A DNA stretch of 64,000 nucleotides. Source: [Mycobacterium] nativiensis (GTDB lineage: Bacteria; Actinomycetota; Actinomycetes; Mycobacteriales; Mycobacteriaceae). Below, piece after piece: positions 1-64,000 of this stretch. The stretch is from NCBI RefSeq assembly GCF_020172685.1, contig NZ_CP083986.1:212456-276455 (forward strand). The letters are read 5' to 3'. The notes under the pieces were generated by a model that did not search any database, was not told where the DNA came from, and worked only from the letters and a program-made list of their open reading frames with translations. The number at the start of each line of letters is the position of its first letter. Positions within the stretch are counted from its first letter, which is position 1. Made by a program: the position numbers and the translations under genes.

Positions 1-89
1 TACTCGCCCTGGCCGAAGACCTTGTCCAGGCCGAACACCTCGAACAGGTTGAATACCTGGTCACGGACATTGCTCTTGTAGTGGCTCAC
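1..89 (-). CDS. fadE5: Acyl-CoA dehydrogenase FadE5, N-terminal fragment
   Basis: Only the first 29 codons lie in the window; the gene runs off the left edge. Translation from the GTG at 89 begins [20 protein letters not shown], which I recognise as the N-terminus of mycobacterial FadE5 (Rv0244c type), a fatty acyl-CoA dehydrogenase of beta-oxidation. The start is supported by a strong GAGGAGG Shine-Dalgarno five bases upstream (complement of about 94-100). It is divergent from the flavin reductase at 339, as in M. tuberculosis. The identification rests on a short stretch, but the match and the synteny agree. Confidence 0.85.
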
Positions 90-137
90 TACTTCCTCCT
101 CATGGAATGCCACCTGCGGTTGGGTACTCAGGCTTAA

Positions 138-153
138 GTTACCCACCAGTAAC
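138..153. promoter_or_regulatory. Inverted repeat GTTAC-N6-GTAAC in the fadE5/flavin reductase intergenic region
   Basis: Perfect 5-bp arms are separated by six bases, about 50 bp upstream of the fadE5 start codon. It looks like a regulator binding site. GTAAC half-sites at this spacing resemble GlnR-type elements, but the arms here are inverted rather than direct, so the regulator is unknown. Confidence 0.35.
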
Positions 154-222
154 GTGCCCTGAAATATACCCCCTGTAACCCACAGTGCAAGCCAGTGTGA
201 GCTACATGTCATGAGCTAAGTA

Positions 223-236
223 ACCAACCGGTTGGT
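223..236. promoter_or_regulatory. Perfect 14-bp palindrome ACCAACCGGTTGGT, probable TetR-family operator
   Basis: A gapless perfect palindrome lies between the divergent fadE5 and flavin reductase genes, 134 bp from the former and 103 bp from the latter. Palindromes of the AACCGGTT type are common operators of TetR-family lipid regulators in actinobacteria. No candidate regulator gene is adjacent within the window. Confidence 0.5.
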
Positions 237-314
237 CTCGGCCTGGATGAGTCCCACGCCACAACCGATCCGACACCCCCACATCGCGGCGGGTAGGGTT
301 CAGGGGCGACCTGA

Positions 315-836
<522 letters not shown>

Positions 837-938
837 CGGTCGCGTCTCCTGACTATTTAGGGTCGTGGACGCCTTGGTGTGGGCTCAATATCGGATAGGG
901 CCTTTGGTCAACCGCCGCAGATGTGTTGCGATGGACTA

Positions 939-1811
939 ATGGCAATGGTCAGTAGCGATCCCGGGCCGTTGCGGTCCACGGCCGAGGAGCTGGTGGCCGA
1001 GGCGGCCGAATTCGTCCGGCGCCGCCGCGCCGAGGTGTTCGGCGCCGCAGCCGTCGAATCGGCTCCCGCCGCCCTGGTGCAGACGAAAAGCAGCCCGACC
1101 GATCCGGTGACGGTGGTCGACACCGAGACCGAACGCTTCATCCGGGACCGGCTGACCCAGTTGCGGCCCGGCGACGCGGTGCTGGGTGAGGAAGGCGGCG
1201 GCTCCGGCGACGTGTCCGGCCGCCAACCCGATGCCGTCACCTGGGTGGTCGACCCGATCGACGGCACGGTCAACTTCATGTACGACGTCCCGGCGTATGC
1301 GGTGTCGGTGGCGGCGCAGGTCGGCGGGGTGTCGGTGGCCGGCGCGGTTGCGGACGTGGTCGGTGGCCGGATCTACTCGGCCGGTCTCGGACTGGGCGCA
1401 CACGTCAGGGACCGGCAGGGCACGACGGTGCTGCGCTGCACCGACGTCACCGAGGTGTCACTGGCCCTGCTGGGCACCGGATTCGGGTATTCGCCCGGCC
1501 GCCGGGCGGCGCAGGCCGCGCTACTGGCCCGGCTGCTGCCGGTGGTCCGTGATGTACGCCGGATCGGGTCGGCGGCCCTGGATCTGTGCATGGTGGCCGC
1601 CGGCCGGCTGGACGCGTACTACGAGCACGGCACGAAGCCGTGGGACTACGCGGCCGGATCGTTGATCGCGGCCGAGGCGGGCGCGCGGGTGCTGCTGCCC
1701 GGCCCGGAGATCGACAGCGGTGAGGTGATCGTCGCGGCGGCCCCGGGTATCGCCGACGAACTGCTTGCGATACTGCAGCGCGAAGCCGGGTTGGCGCCGA
1801 TCGCGCAGTAG
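939..1811 (+). CDS. suhB: Inositol-1-monophosphatase SuhB
   Basis: This is a Mg2+-dependent phosphatase of the inositol monophosphatase family, which makes free inositol for phosphatidylinositol, PIMs and mycothiol. From the ATG at 939 the protein has 290 residues, the length I recall for M. tuberculosis SuhB. The metal and phosphate motifs are all present: GEEGG at 83-87, DPIDGT at 105-110, and the PWD near 234-236 behind the GSAALDLCMVAAGRLDAY signature. An in-frame GTG at 879 would add 20 atypical residues and is not favoured. In M. tuberculosis suhB sits elsewhere (Rv2701c), so its place between the Rv0245 and Rv0247c homologues is a rearrangement or a second copy. Confidence 0.88.
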   Translation: MAMVSSDPGPLRSTAEELVAEAAEFVRRRRAEVFGAAAVESAPAALVQTKSSPTDPVTVVDTETERFIRDRLTQLRPGDAVLGEEGGGSGDVSGRQPDAVTWVVDPIDGTVNFMYDVPAYAVSVAAQVGGVSVAGAVADVVGGRIYSAGLGLGAHVRDRQGTTVLRCTDVTEVSLALLGTGFGYSPGRRAAQAALLARLLPVVRDVRRIGSAALDLCMVAAGRLDAYYEHGTKPWDYAAGSLIAAEAGARVLLPGPEIDSGEVIVAAAPGIADELLAILQREAGLAPIAQ

Positions 1812-1818
1812 CCGAGCG

Positions 1819-2574
1819 TCAGTCGGGCTTGCGGCGGAAGATCTTTCGGCCGAGCCAGACGACCGGGTCGTAGCGGTTGCCGGCCACCCGCTCCTTCATC
1901 GGGATGATGGCGTTGTCGGTGATCTTGATGCCTTCCGGGCAGACCTCGGTGCAGCACTTTGTGATGTTGCACAACCCGAGACCGGCGTCGTCCTGGGCGA
2001 AGTCACGCCGGTCGGCGGTATCCAGCGGGTGCATGTCCAACTCGGCCAGCCGGATGAACATCCGCGGCCCGGAGAACCGTGGCTTGTTCTCCTCGTGGTC
2101 CCGGATGACGTGGCAGACGTTCTGGCACAGAAAACATTCGATGCATTTGCGGAACTCCTGCGAGCGCTCCACATCCACCTGCTGCATCCGGTACTCGCCG
2201 GGCTTGAGCCCCTCCGGCGGCTTGAAAGCCGGCATCTCGCGGGCCTTCTCGTAGTTGTACGACACGTCGGTGACCAGGTCCCGAATCACCGGGAAGGTCC
2301 GCACCGGGGTGACCGTGATGGTCTGGCCCGGTTCGAACATCGACATTCGCGTCATGCACAGCAGCCGCGGGAAGCCGTTGATCTCGGCCGAACACGATCC
2401 GCACTTGCCGGCCTTGCAGTTCCAGCGCACCGCCAGATCCGGGGTCTGGGTGGCCTGGAGTCGGTGGATGACGTCGAGCACCACTTCGCCCTCGTTGACC
2501 TCGACGGTGAAGTCCTGCAGCCCGCCGCCGTCGGGGTCGCCTCGCCAGACGCGCATGTGCACGCTGTTTGTCAT
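1819..2574 (-). CDS. Succinate dehydrogenase/fumarate reductase iron-sulfur subunit (Rv0247c type)
   Basis: This 251-aa electron-transfer subunit passes electrons between the flavoprotein and the membrane anchor. An N-terminal plant-type ferredoxin domain carries the [2Fe-2S] ligands Cys53, 58, 61 and 73 (CKAGKCGSC). A C-terminal alpha-helical domain carries CIECFLCQNVC (144-154) and CNITKCCTEVCP (202-213) for the [4Fe-4S] and [3Fe-4S] centres. The start overlaps the end of the flavoprotein gene by 4 bp, so the two are translationally coupled. It is the last gene of the minus-strand sdh set; mycobacteria often have two such enzymes, and this resembles the Sdh1 type. Confidence 0.93.
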   Translation of the reverse strand: MTNSVHMRVWRGDPDGGGLQDFTVEVNEGEVVLDVIHRLQATQTPDLAVRWNCKAGKCGSCSAEINGFPRLLCMTRMSMFEPGQTITVTPVRTFPVIRDLVTDVSYNYEKAREMPAFKPPEGLKPGEYRMQQVDVERSQEFRKCIECFLCQNVCHVIRDHEENKPRFSGPRMFIRLAELDMHPLDTADRRDFAQDDAGLGLCNITKCCTEVCPEGIKITDNAIIPMKERVAGNRYDPVVWLGRKIFRRKPD

Positions 2575-4493
2575 CTCCCACTCCGTCCCGGGTGTTGCGC
2601 CAACTCTTCGTCGGTGTAGTACTTCTCGAGCTCGGCGATATCGAACAGCTCCAGCAGGTCCTCGCGCATACCCGACTGCGGCTCAGGGGTGATCGTGATG
2701 TCGGGAACGGCGCTGTCATCAGAGACCCGGCAGACCAGCAGGGTCTTGCGCCAGCCCGGGTCCATGCCCGGGTGGTCGTCGCGGGTGTGGCCGCCGCGGC
2801 TCTCGGTGCGTTGCAGCGCGGCCTTGGCCACACATTCGCTGACCAGCAGCATGTTGCGCAGGTCGACGGCCAGGTTCCAGCCCGGGTTGTACTGCCGGCC
2901 GCCTTCGACGGCCACCGCGGCGAACCGGGCCTTGAACTCCTCGAGCCTGGCCAGGGCACGCTCCAGCTCGCCGGCATTGCGGATGATGCCGACCAGGTCG
3001 TTCATCGACTGCTGGAGATCGGCGTGCAGCGTGTACGGGTTCTCCGGTGCGCGGCCACCGGCCGGAGCCTCGAACGGTGCCAGCGCCAACGCGGCCGCGG
3101 CGTCCAGCGCCGCCGGTGTCACCGCCGGGCGACGGTCCAGTCGCCGCACGTACTCCGCGGCGCCCAGGCCGGCGCGTCGGCCGAAGACCAGCAGATCCGA
3201 CAGGGAGTTGCCGCCCAGCCGGTTGGACCCGTGCATACCGCCGGAGCATTCCCCGGCGGCGAACAGTCCGGGCACCGCCGCCGCGCCGGTGTCCGGGTCG
3301 ACTTCGATGCCACCCATCACGTAGTGGCAGGTGGGGCCGACTTCCATTGCGTCCTTGGTGATGTCGACCTCGGCGAGCTGCATGAACTGGTGGTACATCG
3401 AGGGCAGGCGACGCTTGATCTCCTCCGGCGTGAGCCGTGAGGCGATGTCGAGGAACACCCCGCCGTGCGGTGAACCGCGTCCGGCCTTGACTTCGGAGTT
3501 GATGGCGCGGGCCACCTCGTCACGGGGCAGCAGGTCCGGGGTGCGGCGGGCCGAGTCGTTGTCCTTGAGCCACTGGTCGGCCTCTTGCTCGGTCTCGGCG
3601 TACTGGCCCTTGAACACCGGCGGGATGTAGTCGAACATGAACCGGGTTCCGTCGGAGTTCTTGAGCACCCCGCCGTCGCCGCGCACGCCTTCGGTGACCA
3701 GAATCCCCTTGACGCTGGGCGGCCACACCATCCCGGTCGGGTGGAACTGGACGAACTCCATGTTGATCAGCGTCGCCCCGGCCCGCAGCGCCAACGCGTG
3801 TCCGTCGCCGGTGTACTCCCAGGAGTTCGACGTCACCTTGAATGACTTGCCGATGCCGCCGGTGGCCAGCACTATCGCCGGCGCTTCGAACAGCACGAAG
3901 TCGCCGCTTTCGCGCCAGTAACCGAAGGCGCCCGAAATGGCGCCGGTGGCCTCATCTTTGAGCAGTTCGGTGATGGTGCACTCGTGGAAGATCTTGATCC
4001 GGGCTTCGTAGTCGCCGAACTCGGCATAGTCGTCCTGTTGCAGCGAGACCACCTTCTGCTGCATGGTGCGGATCAGTTCCAGGCCGGTGCGGTCCCCGAC
4101 GTGCGCCAGCCGCGGATAGGTGTGGCCACCGAAGTTGCGCTGATTGATCTTTCCGTCGGGGGTGCGGTCGAACAGCGCGCCATAGGTCTCCAACTCCCAG
4201 ACCCGTTCCGGCGCCTCGCGGGCGTGCAACTCGGCCATCCGCCAGTTGTTGAGGAACTTGCCACCGCGCATGGTGTCGCGGAAGTGCACCTGCCAGTTGT
4301 CCTTGGCGTTGACGTTGCCCATCGACGCAGCGCAGCCGCCCTCGGCCATCACGGTGTGCGCCTTGCCGAACAGCGACTTGCACACCACCGCCACGCTCAG
4401 GCCCTGCTGGCGGGCTTCGATGACCGCGCGCAGTCCCGCGCCGCCGGCACCGATCACGACCACGTCGTAGGAGTGCCGCTGCACTTCAACCAT
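2571..4493 (-). CDS. sdhA: Succinate dehydrogenase/fumarate reductase flavoprotein subunit (Rv0248c type)
   Basis: This 640-aa FAD subunit oxidises succinate to fumarate, or the reverse. The dinucleotide-binding GAGGAG motif is at about residues 16-21, the FAD-histidine region GKAHTVMAEGG follows near 42-54, and the GGI-x-VD capping region and FAAGECSGGMHGSNRLGGNSL segment are intact. It is the middle gene of SdhC-SdhA-SdhB on the minus strand, 34 bp downstream of the anchor gene. No frameshift or missing active-site motif is visible. The C-terminal domain ends in an acidic tail typical of this mycobacterial subgroup. Confidence 0.93.
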   Translation of the reverse strand: MVEVQRHSYDVVVIGAGGAGLRAVIEARQQGLSVAVVCKSLFGKAHTVMAEGGCAASMGNVNAKDNWQVHFRDTMRGGKFLNNWRMAELHAREAPERVWELETYGALFDRTPDGKINQRNFGGHTYPRLAHVGDRTGLELIRTMQQKVVSLQQDDYAEFGDYEARIKIFHECTITELLKDEATGAISGAFGYWRESGDFVLFEAPAIVLATGGIGKSFKVTSNSWEYTGDGHALALRAGATLINMEFVQFHPTGMVWPPSVKGILVTEGVRGDGGVLKNSDGTRFMFDYIPPVFKGQYAETEQEADQWLKDNDSARRTPDLLPRDEVARAINSEVKAGRGSPHGGVFLDIASRLTPEEIKRRLPSMYHQFMQLAEVDITKDAMEVGPTCHYVMGGIEVDPDTGAAAVPGLFAAGECSGGMHGSNRLGGNSLSDLLVFGRRAGLGAAEYVRRLDRRPAVTPAALDAAAALALAPFEAPAGGRAPENPYTLHADLQQSMNDLVGIIRNAGELERALARLEEFKARFAAVAVEGGRQYNPGWNLAVDLRNMLLVSECVAKAALQRTESRGGHTRDDHPGMDPGWRKTLLVCRVSDDSAVPDITITPEPQSGMREDLLELFDIAELEKYYTDEELAQHPGRSGR

Positions 4494-4527
4494 GAATTCT
4501 CGCTTACCCTTCGTGTGATTTCGGCGG

Positions 4528-5358
4528 TCAGCCGATGAATCGGAAGTCGGTGATGACGCCGCTGGCCACCAGCGCGATGTAGAGGTCGGTCAAGGCCAGC
4601 GTGGCCAGGGTGATCCAGGCGAACTGCATGTGCCGGCCGTTGAACCAGCTGATCTTCGTCCAGAACCAGTACCGGACGGGGTGCTTGGAGAAGTGGTTGA
4701 GGCGTCCGCCGAACACGTGCCGGCAGGAATGGCAGCCACCGGTGTAGGCCCACAACATCGCCACGTTGGTGAACAGGACGATGTTGCCCACGCCGAACCC
4801 GAAACCGCCCGGGCCGTCATCGGAGTGCAGCGCCGCGATCGCGTCGTAGGTGTTCAGCGCGGCCAGCGCGAAGGCGGCGTAGAAGAAGTAGCGGTGGCTG
4901 TTCTGCATGATCAGCGGGAACCGGGTCTCACCGGTGTAGTGGGCGCGGGGCTCCGGGACGGCGCACGCGGTCGGCGACTGCCAATAGGCCCGGTAGTAGG
5001 CCTTGCGGTAGTAGTAGCAGGTCAGCCGGAAGCAGAGCAGGAACGGCAAGACCAATGCGCCCAACGGAATCCACCGGGGGAACTCCGGCAGCCAGACGCC
5101 GAGGTGGCTGGAGCCGGGCACGCACGATGCGCTGATACACGGTGAGTAGAACGGCGTCAGGTAGTGGTACTGGTCAACCCAGTAGGCGCTGCCCCAGAAC
5201 GACCGGATGGTGGCATAGACGATGAACAGGTTCAGGCCGAGGTTGACCCGAAGCGGTGACAGCCACCATCGGTCGGTGCGTAGCGTGCGGTTCGCGATCC
5301 GCGCTCGAGTCGCCGAGAAGACGCCGGGGCCAGGACGGTTCACGGCGGGTGCGCTCAT
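4528..5358 (-). CDS. Succinate dehydrogenase membrane anchor subunit (Rv0249c type)
   Basis: A 276-aa integral membrane protein is the first gene of the sdh operon. At least five hydrophobic segments are visible. Histidines suitable for heme b or quinone binding occur in them, for example in NSHRYFFYAAFAL and GGCHSCRHVFGG. It anchors the catalytic dimer and exchanges electrons with menaquinone. It is much longer than classical SdhC or SdhD and fits the single-anchor Rv0249c family. The ATG at 5358 gives the N-terminus MSAPAVNRPG. The tail of the downstream flavoprotein operon is closely spaced, supporting co-transcription. Confidence 0.87.
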   Translation of the reverse strand: MSAPAVNRPGPGVFSATRARIANRTLRTDRWWLSPLRVNLGLNLFIVYATIRSFWGSAYWVDQYHYLTPFYSPCISASCVPGSSHLGVWLPEFPRWIPLGALVLPFLLCFRLTCYYYRKAYYRAYWQSPTACAVPEPRAHYTGETRFPLIMQNSHRYFFYAAFALAALNTYDAIAALHSDDGPGGFGFGVGNIVLFTNVAMLWAYTGGCHSCRHVFGGRLNHFSKHPVRYWFWTKISWFNGRHMQFAWITLATLALTDLYIALVASGVITDFRFIG

Positions 5359-5424
5359 CTGGTGGGGTTCCCTTCGGCTGGATTCGTCGGAGGGCGCCCC
5401 TATGCAAGCAGCACCCGGTGTGGG

Positions 5425-5721
5425 TCAGTACCTGCCTTGGCCGCCGACGCCCTCGTCGTCGACGTCGCGCCAGAATTCGTTGTCGTATTCGGTGTCGGGG
5501 ATGGCGATCTTCTCCTGGGCGCGCTCAGCGGCCCAGCGCTGCAGATCGAGTTCCCCGGCGTCGGATTCGAGGAGCTGGACATCGGTGAGGATGCGCTCGG
5601 CATCCATTTCGATGCGGCGCATTCCGGGAATGTCGCCGAACCGGGTCTTCAGCCCCAGCACACAGCGCCGCAGGTCGCCGATCAGGGCGTGCAGTTCGGC
5701 GAGTTCAGTAGTGCTCGACAC
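5425..5721 (-). CDS. Conserved small protein of the sdh locus (Rv0250c type)
   Basis: A 98-aa acidic protein without signal peptide or membrane segment. A longer reading begins at 5748, but a GAGGAGG ribosome site lies only a few bases before the GTG at 5721, so the shorter start is chosen. Sequence features are a helical ELAELHALIGDLRRC segment, a GDIPGMRRIEMDAERIL stretch and a charged tail DTEYDNEFWRDVDDE. It lies between acr2 and the sdh operon on the same strand, as Rv0250c does in M. tuberculosis. The function is unknown; an accessory role to the dehydrogenase is only a guess from position. Confidence 0.75.
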   Translation of the reverse strand: MSSTTELAELHALIGDLRRCVLGLKTRFGDIPGMRRIEMDAERILTDVQLLESDAGELDLQRWAAERAQEKIAIPDTEYDNEFWRDVDDEGVGGQGRY

Positions 5722-5827
5722 CGGACCTCCTCGGGTGTTACGGATCACAGTACGTTCACCCGATGCTAGTCACACCGCGAACCGAACGTGAGACAGATCA
5801 CGTTGTTGTGGACGTGTTGCGGGCACG

Positions 5828-5862
5828 AAAAACCCCCGACACACGCTGTGTGCGGGGGTTTT
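5828..5862 (-). terminator. Intrinsic terminator downstream of acr2
   Basis: A stem of A4C5G-ACACA pairs with TGTGT-GCG5T4 around a short CGC loop, with one bulged base. It lies 13 bases beyond the acr2 stop codon, and the A/T runs on both sides would let it work in either direction. It separates acr2 from the Rv0250c-like gene. Confidence 0.8.
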
Positions 5863-5875
5863 CCGTGTTGCCGGC

Positions 5876-6322
5876 CTACTTGGCGATGGTGATCCGTTCC
5901 GGCTGGCTGCCCGCGTGGACGCCGGCCACCCGAACCGTCAGCACACCGGCGTCATAGGACGCCGAGATGGCGTCGCCGGTGACGCGCGCCGGAACCGCGA
6001 ACGACCGGCGGAAGGAGCCGTAGCGCACCTCGCGCAGCGTGCGGTTGGCATCGGTGGGGTCGGTCGCGGCGTGCTCATCCCGGCGTTCGCCGCGGATGAC
6101 CAGTCGTCCGGCGTCGAGTTCGACGGTCACGTCGTTGTCGACGTCGACGCCCGGCAGTTCCAGTCGGACCACCGCGTCATCGCCGTCCTTGGTGATCTCG
6201 GCGGCCGGGCGCCAGCCGCTCGGGGTGGGGGTTCGCCAGTCGCCGGCCGTGGCCGGGCTGAAGAAGTCCCGCACCCAGCGGTCGGTGTCGAACGGGCGGG
6301 GGCGGAGGGTCAGGGTGCTCAT
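5876..6322 (-). CDS. acr2: Small heat-shock protein Acr2 (alpha-crystallin family)
   Basis: This 148-aa Hsp20 chaperone corresponds to M. tuberculosis Rv0251c (Acr2/HrpA). The alpha-crystallin domain spans about residues 38-135. It contains VVRLELPGVDVDNDVTVELD, the GERRDEH loop, REVRYGSFRRSF and the A-x-YDAGVLTVRV edge strand. It holds unfolding proteins in an ATP-independent way. An HspR-type HAIR element lies about 60-80 bp upstream and a terminator immediately downstream, so it appears to be a single-gene unit. It is divergent from nirB. Confidence 0.92.
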   Translation of the reverse strand: MSTLTLRPRPFDTDRWVRDFFSPATAGDWRTPTPSGWRPAAEITKDGDDAVVRLELPGVDVDNDVTVELDAGRLVIRGERRDEHAATDPTDANRTLREVRYGSFRRSFAVPARVTGDAISASYDAGVLTVRVAGVHAGSQPERITIAK

Positions 6323-6383
6323 GGGTGTCTCCTCGGATGAGTGCTGCGTGCCGGTCGGGTAACCGGCCCGTCATTGGAGAGAA

Positions 6384-6404
6384 CTTGAGTCGAGGGCGCT
6401 AAAG
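6384..6404 (-). promoter_or_regulatory. HAIR-like element, probable HspR operator of acr2
   Basis: CTTGAGT-N7-GCTAAAG matches the HAIR consensus CTTGAGT-N7-ACTCAAG at 12 of 14 arm positions with exactly the right spacer. It sits 62-82 bp upstream of the acr2 start codon. HspR control of acr2 is established in M. tuberculosis; the site here is inferred by motif. Confidence 0.7.
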
Positions 6405-6504
6405 TTCCAAATCGCGTTCGCCCTGGGTGAACGGCCTTTACCGGCGTGAACGGCCCCACACTCCGGGGGCGCGGTGAACGAACTCACAACGACGTGAGTA
6501 CACC

Positions 6505-6520
6505 GTCACATGCTTGTAAC
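6505..6520 (+). promoter_or_regulatory. GlnR-type box GTCAC-N6-GTAAC upstream of nirB
   Basis: Two GlnR half-sites of the form GTNAC and GNAAC are separated by six bases. The centre is about 52 bp before the nirB ATG at 6565, a usual activator position if that A is +1. GlnR activation of nirBD is known from M. tuberculosis and M. smegmatis. Confidence 0.6.
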
Positions 6521-6527
6521 GTATGGC

Positions 6528-6544
6528 GATATTGCCGCAATATC
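6528..6544. promoter_or_regulatory. Perfect 17-bp palindrome GATATTGCCGCAATATC at the nirB promoter
   Basis: Two 8-bp arms flank a single central base, at about -37 to -21 relative to the nirB ATG at 6565. The position would overlap the -35 region, which suits a repressor. It lies inside the longer nirB reading that would begin at 6523, one reason for preferring the later start. The regulator is not identified. Confidence 0.5.
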
Positions 6545-6551
6545 GGGTTTC

Positions 6552-6557
6552 TAACCT
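6552..6557 (+). promoter_or_regulatory. -10 box of the leaderless nirB promoter
   Basis: TAACCT matches TANNNT and is followed by seven bases and then the ATG at 6565. This is the standard layout of a leaderless mycobacterial transcript whose +1 is the A of the start codon. Confidence 0.55.
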
Positions 6558-6564
6558 CGTGCGC

Positions 6565-9129
6565 ATGGCCCCTATCGAAACGCCCCGCGCCGTTCGCGAT
6601 CTCGTCGTGGTCGGGCACGGCATGGTGGGCCACCGATTCGTGGAGGCGTTGCGCGGCCGGGCCGGCAGCGGGCGCTGGCGGGTCACGGTGCTCGCCGAAG
6701 AGTGCGACCCCGCTTACGACCGGGTCGGCCTGACCTCCTACACCGACGGCTGGGACCGGTCACGGTTGGCGCTGCCGGGCAGTGACTACTCCGGCGACGA
6801 CCACGTCCGGCTGCTGCTGAGCACCCGGGTCACCGAAATCGATCGCGCCGGCAAGGCGGTGGTGGCCGCCGACGGACAGCGCTACGGCTACGACACCCTG
6901 GTGCTGTCCACCGGGTCGCGCGCCTTCGTGCCGCCTGTTCCCGGCCACGACCTGCCCGGCTGCCATGTCTATCGAACCCTGGACGACCTGGACGGTATCC
7001 GGGCCGACATCCAATGCATGCTCGAAGCCGGAATCACCCGGGCCGGCGTGGTGATCGGCGGTGGACTGCTGGGTCTGGAAGCGGCCAACGCGTTGCGCAA
7101 CTCCGGGATCGAGCCGCACATCGTCGAAATGGCGCCACGGCTGATGCCGCAGCAACTCGACGACGCGGGTGGCTTCCTGCTCGGCCGGATCATCGCCGAC
7201 CTGGGCATCGCCCTGCACATCGGTGTCGGCACCCAGTCCATTGAGCGCCGCACCCACGAATTCGGATCGCCGACGCTGAACGTGCGGCTCTCCGACGACA
7301 CCGTGATCGAGGCCGGCCTGGTGATCTTCGCCGCCGGGGTGCGCCCGCGCGACGAACTGGCCCGTGAGGCGGGGCTCGCGATCGCCGAGCGCGGCGGCGT
7401 CCTCACCGACTTCTCCTGCGTCACCAGTGACCCCGACGTCTATGCGATCGGTGAGGTGGCTGCCATCGAGGGTGTCTGCTACGGGTTGGTCGGGCCCGGC
7501 TACACCAGCGCCGAGGTGGTAGCCGACCGGCTGCTCGAGGGGGCCGCCGAGTTCGGCGAGGCCGACATGTCCACCAAGCTCAAGCTGCTCGGCGTCGACG
7601 TGGCCAGTTTCGGCGACGCGATGGGAACCACCGAGAACTCGCTGTCGGTCGTGGTCAACGACCCGGTGAAACGCACCTACGCCAAGCTGGTGCTCTCCGA
7701 TGACGCCAAGACCCTGCTCGGCGGCATCCTCGTCGGCGACGCCTCCTCCTACGGTGTGCTGCGCCCGATGGTCGGCGCCGAGCTGCCCGGTGATCCGCTG
7801 GACCTGATCGCCCCGGCGAGTGAGGGCGGCAAGACCTCACTGGGCATCACCGCGCTGCCCGCGGCGGCGCAGATCTGTTCCTGCAACAACGTCAGCAAGG
7901 GCGACATCGTCGAGGCCATCGCGAACGGCTGCCACGACGTGCAGGCCCTGAAGGACTGCACCAAGGCCGGAACCTCTTGCGGCTCTTGCATTCCGCTGCT
8001 CAAGGATCTGCTGATCGCCGAGGGGGTGGAGCAGTCCAAGGCGCTCTGCGAGCACTTCACCCAATCGCGGGCCGAGCTCTTCCAGATCATCCAGGTCACC
8101 GGGATCCGGACCTTCTCCGAACTGCTCGAACGCTTCGGCCACGGCCACGGTTGCGACATCTGCAAGCCGACCGTCGCATCGATCCTGGCCTCGACCGGAT
8201 CCGAGCACATCCTGGAGGGCGAACAGGCCGGGCTGCAGGACTCCAACGACCACTTCCTGGCCAATATCCAGCGCAACGGCAGCTACTCGGTGGTACCGCG
8301 GGTGCCCGGTGGTGAGATCAAACCCGAGCACCTGATCCTGATCGGCCAGATCGCCCAGGAGTTCGGCCTCTACACCAAAATCACCGGCGGTCAGCGCATC
8401 GACATGTTCGGCGCCCGGGTGGATCAGTTGCCGGCTATCTGGCGCAAGCTGGTCGACGCCGGTATGGAATCCGGTCAGGCATACGGCAAGTCGTTGCGCA
8501 CGGTGAAGAGCTGCGTGGGCAGTGACTGGTGCCGATACGGGCAGCAGGACTCGGTGAAGATGGCCGTCGACCTGGAGCTGCGTTACCGGGGGCTGCGCGC
8601 GCCGCACAAGATCAAGATGGGGGTGTCCGGCTGCGCTCGCGAGTGCGCCGAGGCACGCGCCAAGGACGTCGGAGTGATCGCCACCGAGGTCGGTTGGAAC
8701 CTCTACGTCGGCGGCAACGGCGGCATGAGCCCCAAGCACGCTCAGCTGCTGGCCAGCGACCTCGACACCGAAACGGTGTTCCGCTACATCGACCGGTTCC
8801 TGATGTTCTACATCAGCACCGCCGATCGACTGCAGCGCACCGCCCCATGGATCGAGTCGATCGACGGCGGCCTGGACCACGTCCGGCAGGTCGTCTGCGA
8901 AGACTCATTGGGACTGGCCTCCGAGTTCGAAGAGGCGATGGCCCGTCACGTCGACAACTACACCGACGAGTGGAAGGGGGTGCTCGACGATCCGGAGAAG
9001 CTGTCGCGCTTCGTGTCGTTCGTCAACGCCCCCGACGCCGAAGACCCCACAGTCGCATTCACCGAGCGCGACGGACGCAGGATTCCGTTGCCCGTCCCGG
9101 TGCTGCACTCATCCAAGGAGGAATCATGA
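6565..9129 (+). CDS. nirB: Assimilatory nitrite reductase [NAD(P)H] large subunit NirB
   Basis: This 854-aa enzyme reduces nitrite to ammonium with NAD(P)H. The order is an FAD/NAD-binding reductase (about 10-380, first GHGMVGHR), a BFD-like [2Fe-2S] domain (Cys438, 440, 472, 475), a ferredoxin-like half domain and the siroheme/[4Fe-4S] domain with Cys650, 656, 690 and 694 (CVGSDWC and GCARECAEA). An in-frame ATG at 6523 would add 14 residues over a palindrome and a -10 box. The ATG at 6565 is preferred and appears leaderless. It overlaps nirD by 4 bp. The neighbouring NarK transporters and chelatase-like protein fit nitrate assimilation and siroheme supply. Confidence 0.95.
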   Translation: MAPIETPRAVRDLVVVGHGMVGHRFVEALRGRAGSGRWRVTVLAEECDPAYDRVGLTSYTDGWDRSRLALPGSDYSGDDHVRLLLSTRVTEIDRAGKAVVAADGQRYGYDTLVLSTGSRAFVPPVPGHDLPGCHVYRTLDDLDGIRADIQCMLEAGITRAGVVIGGGLLGLEAANALRNSGIEPHIVEMAPRLMPQQLDDAGGFLLGRIIADLGIALHIGVGTQSIERRTHEFGSPTLNVRLSDDTVIEAGLVIFAAGVRPRDELAREAGLAIAERGGVLTDFSCVTSDPDVYAIGEVAAIEGVCYGLVGPGYTSAEVVADRLLEGAAEFGEADMSTKLKLLGVDVASFGDAMGTTENSLSVVVNDPVKRTYAKLVLSDDAKTLLGGILVGDASSYGVLRPMVGAELPGDPLDLIAPASEGGKTSLGITALPAAAQICSCNNVSKGDIVEAIANGCHDVQALKDCTKAGTSCGSCIPLLKDLLIAEGVEQSKALCEHFTQSRAELFQIIQVTGIRTFSELLERFGHGHGCDICKPTVASILASTGSEHILEGEQAGLQDSNDHFLANIQRNGSYSVVPRVPGGEIKPEHLILIGQIAQEFGLYTKITGGQRIDMFGARVDQLPAIWRKLVDAGMESGQAYGKSLRTVKSCVGSDWCRYGQQDSVKMAVDLELRYRGLRAPHKIKMGVSGCARECAEARAKDVGVIATEVGWNLYVGGNGGMSPKHAQLLASDLDTETVFRYIDRFLMFYISTADRLQRTAPWIESIDGGLDHVRQVVCEDSLGLASEFEEAMARHVDNYTDEWKGVLDDPEKLSRFVSFVNAPDAEDPTVAFTERDGRRIPLPVPVLHSSKEES

Positions 9130-9497
9130 TTGCCACCACCCACATCGAGTCCTGGACCACCGCCTGCAGTTACGACCGTCTGATTCCCGGTCTCGGGGTC
9201 GGGGTGCTGCTCGACAACGGCACGCAGGCCGCACTGTTCCGGCTCGACGACGGTTCGGTGCACGCGATCTGCAACGTCGACCCGTTCTCTCGCGCGGCGG
9301 TGATGTCCCGCGGGATCGTCGGCGACCGAGGCGGCAGGATGACCGTCGCCTCACCGCTGAAGAAGCAGGTCTTCGCGTTCGACGACGGCACCTGCCTGGA
9401 CGACCCGCGCTTCTCGGTGCGGGTGTACCCCACTCGGATCACGCCCGAGGGCGACGTCCAGGTCGGCCGCGTAGCCGCCGATCGGGCTGTCGCTTAG
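9126..9497 (+). CDS. nirD: Nitrite reductase small subunit NirD
   Basis: A 123-aa subunit with the Rieske-like fold of NirD. The [2Fe-2S] ligand pairs Cys-x-His are absent, as is normal for NirD; the sequence instead reads AICNVDPFSRAAVMSRGIVG. The ATG at 9126 overlaps the nirB stop (ATGA) and has an AAGGAGGAAT ribosome site inside the end of nirB. A longer reading in this frame is only the shadow of nirB. Its stop overlaps the end of the convergent HemD-OmpR gene by 4 bp. Confidence 0.93.
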   Translation: MIATTHIESWTTACSYDRLIPGLGVGVLLDNGTQAALFRLDDGSVHAICNVDPFSRAAVMSRGIVGDRGGRMTVASPLKKQVFAFDDGTCLDDPRFSVRVYPTRITPEGDVQVGRVAADRAVA

Positions 9498-10630
9498 TCC
9501 TCCGGGTCGACCGCCAGCCGGTAGCCGCGTTTGACCACTGTGGCGACAATATTCTTGTCGCCCAGTGCAGTCCGGAGTCGTAGCACCGCCGATTCGACCG
9601 CATGGGTGCTGCTGCCGTTGCCAGGCAATGCCTCGAGCAGGTTATCGCGGGAGACGACCCGGCCGGGTCGGTGGGCCAGGGCCCGAAGGGTTGCCATCTC
9701 GGCAGGCGATACCGGCTTGACCACCCCGTCGACCATCACGCGACTGCTCAGGATCTCGATCCGGTGGCCGGCGGCATGCACGGTGTCGGTGCGCAGCCGA
9801 GGTAATTCGTCGACGATGTGACGGGCTAACGCCCCCAGGCGCATTCGCCGTGGCGATGACGTGGGTACGCCCAACCGCTCCAGCGGCCGGGCGGTCACCG
9901 GACCCACGCACATCGCGTGCACGCCGGACCGCAGTGCGCCAAGCAGCGCGTCGGTGAGGCCGAGGTCGGCAGCACGCATCAGCGTCGCCATCACCGCAGC
10001 CGCCGAGGTGAAGCTGACGGCGTCGAACTGTCGTTGGGCGATCTCGGCGGTCAGTTGGTCGAACTCCCCGCCAGGCCCCGCCGCCCGCCATCGGTAGACC
10101 CGGATGGGCACTACATCGGCGCCCGCCCCCCGAAGTCGGTCGAGTAGTTCGGGTTCCGGATCCCAACCGTCGGTGGAGCCGTGCAGCTGGACGGCGATCC
10201 GGCGGCCTGCCCCACCGGATTCGAGCAGGTAATCGAGGGTCGCGGCCGACGATTCGGACTCGGGGGACCACTCCTCGGGTAGTCCGGCGGCACGCAATGC
10301 GCCGACCGCCTTCGGTCCACGAGCCACGACGCGGGCGGTGGACAAGGCCTTGGTCAGCTCGTCCGCGAGGCCCCAGCCCTCTGCGGCGGCGATCCAGCCG
10401 CGGAAGCCGATCGCGGTCAGCACGACCAGGATGTCAGGCGGCTCGGCGATCAGTGATTCGGTGCGCTGGTGCAGTTGGTCGTCGTCAGTCAGATCGATCA
10501 TGGTGATCGCCGGGGTGGCGCGGACGCTGGCGCCATGGCGTTCCAGCAGTGTGCAGAGCTCATCGGCGCGGCGCGCGGATGTCACCGCGACTCGGTAGCC
10601 GCTCAGCGGCTCCTGGCCCAGCCCACTCAT
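9494..10630 (-). CDS. Uroporphyrinogen-III synthase (HemD)-OmpR fusion regulator (Rv0260c type)
   Basis: A 378-aa two-domain protein. Residues about 8-260 form a HemD-like uroporphyrinogen-III synthase domain (YRVAVTSARRADELCTLLERHG through AMCVGPVTARPLERLG). Residues about 290-375 form an OmpR-type winged helix ending KNIVATVVKRGYRLAV. The start at 10630 has a GGAGGTAG ribosome site; upstream reading in this frame is antisense to narK. It follows the NarK-type gene by 35 bp on the same strand. By analogy with Rv0260c it may link tetrapyrrole or nitrite state to nir/nar expression. Whether the HemD domain keeps catalysis cannot be told, since the family has few invariant residues. Confidence 0.85.
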   Translation of the reverse strand: MSGLGQEPLSGYRVAVTSARRADELCTLLERHGASVRATPAITMIDLTDDDQLHQRTESLIAEPPDILVVLTAIGFRGWIAAAEGWGLADELTKALSTARVVARGPKAVGALRAAGLPEEWSPESESSAATLDYLLESGGAGRRIAVQLHGSTDGWDPEPELLDRLRGAGADVVPIRVYRWRAAGPGGEFDQLTAEIAQRQFDAVSFTSAAAVMATLMRAADLGLTDALLGALRSGVHAMCVGPVTARPLERLGVPTSSPRRMRLGALARHIVDELPRLRTDTVHAAGHRIEILSSRVMVDGVVKPVSPAEMATLRALAHRPGRVVSRDNLLEALPGNGSSTHAVESAVLRLRTALGDKNIVATVVKRGYRLAVDPED

Positions 10631-10665
10631 GTATCTACCTCCGGCGCTGCGGATTTCGGATGGCC

Positions 10666-12057
10666 TTACGCCGATGCCAACGCCGCCCGGGCCGGGCGCG
10701 GGATGAGGAGCGGGCGACGGACGTACCGCAGCCATGTCAGTCCCGCGGCGCCGACGTAGCCCGCGAGGAAGATCCAGATTGCTGTGGTGGCCGATCCACT
10801 GGCCAGATATGACTGCCGCAGCGCCAGATTGATACCGACACCGCCGAACGCGCCGATTGCCCCGGCGAACCCGATCAACGCCCCGGACATGGCTCGCGAC
10901 CAGTTCCGGCGGGCGCCCTCGCTCAGGCCCAGTGCGTGGCTGTGAGCCTCGAAGACCGACGGGATCATCTTGTACACCGAGCCGTTGCCGATCCCGGACA
11001 TGATGAACAGTGCGACGAATCCGACGACGTAGCCGACCATGGTGGCGCCGGCGGTCGGACCGCTGTGATGATCGTCGAGGGTGCTGACGCCGACCAGCAG
11101 CCCGGACGCGGCGAACATCCCGCCGAAGGCTGTCAGCGTGACCCGGCCACCGCCGAACCGGTCGGCCACCCGCCCGCCGAAGATCCGGGCCACTGATCCC
11201 AAAAGCGGTCCCAGAAACGCGATTTGAGCAGCATGCAGTGAGGCCTGTGCGGCGCTCTGCCCGCCGCCCACAAAGCTGAGCTGCAGGACCTGGCCGAAGG
11301 CGAATGAGAACCCGATGAATGAGCCGAAGGTCGCGATGTACAACAGCGCGATGATCCAGGTGTCGATCTCGGACATGATCGAGCGCATCGCGGTCAGGTC
11401 GGCCCGGTGCTTCTCCAGGTTGTCCATGAACATGGCCGCGCAGACCCCGGTGACCGCGAGAAACACCAGATAGATCGCGCATACCCAGTGGGGTTGCCGA
11501 TCGCCGGCGGTTGCCAGCACTCCCAACCCGACCAGCTGGATCAGCGGTACTCCGAGGTTGCCGCCGCCGGCGTTGACTGCCAGCGCCCAGCCTTTGAGTC
11601 GGTGCGGGTAGAAGGAGTTGACGTTGGTCATCGACGCTGCGAAGTTGCCGCCACCGAAACCGGTCAGGACCGCGCACACCAGATAGGGCCACAGCGGCAG
11701 GCCCGGGTGGGCCAGCAGACCCATGATCGCCACGGTCGGGATCAACAGGACCAGCGCGGAGAAGACCGTCCAGTTTCGGCCGCCGAACGCCGCGGTGGCG
11801 AGCGAGTACGGGATGCGCAGCGCGCCGCCGGCCAGGGTGGCGACGGCAGCGAGGAGGAATTTGTCGCCCGCGGTGAAGCCGTAGACGGATTCGGGCATGA
11901 ACAGCACCATCACCGACCAGATCGCCCAGATCGAGAAGCCGGCGTGTTCGGCGACGGTCGACCAGATCAGATTGCGGCGGGCGATCTTGTCGTTACCGGC
12001 CGCCCAGGCCACGGTGTCTTCGGGATCCCAATCAGCGATGACGTGTGAACGAGCCAT
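10666..12057 (-). CDS. narK3: NarK-type nitrate/nitrite transporter (narK3-like)
   Basis: This 463-aa major facilitator protein has about 12 hydrophobic segments. It carries the NarK signature loops GFGGGNFAASMTNVNSFYP near residues 135-153 and GIGNGSVYKMIPSVFE near 355-370. It imports nitrate or exports nitrite across the cytoplasmic membrane. Position beside the Rv0260c-like regulator matches narK3 (Rv0261c) in M. tuberculosis. The ATG at 12057 lies six bases behind a TACTGT -10 box, so a leaderless transcript is likely. It is a close paralogue of the gene at 13652-15058. Confidence 0.9.
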   Translation of the reverse strand: MARSHVIADWDPEDTVAWAAGNDKIARRNLIWSTVAEHAGFSIWAIWSVMVLFMPESVYGFTAGDKFLLAAVATLAGGALRIPYSLATAAFGGRNWTVFSALVLLIPTVAIMGLLAHPGLPLWPYLVCAVLTGFGGGNFAASMTNVNSFYPHRLKGWALAVNAGGGNLGVPLIQLVGLGVLATAGDRQPHWVCAIYLVFLAVTGVCAAMFMDNLEKHRADLTAMRSIMSEIDTWIIALLYIATFGSFIGFSFAFGQVLQLSFVGGGQSAAQASLHAAQIAFLGPLLGSVARIFGGRVADRFGGGRVTLTAFGGMFAASGLLVGVSTLDDHHSGPTAGATMVGYVVGFVALFIMSGIGNGSVYKMIPSVFEAHSHALGLSEGARRNWSRAMSGALIGFAGAIGAFGGVGINLALRQSYLASGSATTAIWIFLAGYVGAAGLTWLRYVRRPLLIPRPARAALASA

Positions 12058-12063
12058 GTGGTC

Positions 12064-12069
12064 ACAGTA
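12064..12069 (-). promoter_or_regulatory. -10 box of the leaderless narK3 promoter
   Basis: On the minus strand TACTGT (TANNNT) is followed by GACCAC and the ATG. A GTAAC half-site and an adjacent GAAAC lie about 23-27 bases before the start, but without the usual six-base spacing, so GlnR control is doubtful here. Confidence 0.5.
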
Positions 12070-12244
12070 GGAACGTTTCGTTACCAGAAAGCTGCACCTG
12101 ATGACCCGCCCGTGAACTTGTGCTCACGGGGTCACGGGCCGGGTGTGAGACCGCTCGAAGGAGTCCGGCATTCACCTCTGTTCGAGGTGGACGCGGCGGT
12201 AGTCTCACATTGGTCCCCGTAACCCCCACTGACGGAGTCGGCAG

Positions 12245-12580
12245 ATGAAGAAATTCTCCCTGACAGCCCTGGCCCGCGATCAACTAGACCGTGCGGGTAC
12301 GGAATCCAGCGGACGCAGCGCCACCACGGTGGTCGGGGGCCACGAATGCGTATTGCGGCAGACCGTAATCGCGCTGCGGGAAGGGCAGACCCTCGACGAT
12401 CACGACAACTCGGCGGACGATGCGACGCTGTATGTGCTCGGTGGCCGGATCAAGTTGACATCGGGGGAGGATTCCTGGATCGGCCGAACCGGTGACCTGT
12501 TGGTGATACCCGATGCGGTGCATGCGGTCAGTGCCATCGAGGACGCCACCCTGCTACTTACCGTTGCGAAAAAACCCTGA
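12245..12580 (+). CDS. Small cupin-fold protein
   Basis: A 111-aa single cupin barrel. The metal-site region is weak: a lone DDHDN takes the place of the usual H-x-H motif, and the second motif reads LLVIPDAVHAV with one histidine. It may bind a small ligand or metal, but the enzymatic or sensory role is unknown. The start ATG at 12245 has a modest GGAG. The 3' end overlaps the end of the convergent chelatase-like gene by 27 bp. I know of no M. tuberculosis counterpart at this position, so it looks like an insertion within the nitrogen block. Confidence 0.75.
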   Translation: MKKFSLTALARDQLDRAGTESSGRSATTVVGGHECVLRQTVIALREGQTLDDHDNSADDATLYVLGGRIKLTSGEDSWIGRTGDLLVIPDAVHAVSAIEDATLLLTVAKKP

Positions 12581-13270
12581 CTGCAACGGAATACGTGTCT
12601 GAGCTGTGATGAACCGATCGGCGACGATCCGGGCGATACCGGGGTGGGAGCCCAGCGGTTCGGTGACCAGATCCGCCCCCGAATCGTGCAGCCGTCGCTG
12701 AAAGAGTCCGTCTGCCATCAGATAAGAGGCGACCACCACTCGGCCTGCGCCACGGCTGCGCAGGGCGGCCACCGACTCAGCGACTGTGGGGCCGCCGATA
12801 GCGGCGAACGCCACCTGGACGTGGGCGCCGAGCAGCCCTGAAAGCATCTGCGCGGCCCGGCTCAGATCGGCGCGTGCGGTCGGGTCCGAGGAACCGGCCG
12901 CCGCCAGGATCACCGAGTCGCCGGGACGCCAACCCGATTCGGCCAGTCGCGCGGCGACCACCGTGGCGATGCCCTGGTCGGGCCCCAGGGCCGGGGTCAT
13001 TGTGACGTCCGGGTGCCCGCTGGCGGCGACGTGCGTGGGCAGGTCCACGCCGACGTGGTATCCACGGGCCAGGAATGCCGGCACGAGAATCGCCGGGCTC
13101 CCGGTGTGGGCCTCAGCGGCAAGGAGTTCCATCGGAGTGGGTCCCAGCACGTCGACGAAGGCCACTCGCACCGGCTGAGCCAGCAGCGCGCCGACCCGTT
13201 CGGCGAGCTCGCCGATCATCACGACGCCCTCGGGCCGACGGGTGCCATGTGCGACCAGGATGGGGATCAT
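12554..13270 (-). CDS. Sirohydrochlorin chelatase-like CbiX/SirB protein (Rv0259c type)
   Basis: A 238-aa protein made of two CbiX-like halves. It begins MIPILVAHGTRRPEG, with the conserved catalytic histidine of HGTR at residue 8. Further motifs are PAFLARGYHVGVDLP and, in the second half, VVASYLMADGLFQRRL. Family members insert Fe2+ or Co2+ into sirohydrochlorin. Siroheme is the cofactor of NirB, so a ferrochelatase role here is plausible. The start overlaps the end of the winged-helix gene at 13267 by 4 bp, which indicates coupled expression. Confidence 0.82.
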   Translation of the reverse strand: MIPILVAHGTRRPEGVVMIGELAERVGALLAQPVRVAFVDVLGPTPMELLAAEAHTGSPAILVPAFLARGYHVGVDLPTHVAASGHPDVTMTPALGPDQGIATVVAARLAESGWRPGDSVILAAAGSSDPTARADLSRAAQMLSGLLGAHVQVAFAAIGGPTVAESVAALRSRGAGRVVVASYLMADGLFQRRLHDSGADLVTEPLGSHPGIARIVADRFITAQTRIPLQSGFFRNGK

Positions 13271-13575
13271 GCGGCCCCCGGTTGCTCGTCGACAGCCAAT
13301 CGGTAGCCCCGTTTGATCACGGTGGCGACAATCTGGCTGTCGCCCAACGCCGTTCGAAGACGCAGGACCGCACTGTCCACCGCGTGCTTGCTGCTGCCAT
13401 GACCCGGCAGGGCCTGCAGCAGCGCATCGCGGGCCACCACGAGGCCTGGGCGGTGCGCCAGCACACGCAGGGTGGCCAGGCCGGCCGGGGAGACCGGTTT
13501 GACCATTCCATCGACCAGAACGCGGCTGTCCTCGATCTCGATCAGGTGACCGGCGGCGCGAACGGCGGTGCTCAT
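13267..13575 (-). CDS. Free-standing OmpR-type winged-helix protein, paralogue of the HemD-OmpR C-terminus
   Basis: This 102-aa protein is almost only a DNA-binding domain: VDGMVKPVSPAGLATLRVLA, then HAVDSAVLRLRTALGD and VIKRGYRLAVDE. It is nearly identical in layout to residues 285-378 of the fusion regulator at 9494-10630, but the HemD domain is missing. The reading frame starts cleanly at an ATG with a GlnR-like box in front, so it is a shortened gene and not a broken one. It overlaps the chelatase-like gene by 4 bp. It may be a constitutive or competing binder at the fusion regulator's sites. Confidence 0.8.
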   Translation of the reverse strand: MSTAVRAAGHLIEIEDSRVLVDGMVKPVSPAGLATLRVLAHRPGLVVARDALLQALPGHGSSKHAVDSAVLRLRTALGDSQIVATVIKRGYRLAVDEQPGAA

Positions 13576-13597
13576 GTATCAGGTTTAACGGCAGCTG

Positions 13598-13613
13598 GTT
13601 TCCACTGTGTTAC
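13598..13613 (-). promoter_or_regulatory. GlnR-type box GTAAC-N6-GAAAC upstream of the winged-helix gene
   Basis: On the minus strand this is an exact match to the two half-sites of the actinobacterial GlnR consensus with a six-base spacer, 23-38 bases before the ATG at 13575. The surrounding 55 bp resemble the region upstream of the second narK gene. Confidence 0.6.
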
Positions 13614-13651
13614 CGATCTATTTCCAGTCAGTTGCCCGGTTCGCTGTTCGA

Positions 13652-15058
13652 TCACACCAGAGCCGTCTCGTTCTCGCGCCGAGCCTGCGAACCCGGGACC
13701 GCCGGCACCCGCGGCGGACGACGAAGGTACATGACCCAGGTCAATGCGGCTGCGGCGCAATAGGATGCCAAGAAGATCCAGAAGGCCGGCGTCTCGGTTC
13801 CGGTGCTGGCGTAGGCCTGTCGCAACGTCAGGTTGATCGCCACCCCGCCGAGTGCGCCGACCGCGGTGGCGAACCCGATCAACGCGCCGGAATGTGAACG
13901 CGCCCAGTGCCGTCGCTCGGCTTCACTGAGGTCCAGCGACCGGCTGCGGGCCTCGAAGATCGACGGGATCATCTTGAGCACCGATCCGTTGCCCATGCCC
14001 GCCAGGATGAACAGCGCGATGAATCCGACGACGTAGAGCACGATGTTGATCGTCGTCACCGAGCCCCGGTGGTGGTCGTCGATCGTGCTGCTGACGGCCA
14101 GCACCCCGGCGGCCAGGATCATGCCGAGGAAGACTCCGAAGGTGACCCGACTGCCGCCACGCCGATCGGCCACCCGGCCGCCGTAGATCCGGGCAAGGGC
14201 GCCCAACAGCGGCCCCAGGAACGCGATCCGGGCGGCATACAGCGACGCCTGGGCTGCGCTGTAGCCGGTCTCTTCGAAGGTGACGTGCAGCACCTGCGCG
14301 AAGGCGAATGCGAACCCGATGAAGGAGCCGAAGGCGGCGCAGTACAGCGCGGCGATGATCCAGCTGTCCGCGACCGACAGGATCGAGCGGATGCCCCCCA
14401 CCTCTTCCATACCGTGGTCGAGGTTGTCCATGCGCAGGGCGGCGCCGATCCCGACGATCGCCAGCAGCACCAGGTAGATGGCACAGACCAGATACGGCTT
14501 GGTGTTGCCGACGGTGGCCAGCACGAGCAGGCCGACCAATTGGATGGCCGCCACCCCGAGGTTGCCGATGCCGCCGCACAGGCCCAGCGCGCCGCCCTTG
14601 AGGCGCTGGGGGTAAAAGGCGTCGACGTTGGCCAGCGAGGCGGCGTAGTTGCCGCCGCCCAGGCCGGTCAGTGCCGCGCACACCAGGTACATCCACATCG
14701 GCTGCCCGGGGTTGACCAGCAGCAGCAGGGTGCCGATGGTGGGGACCAGCAGGATCAGCGAGGAGAACATCGCCCAGTTGCGACCGCCGAACTTGGCGGT
14801 GGCCGACACATAGGGCACTCGAACGCACGCACCGACCAGGGTGGCGACCGCCGCCAGCAGCAGTTTGTCACCCGGCTTGATGCCGTAGATCGACTCGGGC
14901 ATGAACAGCACCACGACCGACCACAGCGACCAGATGGAGAAGGCGACGTGCATGGTGGCCGTCGACCAGATGAGGTTGCGACGTGCGATGGCCTTGTTAC
15001 CGCGTTCCCAGGCCGCGCTGTCCTCGGGATCGAAATCGGTGATGTGAGTGTGCGTCAT
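13652..15058 (-). CDS. NarK-type nitrate/nitrite transporter, second copy
   Basis: A 468-aa, roughly 12-segment MFS transporter, clearly paralogous to the narK3-like gene. Both begin with a D-x-DPED-x-x-AW motif followed by (K/R)-x-IARRNLIWST. Both share the GLGGGNYAASLANVDAFYP and GMGNGSVLKMIPSIFEA signature loops. The ATG at 15058 is chosen because an AGGAGACC ribosome site lies in front of it; an ATG at 15073 would put that site inside the gene. The 5' leader is long (over 190 bases to the GlnR-like box) and contains a strong hairpin. Direction of nitrate/nitrite transport cannot be read from sequence. Confidence 0.9.
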   Translation of the reverse strand: MTHTHITDFDPEDSAAWERGNKAIARRNLIWSTATMHVAFSIWSLWSVVVLFMPESIYGIKPGDKLLLAAVATLVGACVRVPYVSATAKFGGRNWAMFSSLILLVPTIGTLLLLVNPGQPMWMYLVCAALTGLGGGNYAASLANVDAFYPQRLKGGALGLCGGIGNLGVAAIQLVGLLVLATVGNTKPYLVCAIYLVLLAIVGIGAALRMDNLDHGMEEVGGIRSILSVADSWIIAALYCAAFGSFIGFAFAFAQVLHVTFEETGYSAAQASLYAARIAFLGPLLGALARIYGGRVADRRGGSRVTFGVFLGMILAAGVLAVSSTIDDHHRGSVTTINIVLYVVGFIALFILAGMGNGSVLKMIPSIFEARSRSLDLSEAERRHWARSHSGALIGFATAVGALGGVAINLTLRQAYASTGTETPAFWIFLASYCAAAALTWVMYLRRPPRVPAVPGSQARRENETALV

Positions 15059-15218
15059 TGAAGGTCTCCTCATGCTCTCGAGCCACCGCTACGCGACGTC
15101 GCGTCCGGGTGGGACGACGTGCGAACCTACCGACCAGGTCTGGCAAGTCGCGGTGCAGAAGCTGAAAATGCCTTGGAGTGGAGACCTTCTTGCATGTGCG
15201 TTAACCAGATCTGTTCAG

Positions 15219-15249
15219 CTGAGGCGGCCCGCGATGCGGACCGCCTCAG
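15219..15249 (-). promoter_or_regulatory. Strong hairpin in the leader of the second narK gene
   Basis: CTGAGGCGG pairs perfectly with CCGCCTCAG, and after one mismatch CCGC pairs with GCGG around a GAT loop. It lies between the GlnR-like box and the narK start on the minus strand and is not followed by a T run. It could be a leader regulatory structure, or a factor-assisted terminator for the upstream sbtA-like gene. Confidence 0.5.
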
Positions 15250-15271
15250 GTAATAGGTTTACGCGCAGCTG

Positions 15272-15287
15272 ATTTCGCCAGTGTTAT
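15272..15287 (-). promoter_or_regulatory. Degenerate GlnR-type box ATAAC-N6-GAAAT upstream of the second narK gene
   Basis: Two half-sites with a six-base spacer each differ from the consensus at one position. They lie in a 55-base stretch that matches the winged-helix gene's upstream region at 37 positions by hand count. This supports a duplicated promoter more than the motif alone would. Confidence 0.4.
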
Positions 15288-15328
15288 CGGCGAATTGCTG
15301 AAGAGTTGCTGACGATTACAAAGCGCTG

Positions 15329-16552
15329 TCAGTTGACTGGAAACCAGCCGTTCACGGCTTCAGTGATCTGGAGATACAACGGAATCCCGATCGTCACGTT
15401 GTAGGAGAACGTGAGCCCCAGCGACGACGCGAGCGGCACCGTCGGACTGGCCTCGGGAATCGCTATGCGCTGCACCGCGGGTACGGCGATATACGATGCC
15501 GCCCCGCACAATACGGCGAACAGCACGTAGCTGCCCGTCTCGAAATGGGTTCCGGTGATCTGGGCGTAGGTGTGGATGAGGAAAATCCCCAGCCCCGCAA
15601 ACAGATTCGGTGCCAACAAGCCAAACGCGATCAGCCCTCGGCCGGCGGCCCGGAGGTCCTTGAGCTTGCGGGACGCCGTCATGCCCATCTCGAGCAGGAA
15701 CAGGCACAGCATCCCCTGGAAGGCGGTCACGAAGACGTGGTCGCCGTCGGCGATGACCGTGGCACCCTGCAGGCGGCTGATGAAGCCGATCAGGATCCCG
15801 CCGAACAGCAGGTACAGCCCCGGGTTGAGCAGCACCTCACGCAGCAGTGCTCCGCTGACCTTCGGCGTGGGGGCCGGAGCCGGGTTCTCGCCGATGAGCT
15901 CGGGGTGCTCGAGCTTCTCCAGCGAGAGCTCAACTTCCTCCTCGACCTCCAGCTCGTGACGGGTGTGCGGGTGCGGAGAGCTCGACTGCGCCGCGGCCAC
16001 GAGTTTGGTGGCCACCTTCGGGTTGTACCCGGGCTCGTCGGGCATGTTGCCGAGCGGGTCCATGCCGCGCTCGCGCAGCCGCGCCACCAGCAGCAGCGCC
16101 ACGATGCAGCCCGGGATCTCCATGACCGCCAGCATCACCGGCATGTAGGCGTCGAACGCGATGTCCAGCGTGACCAGAACGCCCAGACACGTTGCGAATG
16201 TGCCGGCCGAATCAGACCCGTAATAGCCGGCCACCGTGGCTCGGTCGACTCGTCGTAATCGCGTCATGCGGGTCAGCAGCCCGTAGGCGATGAATCCGAT
16301 GGTCAGGTTGGTGAAGAAGCCCAGCACGATGAATCCCAGGACGGTGCCGATGCTCTTTCCGTCGATGGTCGCGAGTTCCTCGCCGCCGCGCCAGCCGATC
16401 GCCAGCAGTAGGTACAGGGTCAGGCCCTGATACAGCACGTAGGGGAACTCGAACTGAACCTTCAGCAGAGGGATCAGGAATCCCAGGTAGAAGAACAGTA
16501 GGAGGGGCTTGAAGAGGTTGTGGGTGAAGTTGTGCCAGAACTCGTGCAGCAT
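15329..16552 (-). CDS. SbtA-like sodium-dependent bicarbonate transporter family protein
   Basis: A 407-aa membrane protein of the Na+-dependent bicarbonate transporter superfamily (SbtA/DUF897). Two inverted blocks of hydrophobic segments (about 10-175 and 245-400) flank a charged cytoplasmic loop near 180-235 with an ELEVEEEVELSLEKLEHPEL helix. Typical family stretches are AGYYGSDSAGTFATCLG in the first half and GAASYIAVPAVQRIAIPEASPT in the second. It may import bicarbonate for carboxylation, but the substrate is not proven for actinobacterial members. No PII-like SbtB gene is adjacent. The ATG at 16552 has a GGGAGA site. Confidence 0.8.
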   Translation of the reverse strand: MLHEFWHNFTHNLFKPLLLFFYLGFLIPLLKVQFEFPYVLYQGLTLYLLLAIGWRGGEELATIDGKSIGTVLGFIVLGFFTNLTIGFIAYGLLTRMTRLRRVDRATVAGYYGSDSAGTFATCLGVLVTLDIAFDAYMPVMLAVMEIPGCIVALLLVARLRERGMDPLGNMPDEPGYNPKVATKLVAAAQSSSPHPHTRHELEVEEEVELSLEKLEHPELIGENPAPAPTPKVSGALLREVLLNPGLYLLFGGILIGFISRLQGATVIADGDHVFVTAFQGMLCLFLLEMGMTASRKLKDLRAAGRGLIAFGLLAPNLFAGLGIFLIHTYAQITGTHFETGSYVLFAVLCGAASYIAVPAVQRIAIPEASPTVPLASSLGLTFSYNVTIGIPLYLQITEAVNGWFPVN

Positions 16553-16668
16553 GAGATCTCCCGGGTCAGTGTCTGGAGCCGGGTCAGACTATGCGGTGCG
16601 GCTGGCTCACCGCTCGTGCGGAAACTGCGCATTTGCTGTGAGGTCTGTGGCTGGAGCAAACTCCCCCG

Positions 16669-17223
<555 letters not shown>

Positions 17224-18129
17224 CTACCAGCTCGAGTGGCCGGAGGGGTGCTGACGCGGCCGCGACCAGTGCATCCGCACCGTCTGCCCGGGCCGCACCT
17301 GGGCCAGCGTGTCGATGTCCGCCTCGACCACCACGCCGACGACCGGGTAGGCGCCGGTCACCGGATGGTCCGGGCCCAGGATGATCGGCATACCGTTCGG
17401 CGGAATCTGGATGGCACCGCGGTCGGCGCCCTCGGCGGGGAGCTGCCGGTCCGGCCAACGGTATTCCAGCGGCATCCCGACCAGGCGCATCCCAGCCCGG
17501 TCGCTGTGGTTGGTCACCAGCCAGTTGGTGCGCACCATGATGTCCGGGTCGACGAACCAGTCGTCGCGGGGTCCGGGGGTCACCCGCAGTTCCACCACGT
17601 CGTCAGGGATCGTCGCCACCGGCGCCTGGTCGAGTTCGGGGTAGTCACCGGTCGGTTCCCCGATGTGCAGCACATCGCCGTCGCGCAACGGCGCCGGTCC
17701 GATCGCGGCAAGCACGTCGTAACTGCGCGAACCCAATACCGGCGTGACCTCGATGCCGCCCCGAACCCCCAAATAGGTTCGCAGTCCCGACCGGGGAGTG
17801 CCCAGCGATATCGTCTGACCGTCGTGGACACGCTGAATGCTGTTGGTGCCGAAGGTGATTCCGTTAACACTGGGGTCGGTATCAGCTCCGGTGACGGCGA
17901 TATCGATGTCGCCACCGCGGACCCGTGCGGAGAATCCGCCGAACGCCACCTCGATGGTGGCCCGATCATCGGGGTTGGCCAGCAGCCGGTTGGCCAGCGT
18001 GTGTGACCCGCGGTCGGCGGCCCCGGACCTGGTGACGCCGAGATGGCCCAGGCCGGCCCGCCCCAAGTCCTCGACCAGGGCCAACGGGCCGGTGCGCAGG
18101 ATCTCCAACGTGGTGGTCATCGCAGACAT
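17224..18129 (-). CDS. pxpC: 5-oxoprolinase subunit C-like protein PxpC (KipA type, Rv0263c)
   Basis: A 301-aa biotin-dependent carboxyltransferase-like protein of the KipA/PxpC family. It carries the typical start [24 protein letters not shown] and the [18 protein letters not shown] motif at about 34-53. With PxpA and PxpB such proteins open 5-oxoproline in an ATP-dependent way. It is preceded by pxpB with a 33-bp gap and has a GGAGGG ribosome site. No pxpA (LamB/YcsF) gene is in the window, so the partner must be elsewhere, or these two act differently. Confidence 0.87.
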
Positions 18130-18162
18130 GGGGAGCCCTCCTCAACCTTGATCTCGACGTCG

Positions 18163-18822
18163 TCAGACGGCCCGGAACTGCACGGAAAGGCCCGGTGTCA
18201 GCAGCGCCGGTTCGGGCCGGTCCAGATCCCAGAGCACCGCGTCGGTGCGGCCGATCAACTGCCAGCCACCTGGCCACTGCCTCGGATAGATGCCGCTGAA
18301 CTGGCCGGCCAATGCCACCGAGCCGGCCGGGACGGCGCTTCGCAGGTCTGCCCGGCGCGGTACCTCCAGCCGCGGATCACCCCCGAGCAGGTAGGCGAAA
18401 CCCGGTGTGGAGCCGCCGAATCCGACCCGCCAGGGCGCCGCGGTGTGCGCGTTGATCACCTGGGCGACGGTCAGGCCGGTGCGTTCGGAGACCTCGCCGA
18501 GGTCCGGGCCGTCGTAGATGACGTCGATCACCACGTCGGCGGTGCCACCCGGTGCCACGGTCTCGATCGAGTCCGGGTCGACGTGTTGGGTGGCCAGCCG
18601 GCGGCGCACCGCTGCCTGATAATCGGGCGCGGCCAACTTCACCAGCACCGTGTGTGACGCCGGGACGATGTCGATCACCCCGGGTAGGGCGGCCGCACCC
18701 AGGGCAGCCGTCCATGCCAGCACCTCGGCGGTGCGGTCGAACTGCATCAGCAGCGCGCAGTCGCCGTAGTCGAGGATCGTGCCGGTCTTGGTGAGATCCG
18801 TGTAGTCCAATGCCGCGCTCAT
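18163..18822 (-). CDS. pxpB: 5-oxoprolinase subunit B-like protein PxpB (KipI type, Rv0264c)
   Basis: A 219-aa protein of the KipI/PxpB carboxyltransferase C/D domain family. It begins with an [13 protein letters not shown] strand, then has the [17 protein letters not shown] region. The central [21 protein letters not shown] helix and the highly conserved [16 protein letters not shown] loop follow. It pairs with PxpC just downstream; the B. subtilis relatives bind the sporulation kinase KinA, but here the oxoprolinase role is favoured by the adjacent OplA gene. The start at 18822 gives MSAALDYTD. Confidence 0.87.
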
Positions 18823-18908
18823 GACCCGACCGTAGCCCCCCGGGGTGATCTAGGCCACAGTTTGTCGGCTATGCCAGAGCGCCCTTACCAAACGTGCAGA
18901 GTTCGGTC

Positions 18909-19856
18909 TCACCCGACGATCTCGGCGATCAACCCGGGTAGCTGTTCGGCCACCAGCGGGTAGCTCAGCGGGGAGGCGAACGCGATCGCGCCGGCCAGGT
19001 CCTTGCTGGTGAACACGCTGCGCGACTCGAACGAGGCCAGGTCCGGGTCGGCCACCAGCGCCCGGCGCTCGTCGTCGCTCTCGGTGGTCCAGATCAAAAC
19101 ATCGGCCCCGCCCAGCGTGGATCCGATCCGGTCGCGCTCGACCACCGCCGGGGTGTCGGCGACGGTCAACCCCAGTTGGGTGAGGAACGCGGTACGCCAG
19201 CCGGTCGTGGCGGTGACATTGCCGCGGTCGAGGCGGCCCACCAGCAGCAGGGCCTTCTTGCCCGTGAACCCGGGGCGCGCGGCGGCCACGTCGGCGAACT
19301 TGGTGTCGACGCCGTCGATGAGCGCCTGCATCTGTGCGGCCTGGTGTACCGCTTTGCCGATGGCGGCGGCCTGGACTTTCCAGGGCTCGAAGAAGGCGTC
19401 GCGGCCCGTCTGCGGAACGGTTGGTGCGATCGCCGACAGCTTCTGATACGTGTCGGCGTCCACCCCGGCGTTCGTCGCGACGATCAGATCCGGCTTGAGT
19501 TCGGCGATCCGAGCGATGGCAATCCCGTTGTCCAAGTCCAACACCGTGGGCTCGGCGTTGCCGAGGCGTTGCCGCGCCCAGGGCCACACCGCGAACGGCT
19601 CGTCACCGAACCAGGCCGTGACACCTACCGGCACCACGCCCAGAGCGAGCAGGTCGTCCTGCCCGGTGTAGCCCGCGCAGACAACCCGCTTGGGCGGTTC
19701 GGGAACGGTGGTTTCACCGAAGAGGTGCTTGATGGTGACGGGGCCCTGCGGCTGCCCGTCGTCGTGCTCGCCGGATGAACAGCCCGCCAGCAAAGCTGCG
19801 GCTCCGGTCATTCCGCAGATGCCGAAGAAGCTCCGCCGGCTCCACTGGTCCCCCAT
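18909..19856 (-). CDS. fecB2: Iron-siderophore substrate-binding lipoprotein (FecB2 type, Rv0265c)
   Basis: A 315-aa periplasmic binding protein of the FecB/FepB class. Residues 1-26 form a lipoprotein signal with paired arginines (RRSFFGI) and the lipobox LLAGC, Cys26 being the lipid site. The mature part has the two-lobed binding fold with PKRVVCAGYTGQDDLLALGVVPVG near the start of lobe 1. It should capture ferric siderophore or heme outside the membrane. No permease or ATPase is adjacent. It follows oplA by 20 bp, an unusual partner also seen in M. tuberculosis. Confidence 0.88.
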   Translation of the reverse strand: MGDQWSRRSFFGICGMTGAAALLAGCSSGEHDDGQPQGPVTIKHLFGETTVPEPPKRVVCAGYTGQDDLLALGVVPVGVTAWFGDEPFAVWPWARQRLGNAEPTVLDLDNGIAIARIAELKPDLIVATNAGVDADTYQKLSAIAPTVPQTGRDAFFEPWKVQAAAIGKAVHQAAQMQALIDGVDTKFADVAAARPGFTGKKALLLVGRLDRGNVTATTGWRTAFLTQLGLTVADTPAVVERDRIGSTLGGADVLIWTTESDDERRALVADPDLASFESRSVFTSKDLAGAIAFASPLSYPLVAEQLPGLIAEIVG

Positions 19857-19876
19857 CGCGTGAGATTAACCGGAGT

Positions 19877-22800
19877 TCAGGGGGTTTGGCCATACCCGCC
19901 GCCCCCCGGCGTTTCGATCTCCAGCACGTCGCCGGGGGCAAGTTCGGTCGAGGCGCACCCGGCCAACTCGGTCACCGTGCCATCGGCGCGCCGCACCCGG
20001 TTGTGCCCAAGTGCCCCAGGTGATCCGCCGGCCATGCCGTAGGGGGCCACGGTTCGATGTCCCGACAGGACGCTGACGGTCATCGCCTCGAGGAACTCGA
20101 TCCGTCGGAGTCCGCCGTCGCCGCCGTGCCAGCGTCCGGAACCACCGCTGCCGTGCCGGATAGCGTACTTGCGCAACAACACCGGGAAACGCATCTCCAG
20201 GATCTCGGGATCGGTGAGCCGCGAGTTGGTCATGTGGGTCTGCACCACCGAGGCGCCGTCGAATCCGTCGCCGGCGCCGGATCCGGAACCGAGCGTCTCG
20301 TAGTACTGGTGGCCGGCATTGCCGAAGGTGACATTGTTCATCGTTCCGGAGCCCTCGGCCTGCACCCGCAGTGCCGCCAGCAGCGCCCCGGTGATCGCCT
20401 GGGAGGTCTCGACGTTGCCGGCCACCACGGCGGCCGGGTGGTTCGGCGCCAGCATGGACCCGTCCGGGATCGTGATGTGCAGCGGCCGCAGGCAACCGTC
20501 ATTGATCGGGATGTCGTCGACCACCAGGGTGCGGAACACGTAGAGCACCGCGGCGGTGACCACCGATGACGGCGCGTTGAAGTTCGTCGTCAGCTGCGCC
20601 GACGTTCCGTCGAAGGCGATGGTGGCCGCGCGTGCGGTCCGGTCGATGCTCACCCGCACCGCGATCGTGGCGCCGGAGTCCATCTCGTAGCGGTATTCGC
20701 CGTCGTCGAGGGAGTCGATGACGCGGCGCACCGCCTCCTCGGCGTTGTCCTGGACGTGGCGCATGTAGGCCTGCACGACGTCGAGCCCGAAATGGGAGAT
20801 CATCGCGCGGATCTCGTCGATGCCCTTCTGGTTGGCGGCGATCTGGGCGCGCAGGTCGGCGAGATTCGTCTCGGGGCTGCGTGAGGCGAACCGCGCCCCG
20901 GTAAGCAGCGATCGGGTCGGTTCCTCGCGGAACTTCCCGTCGTCGACCAGCAGCCAGTTGTCGAAGAGGACGCCTTCCTCCTCGATGGTTCTGCTGTCGG
21001 CGGGCATGGAACCGGGTGTGGTTCCGCCGATTTCGGCGTGGTGGCCGCGGGATGCCACGAAGAACAGCACGGGGTCATCCGGGGTTGCGGCTTCGGCGTA
21101 CACCGGGGTGACCACGGTGATGTCCGGCAGGTGAGTGCCGCCGTGGTAGGGGTCATTGACCGCGTAGACCTGGCCGGGCCGCATCTGCCCGGCGCGCCGG
21201 TGCAGCACCTCCTTGACGGTCGCGCCCATCGAGCCCAGGTGCACCGGGATGTGCGGTGCGTTGGCGACCAGGTTGCCGTCCGAGTCGAACAGGGCGCAGG
21301 AGAAGTCCAGCCGCTCACGGATATTCACCGACTGGGCGGTGGCCTCCAGCCGGGTGCCCATCTGCTCGGCGATCGACATGAACAGGTTGTTGAAGATCTC
21401 CAGCAGCACCGGATCGGCCGCGGTCCCGGCTTCATCCGGCCCAGTGGCGGCCGTTCGTCGCAGCACCAGTTGTCCGTCGGCGGTCAGGCCGGCCTGCCAG
21501 CCGTCGTCGACGACGGTGGTGGCGTTGTCCTCGGCGATGATCGCCGGGCCGGTCACGACGTCGCCGGCGGTGATGGACTCCCGCCGGCGCAGCGGCGCAT
21601 CACGCCAGGCGCCACCGGTGTACAGCCGGACGACTTCGGTTGCCGGAAACTCGGTGCGGGTCGGCTCGAGCTGTCCCAAGTCGGGTTGCTCGGTGAGTCC
21701 GGTCGCCTCCACCACCACCGCTCCGGCGATCAGCGGACGGTCCATCAGGAACGAGTACATGCTGCGGTGGATGCCTTCGAAGGCCTCCGTCATCTGTGCC
21801 ACGTCGTCGAATTCGACCGGAATCGAGGTGTCGGTGCCCTCGTAGCGCAGGTGGACCCGTCGCACGGTCCGCATGCGGCCGGCCGGAATGTCTTGGGCGG
21901 CAAGATCAGCACGAGCCTGGAGTTCCAGGGCATCCGCGGCGTCGCGCATCTCGAGGAGGGCGGCGGAGTCCAGCTGGGTCTCTACCGACTGCTCCCGCAT
22001 CACCGTGGTGTCGGCCAACCCGATGCCCAGGGCGGAGAGCACACCGGCCATCGGCGGTACCAGCACCGTGCGGATGCCGAGTTCGTCGGCGACTGCGCAG
22101 GCATGCTGTCCGCCGGCACCGCCGAAGGTGGTCAGCGCGTAACGGGTGATGTCGTGGCCCTTGGCCACCGAGATCTTCTTGACGGCGTTGGCCATATTCG
22201 CCACGGCGATACGCAGATACCCTTCGGCGACCTGCTCGGGGGCGCGATCATCGCCGGTGCCCGAACGGATCTCGGCGGCCAGATCGGCGAAGGCGCGCCG
22301 GACCGTGGCCGCATCCAGTGGTTGGTCGCCGGCCGGGCCGAACACCGCCGGAAAATGCGCCGGTTGGATGCGCCCGAGCATCACGTTGGCGTCGGTGACG
22401 GTCAGCGGCCCGCCGCGCCGATAGCAGGCCGGCCCCGGATCGGCGCCCGCGGACTCGGGGCCAACCCGGTAGCGGCTAACGTCGAAGTGCAGGATCGATC
22501 CGCCGCCGGCGGCGACGGTGTGGATGTGCAGCATCGGCGACCGCAGCCGGACCCCGGCCACCTCGGTGGTGAAAACTCGCTCGTAGCCTCCGGAGGACGC
22601 ACTGAAATGTGAGACGTCGGTGGAGGTTCCGCCCATGTCGAAGCCGATCACGGAATCGATGCCGGCCAGTGCCGACATTCGCACCATGCCGACGATCCCG
22701 CCGGCGGGCCCGGACAGGATCGCGTCCTTGCCGCGGAAGTGGTCGGCGGCGGCCAGCCCGCCATTGGACTGCATGAACATCAGCCGCACACCGCGCAGCT

Positions 22801-23485
22801 GGTCGGCCACCTGCGCGACGTAGCGGCGCAGCACCGGCGACAGATAGGCGTCCACGACCGTGGTGTCGCCGCGCGGCACCAGCTTCGGCAAGGGGCTGAC
22901 CTCACACGACAGCGAGATCTGGGTGAATCCGGCCCGCTGTGCCAGGGCGCCGATCGCGCGTTCGTGCGCCGGATTGCGATAGCTGTGCATGCACGCCACC
23001 GCGACCGCATGAACGCCGTCGGCGTGGGCGGCGCGCAACTGTTCGCTCAGAAGCTCCAGATCCGGTGCGCGCAGGACGGTGCCGTCGGCGCTGACACGTT
23101 CATCGACCTCGACGACGCGTTCGTAGAGCTGCTCGGGCAGCACGATGTGGCGGTCGAAGATCCGCGGCCGGTTCTGGTACGCGATGCGCAGCGCGTCACC
23201 GAACCCGCGTGTGATGACCAGCAGGGTGCGTTCCCCGGCGCGCTCCAGCAGGGCGTTGGTGGCCACCGTCGTGCCCATCCGCACCGCGCCGACCAGCCCG
23301 GCGGGGATGGGCGCAGCATCGTCGAGCTGCAGCAGGGACCGGATGCCTGCCACCGCCGCGTCCGGGTACTGGGCGGGGTTCTCCGAGAGCAGTTTGTGGG
23401 TGACCAGGCGACCGTCGGGCCGCCTCGCCACAATGTCGGTGAAGGTGCCGCCCCGGTCGATCCAGAACTGCCACTTAGCCGACAC
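19877..23485 (-). CDS. oplA: 5-oxoprolinase OplA (hydantoinase A/B fusion)
   Basis: A 1202-aa single-chain, ATP-dependent 5-oxo-L-prolinase, which opens pyroglutamate to glutamate. Residues about 1-690 are the hydantoinase A half, with the nucleotide-binding [17 protein letters not shown] near residue 9 and [14 protein letters not shown] in the middle. Residues about 700-1200 are the hydantoinase B half, with [19 protein letters not shown] and a glycine-rich C-terminus GGGGYGQTP. No frame disruption is visible. It starts 3 bp after the XRE-TetR regulator and belongs to the same strand run as pxpB and pxpC. Confidence 0.93.
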
Positions 23486-23488
23486 GGG

Positions 23489-24391
23489 TCACATTCTGCC
23501 GCCGATCGGCTGGGGCGAGAAAGGTGGTCCGGGCCGGCGTTGCTTCGTGAGCAGCGATACCGCGAAGTCGGCGTAGGTGCGTGCGGTTTCCTCGGGTGTC
23601 GTGGGACCGGCGGCGTTGAACCACTGCGGCAGCGAGGTGCACATCGTGGCGATGGCGCGTCCGGCGATCCGGCGATCTTCGACACCGATGTTGCCCTCTC
23701 GCGCTGCGCGGGTGATGGCGGCATCCAGGATGTGCTGCAGTTGATTTCGTGAGTCGGCGATACGCTGCCGATTTGCTGCGGTGAGGCTGCGCATCTCGCT
23801 GGCTCCGATGAAGGCCAGTTTCTGGCGGTGGGTGTGGAACAGCGCCAGGGCTTCGACGATGAGCCGTACCTCCTGCAGGCCGGTTTTGGCATCGTTGCGG
23901 GCGGCGTTGACCCGCCAGTGCAGCTCGGTCATGGTCAGGTCCAGCGACGCGACCAGCAGCGCCTGCTTGTCGGGGTAGTGGTGGTAGATGCCGGGAACGC
24001 TCATGCCCGCCCGTGCGGCCAGGTCCCGCATGGTGCTGCCGTGGTAGCCGGTTTCGACGAAGGCATCGATAGCAGCGCTCAGCACGCCGTCCAGGGCGTG
24101 GGGCGGAAACGATCGCCAGTCGCGGCGCGGGGCTCGCCCGATTTCGGCGCGGGGGTATTCCGGGGCGACGGCAGGCACCGGGGCCGGGCCCGCCAGGATC
24201 TGGGTCGGCGTCACACCCAGCACCTGGGCGCACTCGCGCAGGCGCGTGACCGAGATGCCGGTCTTGCCGTTCTCGATGGCACTCACCGTGGCCGCGCTCA
24301 CCCGCAGGGACTGCGCCAACTCGCGGACCGTCAAACCCCGGGCCCGGCGGGCTGCGCGGATCGCACTGCCGCACTCGGGTGATCCCGTCAT
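23489..24391 (-). CDS. XRE-TetR fusion transcriptional regulator
   Basis: A 300-aa protein with two DNA-binding domains. Residues about 8-65 are a Cro/C1-type helix-turn-helix (IRAARRARGLTVRELAQSLR, then TVSAIENGKTGISV). After a proline-rich linker, residues about 90-140 form a TetR helix-turn-helix (AIDAFVETGYHGSTMRDLAA and GMSVPGIYHHYPDK), followed by a TetR ligand domain. The start at 24391 has a GAGGAGG site five bases away; a GTG at 24397 would overlap it. A 17-bp inverted repeat lies just upstream. It lies 3 bp before oplA, so it probably controls the oxoproline genes and perhaps the divergent fadE cluster. Confidence 0.85.
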   Translation of the reverse strand: MTGSPECGSAIRAARRARGLTVRELAQSLRVSAATVSAIENGKTGISVTRLRECAQVLGVTPTQILAGPAPVPAVAPEYPRAEIGRAPRRDWRSFPPHALDGVLSAAIDAFVETGYHGSTMRDLAARAGMSVPGIYHHYPDKQALLVASLDLTMTELHWRVNAARNDAKTGLQEVRLIVEALALFHTHRQKLAFIGASEMRSLTAANRQRIADSRNQLQHILDAAITRAAREGNIGVEDRRIAGRAIATMCTSLPQWFNAAGPTTPEETARTYADFAVSLLTKQRRPGPPFSPQPIGGRM

Positions 24392-24407
24392 GTTCACCTC
24401 CTCTGAT

Positions 24408-24424
24408 GTTCAGAAGTACTGAAC
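24408..24424. promoter_or_regulatory. Inverted repeat GTTCAG-N5-CTGAAC, probable operator of the XRE-TetR regulator
   Basis: Perfect 6-bp arms lie 17 bases upstream of the regulator's start and 124 bases from the divergent acyl-CoA dehydrogenase gene. It is the only strong palindrome I find in this divergent promoter region, which suits autoregulation. Confidence 0.6.
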
Positions 24425-24547
24425 TATAGCGCGATCGGAAACGTCGCGACAAAGGCTGATTTTGACTGGAAATGGGCTGTTGTGCAACAGTCCGTAATGT
24501 TCGGGCCGAGTGATCGGTCGGTCAGCGGAGTGTGGTGATGGGGTGAC

Positions 24548-25759
24548 ATGGCGATCGAATTGAGCTACTCGCCGGAGGTGTCGGCGCTCGTCGAGAAGAC
24601 GCGAGCGTTCATTGACGAAGTGGTGCTGCCGGTCGAGGACCGCTACGGCGGGGACATCGCAGCCGCGGGCGGCGACACCATGGTCAAGGAACTGCAGGCG
24701 GCGGCACGCCAAGCGGGTGTGTTCGCACCGCACGCTCCTGTCGAGTACGGCGGGCTGGGTTTGAACATGTCCGACCGGGCGCCGGTGTTCGAGGCAGCCG
24801 GCTACTCCCTGTTAGGCCCGTCTGCGGTGAACATCGCCGCCCCGGATGAGGGCAACGTGCATCTGCTGGCGGAGGTGGCCAGCCCTGAGCAGAAGGCCCG
24901 CTACCTCGCGCCGCTGGCGGCCGGCGACGTGCGCTCCGCGTTCGCGATGACCGAACCGGCGCCGGGTGCGGGCTCGGATCCGTCCGCGCTGACGACCACG
25001 GCGCAGCGCCGGTCCGGGGATTGGCACATCACCGGCCACAAGTGGTACATCACCGGTGCCGACGGCGCCGGATTCTTCATCGTCATGGCTCGGACCTCCG
25101 GGGACGCCGGCCAGCGCGGCGGCGCCACCATGTTCCTGGTCCCCGCCGACACCGCGGGCCTGACCGTCGGCCGACACATCCCGACCCTGGACCGTTCCAT
25201 GGTGGGCGGCCATTGCGAGGTGCACTTCGACGACGTTCGGGTTCCCGACGAGGCTGTGCTCGGCGAGGTGGACCGCGGCTTCGAATACGCCCAGGTTCGG
25301 CTGGGGCCCGCCCGCATGACGCATGTGATGCGCTGGCTCGGCGCGGCACGTCGCGGTCACGACACCGCGCTCGACCACATTGTGCAGCGCCAGGCATTCG
25401 GATCGGCGCTCGGCGATCTGGGCATGATCCAGAACATGGTGGCCGACAACGAAATCGACATCGCCGCCACCCGATCGCTGCTGGTGCGAGCCTGTTGGGA
25501 GCTGGATCAGGGCTCGGGCGCCGGCGACGCTACCTCGATCGCGAAGACGTTCGCCGCCGAGGCGATCTTCCGGATCGTCGACCGCAGCGTGCAGATGTGC
25601 GGTGCGCTCGGCGTCACCGAGGACCTGCCCCCTGCGCGGCTCTCCCGCGAGGTGCGCCCATTCCGGGTTTACGACGGCCCCTCGGAGGTGCACCGCTGGG
25701 CCATCGCCAAGCGGCGGGTCGGCGCGGCGCGACGCGCGCGCAAGGACGCCGCGCAGTGA
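24548..25759 (+). CDS. Acyl-CoA dehydrogenase (FadE family)
   Basis: A 403-aa acyl-CoA dehydrogenase with the usual three-domain order. The FAD-binding stretch SAFAMTEPAPGAGSDPSAL is at about residues 120-140, WHITGHKWYITGADGA follows, and YDGPSEVHRWAIAKRR ends the C-terminal helical domain. It should introduce a 2,3 double bond into an acyl-CoA. The next gene overlaps by 4 bp and encodes an APH-like kinase; this pairing is the split bacterial form of the ACAD10/ACAD11 fusion. It is the first gene of a plus-strand catabolic run. Confidence 0.88.
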   Translation: MAIELSYSPEVSALVEKTRAFIDEVVLPVEDRYGGDIAAAGGDTMVKELQAAARQAGVFAPHAPVEYGGLGLNMSDRAPVFEAAGYSLLGPSAVNIAAPDEGNVHLLAEVASPEQKARYLAPLAAGDVRSAFAMTEPAPGAGSDPSALTTTAQRRSGDWHITGHKWYITGADGAGFFIVMARTSGDAGQRGGATMFLVPADTAGLTVGRHIPTLDRSMVGGHCEVHFDDVRVPDEAVLGEVDRGFEYAQVRLGPARMTHVMRWLGAARRGHDTALDHIVQRQAFGSALGDLGMIQNMVADNEIDIAATRSLLVRACWELDQGSGAGDATSIAKTFAAEAIFRIVDRSVQMCGALGVTEDLPPARLSREVRPFRVYDGPSEVHRWAIAKRRVGAARRARKDAAQ

Positions 25760-26781
25760 CGGTCGAAGCCCTGGATCCGGTCGTCTTGCGGAAGTACCTC
25801 GCCGCCAACGATGTTCCGGTTCAGGGCGAACTCACCGTCGAACTGATCGCCGGTGGCCGATCCAATCTCACTTTCAAGGTCAGCGACGAAGCGTCGGCGT
25901 GGGTCGTGCGTCGGCCTCCGCTCGGCGGCCTCACTCCGTCGGCTCACGACGTGGGCCGCGAATTCGCCGTCACCGACAAGCTCTACGGCACCGGTGTTCC
26001 GATCGCGCGACCCGTGGCGCTCGACGCCGATGGCACGGTCTGCGGTGCGCCATTGACCGTCACGGAGTTCGTGACCGGTCGGGTCTACCGCCACAAGGAC
26101 GATCTGGACACCCTGTCCGACGCGGAACTGGCGGCCAACGCCTCGGCGCTGGTGCGGGTGCTGGTGGACCTGCATGCGGTCGACTACCGTGCCGTCGGGC
26201 TCGAATCCTTCGGCAGGCCAGCCGGATTCCTGGAACGCCAGGTGCGCTTGTGGGCCCGCCAGTGGGAACTGGTCAAGACGCCCGAGAACGACAACGCGCT
26301 GTCCGGCGATGTCACGAAGCTGGCCGCGGCACTGGCCGACGCCATCCCGCAGACATCGCGGCCCTCGGTGGTGCACGGCGACTTCCGCATCGACAACACC
26401 ATCTGCGATCCAGAGCAGGCCGATGTCATCCGGGCGGTTGTGGACTGGGAGCTTTCCACCCTCGGCGACCCACTCACCGACATCGCCCTGATGTGTGTCT
26501 ACCGGTCACCGGCATTCGACCTGGTGTTCGGCCACCCCGCCGCCTGGACCAGCTCACGCCTGCCGTCGGCGGACGCCCTCGCCGAGGAGTACGCACGGCT
26601 GTCCGGCCGCGACCTGAGCGACTGGAGCTTTTACCTGGCGCTCGCGAACTTCAAAATCGGGGTGATCGCCGAAGGAATCACCCACCGGGCCCAGCACGGT
26701 GCGAAAGACGTGCAGAATGCCGGTGAAGCGGCACAGGCTGCCCCGGAATTCATTGCCGCGGCACGAAAAGCGTTGAAGTAG
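25756..26781 (+). CDS. Phosphotransferase of the APH/choline-kinase fold (ACAD10/11-associated type)
   Basis: A 341-aa kinase-like protein whose GTG start overlaps the fadE stop. The nucleotide loop reads IAGGRSNLTFKV, the catalytic Brenner motif HGDFRIDN is at 207-214 and the metal-binding DWE is at 230-232. Human ACAD10/11 join such a kinase to an acyl-CoA dehydrogenase and act on 4-hydroxyacyl-CoAs by phosphorylation and elimination. By analogy this pair may process a hydroxylated acyl-CoA. That role is an inference from gene pairing; the longer reading upstream in this frame is a shadow of fadE. Confidence 0.85.
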   Translation: MTVEALDPVVLRKYLAANDVPVQGELTVELIAGGRSNLTFKVSDEASAWVVRRPPLGGLTPSAHDVGREFAVTDKLYGTGVPIARPVALDADGTVCGAPLTVTEFVTGRVYRHKDDLDTLSDAELAANASALVRVLVDLHAVDYRAVGLESFGRPAGFLERQVRLWARQWELVKTPENDNALSGDVTKLAAALADAIPQTSRPSVVHGDFRIDNTICDPEQADVIRAVVDWELSTLGDPLTDIALMCVYRSPAFDLVFGHPAAWTSSRLPSADALAEEYARLSGRDLSDWSFYLALANFKIGVIAEGITHRAQHGAKDVQNAGEAAQAAPEFIAAARKALK

Positions 26782-26809
26782 CCGGAGAAAAGTCGAGAAA
26801 GGTGAGTCG

Positions 26810-27571
26810 GTGAGCGTACTGGACAAGTTCCGCATGGACGGAAAGGTCGCCGTGGTGACCGGGGCGTCCTCGGGCCTCGGCGTGTATTTCGCCCGGGCCT
26901 TCGCCGAGGCCGGCGCGGACGTCGTGCTGGCAGCGCGGCGAGTGGAGAAGCTCGAGCAGGCGGCCGAACTCGTCACCGCTGCCGGACGCGCAGCCCTGTC
27001 GGTGGCGACCGATGTCGCCGACCCCGCGGCCGCATCCGCGATGGTGGAGGCCGCGATGGAGCGATTCGGTCGGGTCGATGTGTTGATCAACAACGCCGGC
27101 ATCGGAACGGCGCACCCGGCGACCCGGGAAACCCCGGAGCAGTTCCGGGAGGTGATCGACATCAACCTCAACGGGGCCTACTGGGCAGCGCAGGCCTGCG
27201 GACGGGTGATGGAGCCGGGTTCGTCGATCGTCAACATCTCCAGTGTCCTGGGCCTGACCACGGCCGGGTTGCCGCAGGCGGCGTACGCCGCCAGCAAGGC
27301 CGGGCTCATCGGTCTGACCCGGGACTTGGCTGCGCAGTGGGGGAGCCGAAAGGGTATTCGGGTCAACGCGATCGCGCCCGGCTTCTTCGCCTCGGAGATG
27401 ACCGATCAGTACCGCCCCGGCTACCTGGACAGCGTCGCTCACCGGATCGTGCTGGGCCGAATGGGAGACCCCGAAGATCTGGCGGCCTCGGTGCTGTGGC
27501 TTGCCTCGGATGCCGGTGGCTACGTCACCGGTCAGACCATCGCGGTCGACGGCGGCTTCACGATCAACTAA
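26810..27571 (+). CDS. Short-chain dehydrogenase/reductase
   Basis: A 253-aa classical SDR. The NAD(P)-binding TGASSGLG is at 17-24, NNAG at 94-97, and the catalytic set Ser144/145, Tyr159 and Lys163 is intact (YAASK). The end, GGYVTGQTIAVDGGFTIN, is also typical. It probably oxidises a hydroxyacyl-CoA or a steroid-like alcohol, but the substrate is unknown. The GTG at 26810 has an AAAGGTGAG site. It lies 28 bp after the kinase gene and belongs to the same operon; its stop overlaps the convergent gene at 27568. Confidence 0.88.
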   Translation: MSVLDKFRMDGKVAVVTGASSGLGVYFARAFAEAGADVVLAARRVEKLEQAAELVTAAGRAALSVATDVADPAAASAMVEAAMERFGRVDVLINNAGIGTAHPATRETPEQFREVIDINLNGAYWAAQACGRVMEPGSSIVNISSVLGLTTAGLPQAAYAASKAGLIGLTRDLAAQWGSRKGIRVNAIAPGFFASEMTDQYRPGYLDSVAHRIVLGRMGDPEDLAASVLWLASDAGGYVTGQTIAVDGGFTIN

Positions 27572-27909
27572 CCGGCCGTGTCGGAAAACCGGATGGGGTC
27601 CTCCGGCCGGCCGTAGTGGGCGTACCGTGCTTCCTCTTTCGTCTCATCGTCATATCCGCTGAACTGCACCGAGAGTTCTTCGGCGAACAGCAACAGCTGC
27701 GGGGATTTGAGGATCTGCGGGTCGTCGATGTCGAAGACTCGCGGCGGCGCGTCATCGAGCGACCGCTGCAGGCGGGCCAGCAGGGCCTCCTGGCCCGGCC
27801 GCACGGGTTGCAGGGCAGCGCTCACGCAGGCCGGCTCCACCCTGGCGAGCTCCGGTCCTTCCTGGCGAGTCTCGTTGTTGAAGTCCCGGACAACCAAGTA
27901 GAAGGTCAC
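27568..27909 (-). CDS. Unrecognised 113-aa protein
   Basis: This short protein, starting at the GTG at 27909, begins VTFYLVVRDFNNETRQEGPE. It has a charged helical centre and ends with a GYDDETKEEARYAHYGRPED tail. I do not recognise a family. It lacks signal peptide and membrane segments. It is convergent with the SDR (4-bp overlap) and divergent from the PucR-type regulator, 43 bp away. Upstream extension in the same frame would run under the regulator's promoter and is rejected. The amino-acid mix looks like a real globular protein. Confidence 0.6.
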   Translation of the reverse strand: MTFYLVVRDFNNETRQEGPELARVEPACVSAALQPVRPGQEALLARLQRSLDDAPPRVFDIDDPQILKSPQLLLFAEELSVQFSGYDDETKEEARYAHYGRPEDPIRFSDTAG

Positions 27910-27939
27910 GATGGCGAGGGTACTGTGGCGGATCCGCGA

Positions 27940-27945
27940 TAGCCT
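27940..27945 (+). promoter_or_regulatory. -10 box of the leaderless PucR-type regulator gene
   Basis: TAGCCT (TANNNT) is followed by six bases and then the ATG at 27952, so the A of the start codon is the likely +1. No ribosome site is present. Confidence 0.55.
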
Positions 27946-27951
27946 CGGCTG

Positions 27952-29037
27952 ATGGATCCCGAGCCGATCCGGCTGTCCCAGCTGGATTCCGGCGCCACTG
28001 CGGTGCTGCGGGTCGTCGCGCATTTCGACGCACTGGTCGAGTCGAGCGCCGATGCCGAGACAATCATCCGGTCGGCCGAGTCGGTCGCGCAGTGCCCGCT
28101 GTCCGTGCAGTGGGTCTCGGCGACCGAGCCCGAGGTCCGGCTGGAACGCGCGGGCAGCCCGCGCCATCCGCTCGACGAGGTACTACTGGACCGGGTGCGC
28201 CACGCGCTGCGAATGGTTGCGTCGCGGGCAGGAGCAACCGTCCGGTTGGGTGACCCCGCGTTGTTGGAACTGGTGTTGTCCGACAACGAATTACCCGCGG
28301 AGCGGGCACGCGCGATCCGGCTGTTGGGTCTCGATGAGTCTCGCGAGGTCCGGGTGTTGGCGGTGTCGGCGGAATCACCCGCCGAGGCGCTGCGCGTCGT
28401 CGTGCGCGAACTGGGCGACCAACCGGTCCGCTCGGTCACGATCGGCGCGGACACCGCGCTGCTGTGTTACAGCTCCGAGAACGCCCGGACGTTGTCGGAC
28501 CGGCTGGATGCGGCGATCATCGCGGCCTTTCCGCCACCGCTGCCGGCGCAGGTGGGCCGCGGGCCGTGGGTCGGGATCGGCGCCAAGACCACCGTGTTCG
28601 GGGCGGCGACGTCCTGGCAGCAGGCGCAGCGGGGACTGCGGTTCGCTTCGTCCACCCACTACGGACGCCGGGCGGTCGCCTACGAACGGCTGAGTGTTCT
28701 GGAACTGCTCGCCGACCTGCCGTCCGAGCAGGTGCTGCGGCACCACGATGTGGCGAGGATCAACGCGCTCGCGGCAACACCGGCCGGCGCGCACGACGTC
28801 GACACCACCGAGGCGTTCTGTGTGCTCGGCTCGCTGCGCCGCACCGCCACCCAGCTGCACCTGCACCACAGCACGGTGGCGGCGCGCATCGCCCACGTTG
28901 AGGCGGCGATGGGCTGGGATCTGGCCGACCCGGTCGATCGGTTCACGGCCACCCTCGTGCTCTTCGTGCGGCGCATCGCGCTGTCCTCGGCCGAGCTCAC
29001 CGACGGAAAACCGACAATCGTCGGGCAAAATCCATGA
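27952..29037 (+). CDS. PucR-type (CdaR-like) transcriptional regulator
   Basis: A 361-aa cytoplasmic regulator. The C-terminus, about 285-345, is the PucR helix-turn-helix (TEAFCVLGSLRRTATQLHLHHSTVAARIAHVE...LGW-like, here MGWDL). A GGDEF-related central domain around 150-260 (VTIGADTALLCYS, GPWVGIGAK) precedes it. Such proteins often activate nearby catabolic genes in response to a pathway intermediate. It sits between the fadE-kinase-SDR part and the fadD-kshA part of the cluster, and is a good candidate for its local activator. Confidence 0.82.
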   Translation: MDPEPIRLSQLDSGATAVLRVVAHFDALVESSADAETIIRSAESVAQCPLSVQWVSATEPEVRLERAGSPRHPLDEVLLDRVRHALRMVASRAGATVRLGDPALLELVLSDNELPAERARAIRLLGLDESREVRVLAVSAESPAEALRVVVRELGDQPVRSVTIGADTALLCYSSENARTLSDRLDAAIIAAFPPPLPAQVGRGPWVGIGAKTTVFGAATSWQQAQRGLRFASSTHYGRRAVAYERLSVLELLADLPSEQVLRHHDVARINALAATPAGAHDVDTTEAFCVLGSLRRTATQLHLHHSTVAARIAHVEAAMGWDLADPVDRFTATLVLFVRRIALSSAELTDGKPTIVGQNP

Positions 29038-29116
29038 TCCATCAGACATATGGCGGATGACCTGCATCGGCGATTGCAATGATGATGATCACCACCTGAA
29101 AGAAGGAGTGAGCAGC

Positions 29117-29680
29117 GTGGCCATCATCGACCCCAGCCGGACCTGGGCCCCCTTGGAGCAGCGGTTGGCCGAGACCACCGATGAGCGGCACCGGACGGCG
29201 CTCGAAGTGGTGATCGAGCACATGAAGGGCGAGGCTGCGCCGGACCTCGGCCGGGTGATGGGGACGCTGAGTCCCGAGCCGGACTACCACTTCTGGATGG
29301 GCGGTCAGGATGTCGGTCCCAAGACCACCGAGGGAGTGCACACCTACTACACGAACTTCATGGCCACCCGCACCAACGTGTTGGAGTTCGCCATCGACCG
29401 GCTGGTCGTCGACGACGACTGCGTGGTGACCGAGGGCGACATGAAGCAGCTGTACCCGGGCTCGTTGGTGACCGCCATTCTCGGGGTGGAAGTCGAGGAT
29501 CCCGCCGCCGACTACTTGGTGGTGTACCGGCAGGTGCTGCTGTGGCCGATCGATGCCAGCGGCAAGATCATCGGCGAGGACTCCTACTTCGCCGGCGTGC
29601 GCAGCGTGACCCCGGTGGCCCGCGAGGACCTCCCGCAGCAGTACATCGATCTCGTCCACGCGCCGGTTGCGAATGCGTAA
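29117..29680 (+). CDS. SnoaL-like/NTF2-fold protein
   Basis: A 187-aa protein with a cone-shaped NTF2/SnoaL-type fold suggested by EQRLAETTDERHRTALEVVIEHMKGE, the FWMGGQD-x-GPKTTEGVHTYYTNFM centre and the LVVYRQVLLWPIDASGKIIGED strand. The GTG at 29117 has an AAGGAG site eight bases upstream; longer readings in the frame are shadows of the regulator gene. It overlaps the acyl-CoA synthetase start by 8 bp. Relatives include isomerases, dehydratases and hydrolases of polyketide or steroid pathways; the reaction here is unknown. Confidence 0.75.
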   Translation: MAIIDPSRTWAPLEQRLAETTDERHRTALEVVIEHMKGEAAPDLGRVMGTLSPEPDYHFWMGGQDVGPKTTEGVHTYYTNFMATRTNVLEFAIDRLVVDDDCVVTEGDMKQLYPGSLVTAILGVEVEDPAADYLVVYRQVLLWPIDASGKIIGEDSYFAGVRSVTPVAREDLPQQYIDLVHAPVANA

Positions 29681-31334
29681 CGACATCGCGAGCATGCTGC
29701 TCGAGCGCCTCGGCGACCAGCATCCGGGACTGCGTACCCGACAACGGGACTGGACCTGGGACGAGGTGGTTCGGGAATCGGCCGCGCGCGCCGCGCTGGC
29801 GTCGGCGCTGCGCCGGGACGGGCCGTTTCACGTCGGTGTGCTGCTCGACAACGTTCCGGACTTCGTGTTCTGGCTCGGCGCCGGCGCGCTGGCGGGCGGG
29901 GTCATCGTAGGGATCAACCCCACCCGCGGTGATGCCGAAATGGCCGCGGAGATCCGCCACGCGGACTGCCAGCTGATCATCACCGACACCGCCGGATCGG
30001 ACCGGCTGCGCGGCCTGGACCACGGACTGGACGCCGGGCGCATCCTGGTGATCGACGAGCCCGGCTACGCCGCCCTGGTCGAGCAGCACCGGACCGAGCC
30101 GGCCGCCGCCGCGGGCGTGGGTCCGGCATCGCTGCTGCTGCTGCTGTTCACCTCCGGTACCACCGGTGCCTCCAAGGCGGTCAAGTGCAGCCAGGGGCGG
30201 CTGGTCCGGATCGCCGATATGGCCACCACCAAATTCGGTCATGTGCGCTCCGACGTCGACTACTGCTGCATGCCGCTGTTTCACGGCAACGCGATCATGG
30301 CGCTGTGGGCGCCCGCGCTGGCCAACGGCGCCACGATCTGCCTGACACCGAAGTTCTCCGCGTCGCAGTTCCTGCCCGACGTGCGCTACTTCGGCGCGAC
30401 GTTCTTCACCTACGTGGGCAAGGCGCTGGGCTACCTGATGGCCACCGCCGAGCAGCCTGACGACGCCGATAACGCCCTGGTCCGCGGCTTCGGCACCGAG
30501 GCGTCGCCGCAGGATCAGGCGGAGTTCCTGCGCCGGTTCGGCGCCGTGCTGCACGAGGGATACGGCTCCAGCGAAGGCGGCAACGCCGCGCTACCCGACC
30601 CGGCGGCGCCGCCTGGCGCACTGGGCCGTCCGGCACACCCGGGCATCGCCATCGTCGACCCGCAGACCCGTGCCGAATGCGCCACGGCGATCCTCGACGA
30701 GCACGGTCGGGTGGTCAACGCCGACGACGCGGTCGGCGAGATCGTCGACAAGACCGGGGCCCGCGACTTCGAGGGCTACTACAAGAACGACGCCGCGGAT
30801 TCGGAAAAGATCCGCGACGGCTGGTACTGGACCGGTGATCTCGGTTACCGCGACGAGGCCGGCTTCCTGTACTTCGCCGGCCGCCGCGGCGACTGGATCC
30901 GGGTAGACGGCGAGAACACCTCCGCGCTGACCATCGAACGGGTGTTGCGCCGGTATCCCGGGGTGATCAGCGCCGGGGTTTACGCGGTGCCCGATCCCCG
31001 CTCCGGTGACCAGGTGATGGGCGCCATCGAGGTCGCCGACCCCGCCGGCTTCGACGTGGCGGCCTTCGCCGAGTACCTGGCCGCCCAGCCTGACCTGGGC
31101 CGCAAGGGCTTCCCGCGATTTCTGCGGACCTCGGCCGGCCTGCCGGTCACCGGCTCGAACAAGGTGCTCAAACGCGAACTGCAGGCTGGGCGCTGGCACA
31201 CCGACGAACCGGTATACCGCTGGGTCGGGCGGGGTACTCCCGAGTACACCCGCATGACCGACGACGACAAGCGTTCACTGGACGCCGAATTCACGTCCTA
31301 CGGCCGGCAAAGCTACCTGCGAGGCGAAGGGTAG
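29673..31334 (+). CDS. Acyl-CoA synthetase (FadD, AMP-forming; FadD17-like)
   Basis: A 553-aa ANL-superfamily ligase. The ATP loop FTSGTTGASKAVK is at about residue 155, YGSSEGG near 290, and YWTGDLGYRDEAG near 385. The C-terminal catalytic lysine region GSNKVLKREL is also present. It should activate a carboxylate to its CoA thioester. The overall form resembles FadD17-type enzymes linked to steroid side-chain degradation, but the family is broad. A TTG at 29667 is an alternative start. It overlaps the SnoaL-like gene by 8 bp and precedes the Rieske oxygenase by 5 bp. Confidence 0.87.
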   Translation: MRNDIASMLLERLGDQHPGLRTRQRDWTWDEVVRESAARAALASALRRDGPFHVGVLLDNVPDFVFWLGAGALAGGVIVGINPTRGDAEMAAEIRHADCQLIITDTAGSDRLRGLDHGLDAGRILVIDEPGYAALVEQHRTEPAAAAGVGPASLLLLLFTSGTTGASKAVKCSQGRLVRIADMATTKFGHVRSDVDYCCMPLFHGNAIMALWAPALANGATICLTPKFSASQFLPDVRYFGATFFTYVGKALGYLMATAEQPDDADNALVRGFGTEASPQDQAEFLRRFGAVLHEGYGSSEGGNAALPDPAAPPGALGRPAHPGIAIVDPQTRAECATAILDEHGRVVNADDAVGEIVDKTGARDFEGYYKNDAADSEKIRDGWYWTGDLGYRDEAGFLYFAGRRGDWIRVDGENTSALTIERVLRRYPGVISAGVYAVPDPRSGDQVMGAIEVADPAGFDVAAFAEYLAAQPDLGRKGFPRFLRTSAGLPVTGSNKVLKRELQAGRWHTDEPVYRWVGRGTPEYTRMTDDDKRSLDAEFTSYGRQSYLRGEG

Positions 31335-31339
31335 AGAAG

Positions 31340-32473
31340 ATGAGCGACTGCGCGATCCGCGAGTTGGACCACGGCACGCCGAAGACCCGGTATGCCCGGG
31401 GATGGCACTGCCTGGGGCTGGCCGATACCTTCCGGGACGGTAAACCGCACGGCATCAACGCCTTTGGCGCCCGGATCGTGGTATTCGCCGACTCCAGCGG
31501 CGACGTGCACGTGCTGGACGGCTACTGCCGGCACATGGGCGCCGACCTGTCTCGGGGCACGGTCAAGGGCGACACCCTGGCCTGTCCGTTCCACGACTGG
31601 CGTTGGCAGGGCTCGACCGGCCGGTGTGCCACGGTCCCCTACGCCAAACGGGCACCGCGGACGGCGCGCACCCGACGCTGGCCCACCTGCGAGGTCAACG
31701 GCCAACTGCTGGTGTGGCACGACCCGGAGGGCTCTACGCCACCCGCGGAACTGACCCCGCCTCAGATCGAAGGAATGGATGCCGGCAGATGGTCGCCGTG
31801 GCAATGGGATTCGGTTCTGATCGAAGGCGCCAACTGCCGAGAGATCATCGACAACGTCGTTGACATGGCGCACTTCTTCTACATCCACCACTCGTATCCG
31901 ACCTACTTCAAGAACGTCATCGAAGGCACCTGCGCCAGCCAGTACATGGAGAGCAAGGTCCGGCCGGACTCCCCGGGTGCCGACAAACTGTGGGAGGGCA
32001 CCTACCTGCGCTCCGAGGCGACCTACTTCGGGCCGGCCTACATGATCAACTGGTTGCACAACGACCTCGCGCCGGACTTCACCGCCGAGATCGCGCTGAT
32101 CAACTGCCACTACCCGGTCACGCAGGACTCCTTCATGCTGCAGTGGGGCGTGGCCGTTCAACAGATGCCGAACCTGCCACCGGAGAAGGCCACCAAACTC
32201 GCCGCGGCGATGAGCCGTTCGTTCGGTGCGGGCTTCCTCGAGGACGTCGAGATCTGGAAGTACAAGGCGCCCGTCGAGAACCCGTTGCTCACCGAGGAGG
32301 ACGGCCCGGTGTACCAGCTGCGCCGGTGGTACGAGCAGTTCTACGTCGACGCCGCCGCCGTCACCCCCGACATGACCGACCGGTTCGAGGTGGAGGTCGA
32401 CACCACCCATGCGTTCGGCCACTGGGAGTCCGAAGTCGCGGCGAACCTGGCCGCCGGCATCACCGTGCCCTGA
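31340..32473 (+). CDS. KshA-like Rieske non-heme iron oxygenase
   Basis: A 377-aa oxygenase closely resembling 3-ketosteroid 9-alpha-hydroxylase KshA. The Rieske ligands are Cys63, His65, Cys82 and His85. The mononuclear iron ligands are His178, His183 and Asp301, spaced as in M. tuberculosis KshA. The ends TRYARGWHCLG and VYQLRRWYEQFYVD are near-identical to KshA. With a reductase (KshB, not in the window) it would hydroxylate a steroid ring or a steroid-CoA. The neighbourhood (FadE, FadD, SDR) suggests a steroid or bile-acid-like substrate. It ends directly against the convergent polymerase gene. Confidence 0.9.
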   Translation: MSDCAIRELDHGTPKTRYARGWHCLGLADTFRDGKPHGINAFGARIVVFADSSGDVHVLDGYCRHMGADLSRGTVKGDTLACPFHDWRWQGSTGRCATVPYAKRAPRTARTRRWPTCEVNGQLLVWHDPEGSTPPAELTPPQIEGMDAGRWSPWQWDSVLIEGANCREIIDNVVDMAHFFYIHHSYPTYFKNVIEGTCASQYMESKVRPDSPGADKLWEGTYLRSEATYFGPAYMINWLHNDLAPDFTAEIALINCHYPVTQDSFMLQWGVAVQQMPNLPPEKATKLAAAMSRSFGAGFLEDVEIWKYKAPVENPLLTEEDGPVYQLRRWYEQFYVDAAAVTPDMTDRFEVEVDTTHAFGHWESEVAANLAAGITVP

Positions 32474-33718
32474 TCAAGGGCTGGTCCGCTTCCCCCAGGG
32501 GCTGTAGTCGGCGATCAACTCTTCCTGTGGTGGGCGCTGCGCCGCCGGGACGTGCTGCAGGTTGATCCGGACCCGGTACCAGATCGAACTCGGACCGCGC
32601 ATGCCGTCGAGCAGCACATCCTCCGGCGCCAGCTGTTTGGCCGCGCCGGAGTGCAGTTCCCGCCAGACGTCCAGGGCGGCCATCGCCTCGTCGCGGGTCT
32701 TGGTGCGAGCGATCTCGATCAACGGCAGCGGTGAGGCCCGCCGGCCGTCGACGCTTTTGCGCGCACCGCGCGGCGCCTTCTCCGCCGGGCCCTGCGCTTC
32801 GGCCAGTTCCAGCAACGACTCCAACCCGCTGATGGACTCGCTCATGGCTTCCCACGGGTCGCCGATCCGCGCGAACCGGTCCGGCACCGTATCGATGGTG
32901 AACGCCGCCGGGTCGGCGTCGGGGACCTCGTCCCAGGACAGCGGAGTGGACACCCGGGCATCGCCGGTGGCACGCACCGAGTAGGCCGAGGCGACGGTGC
33001 GGTCCTTGGCGTTCTGGTTGAAGTCGACGAACACCCGTGCGCCCCGTTCCTCTTTCCACCACCGGCTGGTGGCCGCCTCCGGCACGCGCCGCTCGATCTC
33101 GCGGGCCACCGCCTGCGCCGCCAGCCGAACCTGGCCGAACTGCCACCGCGGTGCGATCCGCGCGTAGATGTGCATGCCCCGCGAGCCGGACGTCTTGGGC
33201 CAGGCGGTCAGCCCGTGATCGGCCAGTACTTCGCGGGCAACCAGTGTCACCTCGACGATCTGTGGCCAGCCGACGCCGGGCATCGGATCGAGGTCGATCC
33301 GTAGCTCATCGGGGTGGTCCAAGTCGCCGGCGAGCACCGGATGCGGGTTGAGATCCACACAACCCAGGTTGATCACCCAGGCCAGCCCGGCTGCATCATG
33401 GACAACCACCTCTTGCGCCGACCGGCCCGAGGCATAGTGCAGCTCGGCGACCGACACCCAGTCCGGGCGTTTGGCTGGGGCCCGCTTCTGGAAGATCGCT
33501 TCGGCGTCGATGCCGTCGACGAAGCGCTTGAGGATCATCGGCCGCCCAGCCACGCCACGCAACGCGCCGTCGGCCACCGCCAGGTAGTAGCGAATCAGGT
33601 CGAGTTTGCTGCGCGCCGCGGCGCCGTCGCGGCTGGCGAACACCACCTTGTCCGGGTGGGTGATCACCACCCGCTCTCCCGCCACCTCCAGCGACAACCC
33701 GCCGGCCATGACCGCCAT
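32474..33718 (-). CDS. Stand-alone LigD-type polymerase/primase (Rv0269c type)
   Basis: A 414-aa archaeo-eukaryotic primase-family polymerase, comparable to the polymerase domain of LigD but with no ligase or nuclease domain. Visible motifs are VVFASRDGAAARSKLDLIRYY near the start, the metal-binding ELRIDLDPMPG (D-x-D), KTSGSRGMHIYARI and VFVDFNQNAKDRTVASAYSVR. It can extend or prime DNA with ribonucleotides in repair. The ATG at 33718 is preferred over reading from 33763, which would enter the fadD2 promoter. In M. tuberculosis Rv0269c is likewise next to fadD2. Confidence 0.87.
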   Translation of the reverse strand: MAVMAGGLSLEVAGERVVITHPDKVVFASRDGAAARSKLDLIRYYLAVADGALRGVAGRPMILKRFVDGIDAEAIFQKRAPAKRPDWVSVAELHYASGRSAQEVVVHDAAGLAWVINLGCVDLNPHPVLAGDLDHPDELRIDLDPMPGVGWPQIVEVTLVAREVLADHGLTAWPKTSGSRGMHIYARIAPRWQFGQVRLAAQAVAREIERRVPEAATSRWWKEERGARVFVDFNQNAKDRTVASAYSVRATGDARVSTPLSWDEVPDADPAAFTIDTVPDRFARIGDPWEAMSESISGLESLLELAEAQGPAEKAPRGARKSVDGRRASPLPLIEIARTKTRDEAMAALDVWRELHSGAAKQLAPEDVLLDGMRGPSSIWYRVRINLQHVPAAQRPPQEELIADYSPWGKRTSP

Positions 33719-33764
33719 GCTAACCAGAGGTCGAATCCGCTGTCCGGCGGCGATCTGCGTCACT

Positions 33765-33770
33765 TAAGGT
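33765..33770 (+). promoter_or_regulatory. -10 box of the leaderless fadD2 promoter
   Basis: TAAGGT (TANNNT) is followed by seven bases (TAGGGCC) and the ATG at 33778. The layout indicates a leaderless transcript. Confidence 0.55.
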
Positions 33771-33777
33771 TAGGGCC

Positions 33778-35448
33778 ATGGCAAAGCTCACTGACCTGCC
33801 CAGCCAAGCCGTAACCAGGCTCGGTCGCTACCTCGAACGCGGCAACGCCGAACTGCACTATCTACGCAAAGTCATCGAGTCCGGTGCGCTGAAACTGGAG
33901 TCGCCGCGGGGCCTCGCGAGTGCGCTCGCGGACGGGGCGCGGTGGGGCGAGCTGGGGATGATTCCGGCGCTGAACGCCCGCCGCAACCCGAACGGCCTGG
34001 CCGTGATCGACGATGACGGCAGCATCACGTTCAAGGAGCTCGACGACGCCGCCAACGCGGTGGCCAACGGGCTGCTCGCGATGGGGGTTCGTGGCGGCGA
34101 TGGGGTGGCGATCCTGGCCCGCAACCACCGGTGGTTCTTGATCGCCAACTACGGATGCGCCCGGGTCGGGGCCCGGATGATTTTCTTGAACAGCGAGTTC
34201 TCCGGCCCGCAGATCAAGGACGTCTCCGAACGCGAAGGCGCCAAACTGATCATCTACGACGACGAGTACACCGCCGCCGTCGCGCAGTCCGAACCGCCGC
34301 TGGGCAAATTGCGGGCCCTGGGCGTCAACCCCGACACTGAGGAACCCTCCGGCAGCACCGACGAGACGTTGGCGCAGCTGATCGCCCGCAGCAGCAAAGC
34401 GCCGGCGCCGAAGGTCACCAAGCACCCCTCGATCATCATCTTGACGTCCGGAACCACCGGTACCCCCAAGGGCGCCAACCGCAGCACCCCGCCCACCCTG
34501 GCGCCGATCGGCGGAATCCTGTCACACGTGCCGTTCCGCGCCGGTGAGGTGACGTCGCTGCCGTCGCCGATGTTCCACGCGCTGGGCTACCTGCATGGCA
34601 CGTTGGCGATGTTCTTCGGCTCGACGTTGGTGCTGCGCCGCCGCTTCAAGCCGGCCACCGTGCTGGAAGACCTGGAAAAGCACAAGGTGACGGGAATGGT
34701 CGTCGTCCCGGTCATGCTGTCCCGGATCCTGGACCAGCTGGAGAAGACCGACTCCAAGCCGGACCTGTCGGCCCTGCGGATCGTGTTCGTCTCCGGTTCG
34801 CAGCTCGGTGCTGAGTTGGCCAGCCGGGCGATGAAGGACCTGGGCCCGGTCATCTACAACATGTACGGCTCCACCGAGGTCGCGTTCGCCACCATCGCCG
34901 GGCCGGCCGACCTGCAGCACAACCCGGCGACAGTGGGGCCGGTCGTCAAGGGCGTGACGGTCCGCATCCTCGACGACAACGGCCACGAACTGCCGCAGGG
35001 CCAGGTCGGCCGGATCTTCGTCGGCAACTTCTTCCCGTTCGAGGGCTACACCGGGGGCGGCGGCAAGCAGATCATCGACGGGTTGCTGTCGTCCGGCGAC
35101 GTCGGCTACTTCGACGAGCGCGGTCTGCTCTACGTCAGCGGCCGCGACGACGAGATGATCGTCTCGGGCGGTGAGAACGTGTTCCCCGCCGAGGTCGAGG
35201 ATCTGATCAGCGGGCACCCCGACGTTGTCGAGGCGACCGCGCTGGGCGTCGACGACAAGGAGTGGGGTGCGCGGCTACGCGCCTTCGTGGTGCGCAAGGA
35301 AGGCTCCAGCGTCGACGAGGACGCCATCAAGGTCTACGTGAAGGAGCACTTGGCCCGCTACAAGGTGCCGCGCGAGGTGGTCTTCCTCGAGGAGCTGCCA
35401 CGAAACCCCACCGGCAAGATCCTCAAGCGCGAACTCCGCGAGCTGTAG
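33778..35448 (+). CDS. fadD2: Acyl-CoA synthetase FadD2
   Basis: A 556-aa AMP-forming acyl-CoA ligase. The phosphate-binding LTSGTTGTPKGANRS is at about 222-236, YGSTEVAFAT near 362, SGDVGYFDERGLLYVSGRDDEMIVSGGENVFP near 440-475 and the C-terminal lysine segment PTGKILKRELREL. It should activate fatty acids. The N-terminal 45 residues form a helical extension that opens the mycobacterial FadD2 subgroup. Gene order with the LigD-type polymerase upstream and FadE6 downstream matches Rv0269c-fadD2-fadE6. Confidence 0.9.
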   Translation: MAKLTDLPSQAVTRLGRYLERGNAELHYLRKVIESGALKLESPRGLASALADGARWGELGMIPALNARRNPNGLAVIDDDGSITFKELDDAANAVANGLLAMGVRGGDGVAILARNHRWFLIANYGCARVGARMIFLNSEFSGPQIKDVSEREGAKLIIYDDEYTAAVAQSEPPLGKLRALGVNPDTEEPSGSTDETLAQLIARSSKAPAPKVTKHPSIIILTSGTTGTPKGANRSTPPTLAPIGGILSHVPFRAGEVTSLPSPMFHALGYLHGTLAMFFGSTLVLRRRFKPATVLEDLEKHKVTGMVVVPVMLSRILDQLEKTDSKPDLSALRIVFVSGSQLGAELASRAMKDLGPVIYNMYGSTEVAFATIAGPADLQHNPATVGPVVKGVTVRILDDNGHELPQGQVGRIFVGNFFPFEGYTGGGGKQIIDGLLSSGDVGYFDERGLLYVSGRDDEMIVSGGENVFPAEVEDLISGHPDVVEATALGVDDKEWGARLRAFVVRKEGSSVDEDAIKVYVKEHLARYKVPREVVFLEELPRNPTGKILKRELREL

Positions 35449-35470
35449 GGCACTCGCCTTTTGCGCACGC

Positions 35471-36511
35471 TCAGGAAACGGTTTCGATCGCCCGTTTCCA
35501 GGTGGCGCCACTGATATCGGTGAGGACGAGGCTGTACGAGTGTGCGGCGTTCCACCGCGTCGACCCGGTGTCGATGGTCAGCTGCGCTTTGGCGCCCAGC
35601 GGGACGATCAGGCTGTGCGCGCCGGGTTTGACCTTGGCCACGTAGCGGTTGGTGATCGCCGCCTCGGGCAGCCGGCTGAGCTGCGCGCCGTCCAGCTGTA
35701 CGACGGTATCGCCGGTGGTGTCGTCGAGGACGCTGACGCCGATCAGGAAGGAGCCGTACACGTCTGCGCCTTGGGTCCGGTAGAGCTGGAAGTGCAGGCT
35801 GTTGCCCGCGACCCGGGCGTCGGAGACCTCGATCTCCGGTGCGACCGACTTGTTGTGCAGCGGGCCATACACCCCGCCGTGGAAATGCTGGTTGGTGAAC
35901 AACGCCAACGCCAGGACGACTATGGAGCCGGTGAGAACCGCCGGCGCTTTGATATCGACTTCGCCGGACGTCAGCCAGCTGAGCCATTTTCGCTGGGCGA
36001 GCCGCGGATACCTCGAGGAAAGGACACGATCCATCGAATAGCGTCCGCCGCCGCTCAAAAACAGCATGAATCCGCTGGCCACACCCAGGATGCCGATCTG
36101 CCACTCGTCCAGGCAGGTGGTGCCCAGCCAGCCTGCGCTGAGCAGGATGCCGAACGCCAATCCCAGCACGGCCAGGCTCGTGACCCTGGTGAACAGGCCG
36201 AGAATCACGCAGATCCCGACGATGCCCTCCACGATGGTGAACACTGTCATCGCCACAGCGAGCAGGCCGGGATGGGTCAGCAGGTGCTCGATGATCGGGC
36301 CGATGCCGAGCGCGTTCGGGAGAAAGTGGTTGAACTTCTCGCCGACATAGCCCGGCACGTTCGGGTCCAATTTGTCGTCGATACCGACGCGCCGCCAGAA
36401 TGCGGAGAAATATGTCCACCCGATAACCAGGCGAACCGGCAAGGCGAAAAGTGCGGCGGTATCGAATTGGCGTCCGGTGGTTTGAGTTTTCTCAACAGTG
36501 TCAGTGGTCAC
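35471..36511 (-). CDS. DoxD-DoxA fusion, thiosulfate:quinone oxidoreductase-like membrane protein
   Basis: A 346-aa protein joining two TQO subunits. Residues about 15-175 are a DoxD domain with four hydrophobic segments (LPVRLVIGWTYFSAFWRR, then TIVEGIVGICVILGLFTRV). A fifth segment near 190-210 leads to an exposed DoxA-like beta domain (about 225-346, GNSLHFQLYRTQGADVYGSFLIGV). The archaeal enzyme oxidises thiosulfate to tetrathionate and reduces quinone. In this window it has no sulfur-oxidation neighbours, so the donor is uncertain. It interrupts the fadD2-fadE6 pair found in M. tuberculosis. Confidence 0.78.
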   Translation of the reverse strand: MTTDTVEKTQTTGRQFDTAALFALPVRLVIGWTYFSAFWRRVGIDDKLDPNVPGYVGEKFNHFLPNALGIGPIIEHLLTHPGLLAVAMTVFTIVEGIVGICVILGLFTRVTSLAVLGLAFGILLSAGWLGTTCLDEWQIGILGVASGFMLFLSGGGRYSMDRVLSSRYPRLAQRKWLSWLTSGEVDIKAPAVLTGSIVVLALALFTNQHFHGGVYGPLHNKSVAPEIEVSDARVAGNSLHFQLYRTQGADVYGSFLIGVSVLDDTTGDTVVQLDGAQLSRLPEAAITNRYVAKVKPGAHSLIVPLGAKAQLTIDTGSTRWNAAHSYSLVLTDISGATWKRAIETVS

Positions 36512-36581
36512 GTGGGCGGCCCCTGTGCGCTAGTTCTTGGCGATTTCGCCCGCCATGCTAGCTTTCGCGTCTGCTCGCGGA

Positions 36582-38789
36582 CTACGGGTCGCGGGGGAGA
36601 CCCAGCAGGCGCTCGGCGATGATGTTGAGCTGCACCTCCGACGTGCCGCCGTAAATGGTGGTGGCGCGGCTCATCAGCAGGTACTCGGCCCACTTGCCGG
36701 GCAGCTGCTCGCGGTCGCCGATCGCGGCGTCACCGGCGAAGGTGCCCACCGCGAACTCGGCGTATCCCTGGCCCGTGCGCATCGACAGCAGCTTGGACAC
36801 CGCCGCAGCCGGCATCGGGTCCTTGCCCGCCAGGGTCAGCAGCGTCGAGCGCAGATTGAGCAGCTTGGCGGCGTGGCCCTCGGCGATCAACTGACCCGCC
36901 CGTCGCTGTTCGCCCTGATCGAACTGGCCGTCGCGGATGAACTCCACGAAGCCGTCGAGGCTGGCCAGGAACGGCATCTCGGACCCGCCGATCGACACCC
37001 GCTCGGCCGTCAGGGTGTTGCGGCTGACCTCCCAACCCCGGTTGACCTCGCCGAGCACCAGCTCATCGGGTACAAACACGTCGTCGATGTAGACCGTGTT
37101 GAACATCGCCCCGCCGGTGAGTTCACGCAGCGGACTGACCGTCACACCTTCGGCCTTCATGTCCAGCAGGAAGTACGTGATGCCATCATGTTTGGGCGCG
37201 GTGGAGTCGGTTCGCGCCAGGAGGGCTCCCCACGAGGAGAACTGTGCGGCCGACGTCCAGATCTTCTGACCGCTGATCCGCCAGCCGCCGTCGACCTTGG
37301 TTGCCTTGGTGGTCAGGCTGGCCAGGTCTGAACCCGCGCCGGGCTCGGAAAACAGTTGGCACCAGATCATTTCGCCGCGGAACGTGGGCGGCAGGAAGCG
37401 CTGCTTCTGCTCGTCGGTGCCGAACGCCACGATGGACGGGATCAGCCACGCGGCGATTCCCATCGCCTGGCGCCGCACCCGGCCGGCGGCGAACTCCTGC
37501 TCGATGATGATCTGCTCGATCGGCTCGGCCGCCCGACCCCACGGCTTGGGCAGGTAGGGCAACACCCAGCCGCCCTCGGCGATCGCGATCGTGCGCTCGT
37601 CGTGCGGCATGGCCTTGAGTGCGGCGACCTCGGCGCTGATCTCGGCGCGCAACTTCTCGGTGTCGGGGTCCAGGTCGATGTCGATCTTGCGCATCCCGCC
37701 GGCGATGGCGGTGTCGACGACTCGCTGGGGGTGCTCGGCGCGAGAGCCGAATGAGGCGGCCAGGATCAGTGCCCGCCGGTAGTACACGCCTGCGTCGTGC
37801 TCCCAGGTGAAGCCGATCCCGCCGTGGACCTGGATGCAGTCCTGGGTGCAGTGCTGCGCTGCCGCGGGCGCCAGGGTGGCCGCGACGGACGTCGCGAACT
37901 GCACTGTGGAACCGGCAGCGTCCCAACCGTTTTCCCCGTTGCCCGAGGCCTCATCGATCGCCCGGGCGGCGTCCCACACCGCCGCGGTGGCCCGCTCGGT
38001 GGCGGCGATCATCTCGGCACACTTGTGCTTGATGGCCTGGAACTGGCCGATCGGTCGGCCGAACTGCTCCCGGATCTTGGCGTAGTCCGCGGCAGTGTCG
38101 GTGGCCCACCGGGCCACGCCGACCGCTTCGGCGGACAGCAGGGTCGAGATCAGCGCATGGGCCTGCAGCCCGCTGAGGTTGCTCAGTACCGCCGCGTTGT
38201 CGACTTCGACACCGTTGGCCCGCACGTGGGCGATCGGGCGCAACGGGTCCACGCTGGAGACCGGCTCGATCTCGAGTTGGTCGGCGCGCAGCGTCACCCA
38301 TGCTTGGCCGCCGTCGGTGGCCACGGGCAACACCAGCAGCGCTGCCTGGGCGGCCGCCACGACGGCGCGGGCCTCCCCGCCGATCACCAGCCCCGAACCG
38401 TTGGCGGTGGCGGTCAGACCCGGGTTGAGCGTGAATGTGGCGATCACCTCGCCGCTGGCCAGGCCTGCCAACTCGTCGGCTGCCGGGTTGTTCGCGGCGA
38501 TCAGCGCGCTGGCGATAGCCGACGGCACAAACGGACCGGGCACCGCGCCGTAGCCGAACTCGGCCAGCACCACCGCCAGCTCCAGGATCCCGAAGCCCTG
38601 CCCGCCAACGTTCTCGGGGAGGTGCACACCGGCTAAGCCCTGCTCCGCGGCGGCCTGCCAGTACGGCGGCGGGTTCTGGATCGGGGTGTCCATTGCCGCA
38701 TGCAGCAGCTCGGAGGGCACTGCCCGTGCCAGCAGGGACCGCACCGAATCGGCCAGGTCCTGATGCTCAGAGGTGATCGCTATCGGCAT
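36582..38789 (-). CDS. fadE6: Double-domain acyl-CoA dehydrogenase FadE6
   Basis: A 735-aa protein built of two complete acyl-CoA dehydrogenase-like halves. The N-terminal half ends near residue 360 with the CIQVHGGIGFTWEHD motif. The C-terminal half has MIWCQLFSEPGAGSDLASL, WRISGQKIWTSAAQFSSWG and ends with TIYGGTSEVQLNIIAERLLGLPRDP. In such fusions usually only one half is active. The start at 38789 (MPIAITSEHQDLAD) is chosen since the upstream reading is a shadow of the next gene. Length and order agree with FadE6 (Rv0271c). Confidence 0.9.
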   Translation of the reverse strand: MPIAITSEHQDLADSVRSLLARAVPSELLHAAMDTPIQNPPPYWQAAAEQGLAGVHLPENVGGQGFGILELAVVLAEFGYGAVPGPFVPSAIASALIAANNPAADELAGLASGEVIATFTLNPGLTATANGSGLVIGGEARAVVAAAQAALLVLPVATDGGQAWVTLRADQLEIEPVSSVDPLRPIAHVRANGVEVDNAAVLSNLSGLQAHALISTLLSAEAVGVARWATDTAADYAKIREQFGRPIGQFQAIKHKCAEMIAATERATAAVWDAARAIDEASGNGENGWDAAGSTVQFATSVAATLAPAAAQHCTQDCIQVHGGIGFTWEHDAGVYYRRALILAASFGSRAEHPQRVVDTAIAGGMRKIDIDLDPDTEKLRAEISAEVAALKAMPHDERTIAIAEGGWVLPYLPKPWGRAAEPIEQIIIEQEFAAGRVRRQAMGIAAWLIPSIVAFGTDEQKQRFLPPTFRGEMIWCQLFSEPGAGSDLASLTTKATKVDGGWRISGQKIWTSAAQFSSWGALLARTDSTAPKHDGITYFLLDMKAEGVTVSPLRELTGGAMFNTVYIDDVFVPDELVLGEVNRGWEVSRNTLTAERVSIGGSEMPFLASLDGFVEFIRDGQFDQGEQRRAGQLIAEGHAAKLLNLRSTLLTLAGKDPMPAAAVSKLLSMRTGQGYAEFAVGTFAGDAAIGDREQLPGKWAEYLLMSRATTIYGGTSEVQLNIIAERLLGLPRDP

Positions 38790-38821
38790 TGCTGCGCCTT
38801 TCGGTTGTGCGTGTGGCCAAT

Positions 38822-39778
38822 CTAACAACCAGTCGGTTGATTGACGACGTGGGTCAAGGGTTGCCCGTCGCGCAGCCGCCGGCAGTTGTCGATCGCCAAG
38901 GTCAGATAGCGCCGCATGGTGTCGGCGGTGTACCAGCTGACGTGCGGGGTCAGCACCACGTTGTCCAACCCGAGCAGCGGGTTGTCGGCGGGCACCGGTT
39001 CGTCGGCGAACACGTCGAGACCTGCGCCGGCCAGCCTGCCGTTGCCCAGTGCCTCGATCAGCGCCGCTTCGTCGACGACTCCGCCGCGCGCGGTGTTGAC
39101 CAGCACGGCGCCTGGCTTCATCCGCGCCAGGGCGGCGCGGCCGATCAAACCCTCGGTCGCCTCGGTCAACGGAATATGCAGCGACACGACGTCGGATTCG
39201 GCCAGCAGCTCCGGCAGCGGGCGCCAACCGGGCCGCCCGTCATCGCGGGTGCTGGTGTGCAGCACGTCGGCCCCCATGGCGGCGACCATGCCGGCCACCC
39301 GCTGAGCGACGCTGCCGTAGCCGACCAGCCCGACGGTGCAGCCACCGATATCCCGGCAGTGCTCGCCCAGATCGGGGTCGGTGGGCCAACCGCGGGCCTG
39401 CCGGGTCGCGTGATCCAGCGGCAGCAGCCTGCGCAACACCGCGAGCATCAACAGGACGGTGCCCTCGGCGACCGACGCGGCGTTGGCGCCGGGCATATTC
39501 GCCACCGCGATCCCGCGCTGCGTCGCGGTGCCGACGTCGATGGTGTTGATTCCGACGCCGAACTTGTGCACCAGCCGCAGTCGCGGACCGTTGCGCAGGT
39601 CATCGCCGGACAGTGGCCGCAGAACGTGCCAGAGCACCTCGGCCTCGGCCAGTTCCCGGCCGAAGGTGATGTCGTCATCGGCGGGGCACCACCGGATGTC
39701 CAGCCAATCCGATTCGGGCGCGACGAATTCGCTGACCTTGGCACCGGGAACGAAGTGCGCCAGGACTCTCAAGGCCAT
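38822..39778 (-). CDS. D-isomer-specific 2-hydroxyacid dehydrogenase
   Basis: A 318-aa NAD-dependent dehydrogenase of the phosphoglycerate dehydrogenase superfamily. The Rossmann motif VGLVGYGSVAQRVA is near residue 148, and the signature MKPGAVLVNTARGGVVDEAALIEAL follows near 213-237. The substrate-binding Arg in HKFGVGINTID and the catalytic His in LTPHVSWYT are present. It should interconvert a 2-oxo and a D-2-hydroxy acid. The start overlaps the hydrolase gene by 10 bp. I know of no counterpart at this place in M. tuberculosis. Confidence 0.87.
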   Translation of the reverse strand: MALRVLAHFVPGAKVSEFVAPESDWLDIRWCPADDDITFGRELAEAEVLWHVLRPLSGDDLRNGPRLRLVHKFGVGINTIDVGTATQRGIAVANMPGANAASVAEGTVLLMLAVLRRLLPLDHATRQARGWPTDPDLGEHCRDIGGCTVGLVGYGSVAQRVAGMVAAMGADVLHTSTRDDGRPGWRPLPELLAESDVVSLHIPLTEATEGLIGRAALARMKPGAVLVNTARGGVVDEAALIEALGNGRLAGAGLDVFADEPVPADNPLLGLDNVVLTPHVSWYTADTMRRYLTLAIDNCRRLRDGQPLTHVVNQPTGC

Positions 39779-40884
39779 CGCTGCCCGATCCACTCGGCGA
39801 TGATGTCGGCCTGCTCGTCGCGGGCGCCCGGGGTGGCGAAGTAGTGATCGGTGTCGACGCTGTGCAGGGCCTTGTCGCCGGTGGCCAGCCCGTCGTAGAT
39901 GAGCTGGGCGTCGGACGGGAACACGCCGGTGTCGGCGTGGGCGTTGATCACCAGGCCGGGCACGGTGATCCGCGCCAGGTGCGGTTCGGCGCGGGTCTGC
40001 GCGGTCCGCAGGCTCCACATCCCGAGCCAATTGCTCAAGGTGGTGGCCGCGGCGATCCCCCGCGGGGACCGGTTGGCCTTCACCGGAGCCCCGGCATAAC
40101 ACATGTTGGGTATGCGTGTGGTGGGCTCCAGCGTCGGGTCGACCATGCGAGGGTCCGCCCAGGTTCGCATCACCGTGAATGGGCGGTCGGAAAAGCCGGA
40201 GGCGCGAACACGTTTCAGCTCGGTCTCGGCCCAATCGGTGATGGCATGGTTTCGGGCGACCTGGGCGGCCCGATAGCGGGCAAGGAATTCGGGCGAGTAG
40301 GGCGGGCCGTTGTGCTCGGCGAAGAGGTCGAGATCGGGGTCGGAGGCGACCGGGTCGTTCTCGTCGACGACGGCACCATCCATCCAGGCGGTGAGCACGT
40401 CGGGGCGTCCCAGGTGGGCGGCACTGGCGACATAGCAGTCGGCGGGCAGCAGGTCGGTGAGCCCGGTGGCGGGCCGCATGCCGGGCAGTGGCGTGACGTT
40501 CGGGTGGTGCGCCTGCGACTGATAGGCCGCCATCAGCGACCCGCCTCCGGAGTTTCCCAGCAGCACAACCGTCTTCACCCCGGCGACCTCGCGGAGCCAT
40601 CGCACCCCCACGCCGATGTCGACCAGTGCGTGGTCGAGCAGAAAGTTGCTCTCGAAACCCCGAAATCGGGTGTTCCAGCCCAGGAAGCCGATCCCGCGGG
40701 CGGCCATGAACTCGGCGAGGTAGTGCTCGGCGAAGTCGATCTGGTAATGGGTGGCGATCATGGCCACGTCCGGATCATGGCCCGCGGCATGGTGATACAG
40801 GCCTTGGCAGGGGTGGCCTCCGGCACCGGCGCGCTCCGCGGTGGGTGACGTCAGGCTGATGAACTCCCGGACGATCTCGCGCAT
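39769..40884 (-). CDS. Alpha/beta hydrolase (Rv0272c type)
   Basis: A 371-aa serine hydrolase. The nucleophile elbow GNSGGGS is near residue 110 and the likely catalytic His lies in VDTDHYFATPGARDEQ near 345-360. The acid is probably the Asp in NAHADTGVFPSDAQ. An insertion between about 120 and 270 forms a cap-like region with many charged residues. The substrate is unknown; neighbours in lipid metabolism suggest an ester or thioester. It lies 3 bp downstream of the TetR gene and appears co-transcribed with it and the dehydrogenase. Confidence 0.83.
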   Translation of the reverse strand: MREIVREFISLTSPTAERAGAGGHPCQGLYHHAAGHDPDVAMIATHYQIDFAEHYLAEFMAARGIGFLGWNTRFRGFESNFLLDHALVDIGVGVRWLREVAGVKTVVLLGNSGGGSLMAAYQSQAHHPNVTPLPGMRPATGLTDLLPADCYVASAAHLGRPDVLTAWMDGAVVDENDPVASDPDLDLFAEHNGPPYSPEFLARYRAAQVARNHAITDWAETELKRVRASGFSDRPFTVMRTWADPRMVDPTLEPTTRIPNMCYAGAPVKANRSPRGIAAATTLSNWLGMWSLRTAQTRAEPHLARITVPGLVINAHADTGVFPSDAQLIYDGLATGDKALHSVDTDHYFATPGARDEQADIIAEWIGQRWP

Positions 40885-40886
40885 GG

Positions 40887-41540
40887 TCAGTGGTGCTCCT
40901 CGGTGTAGATGGCCCGGTAGAACACGTTGGCCAGGGTACGGATGCAGGCCTCGTCATCGACGGCGTCCGGCGCGGGGCCCCCGGGCCGGGGTGCGGCGAG
41001 CTGGACATAGCAGAACTGGTTGAGCATCGACACGATCGCCTCGGCCAGCAGTGCGGGGTCGTCATCGACGCAGTGGCCGTCGGCCTGGGCGCGCTTGACC
41101 ATCTCGGTGATGAACCCGATCGGTACCGCGCAGATCTCCGCCCAGTATTGAGCGAAGTCGTCGTTGACCATTGCCAGTTGAGAGACGCCGACCATCTCGG
41201 CCAGGCGGTTGCGGTAGGTGTGCCAATGCGCCGCGGTGGCCTGCTCGATCCGCTCCCGATTGGACAGGCCGTGACGGACGGCGGCCGATGCCCGCTCACC
41301 GGCCTCGTCGCGGAACCGCAGCGCCCACTCGCGGACCATCGCCTCCTTGGAGTCGTAGTAGTTGTAGAACGAGGCGGCCGACCGCCCGGCCTCCGCGGTG
41401 ATGTCGGCGATGGTGGCGGACAGGACTCCTTTGCGGGCGATCACGGCGCGGGCGGCGGCGTCCATGGCGGCCTGGGTGCGTCGGCCTCGCTGGGTGGGCA
41501 ACGGGTCGCGGTGGCCGGGTTGCTCGGAGGGTGTCGACAC
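40887..41540 (-). CDS. TetR-family regulator (Rv0273c type)
   Basis: A 217-aa regulator. The helix-turn-helix covers about residues 22-68 (AMDAAARAVIARKGVLSATI, then AGRSAASFYNYYDSKEAM) and the rest is an all-helical ligand domain. The GTG at 41540 is chosen because longer readings pass through the operator at 41575-41604. It probably represses its own operon (hydrolase, hydroxyacid dehydrogenase) and the divergent VOC gene through that palindrome. The ligand is unknown, though acyl-CoA thioesters are common for neighbours of this type. Confidence 0.85.
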   Translation of the reverse strand: MSTPSEQPGHRDPLPTQRGRRTQAAMDAAARAVIARKGVLSATIADITAEAGRSAASFYNYYDSKEAMVREWALRFRDEAGERASAAVRHGLSNRERIEQATAAHWHTYRNRLAEMVGVSQLAMVNDDFAQYWAEICAVPIGFITEMVKRAQADGHCVDDDPALLAEAIVSMLNQFCYVQLAAPRPGGPAPDAVDDEACIRTLANVFYRAIYTEEHH

Positions 41541-41574
41541 CGGATCTGGATTCCTGTCGCTGAAGGCATGGACC

Positions 41575-41604
41575 GAAACTGAATCTGATGTTAGATTCAG
41601 TTTC
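41575..41604. promoter_or_regulatory. Perfect 12-bp inverted repeat GAAACTGAATCT-N6-AGATTCAGTTTC
   Basis: The two 12-bp arms match without error around a six-base spacer, between the divergent TetR and VOC genes. It is the strongest palindrome in the window and very probably the operator of the adjacent TetR protein. It lies 24 bp before the VOC start codon, where binding would block the promoter. Confidence 0.8.
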
Positions 41605-41627
41605 GCGTCTTGACCAGAGGAGCCGCA

Positions 41628-42203
41628 ATGATCAAGCCCCACGGGGTCAACACCGAGTTCGAAATCAGCGGGATCAACCACGTCGCGCTGGTCTGCTCGG
41701 ACATGGAGAAGACCGTCGACTTCTACAGCAACATCCTCGGGATGCCGCTGGTCAAATCGCTGAATCTGCCCGGGAACAGCGGGCAGCACTTCTTCTTCGA
41801 CGCCGGCAACGGCGACTGCGTGGCGTTCTTCTGGTTCCCCGATGCCCCCGACCGGGTGCCGGGCATCTCATCGCCGGCCGCCATCCCCGGCATCGGTGAG
41901 ATCACCAGCGCCGTGAGCACCCTCAACCACCTGGCCTTCCACGTTCCGGCGGACAAGTTCGACGCCTACCGGCAGCGGCTCAAGGACAAGGGGGTGCGGG
42001 TGGGCCCGGTTCTCAACCATGACGAATCCGAGTGGCAGGCCAGCATGACCTTGCACGAGGGCGTGTACGTCCGGTCGTTCTATTTCCAGGACCCCGATGG
42101 GATCACGCTGGAATTCGCTTGCTGGACGAAGGAGTTCACCGGCGACGCGGAGCATGTCACGCCGAAGACCGCAGCCGACAGGAGGGCCGGCGCCGCCACC
42201 TAG
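41628..42203 (+). CDS. VOC-superfamily glyoxalase/dioxygenase-like protein (Rv0274 type)
   Basis: A 191-aa protein with two beta-alpha-beta-beta-beta modules. Metal-ligand candidates are His in INHVALVCSDMEKTVDFY (first strand), His and Glu in STLNHLAFHVPADKF and the C-terminal DPDGITLEFACW with its Glu. The superfamily includes glyoxalase I, ring-cleavage dioxygenases and resistance proteins, so the substrate is open. The ATG at 41628 has an AGAGGAG site; a TTG at 41610 is less likely. The stop overlaps the end of the next, convergent gene by 4 bp. Confidence 0.85.
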   Translation: MIKPHGVNTEFEISGINHVALVCSDMEKTVDFYSNILGMPLVKSLNLPGNSGQHFFFDAGNGDCVAFFWFPDAPDRVPGISSPAAIPGIGEITSAVSTLNHLAFHVPADKFDAYRQRLKDKGVRVGPVLNHDESEWQASMTLHEGVYVRSFYFQDPDGITLEFACWTKEFTGDAEHVTPKTAADRRAGAAT

Positions 42204-42847
42204 TCGCGGTACAGCGCCCGATCCCCGAGCCTGTCCAGCAGCGCCGTCAACTGATCGATCAATCGTTCGGGGGTGAATCGCACCTCGCCGGCCAGCCATG
42301 CGCTGATGGTCTGGGCCACGCCGCCGACCATGAAATGCCCGGCCGCCATGATCCGATCGTTGTCCGGTAGACGCAACATCGCACCGGCGTGCTGGCCGGA
42401 CATGATCGCCAACAGCACGCTGGATTCCACCCGTTTGCGCACCACGACCGCGTTGCTCAGGTGTGCGCCGAACAGCAACCGTCCGATCCGGGCGTCTCCG
42501 GCGATGATCCGCACGATGCCCGTCATCCCCGCCCGGGTCTGCTGGCCCGGCGGCGCAGCATTCATCATCGACTCGGTTTGGGCGGCCAGGTCGCTGATGA
42601 CCGAGTCGTAGACGGCTCGGACGAACTCGTCCTTGTCGGCGAAGCTTTCGTAGAAGTAACGGGCGGTCAGGCCGGCCTGTCGGCAGATACCCCGCACGGT
42701 CACCTCTGTGATCTGGGGCAGGTCGGCGCCGAGCAAGTCGAGGCCGGCTTCCAGTAATCGGGCTCGGCGTGAGGCCTGCCGGTCAGCGGCTTCCACTCCG
42801 CCGTAGGGGCGCGCGCCCGAGCCGTTGTCGGAGACCATGCCCCCCAT
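42200..42847 (-). CDS. TetR-family regulator (Rv0275c type)
   Basis: A 215-aa regulator (212 aa if the ATG at 42838, which has a GGGGGG stretch before it, is used). The DNA-binding domain is about residues 25-75 (RRARLLEAGLDLLGADLPQIT, then GLTARYFYESFADKDEF). The ligand domain ends ERLIDQLTALLDRLGD. It is divergent from the DUF2236 oxygenase-like gene, with an imperfect 34-bp palindrome between. Control of that gene and of itself is the natural reading. The order Rv0274-Rv0275c-Rv0276 is kept. Confidence 0.84.
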   Translation of the reverse strand: MGGMVSDNGSGARPYGGVEAADRQASRRARLLEAGLDLLGADLPQITEVTVRGICRQAGLTARYFYESFADKDEFVRAVYDSVISDLAAQTESMMNAAPPGQQTRAGMTGIVRIIAGDARIGRLLFGAHLSNAVVVRKRVESSVLLAIMSGQHAGAMLRLPDNDRIMAAGHFMVGGVAQTISAWLAGEVRFTPERLIDQLTALLDRLGDRALYRD

Positions 42848-42871
42848 CTTGACATCGAGGAGTGGCGCAGA

Positions 42872-42905
42872 CCAATATCAGGAAACGCACGTTATCAGAA
42901 ATTGG
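42872..42905. promoter_or_regulatory. Imperfect 34-bp palindrome, probable TetR operator
   Basis: Arms CCAATATCAGGAAACG and CGTTATCAGAAATTGG pair at 12 of 16 positions around a CA centre. It sits 25 bp from the TetR start and 11 bp from the divergent oxygenase-like start, as expected for a shared operator. Confidence 0.55.
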
Positions 42906-42916
42906 ATAGGTGGGCG

Positions 42917-43825
42917 ATGGCGACAAGCGCGGAAATGCAGCAGGTAGAGCGGCCTGTGGGTGCGTCGCCGGACCCGCGGCGCCGTCGAGCCCCTAGGCAG
43001 CATCGCGGCGGTGATCTTGCCGACGGCATGTTCGGCCTGTCGCTGATGGCCGGCTCGGCGAACGTGATCATGCAGTTGGCGCGCCCGGGCGTGGGCTACG
43101 GCGTACTGGAGAGCACTGTCGACAGCGGCCGCGCCGACCTGCATCCGTTCAAGCGGGCCCGCACCACCATCGGTTACCTGGCGGTGGTCGCGCTGGGCAA
43201 TGAGGTCGAACAGCGGGCGTTCCGCAAGGCGGTCGACGGGTCCCACCGGCAGGTCCGCTCCGGCACGGACAGCCCGGTGAAGTACAACGCCTTCGATCCG
43301 GAACTGCAGCTGTGGGTGGCGGCCTGTCTGTACAAAGGTTCGGTCGACCTCTACCGGATGTTCTACGGCGAGATGGACGACGACGAAGCCGAACGGCACT
43401 ACCAGGAAGCCAAGGCCTTCGGCACCACGTTGCAGATGCGCCCCGAGATGTGGCCACCGAATCGGGACGCGTTCGACACATACTGGCAGGAGCAGCTCGA
43501 CACCAACATCGGTATCGACGGTCCCGTCCAGAAGTACCTGTATGGGATCGCCGCGGTCCGGATGCGCGGGGTGACGTTGCCCGGACCGCTGCACAAGCTG
43601 GTCGAGGCGCCGATGTTGTTCATCACGACCGGCTTTCTGCCGCAACGGTTTCGCGATGAGATGCGGCTGCCGTGGGACGCCGCCAAGCAGCGCCAGTTCG
43701 ACGCGATGATCGCCGCGCTGCGGATGGTCAACAATCTCACCCCGGGGCCGCTGCGGCGGTTTCCGTTCAATGCATTGATGTGGGACATGCGCTGGCGGAT
43801 GCGGACCGGGCGCCCTCTGGTGTGA
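42917..43825 (+). CDS. DUF2236/MpaB-like oxygenase family protein (Rv0276 type)
   Basis: A 302-aa mostly helical protein of the MpaB/latex-clearing-protein superfamily (DUF2236). Useful landmarks are FGLSLMAGSANVIMQLARPGVG, the heme-pocket-like RARTTIGYLAVVALG, and YNAFDPELQLWVAACLYKGS. Characterised relatives bind heme b and cleave or oxidise isoprenoids, but many mycobacterial paralogues lack a known substrate. The ATG at 42917 has an AGGTGGG site. It is convergent with selB, 16 bp away. Confidence 0.8.
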   Translation: MATSAEMQQVERPVGASPDPRRRRAPRQHRGGDLADGMFGLSLMAGSANVIMQLARPGVGYGVLESTVDSGRADLHPFKRARTTIGYLAVVALGNEVEQRAFRKAVDGSHRQVRSGTDSPVKYNAFDPELQLWVAACLYKGSVDLYRMFYGEMDDDEAERHYQEAKAFGTTLQMRPEMWPPNRDAFDTYWQEQLDTNIGIDGPVQKYLYGIAAVRMRGVTLPGPLHKLVEAPMLFITTGFLPQRFRDEMRLPWDAAKQRQFDAMIAALRMVNNLTPGPLRRFPFNALMWDMRWRMRTGRPLV

Positions 43826-43841
43826 GTGCGGCGCCGACAGT

Positions 43842-45644
43842 TCAGCGCACCACTTCCCGCTGGACCGCATCGATCCGCCGGGTCCAGCCACGCGCGTCGA
43901 GGTACTCCAGCAGCGGGATCATCACCCGCCGGGTGGTGTTCAGGGCCTGGCGGGCCGCGCTCGCGGTGAACGGCTGATCCAGCCGGGCCAGCTCACGCAT
44001 CGCCAGTGCAGGCGCAGTCGGCAGCAACACCAGCCCATCGCGCAGCCGCAGCAACCGACCGGCTCGCTCGGCTGCGGCCAACTCGCGGATGCCCAGGCGT
44101 AGCGCGGCCAGGTCGTCGGCCTCCGGGGCGTGGAACGGGGCTGCCGCCAGCCGGGTCTCCAGTTCGGCCACCGCGGTTTCGGCCGGGCCGAGATCGGTAC
44201 CGGTACCGGGAAGCCGGATCACGCCGTCGTGCTGCTCCAGCCCGGAGCCATGCACCACCTCGTCGAGCAGCGCAGGATCGGGGAGTGCGAGAAGATCAGT
44301 GGCCGCGCCTCGGGACAGTCCGGCGGCCAACGGGTTTCGCTCCTGCAGCTCGCGCACGGCGGACTGCAACCGCTCCTGCCAGGACCGGTACGTCGCGGCA
44401 TGCACCCACCAGCCTCGGATCGCCTTCACCTCGGCCGGCGCCGGCGGAAGGCGGTATCCGAGCAGCCGCAGGTGCCGCTGCGACACCGCACCCCGGCGTT
44501 GCGTCTCGGCGAGCACCCGGCGGGGCAGGTCGGCCGGATCGGTGTCGGCGAGGACGGCGGCACGGCGGGCCGCGTCGCCACGGCGCCGTAGGTCAGGCGG
44601 GTCGGCGTCGAGCACCACCACCCCGCCCAGCACGCTGCGGGTCCCGGGATCGCGCAGGAGTAGGTGATCGGAGAACGCCAGCGGCAAGGGATGTTCCAGC
44701 GTGAGACGGGCGTGTTCGGCGTCCAGGCGGCGCAGCCGGGCCGGCATCGCGGTGGTGCCGACATGGACGGTGAGGTGTTCGGGGGCCGCCGTCAGCGCAG
44801 CGCCGGTATGGCGCTGCACGTCGACGGCCGTGGTGGTGAGCCACTCGTCGGGGCGGACCAGTGCGCCACCGCGGCGTGCGTCGCCGGCGGACACCCCCCG
44901 CAGGTTGACCGCCACCCGGGCCGTGGGTCCGATCGACGAGTGCGGCTCGCCGCAGCTCTGCAGCCCGCGAACCACCACCGCGCGGGCCGAGCCGCGATCC
45001 AGCAACTGCAGGTGATCTCCGACGGCCAGGGTTCCCCCGGTCAGGGTGCCGGTCACCACCGTCCCCGCGCCGGTGATGGTGAAGGACCGATCGACCCACA
45101 GCCGGAGCCGGCCGTCGACCTGTGGGCTCGGCGCGCCGGCCAGCACGTCGTCGAGAACGGACCGCAGCGTGTCCAGTCCGGTCCCGTCGGCCGCCGACAC
45201 CGTGACGATCGGTGCCGCGGCCAGGCCGGTGCCCGCCAGCTCGGCTCGGACCTGCTCCGACACCTCGCCGACCCGCTCGACGCTGGCCCGGTCGGATCGG
45301 GTGAGCACCACCAACCCATGTGAAATCCCCAGGGCGGCAATGGCATCGCGATGGTCACCGGATTGCGCGCACCAACCCTCATCGGCGGCGACCACGAAGC
45401 ACACCACCGAGGCCGGCCCCAGCCCGGCCAGGGTGTTGGGCAGAAACCGTTCGTGGCCCGGCACGTCGACGAACGCCACCTGCCGCCCCGAGGGCAGGGC
45501 GGTCCAGGCGAACCCGAGATCGATGGTGAGTCCGCGGCGTCGCTCCTCGGCCCACCGGTCGGGTTCCATACCGGTCAGCGCCCGCACCAGGGTGGATTTG
45601 CCGTGGTCGACGTGGCCGGCGGTGGCGACGACGAACACGTTCAC
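43842..45644 (-). CDS. selB: Selenocysteine-specific elongation factor SelB
   Basis: A 600-aa translation GTPase that carries Sec-tRNA to the ribosome at a UGA marked by a SECIS hairpin. G1 AGHVDHGKS is at 9-17, G3 DVPGHE near 60 and LTRSD (G4) near 114. EF-Tu-like domains II and III follow, then winged-helix repeats at about 400-600 that bind the SECIS; the end reads TRRIDAVQREVVR. Its ATG overlaps the selA stop by 4 bp. The tRNA-Sec and selA lie upstream on the same strand. The target is the formate dehydrogenase 5 kb away. Confidence 0.95.
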   Translation of the reverse strand: MNVFVVATAGHVDHGKSTLVRALTGMEPDRWAEERRRGLTIDLGFAWTALPSGRQVAFVDVPGHERFLPNTLAGLGPASVVCFVVAADEGWCAQSGDHRDAIAALGISHGLVVLTRSDRASVERVGEVSEQVRAELAGTGLAAAPIVTVSAADGTGLDTLRSVLDDVLAGAPSPQVDGRLRLWVDRSFTITGAGTVVTGTLTGGTLAVGDHLQLLDRGSARAVVVRGLQSCGEPHSSIGPTARVAVNLRGVSAGDARRGGALVRPDEWLTTTAVDVQRHTGAALTAAPEHLTVHVGTTAMPARLRRLDAEHARLTLEHPLPLAFSDHLLLRDPGTRSVLGGVVVLDADPPDLRRRGDAARRAAVLADTDPADLPRRVLAETQRRGAVSQRHLRLLGYRLPPAPAEVKAIRGWWVHAATYRSWQERLQSAVRELQERNPLAAGLSRGAATDLLALPDPALLDEVVHGSGLEQHDGVIRLPGTGTDLGPAETAVAELETRLAAAPFHAPEADDLAALRLGIRELAAAERAGRLLRLRDGLVLLPTAPALAMRELARLDQPFTASAARQALNTTRRVMIPLLEYLDARGWTRRIDAVQREVVR

Positions 45645-46948
45645 CCGATCCGGGCGAGGGCCGTGCGCACCGCGGCCAGCAGCCGCTCGTCGTCGGCTTC
45701 GGGCACGCAGCGCAGATCGAGCAGGCAGGCTCCGTCATGTACGCGGGGCAACACCGCGGGATCACCGGTGCGCAGCGGCGCGGCCACCGCCTCGGGCAGC
45801 CGGACTGCCCAGCCCGGCAGTAGAACTCCGGGGGCGCCGCCGCCGCCGACGCGGCCGTCGTGGGCGATGACGGTGGCGTCGACCGCGTCGGCCAGCCGCT
45901 CCGCGCGGACGCGCAACAGCGCCGGGTCGGCATGCAGCGCCCGGGTCACCGGGGAAGCGGCGCCGGAGACGGTGGCTTCCAACGCGGCGAGCGTGAGCTT
46001 GTCGGCGCGCACCGCCCGGGCCAACGGGTGCCGGGCCAGCCGGGCCACGATCTCGGTGCGGCCCAGCACCATGCCGGCCTGCGGCCCACCGAGCAACTTG
46101 TCCCCGCTGGCGGTGATCATGTCGGCGCCGTCGGTCAGGGCGGTGGCCGCATCCGGCTCGTCGGGCAACAGCGCATCGGGGGCCAGCAGTCCGCTGCCCA
46201 GGTCGGCCACCAGAGGCACCGCGTATTCGCTTGCCAGCGGACGTAGTTCACGCAGCCCGACGGCGGCGGTGAACCCGTGCACGGCGAAGTTGCTGGGATG
46301 CACCTTGAGGATGCAGCCGGTCTGCGGTCCGAGGACCTCGGCGTAGTCACGCAGGTGGGTGCGGTTGGTGGTGCCCACTTCGCGCAGCATCGCGCCGGTG
46401 GATGCGATCAGGTCCGGCAGCCGGAACCCGGCACCGATCTCGATCAGCTCACCGCGGCTGACCACCACCTCCTTGCCCGCGGCCAGCGCGGTGGTGGCCA
46501 GCACCAGCGCGGCGGCACCGTTGTTGACCACCAGGGCGTCCTCGGCGGCCGGGCAGGCCGCCAGCAGTGCGGCCCGCGCCGCGACGCCGCGTTTGGAGCG
46601 GGCGCCGGTGCCCAGGTCCAGTTCGACGTCGACGTAGCCGCCGGCCGCCACCAGGGCCTCGATTGCGGCCGCCGACAACGGCGCCCGGCCCAGGTTGGTG
46701 TGCACCACCACCCCGGTGGCGTTGAGCACGGGCCGCAGCGTGGTCCCGGCGTGGGCCGAAAGAGTCTCCACCACTACGGTTGCGACCTGCTCGGGTGCGA
46801 GTTCGCCGCGACGTGCCCGGTCCTGGGCGTCGCGTACCAGGCCGCGGACGACATGTTCGCCGAGCCGGGTGCGGGCCGCTGCGATGCTGGGCAGCATCAG
46901 CAGCGCGTCGGTGCGCGGAATGGCGCGGCGCGGGTCGACCTCGTTCAC
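45641..46948 (-). CDS. selA: L-seryl-tRNA(Sec) selenium transferase SelA
   Basis: A 435-aa PLP enzyme that turns Ser-tRNA-Sec into Sec-tRNA-Sec with selenophosphate. The bacterial SelA motifs are clear: PVLNATGVVVHTNLGRAPLS at about 75-95, NNGAAALVL near 143, EVGTTNRTHL near 190, and the PLP lysine in ASGDKLLGGPQAG near 263. The GTG at 46948 has a GAGGAGG site; the longer reading from 47020 would run through the tRNA gene. It is followed by selB with a 4-bp overlap. Confidence 0.95.
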   Translation of the reverse strand: MNEVDPRRAIPRTDALLMLPSIAAARTRLGEHVVRGLVRDAQDRARRGELAPEQVATVVVETLSAHAGTTLRPVLNATGVVVHTNLGRAPLSAAAIEALVAAGGYVDVELDLGTGARSKRGVAARAALLAACPAAEDALVVNNGAAALVLATTALAAGKEVVVSRGELIEIGAGFRLPDLIASTGAMLREVGTTNRTHLRDYAEVLGPQTGCILKVHPSNFAVHGFTAAVGLRELRPLASEYAVPLVADLGSGLLAPDALLPDEPDAATALTDGADMITASGDKLLGGPQAGMVLGRTEIVARLARHPLARAVRADKLTLAALEATVSGAASPVTRALHADPALLRVRAERLADAVDATVIAHDGRVGGGGAPGVLLPGWAVRLPEAVAAPLRTGDPAVLPRVHDGACLLDLRCVPEADDERLLAAVRTALARIG

Positions 46949-46971
46949 TGCACCTCCTCGACCCGTACCGG

Positions 46972-47063
46972 CGGAGGCGGACGGGAATCGAACCCGCCAG
47001 GCCGAGATGCTCGGCCTCACCGGTTTTGAAGACCGGGGAGCCCACCAGGACCCAGACGCCTCC
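46972..47063 (-). tRNA. selC: tRNA-Sec (anticodon UCA)
   Basis: The 92-base minus-strand gene begins GGAGGCG and ends CGCCTCCG. The anticodon arm is CCGGT-CTTCAAA-ACCGG with TCA at 47029-47027. The long variable arm AGGCCGAG-CAT-CTCGGCCT has an 8-bp stem. The T arm contains GGTTCGATTCC. The 3' CCA is not encoded (CCG follows). It lies 23 bases before the selA start and is probably co-transcribed with selA-selB. Confidence 0.95.
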
Positions 47064-47087
47064 CTGCATCGACGACGACGCGGTGAC

Positions 47088-47093
47088 TAGCCT
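47088..47093 (+). promoter_or_regulatory. -10 box of the leaderless selD promoter
   Basis: TAGCCT (TANNNT), six bases, then the ATG at 47100. Only 36 bp separate selD from the 5' end of the divergent tRNA-Sec gene, so the two promoters must overlap. Confidence 0.55.
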
Positions 47094-47099
47094 AAGCCG

Positions 47100-48089
47100 A
47101 TGGGCTCGGTGCAGGGCATTCGATTGACCGGTTACGCGCACGGCGGTGGTTGCGCATGCAAGATTCCGCCCGGTGAGTTGGAGGACGCGGTTCGCGGCCT
47201 GACCGGACAATCCGGGGACCGGGTGCTGGTCGGCCTCGACGACGGCGATGACGCGGCCGCCGTGTTGGTGCGCGATGACCTGGCGGTGTTGTCCACCGCA
47301 GACTTCTTCACCCCCGTTGTGGACGACGCCTACGACTGGGGGCGGATCGCGGCGGCCAACGCGCTGTCGGACATCTACGCGATGGGCGGAGACCCGGTGG
47401 TCGCCATCAACCTGGTCGGCTGGCCGCGCGAGACGTTGCCGTTGGAGCTGATGACCGAGGTGCTGCGCGGCGGATTGGCGGTGGCGCAGCAGGCCGGCTG
47501 CCCGGTGATCGGCGGGCACTCCATCGACGATCCGGAGCCGAAGTACGGGATGGCGGTCACCGGGGTGGCCGACCCGAACCGCCTGCTACGCAATGACGCC
47601 GCGCGGGCCGGCCTGCCACTGACCTTGACCAAACCGATCGGGGTGGGCCTGCTCAACAACCGGCACAAACGCACCGGCGAGGTCTTCGACGGGGCGATCG
47701 CGACCATGGTCGGGCTCAACCGTGACGCCGCTCGGGCCGCGTTGTCGCACGGGGTGCGGGCGGCCACCGACGTCACCGGGTTCGGTCTGCTCGGCCACCT
47801 CCACAAGATGTGCCGCGCGTCGGGGGTCGGCGCGGTGATCGACCGTGCGGCGGTGCCGATCATCGAAGGCGCGCATGCGGCGTTGCGTGACGGCTTCGTC
47901 TCCGGCGGCAGCCGCCGCAACCTGGACTGGGTCCGCCCGCACCTGCGCCCCGGGCCCGGGGTGACCGAGGATGACCTGCTGCTGCTGGCCGACGCGCAGA
48001 CCTCCGGTGGCCTGCTGGTCGTCGGCGAGCTGCCCGGGTATCCGGTGATCGGGCACACCGTGGCGGGAAGCGGAATCGAGGTGCGGTGA
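47100..48089 (+). CDS. selD: Selenide, water dikinase (selenophosphate synthase) SelD
   Basis: A 329-aa enzyme making selenophosphate from selenide and ATP. The active-site loop HGGGCACKIPPGEL (about 14-27) has Cys20 or Cys18 and Lys21, so this is a cysteine form and not a selenoprotein. The LVGLDDGDDAAAV metal site, STADFFTPVVDD, DVTGFGLLGHL near 228 and the C-terminal AQTSGGLLV confirm the family. It starts at an ATG with an adjacent -10 box. It is divergent from the selC-selA-selB unit. Confidence 0.95.
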   Translation: MGSVQGIRLTGYAHGGGCACKIPPGELEDAVRGLTGQSGDRVLVGLDDGDDAAAVLVRDDLAVLSTADFFTPVVDDAYDWGRIAAANALSDIYAMGGDPVVAINLVGWPRETLPLELMTEVLRGGLAVAQQAGCPVIGGHSIDDPEPKYGMAVTGVADPNRLLRNDAARAGLPLTLTKPIGVGLLNNRHKRTGEVFDGAIATMVGLNRDAARAALSHGVRAATDVTGFGLLGHLHKMCRASGVGAVIDRAAVPIIEGAHAALRDGFVSGGSRRNLDWVRPHLRPGPGVTEDDLLLLADAQTSGGLLVVGELPGYPVIGHTVAGSGIEVR

Positions 48090-48175
48090 GCGACAAGGGA
48101 CATCGTCGGCACTGCAGCCCGGATGACCCGCAGTACGAGATCAGGGCGCGCCGGGCGCCTACCCCGCCGTGGTGA
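48086..48175 (+). CDS. Possible 29-aa small ORF overlapping selD
   Basis: A GTG overlaps the selD stop (GTGA) and opens a frame of 29 codons, rich in His, Arg and Pro (KGHRRHCSPDDPQYEIRARR). It runs 17 bp into the convergent nrfD-like gene. The coupling geometry is that of a real overlap gene, but nothing else supports expression. Confidence 0.2.
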   Translation: MSDKGHRRHCSPDDPQYEIRARRAPTPPW

Positions 48176-49199
48176 TCGAATCCCAGGTGATGCCCGCCGC
48201 CCGGCGGGCTGCCAGCCGGCGCTTCTGCGGCTCGATGGTGTAGCGCGGGTCCTTGGCCGAGGCGATGCCGGCCTCGAACACCCCGAACCGGGTCAGCGCC
48301 GACGCGGCCAGCAACGCGACCCCCGACAACGCCGCCACCACGCGGTTCCGCCCGCCCAGCAGCGCACCGATCCCGCCGGCCACCGCCAGGCGTTCACTGG
48401 CGCGCAGCATCGCCCCGGCCCGGCCGTCATGCAGCGGCTCGGCGGCGATCGGGTCCATCCGCTGTTCCATGAGACGCGTGGCGAGCAGATCACCGATGAC
48501 CCCGAGCACCGCCAATCGCCGAGCCGGACCGGCCTGGGCCACCGGCGTGGTGAGCATCGCCAGCCCGCCGGAGGCCAGGCTCGCCGAGCTGACGAACACG
48601 AACGGCAGGTCTCGGTGCGCGCCGTGCCAGGTCGGGGTTGCGGTGTCGCCCAGCAGCACCGCAGTGTACACGGCCAGCGGCGCCGCGAACACCGCGGCCT
48701 CCAAGCCGGCCGGCCCCTCGACGGCGCGCAGTACGCCGCGCAGTGGGCCCAGCGGCAGCCGTTCGCCGGTGAGCCGGTCGACCTCCGCGGCGGCGGCCAC
48801 CCCGGCGCCGGTGCTGAACGCCGACAGAATCCATGACCCCAGGCTCATCGGGGAGGTGAGCTTGATGGTGCGCAGCATGTTGAAGAACCGCTCCGGGCGG
48901 CCGAGGTCGCTGATCAGGGCCGCAGCGCTGAGCATCACCGCCCCCAGGGCCGCGAGCCGGGAATTGCGCCGCAACACCGGCCGGCCGGTCAGCTGCGCCC
49001 CGGCGGCCAGCAGTCCGGAGCCGCCGGCGAGGCCGCCGAGGAACAGATACGCGGCGATCTCATGTGACCACGGCGCGGGCTTGACCACCGGCCGCCCGTA
49101 GTAGGAGGTGAACTGCACATCGGGGACCATCGGCATTTCCCGGCCGCCGTCACCACCACCCCGGCGGCGGCGCCGGCGGGGCTCCTGCGCAGTGCTCAC
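48159..49199 (-). CDS. NrfD-like membrane subunit of formate dehydrogenase
   Basis: A 346-aa polytopic protein of the NrfD/PsrC family with about eight hydrophobic segments after an Arg-rich N-terminus (RRRRRRGG). The family segment EIAAYLFLGGLAGGSGLLA is near 46-65 and FNMLRTIKLTSPMSLGSWIL near 106-125. It should anchor the dehydrogenase and pass electrons to menaquinone, taking the place of the cytochrome b subunit of E. coli Fdn. Its start overlaps the fdhB stop by 4 bp. It is the last gene of the fdh operon and convergent with selD. Confidence 0.87.
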   Translation of the reverse strand: MSTAQEPRRRRRRGGGDGGREMPMVPDVQFTSYYGRPVVKPAPWSHEIAAYLFLGGLAGGSGLLAAGAQLTGRPVLRRNSRLAALGAVMLSAAALISDLGRPERFFNMLRTIKLTSPMSLGSWILSAFSTGAGVAAAAEVDRLTGERLPLGPLRGVLRAVEGPAGLEAAVFAAPLAVYTAVLLGDTATPTWHGAHRDLPFVFVSSASLASGGLAMLTTPVAQAGPARRLAVLGVIGDLLATRLMEQRMDPIAAEPLHDGRAGAMLRASERLAVAGGIGALLGGRNRVVAALSGVALLAASALTRFGVFEAGIASAKDPRYTIEPQKRRLAARRAAGITWDSITTAG

Positions 49200-50161
49200 C
49201 GGCGCCTCCCCACAAATGCGAGCGCCGCCGCGCCGATCATCCCCGCGGCGGCCAGCGCCGACCGCTTGAACATCGCCGGCAGGTCCGCGGTGCCCACCCG
49301 AGGATCCGGTGGCAGGCCGTACACCTCCGGCTCGTCGAGCAGTAGGAAGACCGAGCCGGTGCCTCCGACCCCGTCGTTCTCATTGGCGCCGTAGAGCCGG
49401 GCCTCGGTGCGGCCCTGCGCGTGCATCCGGGCCACCCGCTCGCGGCCTTCGGCGACCAGGTCATCGTGATCGCCGAACTTGATCGACTCGGTCGGACAGG
49501 TTTTCGCGCAGGCCGGAACTTCGCCGTCGACCAGCCGGTCGTAGCACATGGTGCACTTTTGGGCGATTCCAGCGTTGGGTACCCCGGGCTCGGCCCCCCG
49601 GGCCGACTTCGGCGCGGCCGTGCCGTCGGTGCGGCGCTCGATCACCCCGAACGGGCAGGCCGGCACACAGTTGCCGCAGCCGTTGCAGACGTCATCCTGC
49701 ACCACCACCGTGCCGAACTCGGTGCGAAACAGCGCACCCGTCGGGCACACGTCCAGGCACCCGGCGTGCGTGCAGTGCTTGCAGACATCCGAGGCCATCA
49801 GCCAGCGGAACTGATCGGTGTCGGGCGGGGTCAGATCCGGTGCCGCACCGGGCATTTTCGGCATCCCCAGGTCGATGAGTTGCCGTCCGCTCTCGCGTGC
49901 CGCAGCGATGGCGTCTTGGCCTTGCTCGATGAACGCCACGTGTCGCCAGGTGTTGGCGCCCAGCGCGCCGGTGTTGTCGTACGACGACCCGAGCAGCTCC
50001 AGATCACCGTCGGCTGGGTTGTGGTTCCACTCCTTGCAGGCCACCTCGCAGGCCTTGCAGCCGATGCAGATCGAGGTGTCGGTGAGGAACCCCTTGCGCG
50101 GGTGGTGCGGTGACCACCCGGCGTCGGCGGCGGGGTCGGTCGGTCCGGACAGTTGGCCCAT
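49196..50161 (-). CDS. fdhB: Formate dehydrogenase iron-sulfur subunit FdhB
   Basis: A 321-aa electron-transfer subunit with four [4Fe-4S] clusters. The first motif is CIGCKACEVACKEW (Cys32, 35, 38, 42). It is followed by CKHCTHAGCLDVCP near 136, CNGCGNCVPACPFG near 165 and CTMCYDRL...CAKTCP near 208-228. A single hydrophobic segment near the C-terminus (ALAAAGMIGAAALAFVG) fits a membrane-anchored beta subunit. The ATG at 50161 overlaps the fdhA stop (TGATG); the extra 41 codons upstream are read from fdhA. It passes electrons from FdhA to the NrfD-like protein. Confidence 0.92.
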   Translation of the reverse strand: MGQLSGPTDPAADAGWSPHHPRKGFLTDTSICIGCKACEVACKEWNHNPADGDLELLGSSYDNTGALGANTWRHVAFIEQGQDAIAAARESGRQLIDLGMPKMPGAAPDLTPPDTDQFRWLMASDVCKHCTHAGCLDVCPTGALFRTEFGTVVVQDDVCNGCGNCVPACPFGVIERRTDGTAAPKSARGAEPGVPNAGIAQKCTMCYDRLVDGEVPACAKTCPTESIKFGDHDDLVAEGRERVARMHAQGRTEARLYGANENDGVGGTGSVFLLLDEPEVYGLPPDPRVGTADLPAMFKRSALAAAGMIGAAALAFVGRRR

Positions 50162-53100
50162 CAGTCCCGCCTTTCCGGATCGGTGTTGCCGGTCTCCGGT
50201 GTTGCCCCGGAGCGGCTTTGGTACTCGGCGACCAGCCGCAACAATGCCTCGCCGTGCGGCCGCCGGCCCGGCCGGATGTCGCACGAGCCGGCCTTGGACT
50301 CCTGGATCTGCACGTTGGGGTCCAGTGTCACCCCGAGCAGGTCGTTGGCGGCGTCTCCGCTGACCACCGCATCGCCGCCGACCCCCCAGTGGTAGGGCAG
50401 GCCGATCTGGTGCACGGTGTGTCCGCCCACCACCAGCGGCGTCATCCGATCGGTCACCAGCACCCGCGCCTCGATCGCCGCGCGCGGCGAGATGATGGTG
50501 GCCCAGCCGTAGTTCTCCAGGCCCCGTTCGGCGGCCAGCGCCGGCGACACCTCGCAGAACATCTCCGGCTGCAGCTCGGCCAGGTAAGGCAACCAGCGGC
50601 TCATCCCGCCGGCGGTGTGGTGCTCGGTCAGCCGATACGTGGTGAACACGTACGGGTAGACATCCGCACCCGGCTCGCCGGCGCTGGGGGCCGACAGATT
50701 GTCCTTGCGGGGGAACGTGATTCGAGCCGGATTGCGCTGCTGGGCATGCAGCGCGTTGACCACCGGCGACTCCTGCGGTTCGTAATGCGTCGGCAGCGGT
50801 CCGTCGACGACACCCTTCGGCGCGAACAGCCAGCCCTTGCCGTCGGGCTGCATCACGAACGGGTCGTCACCGGCCAGCGCGGCCACCCCGCCCAGTGCCG
50901 GGTCGCCCGGCGAACCCGGGGCGCGGTCGATCACGAAGTCGGGCACGTCATCGCCCACCCAGCGGCCCAACTCGGCATCCCACCAGATGTATTTCTTGCG
51001 CTCGCTCCACGGCTGTCCGGCCGGGTCGGCGGAGGCCCGGTTGTACAGGATCCGGCGATCAGCCGGCCAGGCCCAGCCCCATTCGGACTGGGTGCGGCCT
51101 GAGCCTCCGTGGGGCGTCCGGCGGGCAGCCTGGTTGACCCCACCGGCGTACACGCCGCTGTAGATCCAGCAGCCCGCGGCGGTGGACCCGTCGGCGCGCA
51201 GCTCGGTGAACCCCGACAGGCACCGGCCGGCGTCGTCACCGGTCAGCTGGTGACCGTTGATCTCGGCCAGCACGAACTGCGGATCGGGATCGCCGTGCTC
51301 ATCGACGGGATAGTCCCAGACCAGATCCAGCAGCGGCCGGTCGCGCGGATCGGTGGACCCGGCCAGCTTGGCCCGGATCCGGTTGCCCAGCTCGATGAAG
51401 AACTGCAACTCGCTGATGGCCTCGCCCGGCGGCTGCACGGCCTGGTGGCGCCACTGCAGCAGCCGCTGGGTCTGGGTGAACGTCCCGGCCTTCTCCACGT
51501 GGCTGGCCGCCGGCAGGAAGAACACCTCAGTCTCGTTGTCTTCGGCGCGCAGTTCACCGGAGGCGATCTCCGGGCCGTCCTTCCACCAGGTGGCGGACTC
51601 GATCAGGTTCAGATCGCGCACCACCAGCCACTTCAGGTGCGACATGCCCAGACGCTGCTGGCGCCCGTTGGCCGAGCCGACGGCCGGGTTCTGGCCGAGC
51701 AGGAAATACCCCTGCACTTCGCCGTCGAGCATCCCGGTCACGGTCTGGTAGGTGCCGTGCGCCCCGGTCAGCCGGGGCAGATAGTCATAGGCCCAGTCGT
51801 TGTCGGCACGCGCGGTCTCGCCCCACCAGGCCTTGAGCAGGCTCACCGTGTAGGCGTCGGCGTTCGCCCAGAACCCCTTCTGTCCCTTGGGTGCCACCGC
51901 ATCCAGATAGTCCGTCAGCGTGTCGTGCCTGCCGGCCCGCGGCATCGGCAAATAGCCGGGCAGCATGTCGAACAGGGTGGGGATATCGGTCGAACCCTGG
52001 ATGCTGGCGTGCCCGCGCAGGGCCATGATGCCGCCGCCCGGCCGGCCCACGTTGCCCAGCAGCAACTGCAGGATCGCCGCGGTGCGGATGTACTGGGCGC
52101 CCAGGGTGTGCTGGGTCCAGCCCACCGCGTAGGCGAAACAGGTGGTGCGCTCCCGTCCGGAGTTGGCCGTGATGGCGGCGGCCAGATAGTCGAATGCGCT
52201 CCCGTCGATACCGCACACCTCGCGCACCATCTCGCGGGTATAGCGGGCGTAGTGCCGCTTGAGGATCTGGAACACCGTCCGCGGGTGCTGCAGGGTTGCA
52301 TCGGTGACCGGGGCGCGGCTCTCGTCACATTGATACGCCCAACTCGACGGGTCGTAGCTGCCGGTTGCCGGGTCGAAGCCGGAGAACAGTCCGTGCAGGT
52401 CCTCGGTGTCGCGGAAATCCTCACCGACCAGCGTCGCGGCGTTGGTGTAGGCCAGCACGTAGTCGTGGAACCACAGGTCTTCGGTGAGGATGTGGTTGAT
52501 CAACGCGCCCAGCAGCACCACGTCGGACCCGGCCCGGATCGGAATGTGCTTGTCGCACACCGCCGAGGTGCGGGTGAACCGCGGGTCGACGTGGATCACC
52601 ACCGCACCGCGGGCCTTGGCCTCGGCCACCCACTGAAAGCCCACCGGATGGCATTCGGCCATGTTGGAGCCCTGGATGACAATGCAGTCGGCATTGGCCA
52701 TGTCCTGCAGGAATTGCGTCGCCCCACCGCGACCGAAGGAGGCTCCCAGACCGGGAACCGTGGCGGAGTGTCAAATACGAGCTTGGTTATCGATCTGTAT
52801 GACGCCGGCCGCGGTGAAGAGTTTCTTGATGACGTAGTTCTCTTCGTTGTCCAGCGTTGCCCCGCCCAGCGAGGCGATGCCCATCGTGCGCCGCAGTGGC
52901 CGGCCGTCGGCGTCACTGTCCTGCCAGGTGTCCCGCCGCGACTCGATGAACCGGTCGGCCACCATGTCGATCGCGGTGTCGAGCTCCAGCGGCTGCCAGT
53001 CGGTGGCCCGAGGCGCTCGGTAGAGCACGGTGATCTGCCGGCCGGGGGAGTTGACCAACTGCTCGCTGGCCGCACCCTTGGGGCACAACCGTCCGCGGGA

Positions 53101-53337
53101 GATCGGTGAGTCCGGGTCCCCCTCGATGCCCACGACCTTCTCGTTCTTGACGTAGACCCGCTGGCCGCAGCCGACCGCGCAGTACGGGCAGACGCTTTGC
53201 ACCACCCGGTCGGCGGTCGCGGTGCGCGGGGTGGTCTCGCGGGTGTGTTCGGAGGTGACGGCCGGGCCGCGGCCCAGCAGGTCACCGGTGCGCAGTTGCC
53301 GGATCACCGGCCAGCCAAGGAACTTTCGCTCACTCAT
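50161..53337 (-). CDS. fdhA: Formate dehydrogenase catalytic subunit, selenoprotein
   Basis: One 1058-residue molybdo-bis-MGD enzyme oxidising formate to CO2. It is interrupted only by an in-frame TGA at 52773-52771, which must be selenocysteine 189. The surrounding NQAR-I-U-H-S-x-TV-x-GL and FGRGG match the active site of known Sec formate dehydrogenases. N-terminal [4Fe-4S] ligands are Cys50, 53, 57 and 85. A SECIS hairpin with a GGUCU loop begins 11 bases after the UGA. No Tat signal is seen, so the catalytic side may be cytoplasmic. Automatic callers would report two genes (52771-53337 and 50161-52701). It is co-transcribed with fdhB and the NrfD-like gene. Confidence 0.95.
52741..52759 (-). 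promoter_or_regulatory. Bacterial SECIS element in fdhA
   Basis: On the minus strand GGTTCCC pairs with GGGAGCC (one G-U pair) around the loop GGTCT, the loop bound by E. coli SelB in fdhF. It starts 11 bases after the UGA, the same distance as in E. coli fdhF. It recruits SelB with Sec-tRNA. Confidence 0.9.
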
Positions 53338-53343
53338 CTTGCG

Positions 53344-53349
53344 AGCCTA
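53344..53349 (-). promoter_or_regulatory. -10 box of the leaderless fdhA promoter
   Basis: On the minus strand TAGGCT (TANNNT) is followed by six bases and the fdhA ATG at 53337. No ribosome site is present. Confidence 0.55.
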
Positions 53350-53415
53350 ACCGCGGCACACCACGCCGGCGAGCCGTTCGGATGAACCGGATCCGCGCTC
53401 GGCGCACGACCAAGC

Positions 53416-54279
53416 ATGATGGGGTACATGGGTCAGGTCACACGCCGCAGCGCCCGGCACCTTCGCGCCGGTACGGCGACGCAACGCCTGGAAGCCTTGG
53501 CAGTCGAAGAACCGCTGGAGATCCGGGTCAACGGCGCCCCGCTCAGCGTCACCATGCGCACTCCTGGATCCGATGTCGAGCTGGCGCAAGGTTTTCTGCT
53601 CACCGAGGGCATCATCTCCCGACGCGAGGACGTGCTGACGGCGCGCTACTGCAGCGGAGCCGGGGACGGCCCGCCGCAGGACTACAACGTGCTGGAGGTA
53701 ACTCTCGCCGGCCACGTACCGCGACCCGAGGTGGATCTCACCCGCAACTTCTACACGAGCTCGTCGTGCGGGGTCTGCGGCAAGTCGTCCCTGGAAGCGG
53801 TGCGTCTGGCCAGCCGCTATGGTCCCGCCGACGATCCGGTACGGGTTGCGGCGGCGACCTTGACTGCAATGCCCGATCAGCTACGGGCCGCCCAGACCGT
53901 GTTCGCCCGCACCGGCGGTCTGCATGCGGCCGCGTTGTTCTCGGTGGGGGGCGAGGTCGTCGGTGGGGCCGCCGACGCAGCGTCGATGCTGGTCGTCCGC
54001 GAAGACGTCGGCCGGCACAACGCGGTCGACAAGGTGATCGGGTGGGCGCTGGAGCACGGTCGGGTTCCGTTGGCCGGGACCGTGCTGATGGTCAGTGGGC
54101 GGGCGTCGTTCGAGCTGACCCAGAAGGCGGTGATGGCCGGGGTGCCGGTGTTGGCCGCGGTGTCCGCGCCATCGTCGCTGGCCGTGGACCTGGCCGCCGA
54201 ATCCGGTCTGACGCTGGTGGCGTTCCTCCGGGGCGACTCGATGAATGTCTACAGCCGGCCCGACCGCGTCGTCGGCTGA
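53416..54279 (+). CDS. fdhD: Formate dehydrogenase accessory sulfurtransferase FdhD
   Basis: A 287-aa protein that transfers sulfur to the molybdenum cofactor of formate dehydrogenase. The catalytic CGVCGK (Cys118, Cys121) is intact, and [29 protein letters not shown] and [17 protein letters not shown] are the conserved stretches. The ATG at 53428 ([12 protein letters not shown]) is an equally likely start. The gene is divergent from fdhA with 78 bp between, which suits shared regulation. Confidence 0.93.
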
Positions 54280-54347
54280 TCGGCTGGCATAAGCGCCGCA
54301 AACCGAGCGGATACTCCGCAATCGCGGGATGAAACCAGGGATTTAAC

Positions 54348-54375
54348 TTGCATTTCCGACGCAAAGAATTAGTGT
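54348..54375 (+). promoter_or_regulatory. Probable sigma-70-type promoter of the PGRS gene
   Basis: TTGCAT at 54348-54353 and TAGTGT at 54370-54375 are separated by 16 bases, in an A/T-rich stretch unlike its surroundings. A GGAGG at 54405-54409 serves the ATG at 54418, giving a leader of about 35 bases. Confidence 0.5.
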
Positions 54376-54417
54376 GACGAGACTGAGTAGAACCTGATCT
54401 GCACGGAGGTATGCGCC

Positions 54418-55704
54418 ATGGTCAGTCATCGTCTTCATCGGCGTCGGCCCAGCAGCAGGCATCTGATCGGCGTCGGAGCCGCCGCCGGCGTCTTCCTGGC
54501 AGCGGGACTGGCGCAGACGACCGCCCCGGCCGCACATGCCGATCTGTGGGATTTCTTCGACCCGATGGTCAATGCGTTCGACGCCGGCACGGGCTTCGAC
54601 CCGTTCGCCGTCCTCGCCGGCTTCGACCCGGGCAGCGCGGATGCGGGTTCGCTCGACTTCGGGCAGTCGATCAACGATGCGCTGCAGGAGTGGCTCGCCA
54701 GCGAGTCCGGCATGCAGATGGCCGCGATGGTCAACGAGCCGTTTGTCTACCTGTTCGGACGCGACCTGATCGGCAACGGCATCGATGACTTCACCGACGC
54801 CAACACCTCGCTGCTGGGCAGCAGCGGTGCATTCGGCGACCTCGGCGACGGTGGCTTCCTGTTCGGCAACGGCGGCGCGGGAGCAGACGGTGTCGCCGGC
54901 GTGAACGGCGGCACCGGTTGGGCCGGCGGCTCGGCCGGCATGTTCGGCGATGGCGGCGACGGCGGCGCTGGTGCGGCGGGAGCGGCAGGCGGCGCCGGCG
55001 GTAACGGCGGCAGCACGTTCGGCAACGGCGGAAACGGCGGCGACGGAGGTGCGAGCGTGAGCGCCACGGTGGCCGGCGGTGATGGCGGCGCGGGCGGCAA
55101 CGCCGGGTCGTGGTACGGCAACGGTGGCAACGGAGGTGACGGCGGCGCCGGTCTGCTGGGTGCCCAAGGAGTGGCCGGCGGTGCCGGTGGGGCCGCCGGC
55201 AACGGTGGGCACGGCGGCAATGGTGCATCTTTGGGGACCGGCAACGGCGGTAACGGCGGCACTGGCGGCAAGGGCGGCGACGGCGCCCCGGTGAGCGGCA
55301 GCGGTAGCGGTGGTGGCGGTGGTGGAAACGGCACCGGTGGCGGTGGCACCGGTGGCGGTGGAACCGGCAGCGGCGGTGCCAATACCGCAGGCGGCAACGG
55401 TGGCCGAGGTGGTGCGGGCGGCAGCGCCGCACTGGTGTCCGGGAACGGCGGCAATGGCGGCGACGGCGGTAACGGTGGCTTTGCTGGGGTCAGAGGCCCC
55501 GACAGTTCGGGCGGTCAAGGCGGCGCCGGTGGTCAGGGCGGTGCCGGCAGCATGAGCGGTACCGCCGGCGAGGCCGGCAGCGCCGGGAACACTCCCGGCA
55601 GCCATGCCGGTGGTGGCGGTGGTGGCAACTGCAGCGGTGGGCCCGGCGTCGGCGGTCCCGGCGGCCCCGGCAGCGGCACTGGCGGCGGCAACGACTGTGG
55701 CTAG
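54418..55704 (+). CDS. Secreted PGRS-repeat protein with a signal peptide instead of a PE domain
   Basis: A 428-aa protein. Residues 1-41 are a signal peptide with an arginine-rich start, a hydrophobic core and an AHA-D cleavage site; the RRR could suit Tat. Residues about 42-125 are a non-repetitive acidic domain ([13 protein letters not shown]). It ends with GRDLIGNG, a clear variant of the GRPLIGNG hinge of PE_PGRS proteins. From about 140 to the end there are glycine-rich GGAGG/GNGG repeats. It lies on the cell surface or outside; the function is unknown. It resembles PE_PGRS proteins from the hinge onward, but the export route must differ. Confidence 0.85.
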
Positions 55705-55879
55705 GCGTGATGCTCGTAGTGAGTGAATCAGCCCGGGAATACGGTCGATCTGCGTGCCTTCTGCCTGCTTGCGGCCAGTGGTCTTCGTCGTCGGGGAGGC
55801 GTCGGGCGGGTTCGTCGAGGTCCATGGTGTCGTAGCTGTGGTGGATGCCGTCGAGGGCTTCGTCGTAGCCGAGTGGGCT
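55705..55879 (-). other. Non-coding or degenerate stretch beside an IS end
   Basis: No intact gene is seen. On the minus strand one frame reads PLGYDEALDGIHHSYDTMDL with protein-like composition, but no start or end can be set. It may be the remnant of the host gene next to the IS3 insertion. Confidence 0.35.
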
Positions 55880-56123
55880 TGACCCCGTTTGGTGGACACA
55901 GGGTCAGGCGGCTTGTGCCGTCTGAGTGTTCTGGTTCTCGTATTCGACCGGGGGATCATTCCGATGGCCGAGTGGCGTCGGCGTCGATTTTGTAGATCCG
56001 CTCGATCCAGTCACCGACGGCGAACTTAGCGGTGGCCTTGGTGGGCCACAAGTAGCGGTCGTAGAACTCGGCTTTCAGTGTCGCCCAGAATGATTCCAGC
56101 GTCGGTGCTGGCGCACCATGCAT
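55880..56123 (-). mobile_element. IS3-family insertion sequence remnant (3' end of orfB transposase)
   Basis: The minus strand encodes the last part of an IS3-type DDE transposase. One frame reads LESFWATLKAEFYDRYLWPT and AVGDWIERIY, with the glutamate of the catalytic triad in KAEFY. The reading then shifts twice to RRRHSAIGMI and PPVEYENQNTQTAQAA before a stop at 55906-55904. The sequence TGACCCCGTTTGGTGGACAC at 55880 looks like the terminal inverted repeat. The rest of the element is missing, so it cannot move. A start codon at 56123 with a GGAGGAGGTG site would give a 55-aa fragment. Confidence 0.8.
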
Positions 56124-56134
56124 CTCACCTCCTC

Positions 56135-56524
56135 CTATTCATGAGGGCCCGTGGTGTTTGTGTGTGCAGTGGCGTTCGAATCGGTTCGGGTGCGAGCGTG
56201 CGGCGGGGTGTCGCCGGCGGCCGATCGTAGTCCGGTGTTGATGTCTTCCAGGTCCAGGATGCGGCCGATGCCGGCGATGTTGACCCCAGCCGCGACGAGG
56301 GTGACGATGCGTTCGATGCGGGCCAGATCATCGGCGCTGTAGCGGCGGGTGCCGCCCTCGGTGCGCGCCGGGGACAGCAGACCGTGGCGCTCCCACAGCC
56401 GCAGCGATTGTGTTGGGGCGCCGGATAATTCCGCAGCGATCGTGATCCCGTACACCCCGTGGTGGCGTGCGGGTATCCGGGTGCCGGGCGCCGGGTCTGG
56501 CAGGGACGGGCCCTGATTGGTCAT
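56135..56524 (-). CDS. MerR-family regulator, HspR-like
   Basis: A 129-aa regulator. The MerR helix-turn-helix spans about residues 26-92 (GVYGITIAAELSGAPTQSLRLWERHGLLSPARTEGGTRRYSADDLARIERIV), here listed as parts. It is followed by a short VAAGVNIAGIGRILDLEDIN helix and a tail rich in Thr and Asn. It lacks the cysteines of metal-sensing MerR proteins. HspR proteins have this form and repress chaperone genes. It is divergent from hsp18, with a perfect inverted repeat between. A GTG at 56530 is an alternative start. Confidence 0.83.
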   Translation of the reverse strand: MTNQGPSLPDPAPGTRIPARHHGVYGITIAAELSGAPTQSLRLWERHGLLSPARTEGGTRRYSADDLARIERIVTLVAAGVNIAGIGRILDLEDINTGLRSAAGDTPPHARTRTDSNATAHTNTTGPHE

Positions 56525-56552
56525 CGTCACAACTTTTCTCGTTGGCCTACTT

Positions 56553-56573
56553 GCACTCGGCGGCGTCGAGTGC
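56553..56573. promoter_or_regulatory. Inverted repeat GCACTCG-N7-CGAGTGC, probable MerR/HspR-type operator
   Basis: Perfect 7-bp arms with a seven-base spacer have the geometry of the HAIR element, but with a different arm sequence. It lies 29 bp before the MerR start and 87 bp before the hsp18 ATG. TATAC repeats just after it may include a -10 box for hsp18. Confidence 0.65.
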
Positions 56574-56659
56574 TATACAAACCTATACCAACTGACACAG
56601 ATAATCCAGTTGGGAACGCATAGATGGCACAAGGGAAAGGATTGATGGAGGTGGCCACG

Positions 56660-57148
56660 ATGCTGATGCGTACCGACCCGTTCCGGGAGCTGGACCGTTT
56701 CGCCCAGCAGGTGCTGGGGACCGCGGCACGCCCGGCGGGAATGCTCATGGATGCCTGGCGTGATGGGGATGAGTTCCACGTGGAGTTCGATCTGCCGGGT
56801 ATCGCCGCGGATTCACTGGATCTGGATATCGAGAACAACGTAGTGACGGTGCGCGCCGAACGCGCACCGCTGGATCCCGGCCGCGAGATGCTGGCCAGTG
56901 AGCGGCCCCGCGGGGTGTTCTCCCGCCAGCTGGTGCTGGGCAACAACCTGGACACCGGCCGGATCACCGCGGACTACCACGACGGAGTCCTGCGGCTGGT
57001 GATCCCGGTGGCCGAGAAGGCCAAGCCCCGCAAGATCACCGTGGGCCGACCCGACGCTGCCAAGGCGATCGACGAAACCAAGGTGATCACCGAAGAGGGC
57101 GACCCGGTGCGTGGCGGTAGTGCGGTTAAGGAGCCGGTCAGCGCCTGA
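56660..57148 (+). CDS. hsp18: 18-kDa-antigen-type small heat-shock protein Hsp18
   Basis: A 162-aa Hsp20 chaperone very close to the M. leprae/M. avium 18-kDa antigen. It starts [20 protein letters not shown] and has [46 protein letters not shown] and [20 protein letters not shown]. The ATG at 56660 follows GGAGG by eight bases; reading from 56624 would add 12 residues over this site. The family is absent from M. tuberculosis as far as I recall. It is divergent from the MerR gene and lies between two insertion-sequence remnants. Confidence 0.92.
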
Positions 57149-57517
57149 CCCGGGCCTGGGCACCCTGCGGCGGTGACGCGCCTGGCCACTACGCGCCCCG
57201 GGGCGCTGGTACGGCCGGTTATCTCCAAAGCCCGAATCGACGGCGCGCCCGCGTCCCACCGGTGTGGTGACTGGTGATCGACACGCGTGGCAGGCACCGG
57301 TCGTCTTGTCCCCGCCCGGCGCGCCGGCCAGGTCCGTCACCCCCGCAGGGTGTCTCCGGGGGACCGGGTTGCTTCTCCCTCGCCAGCTCGGTCCCCCGGC
57401 CCCGGTCACCGCGATGTCCTGACCGGATTCCCGCGGCCGCAGCGACGTACGTGTCCCAGAGGCTGCATCCCCAAACTTGCATGGTCGGCCCTGCTGACAG
57501 CACAAAGGAGGTGAGCA
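57149..57517. other. 369-bp intergenic stretch, no gene seen
   Basis: GC-rich sequence with only shadow frames. I see no terminator, palindrome longer than 8 bp, or RNA gene. Its last bases hold the strong AAAGGAGGTGAGC ribosome site of the next small ORF. Confidence 0.5.
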
Positions 57518-57838
57518 ATGACGCAGAGCACCGTGATGGCGGCACCGCCAAGCCCCGCCGGGCCGGAGGTACTGGTCACGTCCCTGGTTGTGGATGACCC
57601 CACGGGGGTGATAGCGCTGATCGCCGAAGTCGACGCTATCTTCTGCGCCGCCGAGGCTCCCCTGTGTCAGCGGCCGGCACCACCAGCGGTCGGGTGCGCC
57701 TTCCGTGGGCCCCGACATGCTGGTCGGCCTCACCATCGCGCATCGCCGCGACTGCACAGTGAACCGGTACAGCGGGTCGACCCGATGCAACGCAGCCCTC
57801 CGACGGTCAGGTCAGGTGCCGACACCACAATCCGATGA
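57518..57838 (+). CDS. Small proline-rich mycobacterial-type protein, unknown function
   Basis: A 106-aa frame preceded by an unusually strong AAAGGAGGTGAGC site five to six bases from the ATG. The N-terminal half, DDPTGVIALIAEVDAIFCAAE, looks like a real helix. The C-terminal half is rich in Pro, Arg and His and ends with PMQRSPPTVRSG, a V/M-QRSPP tail that I associate with several small mycobacterial proteins of unknown role. The change of composition near residue 50 could mean a frameshift. It follows hsp18 and may belong to the same stress island. Confidence 0.5.
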   Translation: MTQSTVMAAPPSPAGPEVLVTSLVVDDPTGVIALIAEVDAIFCAAEAPLCQRPAPPAVGCAFRGPRHAGRPHHRASPRLHSEPVQRVDPMQRSPPTVRSGADTTIR

Positions 57839-58115
57839 CAGCATGACCAGCAGGATGAAAGCGAGGTGATGGCATCACCTACCCAACGGCCGGGCCGGCC
57901 CGCCTCGAGGGCCACACCCTGGGCGTCGTCCCCACCCACACACCGGAAGAGCCGGACACGCCAACGCCCAACCGAGGCAACACTTCCCCTGGGGCGGTCG
58001 GCCCGCCATTGACTAGAACTCACCCCGACGATTAGGGGTCAGTGTTCACGCGAACACCGAGGGCTTGCTGCGCTCAAACAAGCCAGAAGTGTCACCACAA
58101 AACGCCCCGATTGTG
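57839..58115. other. 277-bp intergenic stretch, no gene seen
   Basis: No open frame with coding character. A partial GTGTCACCAC at about 58090 may be a worn copy of the repeat that follows. Confidence 0.5.
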
Positions 58116-58155
58116 TCACCGATGTCCTGACACAGAACCGTCACCGATGTCCTGA
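58116..58155. repeat. Tandem 15-bp repeats resembling an IS481-family end
   Basis: TCACCGATGTCCTGA occurs twice, at 58116-58130 and 58141-58155, ten bases apart, each preceded by (G)TG or CG. I recognise this motif, and its tandem form, from the ends of actinobacterial IS481-type elements. No transposase of that family is in the window, so this is a solo end or scar. Confidence 0.6.
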
Positions 58156-58198
58156 GACATCACACCGGCCCGACTCGATCCCGTAAAAGAAGTCGAGG

Positions 58199-58738
58199 CT
58201 ACCCGCTCGGGGCGGCCCGGTCGATGATGGTGGCGGTCGCGAGGCCGAGCATTCCGGCCACCAGGCCGAAGCCCAGGTGGAACAGGGCTTTGTCGCCGAT
58301 GCCCACCATCGCGAAGTGGTAGCTGCCGATGAGCGCCGTCGCGATCGGAATAACAAGCGCTACAAGGTGAATCGGAGCCGCGGCCAGCGCAACGAGCCAC
58401 CGGCGGGACCGTACCGCGGGGCTGGTGGTCAGCAGGTAGAGCAACGCCGCGGCACCCAGGTAGCGAGCGCTGGCCCAAGGCCCTGGTCCGGACTGCATCA
58501 GCACGGTCGCTGCGGTCGAAGCCGCCCCCACCGCGAGCACCGTCTGCGGTCTGCGTGCGGTGAGCGCAACCGCCACCAGCAGTGTCAGCCAGACCAGGCC
58601 GCGGTGCCCGGGCAGTCCTAGCGGCATCCGGACATCAGCGGATATGGCGATCACGGCGGCCGCGGCGGCCGGAAAGACGACTTCACGGGCCAACGCCAGG
58701 CCGGTTGAGTTGCGGGCTGCCCACGGCAGTACGGTCAT
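58199..58738 (-). CDS. Integral membrane protein of unknown function
   Basis: A 179-aa protein with about five to six hydrophobic segments (EVVFPAAAAAVIAISA, VWLTLLVAVALT, YLGAAALLYLLT, WLVALAAAPIHLVALVIPIA, LGFGLVAGMLGLATATI). The layout resembles the membrane part of actinobacterial histidine kinases but no kinase domain follows. The stop at 58199 is 44 bases from the IS481-like repeat, so the gene may have been shortened by that insertion. The ATG at 58738 starts MTVLPWAARN. Confidence 0.65.
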   Translation of the reverse strand: MTVLPWAARNSTGLALAREVVFPAAAAAVIAISADVRMPLGLPGHRGLVWLTLLVAVALTARRPQTVLAVGAASTAATVLMQSGPGPWASARYLGAAALLYLLTTSPAVRSRRWLVALAAAPIHLVALVIPIATALIGSYHFAMVGIGDKALFHLGFGLVAGMLGLATATIIDRAAPSG

Positions 58739-58843
58739 CGCCTCAAGGTAGGCCCGACGGCCTTACTGCACAACCTCAACTGCGGTCGAGATTGGGGCTT
58801 GTAGGGCTTGAATACGCATTGATCCCTGCATACGGTCAAGCGC

Positions 58844-59281
58844 ATGCGGTCAACTGCCGGACGTCTGCTCCTGCTAGGTATGGCGGCTCTACTCGTCGGT
58901 CCGGGAGTCGGCGGGTGTGTCACCGATTCCGACCTAGCGGGGTATCACCTGGTCGTTCGGCAGGACGGCCGCGTCTTGGACACCTTCGATCTGCCGCGGC
59001 TGCGCGACCTGCCGCAGATCGAGATTGCGACACCGCAGTCGCGCGGCAACCAGGTGCAGCGGGGCCCGGAACTGCGTTCGGTCCTTACCGCCGCCGGGGC
59101 CGCCGACGTCAACCGCATTCGCGTCCAGGGAAGCGACCCGGCGCAGACGCTGACGGCCGCCGAACTCGCCGACCGGGTGGTGTTGAGCTTCACCAAGCGC
59201 GACACGGTCAAGTTGGCCGGCGTCGACTTGGACCGTGAGCGGTGGGTGCGCGACGTCACCGAGGTGGTCGTCAACCCATGA
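58844..59281 (+). CDS. Small lipoprotein with a molybdopterin-oxidoreductase-like domain
   Basis: A 145-aa protein. Residues 1-25 are a lipoprotein signal ending in the lipobox GVGGC (Cys25). The mature part (VVRQDGRVLDTFDLPRLRDLP, GPELRSVLTAAGAADVNRIRVQG, TLTAAELADRVVLSF) resembles the substrate-side domain of sulfite-oxidase-like proteins, but lacks the cofactor-binding core. It overlaps the following gene by 4 bp (ATGA), so the two work together. The substrate is unknown. Confidence 0.65.
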   Translation: MRSTAGRLLLLGMAALLVGPGVGGCVTDSDLAGYHLVVRQDGRVLDTFDLPRLRDLPQIEIATPQSRGNQVQRGPELRSVLTAAGAADVNRIRVQGSDPAQTLTAAELADRVVLSFTKRDTVKLAGVDLDRERWVRDVTEVVVNP

Positions 59282-60054
59282 CGGTTTTTGCCGGCGTCGA
59301 CCTGTTGATCGGTATCGATGACACCGACGACCAATTCAGTCCCGGCACAGGCCGGCGTGCCCGGGCGTTGCTGCGCGAGCTGGCGGTCGCAGGGTTGGGT
59401 AGCGAGGCCGGGGCCACCCGCCATCAACTTCTCGTCGACGATCGCATCCCCTATACCTCGCACAATTCCAGTGCTTGCCTGGCCTGGCGGAGTCCCGGCG
59501 GGGATCCGTACGCGGTGCGCGGCGAAATCATCGAGTACGTCGCCCGGTTCCTGGAACGGGTCTGTCCGCCGGCCGCCGATCCCGGGCTCGCGGTGGCGGT
59601 CCCTGCGGACGTGAGCGATGTCCCGGCGCTGGTGGACTTCGGCCGGCGGGCCAAGCGAGAAGTGCTGCAGCGTGCCCAGGCTCGCAGGCTTGCTGCTGAG
59701 CTCGACGTGCATCTGTCCGGGCACGGTGGCACCCACGACGGGGTGCTGGGAGCGCTGGCGGCGGTCGGCCTGCAGCTCTCCGGTGACGATGGGCTGTTCA
59801 TCACCCTGCCCGGCCTGGGAAATCTTCCCTACGAAGCCACCGTCGACGACCTGCTGGCGACGGTGCCGATCGACGATGTCCGTGACGCCGGCAACGGCCG
59901 GCCCGCGCCAGGGGAACTGATCGAGTTGGGCGACTGGGTCCGTCCGGTGCTGTTGAACGGGCGTGCCGTCCTGCTGCTGGATCCGCCCCGGGAGGACCCG
60001 AATGGGCGTCGTCGCTGGCGGACCGCACCGCGGGCGGTGGTCAAGAAGCATTGA
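59278..60054 (+). CDS. GIDDTDD-motif protein, TiaS-like N-terminus, unknown function
   Basis: A 258-aa protein beginning MTVFAGVDLLIGIDDTDDQF. The GIDDTD motif and the following GTGRRARALLREL are like the N-terminal domain of archaeal tRNA-Ile2 agmatidine synthetase TiaS. The C-terminal zinc ribbon of TiaS is not present. The rest has HNSSACLAWR and a GHGGTHDGVLGALAAVGL stretch. An ATP-dependent role is possible; a tRNA role is unlikely without the zinc ribbon. It is translationally coupled to the lipoprotein. I know no characterised close relative. Confidence 0.6.
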   Translation: MTVFAGVDLLIGIDDTDDQFSPGTGRRARALLRELAVAGLGSEAGATRHQLLVDDRIPYTSHNSSACLAWRSPGGDPYAVRGEIIEYVARFLERVCPPAADPGLAVAVPADVSDVPALVDFGRRAKREVLQRAQARRLAAELDVHLSGHGGTHDGVLGALAAVGLQLSGDDGLFITLPGLGNLPYEATVDDLLATVPIDDVRDAGNGRPAPGELIELGDWVRPVLLNGRAVLLLDPPREDPNGRRRWRTAPRAVVKKH

Positions 60055-60157
60055 GTTGTATCCGCAGCTACGGGAATAACAGCGTTTATCGTGTGTATAT
60101 CGTGACTTACAAGGCATTATTACTCCGCAGGCAAGGTTGCCGGAAGGGGTTCCCGTC

Positions 60158-60457
60158 ATGGTTCTGCACCTCGTTCCCGAGGGTTTGGCCGCCACGAGCG
60201 CGGCGGTAGAGACGATCGCCGCAGCACTGGCGGCCGCCCATGCGGCTGCGGTCCCGGTGATCACCGCGGTGGCGCCACCAGCTGTTGATCCGGTGTCACT
60301 GCAAGCGGCGGCGGAACTCGGCATCCAGGGCGGCCAACATGCGGCCGTCGCCGCGCGAGGCACCGAGGTGCTGGGCTGGGCCGGGGTCGGGGTAGCCCAA
60401 GCAGGTGTGAACTACCAGGCCGCTGACACGCTGGCCGCGTCGGCGTTCCCGCGGTAG
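60158..60457 (+). CDS. PE-family protein (ESX-3/PE5-like)
   Basis: A 99-aa PE protein with no extra domain. It starts [20 protein letters not shown] with the Pro-Glu pair at residues 7-8. It has the two-helix length of the family, and the end carries the [13 protein letters not shown] motif with the YxxxD/E-type secretion signal (here Y-Q-A-A-D). It should form a heterodimer with the PPE protein encoded 10 bp downstream and leave the cell through an ESX system. The ATG at 60158 is the only sensible start. Confidence 0.9.
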
Positions 60458-60467
60458 CGGTTCGCTG

Positions 60468-62036
60468 ATGTCGGCCCCCGCCGCCTGGATGGCGGCCCCG
60501 CCTGAGGTGCACTCGGCCATGCTGAGCACCGGGCCGGGGCCCGGGCCGCTGCTGGCGGTATCGGCGGCTTGGGCATCGCTGAGCGGTGCCTACGTCAGTG
60601 CGGCAACCGAACTCACCGCTGTGCTGGCAGATGCCCAGGGTGTGTGGGCCGGCCCGGCGGCCGAGGCTTACGCCGCCGCGCATCTGCCCTACCTGGCCTG
60701 GCTGCAGTTGGCCGGCACGCTCAGCGCCCGAACTGCAGCCCAGCATGAGGTGATCGCGGCGGCCTACAGCGGCGCGTTGGCGGCGATGCCGACCTTGGCC
60801 GAATTGGCCGCCAACCACGCCACCCACTCCGTGTTGGTGGCAACCAACTTCTTCGGGGTCAACACCGTGCCCATCGCGGTCAACGAGGCGGATTACGCCC
60901 GGATGTGGGCCCAGGCCGCCTCCGTCATGGGCGCTTACCAGGCCACCACCGAGACCGCCCGCAGTCTGGGGCATTCCAGTGGCAGTGCTCAGGCAGGCGT
61001 TGCGGCCGGCGGCGGCGGGGGCGGTGGTGGCGGCGGGGACGGATCCTTCGACCTGCCGACACCTGCGGAGATCTGGCAAATGCTGTTCGGGTCGGACGGC
61101 CAGCAGGTGCCCGGCCAGGGCCAGCCGAAATGGAGCCCGGCGGAGTTCCTGCAGAACCTGTCCAATCTCGCCAACGGCAACGACAAGGCGCTGGCTTGGT
61201 TGCAGCAGAACTTCCAGGGCCTGCTGGACCCGGCCCGACTACCGGAACTCATGAGCTACTTCATCGCCTGGCAGACGTTTCGTGCCGTCAACTGGACGTT
61301 GCGTAGTCTGCGCTTTCTGGCGCAGCTGTCCCCGCTGTTGGCGGCGGTGGGGCTGAGCCTGGCGATCGGCGGCCTGGCGGCTGTGGCACCCGGGGCCGGC
61401 CTGGCCGGACTGGCCGGGTTGGCCGGTATCCCCGGATCGGCCGGTATCGCGCCGCCTCCGGTGATCCCGGCGCCCGCAGCAATGGCGCCGGTGATCCCCG
61501 GTGGTGTGACGCCGTCTGCCCCGGCCCCGGTCGCCGTCCCCGGGTCAGCAGCGCCACCGGCTCCGGCGACGTTGCTGCCCGCACCGGCTGCGTCCGCGGG
61601 CGCACCACCGCCGCCCGCGGCGCCGCCTCTGATCGGCACCGAGGGCACGTTCCACGCCTATCTGGTGGGCTGGTTGCCCTCGTCGCAGGGCGCTGTCGGG
61701 ACCTCCGCGACCAAGGCGGCCCGCCCCGCCGCCGGAGTTGTGGTTGCAACCGCACCGGCCGAGCCGATGCGGGGAACGCCGCGGCACAGCGGACGTCGGC
61801 GCGGAACGTTGATCGACCCCGGTTACCGGTATGAGTACCTCGACGAGCACGACCCGGGTGCCGCAGTCCGGATCCGGCAGAGTGTGGCGGGGTTCGCGGG
61901 GACCCTCGGCAAGACCGGGGTGGCGCGCGCCGCCGGTATGGCGGCGCTGTCCGGTGACGAATTCGGTGGGGGACCGACAATGCCGATGCTGCCGGACTCC
62001 TGGGGCAACGCTCCCCCCCCCGCTGATCTGAACTAG
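60468..62036 (+). CDS. PPE-family protein, PPE4-like
   Basis: A 522-aa PPE protein. The PPE domain is residues about 1-180, with [33 protein letters not shown] (WxG) and [25 protein letters not shown] glycine run near 180-190, a hydrophobic Ala/Pro-rich region and a C-terminus with [15 protein letters not shown] and [17 protein letters not shown] complete it. The C-terminus is that of the ESX-3 PPE4 type. It pairs with the PE protein just upstream. A run of nine cytosines near 62015 encodes Pro codons and could be slippage-prone. Confidence 0.92.
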
Positions 62037-62112
62037 GTGCCGCAGTCGCGGAAGGAGGCCCTGTTAAAAGAACGCAGATCCTGTTAAATTCCGTATGATT
62101 GAGCCTCAGTTA

Positions 62113-62143
62113 TTGACGTGCCTGTCTCTCCCGGGCGTAGCGT
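62113..62143 (+). promoter_or_regulatory. Possible promoter of the esxG-esxH-like pair
   Basis: TTGACG at 62113-62118 and TAGCGT at 62138-62143 are 19 bases apart, a long spacing. The region between the PPE gene and esxG (62037-62256) is otherwise without genes. Confidence 0.3.
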
Positions 62144-62256
62144 CTGAGAGTGCCGCAGCGGCCCTAGGGCGAGGCGTGACCACGGGCCGCGCGTAGCCGG
62201 GGAACCCGACCGGCTCGGCCCGCGACTATTGGGTAGTCGGAGAAAGGAGTGCGGGG

Positions 62257-62550
62257 ATGAGTTTGTTGGATGCGCATATTCCGCAGTTGGTGGCCTCTGA
62301 GTCGGCGTTTGGGGCCAAGGCTGCGTTGATGCGGTCGACGATGGCGCAGGCGGAGCAGGCGGCGTTGTCGGCGCAGGCGTTTCATTTGGGTGAGGCGGCG
62401 GCGGCGTTTCAGGGGTCGCATGCGCGGTTTGTGGCGTTGGCGGCGCGGGTGAATGCGTTGCTGGATATGGCGCAGGTGAATCTGGCGGATGCCGGTTCGA
62501 CGTATGTGGCGGCCGATGCGGCTGCTGCTTCCGGGTACACCGGGGTTTAG
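62257..62550 (+). CDS. esxG: EsxG-like WXG100-type secreted protein
   Basis: A 97-aa protein matching M. tuberculosis EsxG along its length: [19 protein letters not shown], then [18 protein letters not shown] and [16 protein letters not shown]. As in EsxG the classical WXG is replaced by SAQAF. It forms a helical pair with the EsxH-like protein and is exported by ESX-3, linked with iron and zinc uptake. AAAGGAG lies before the ATG. Codons here use more TTG, TTT and GGG than the flanking genes. Confidence 0.92.
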
Positions 62551-62564
62551 GGAGGGTTTGTCTG

Positions 62565-62852
62565 ATGTCGCAGATTATGTACAACTACCCGGCGATGTTG
62601 GCCCATGCGGCTGAGATGAATGGGTATGCGGGCACGTTGCAGGCCGTGGGTGCTGATATTGCCAGTGAGCAGGCGGCGTTGTCGGCGGCGTGGCAGGGCG
62701 ATACGGGGATGACGTATCAGGCGTGGCAGGTGCAGTGGAATCAGGCGATGGAGGAGTTGGTTCGGGTGTATCACTCGATGGCTGCCACGCATGAGGCCAA
62801 CACGATGATGATGAACGCTCGCGACACCGCCGAAGCCGCCAAGTGGGGCTAG
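62565..62852 (+). CDS. esxH: EsxH-like WXG100-type secreted protein (TB10.4 type)
   Basis: A 95-aa protein that is near-identical in layout to Esx[21 protein letters not shown], the [20 protein letters not shown] segment with its WQG turn, and the end [20 protein letters not shown]. It lies 14 bp after esxG and forms a 1:1 complex with it. The zinc-binding residues reported for EsxH (including the His of AHAAEM and HEAN) appear to be kept. No espG3 or ecc genes follow directly. Confidence 0.92.
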
Positions 62853-62917
62853 AAGCACGACAGATTCGGCGCAGTCCACAGCGGTCCTTCGACGATTCCA
62901 CCCCGCCTACTCCGGCG

Positions 62918-62923
62918 TAGGGT
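62918..62923 (+). promoter_or_regulatory. -10 box of the leaderless methyltransferase promoter
   Basis: TAGGGT (TANNNT) is followed by seven bases and the ATG at 62931. This separates the gene's transcription from the esx cassette. Confidence 0.5.
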
Positions 62924-62930
62924 CACTGGA

Positions 62931-63839
62931 ATGCCTGCAATGCGTAGTGAAGGTGACAGCTGGGACATCACCACGAGCGTCGGTTCGACCGCGCTGTTCG
63001 TGGCCACCGCCAGGGCCCTGGAGGCCCGCAAGCCCGATCCGTTGGCGGTCGATCCCTACGCCGAGTTGTTCTGCCGGGCCGCCGGTGGGGACTGGGAAGC
63101 CCTGGTGCAGGGCAACCTGCCCGACCATCAGTTGTTGACCAGGGATTTCGGGGAGCACTTCGTCAACTTCCAGGGTGCGCGCACCCGTTACTTCGACGAC
63201 TACTTCCGCCGCGCCGCCGACGCCGGGGTTCGCCAGGTGGTGATCCTGGCGGCCGGGCTGGACTCGCGCGCCTTCCGGTTGGACTGGCCGGACGGGACGA
63301 TCATCTTCGAACTGGATCAGCCTCAGGTGCTGGCGTTCAAGAGTTACGTGCTTTCGCAGCGCGGCATTCGGCCGACCGCCGAACGTCGTGAGGTCGCCGT
63401 GGACCTGCGCGAGGACTGGCCGCAGGCGCTTGTGGACAGTGGCTTCGACCCGAGCAAGCCCTCGGCGTGGATTGCCGAAGGCCTGCTGCTGTATCTGCCG
63501 GCGGCAGCCGAGGAGCAGTTGTTCATCGGTATTGACGAGCTGGCCGCGCCAGGTAGTCACGTCGCGGTCGAAGACGGCGCCCCGATGCCCAACGAGGACT
63601 TCGCGGCCGCGGTGGAGGCCGAAGTCGCGGCTGATGACGACAGCCGCATCTTCCATCGGTTGGTCTACAACGAGCGCTGCGCTCCGGCCGATGAGTGGTT
63701 CGGCGAACGCGGTTGGACCGCGGTTGCGACGCCGCTGGGCGACTACCTGCAGGAGCTGGGGCGCCCGGTGCCGGGCCCGGACAGCGAGGCGGGACCGATG
63801 GTCGCGAGAAACGCGCTGGTCAGGGCGGTCAAAAAATAG
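62931..63839 (+). CDS. SAM-dependent methyltransferase (leucine carboxyl methyltransferase-like, Rv0281 family)
   Basis: A 302-aa member of the mycobacterial family of putative S-adenosylmethionine-dependent methyltransferases. It begins with the typical [23 protein letters not shown]. The SAM-binding segment [20 protein letters not shown] is near residue 100 and the acidic FELDQPQVL follows. [12 protein letters not shown] near 178 is also characteristic. The substrate is unknown. The first ATG is directly behind a -10 box; an ATG at 62940 is an alternative. In M. tuberculosis Rv0281 lies just before the ESX-3 gene eccA3. Confidence 0.87.
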
Positions 63840-63890
63840 GGGCGGTCGGCATAGATCGACAACCCCCGGTGCGGTACCGTGCAAGGTAAT

Positions 63891-63905
63891 CGAAAATGGT
63901 TTTCA
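63891..63905. promoter_or_regulatory. Zur-like box CGAAAATGGTTTTCA
   Basis: It differs at two positions from the actinobacterial Zur consensus TGAAAATGATTTTCA and contains a perfect GAAAA-N3-TTTTC palindrome. It lies 15-29 bp before the ATG at 63920. In M. tuberculosis the ESX-3 operon, which begins at this place in the gene order, is Zur-controlled. Confidence 0.65.
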
Positions 63906-63919
63906 ATAAGGAGTCTGGG

Positions 63920-64000
63920 ATGGGTTGGAACGACGTCGGCGCACCTGCGCCGGGTCTGGGTGCCTACGGGCCGCAAAGCGCGGTGATGCAGGCCACCCCG
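63920..64000 (+). CDS. Start of a Zur-box-controlled gene, cut by the window edge
   Basis: The ATG at 63920 has an AAGGAG site six bases upstream and opens a frame to the end of the window, beginning MGWNDVGAPAPGLGAYG. I do not recognise the 27 visible residues. By position after the Rv0281-type gene and behind a Zur-like box, an ESX-3 component such as eccA3, or another zinc-responsive gene, is expected, but the N-terminus does not by itself show this. Confidence 0.55.
   Translation, partial: MGWNDVGAPAPGLGAYGPQSAVMQATP

Follow-up and report, generated by a model that had tools for sequence, protein, structure and literature searches.

An in-frame UGA in a formate dehydrogenase gene

The genome of [Mycobacterium] nativiensis (one contig, 5.28 Mb) carries, within the 64,000-nucleotide stretch analysed here (the window), a formate dehydrogenase (fdh) gene crossed by an in-frame TGA, which raises the question of whether this codon is read as selenocysteine (Sec) or ends translation. 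A mechanical list of open reading frames (ORFs) gives the alpha subunit gene as pieces of 188 and 846 amino acids, the second starting at an ATG at position 52701. As the first-pass annotation had proposed, the minus-strand frame is open without shift through the TGA, and U189 is followed by His190 at a single formate dehydrogenase active site. The joined frame has 1058 residues, and the UGA falls in a block (QARI-x-HSATV) that aligns with solved enzymes. Comparative analysis indicates that the locus (Table 1) almost certainly encodes a membrane-anchored molybdopterin formate dehydrogenase with Sec as metal ligand in the alpha subunit and with its own selA, selB, selC and selD alongside. The near certainty of Sec decoding comes from related genomes, in the distribution of TGA and Cys codons relative to selA and tRNA-Sec.

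Table 1. Features of the formate dehydrogenase and selenocysteine locus (positions in the window)
Feature	Position	Strand	Evidence or remark
fdh alpha subunit, 1058 residues, predicted Sec at 189	50161..53337	-	NF041513, TIGR01553; Pfam PF04879, PF00384, PF01568
In-frame UGA, codon 189, predicted to be read as Sec	52771..52773	-	TGA in 134/139 readable same-genus genomes
Candidate SECIS: 7-bp stem with GGUCU loop, 11 nt downstream of UGA	52741..52759	-	Rfam SECIS_3, 34 bits, sub-threshold
Codon -1, ATT	52774..52776	-	Third base always A or T across 247 unique UGA copies
4Fe-4S beta subunit; ATG overlaps alpha stop	49196..50161	-	Fer4 domains; TIGR01582 below cut-off
NrfD-type membrane anchor	48159..49199	-	Pfam PF03916 above cut-off
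selD, selenophosphate synthetase	47100..48089	+	TIGR00476, 385 bits (cut-off 125)
selC, tRNA-Sec, anticodon UCA	46973..47063	-	RF01852, 80.4 bits; ARAGORN
selA, selenocysteine synthase	45641..46948	-	TIGR00474, 420 bits (cut-off 267.9)
selB, Sec-specific elongation factor	43842..45644	-	TIGR00475, 286 bits (cut-off 242.25); SelB-wing_3
fdhD, formate dehydrogenase accessory sulfurtransferase, divergent, upstream of alpha	53416..54279	+	NF001943, 366.5 bits (cut-off 269)

The joined alpha protein scores 1889.5 bits against NCBIfam NF041513 (formate_DH_Act; cut-off 1400) and 935.4 bits against TIGR01553 (formate dehydrogenase-N alpha; cut-off 814.2); it is 37.8% identical to an Escherichia coli copy that has TGA at the same site, and its sequence is that of an FdnG-type catalytic subunit. 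Among solved structures its best matches are formate dehydrogenases, of which several are named as selenocysteine-containing, and the UGA aligns with their Sec or Cys metal ligand (X in 1h0h, C in 9qm0). The best named matches are those of Mycolicibacter sp. MYC017 and MYC123 (94% identity), in a comparison from which records very near the window may have been left out. The expectation of a gene split by automatic calling is borne out by the plain ORF list and is otherwise too strong: NF041513 exists, and in two RefSeq plasmid records from relatives the gene is a single coding sequence (CDS) in which codon 189 is the only internal stop.

The four Sec-decoding genes, said in the first pass to lie within 10 kb, were all located, selA, selB and selD above the cut-offs of their family models and selC as a tRNA-Sec; the start of selA was chosen to avoid overlap with the tRNA. 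Every one of the 59 named loci of at least 20 kb has the beta subunit, nrfD, selA, selB and selD (tblastn) and tRNA-Sec (ARAGORN) nearby, and six of these 59 have fdhD. Elsewhere in the window, a glycine-rich ORF (54418-55704), a PPE-like ORF (60468-62036) and two small WXG100-like ORFs (62257-62852), so labelled from their translations, are presumably usual for mycobacteria.

The hairpin behind the UGA

The hairpin 11 nt after the UGA, with its 7-bp stem and GGUCU loop, is present as first described, and both loop and distance are E. coli-like, as claimed; what it does not reach is the Rfam gathering score. Against RF01989 (SECIS_3) the hairpin region gives a full-length, gap-free match of 34 bits (E 2e-6 for 171 bases), compared with a gathering score of 63, and a gathering-level Rfam scan of the window returns tRNA-Sec alone. 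The bacterial SECIS constraints described in PMC13188914 (loop of 3-9 nt; stem of 4-16 bp; G within loop positions 1-2; 16-37 nt from UGA to loop; minimum free energy of -7.5 or lower) accommodate the hairpin, which has a loop of 5 nt, a stem of 7 bp, GG, a distance of 18 nt and an energy of -12.6 kcal/mol (40 nt).

The window contains 1486 TGA triplets, counting both strands; 48 are followed by a hairpin of 7 bp and 5 nt anywhere 6-23 nt downstream and three by one at exactly the same spacing; the fdh site is the one of these three with a GGUCU loop. The 5.28-Mb genome has a single occurrence of the pattern TGAY-N10-GGTNCCCRGTYTGGGNNYC, and a model made with 48 of the 87 unique 51-mers, the fdh site included, finds this site alone in the genome (E 1.3e-13; the next match is at E 4.1). 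Neither pattern nor model yields a second such element in the genome, where SECIS of other types may yet exist. Fold energy proved to be weak evidence: z is -3.08 for the 19-nt hairpin and unremarkable for 40 nt (-0.80) and 49 nt (-0.24). The weight for this candidate SECIS lies in its conservation among relatives.

Codon 189 and the selenocysteine machinery in related genomes

The same-genus set comprised 297 genomes, of which 140 have a strong fdh match; the other 157, among them 11 genomes with weak matches (E 7e-31 to 3e-69), were counted as lacking the gene, and loci L001-L003 were left out as other proteins of the genome. With selA accepted at E 1e-30 or better and tRNA-Sec above its gathering score, selA is found in 129 genomes and tRNA-Sec in 133, all inside the 140 with fdh, and neither is found at these cut-offs in any of the 157. 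Since selA and tRNA-Sec were never found without fdh in this set, formate dehydrogenase may be what maintains the Sec system in mycobacteria.

The Sec site is readable in 139 of the 140 genomes (in G109 the stretch ended with the contig) and is TGA in 134 and Cys only in five (G004, G053, G093, G145 and G151; completeness 96-100%). At the cut-offs used, neither selA nor tRNA-Sec was found in any of these five, and both were found in 128 of the 134 TGA genomes; four others (G097, G100, G118, G256) have tRNA-Sec and no selA match, and two drafts of 300 and 630 contigs (G086 and G293, respectively) have neither. A Cys-type copy stands alongside the UGA copy in G196 (L148) and G138 (L160). The seven Cys rows fall together on one side of a single long branch in a 192-row tree and thus represent one old lineage rather than seven independent losses; even so, the association of Cys with missing machinery carries weight, since the lineages belong to different genomes.

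Outside the genus, 90 genomes have a match, and 82 loci from 80 of them were read (10 genomes were not). The site is TGA in 63 of these loci, Cys in 18 and TAG in one. A search for tRNA-Sec at E 1e-10 was positive in 58 of the 61 TGA-only genomes, in four of the 18 Cys-bearing genomes (including G599, which carries a TGA copy as well) and in the TAG genome. At that threshold tRNA-Sec was not found in the TGA genomes G507, G642 and G317. In G507 (L233), a well-rated genome of the same family, this could reflect an assembly gap or a divergent tRNA. The TAG genome, G661, belongs to a relative of the same order (L316, G661:C7:184130-185479, and L321); its TAG copy has an intact hairpin, and its tRNA-Sec (64.2 bits) has the anticodon CUA and is printed as tRNA-Pyl by ARAGORN. 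Compared by anticodon, the pair fits the CUA tRNA-Sec of Geodermatophilaceae described in PMC5330540, and this swap is already in print. The relatives amount to a natural experiment in which UGA, UAG and Cys forms track the tRNA-Sec gene.

These distributions bear on two other readings of the TGA. A nonsense mutation or sequencing error in a Cys-type gene would leave the two pieces seen in the plain ORF list, and Cys versions of fdh do exist; but an error of one assembly is refuted by the same TGA in relatives, and the presence of TGA in 134 of 139 readable same-genus genomes, 80 of 80 named loci and 63 of the 82 loci from other genera, together with the preserved frame and the conservation of the hairpin, makes such damage exceedingly improbable. 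Only slightly less improbable is that a near-cognate Trp or Cys tRNA reads the UGA, or that the UGA mainly terminates and an internal start supplies the 846-residue piece. The ATG at 52701 does open that ORF, and recoding at such a UGA in E. coli is given in PMC4513850 as only 30-40% in vivo; against this stand the confinement of selA and tRNA-Sec to genomes with fdh among the 297, the pairing of the TAG copy with a CUA tRNA-Sec, Cys at the site in the five genomes without machinery and the position of residue 189 as a metal ligand in solved relatives. Partial termination at the UGA is compatible with reading as Sec.

Conservation of the hairpin and of the base before the UGA

The 133 unique TGA stretches from the same genus and from named records of other genera have all seven stem pairs in 129 cases and six pairs in four, with loops GGTCT (103), AGTTT (18) and AGTCT (12); none of seven Cys stretches has all the pairs or any of these loops. 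Outside the genus, 38 of 63 TGA loci have all seven pairs and 20 have lost the outer pair alone, with the same three loops, and none of 18 Cys loci has all the pairs, while three of them (L264, L272, L274) still have GGTCT. Covariation is slight (one pair changed on both sides) because the stem hardly varies. Codon +5 is GTT and codon +6 is CCC in 182 of 182 unique stretches, on a background of mean third-position GC of 0.864 over 276 codon columns. In the seven Cys copies, codon +5 is GTC (4), GTG (2) or GTT (1) and codon +6 encodes valine; in the 63 TGA loci outside the genus, codon +5 is GTC (30), GTT (26), GTG (6) or ATC (1).

The codon immediately 5' of the UGA (codon -1) is ATT in 209 of 247 unique UGA copies, ATA in 35 and GTT in three, and never ATC, which makes up 77-99% of nine other conserved Ile columns in the same rows; because the rows are related, the 247 copies should not be taken as independent events. 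In 25 Cys copies the codon is GTG (13), GTC (11) or GTA (1), and in the TAG copy it is ATA. Elsewhere it is ATA in Thermomicrobium and GTC in four proteobacterial Sec copies, so any rule for this base would be lineage-specific. Third-position GC over codons -4 to -1 is 0.32, the lowest of 244 windows; the low values at codons -4 and -3 fail in the 63 loci outside the genus (0.92 and 0.98), and codon -1 alone is therefore kept. An unpaired upstream stretch as the explanation of the low GC was rejected, since 12-nt windows with ends between -13 and +2 are unexceptional in the UGA copies (ranks 53-114 of 582), although those that end at +5 and +8 take ranks 11 and 10. We tentatively propose, at slightly less than an even chance, that the actinobacterial Sec-UGA signal of fdh extends to the base immediately preceding the UGA; such a frozen base could perhaps set the balance between Sec insertion and termination. 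Literature searches turned up nothing on codon -1 among the listings and passages covered, from which we make no claim that the observation is unpublished; the frozen base is possibly a small novelty and offers a small testable lead.

Predicted function and known systems

Comparison with relatives supports a model in which SelB carrying Sec-tRNA would bind the hairpin behind the UGA, so that codon 189 would be decoded as Sec and translation would not end there. The families of its subunits suggest a complex of alpha, a 4Fe-4S beta subunit and an NrfD-type anchor, in which alpha would oxidize formate to carbon dioxide and electrons would pass through the beta subunit and the anchor to the quinone pool. 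No twin-arginine signal was seen on the N-terminus of alpha, which makes a cytoplasmic orientation of the active site probable. In relatives, a crude twin-arginine pattern matched 17 TGA rows and missed 181 TGA and six Cys rows (in a further 19 rows no upstream stop delimits the start). All 17 matches read RR-[IS]FL-WPV and show no hydrophobic stretch (12 judged by eye); a WPV-RQ-GD-GRG segment is common at the alpha N-terminus of relatives.

In E. coli FdnGHI, the alpha subunit has a twin-arginine export signal and the gamma subunit, FdnI, is a cytochrome b. The complex in the window shares with FdnGHI the TIGR01553 family and the type of SECIS loop and spacing; unlike FdnGHI, it lacks the twin-arginine signal on alpha, and its third gene encodes NrfD (PF03916) rather than a cytochrome b subunit.

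The locus is a clean, ordinary case of actinobacterial Sec recoding: the first-pass observation is correct, and Sec formate dehydrogenase genes of this kind are already known. The alpha subunit of formate dehydrogenase is described as the most widespread bacterial selenoprotein (PMC5029168, PMC13188914), and changes from Sec to Cys are reported mainly in this family and in SelD (PMC1794560). A table in a study of Sec and Pyl prediction has a row for Mycobacterium avium paratuberculosis with formate dehydrogenase (PMC1242214), and another table lists M. marinum MMAR_5194/5195, with the linked selA MMAR_5190, as a Sec formate dehydrogenase (PMC3434033), here compared by description; the same source describes it as lost in M. 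ulcerans. FDH1 of the actinobacterium A. chiangmaiensis DSM 45062, as described in PMC7176365, likewise has a Sec alpha subunit (1078 amino acids), beta and gamma, and its cluster is taken to include SelA and SelB; that cluster differs in an extra permease and in SelD being listed outside it. In that work the SECIS was sought with bSECISearch, and addition of selenite abolished formate accumulation (PMC7176365).

Arthrobacter plasmid pYA7-1a (NZ_CP110115.1; L326) has the same gene order of fdh, beta, nrfD, selD, tRNA-Sec, selA and selB, and its fdh (78% identity) likewise has UGA at codon 189, within one annotated CDS. It differs in that the plasmid is typed as conjugative and the SECIS loop is AGUUU, and no fdhD lies in the stretch shown. 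The plasmid cassette (NZ_CP110115.1 28137-47409) adjoins a Tn3-family transposase.
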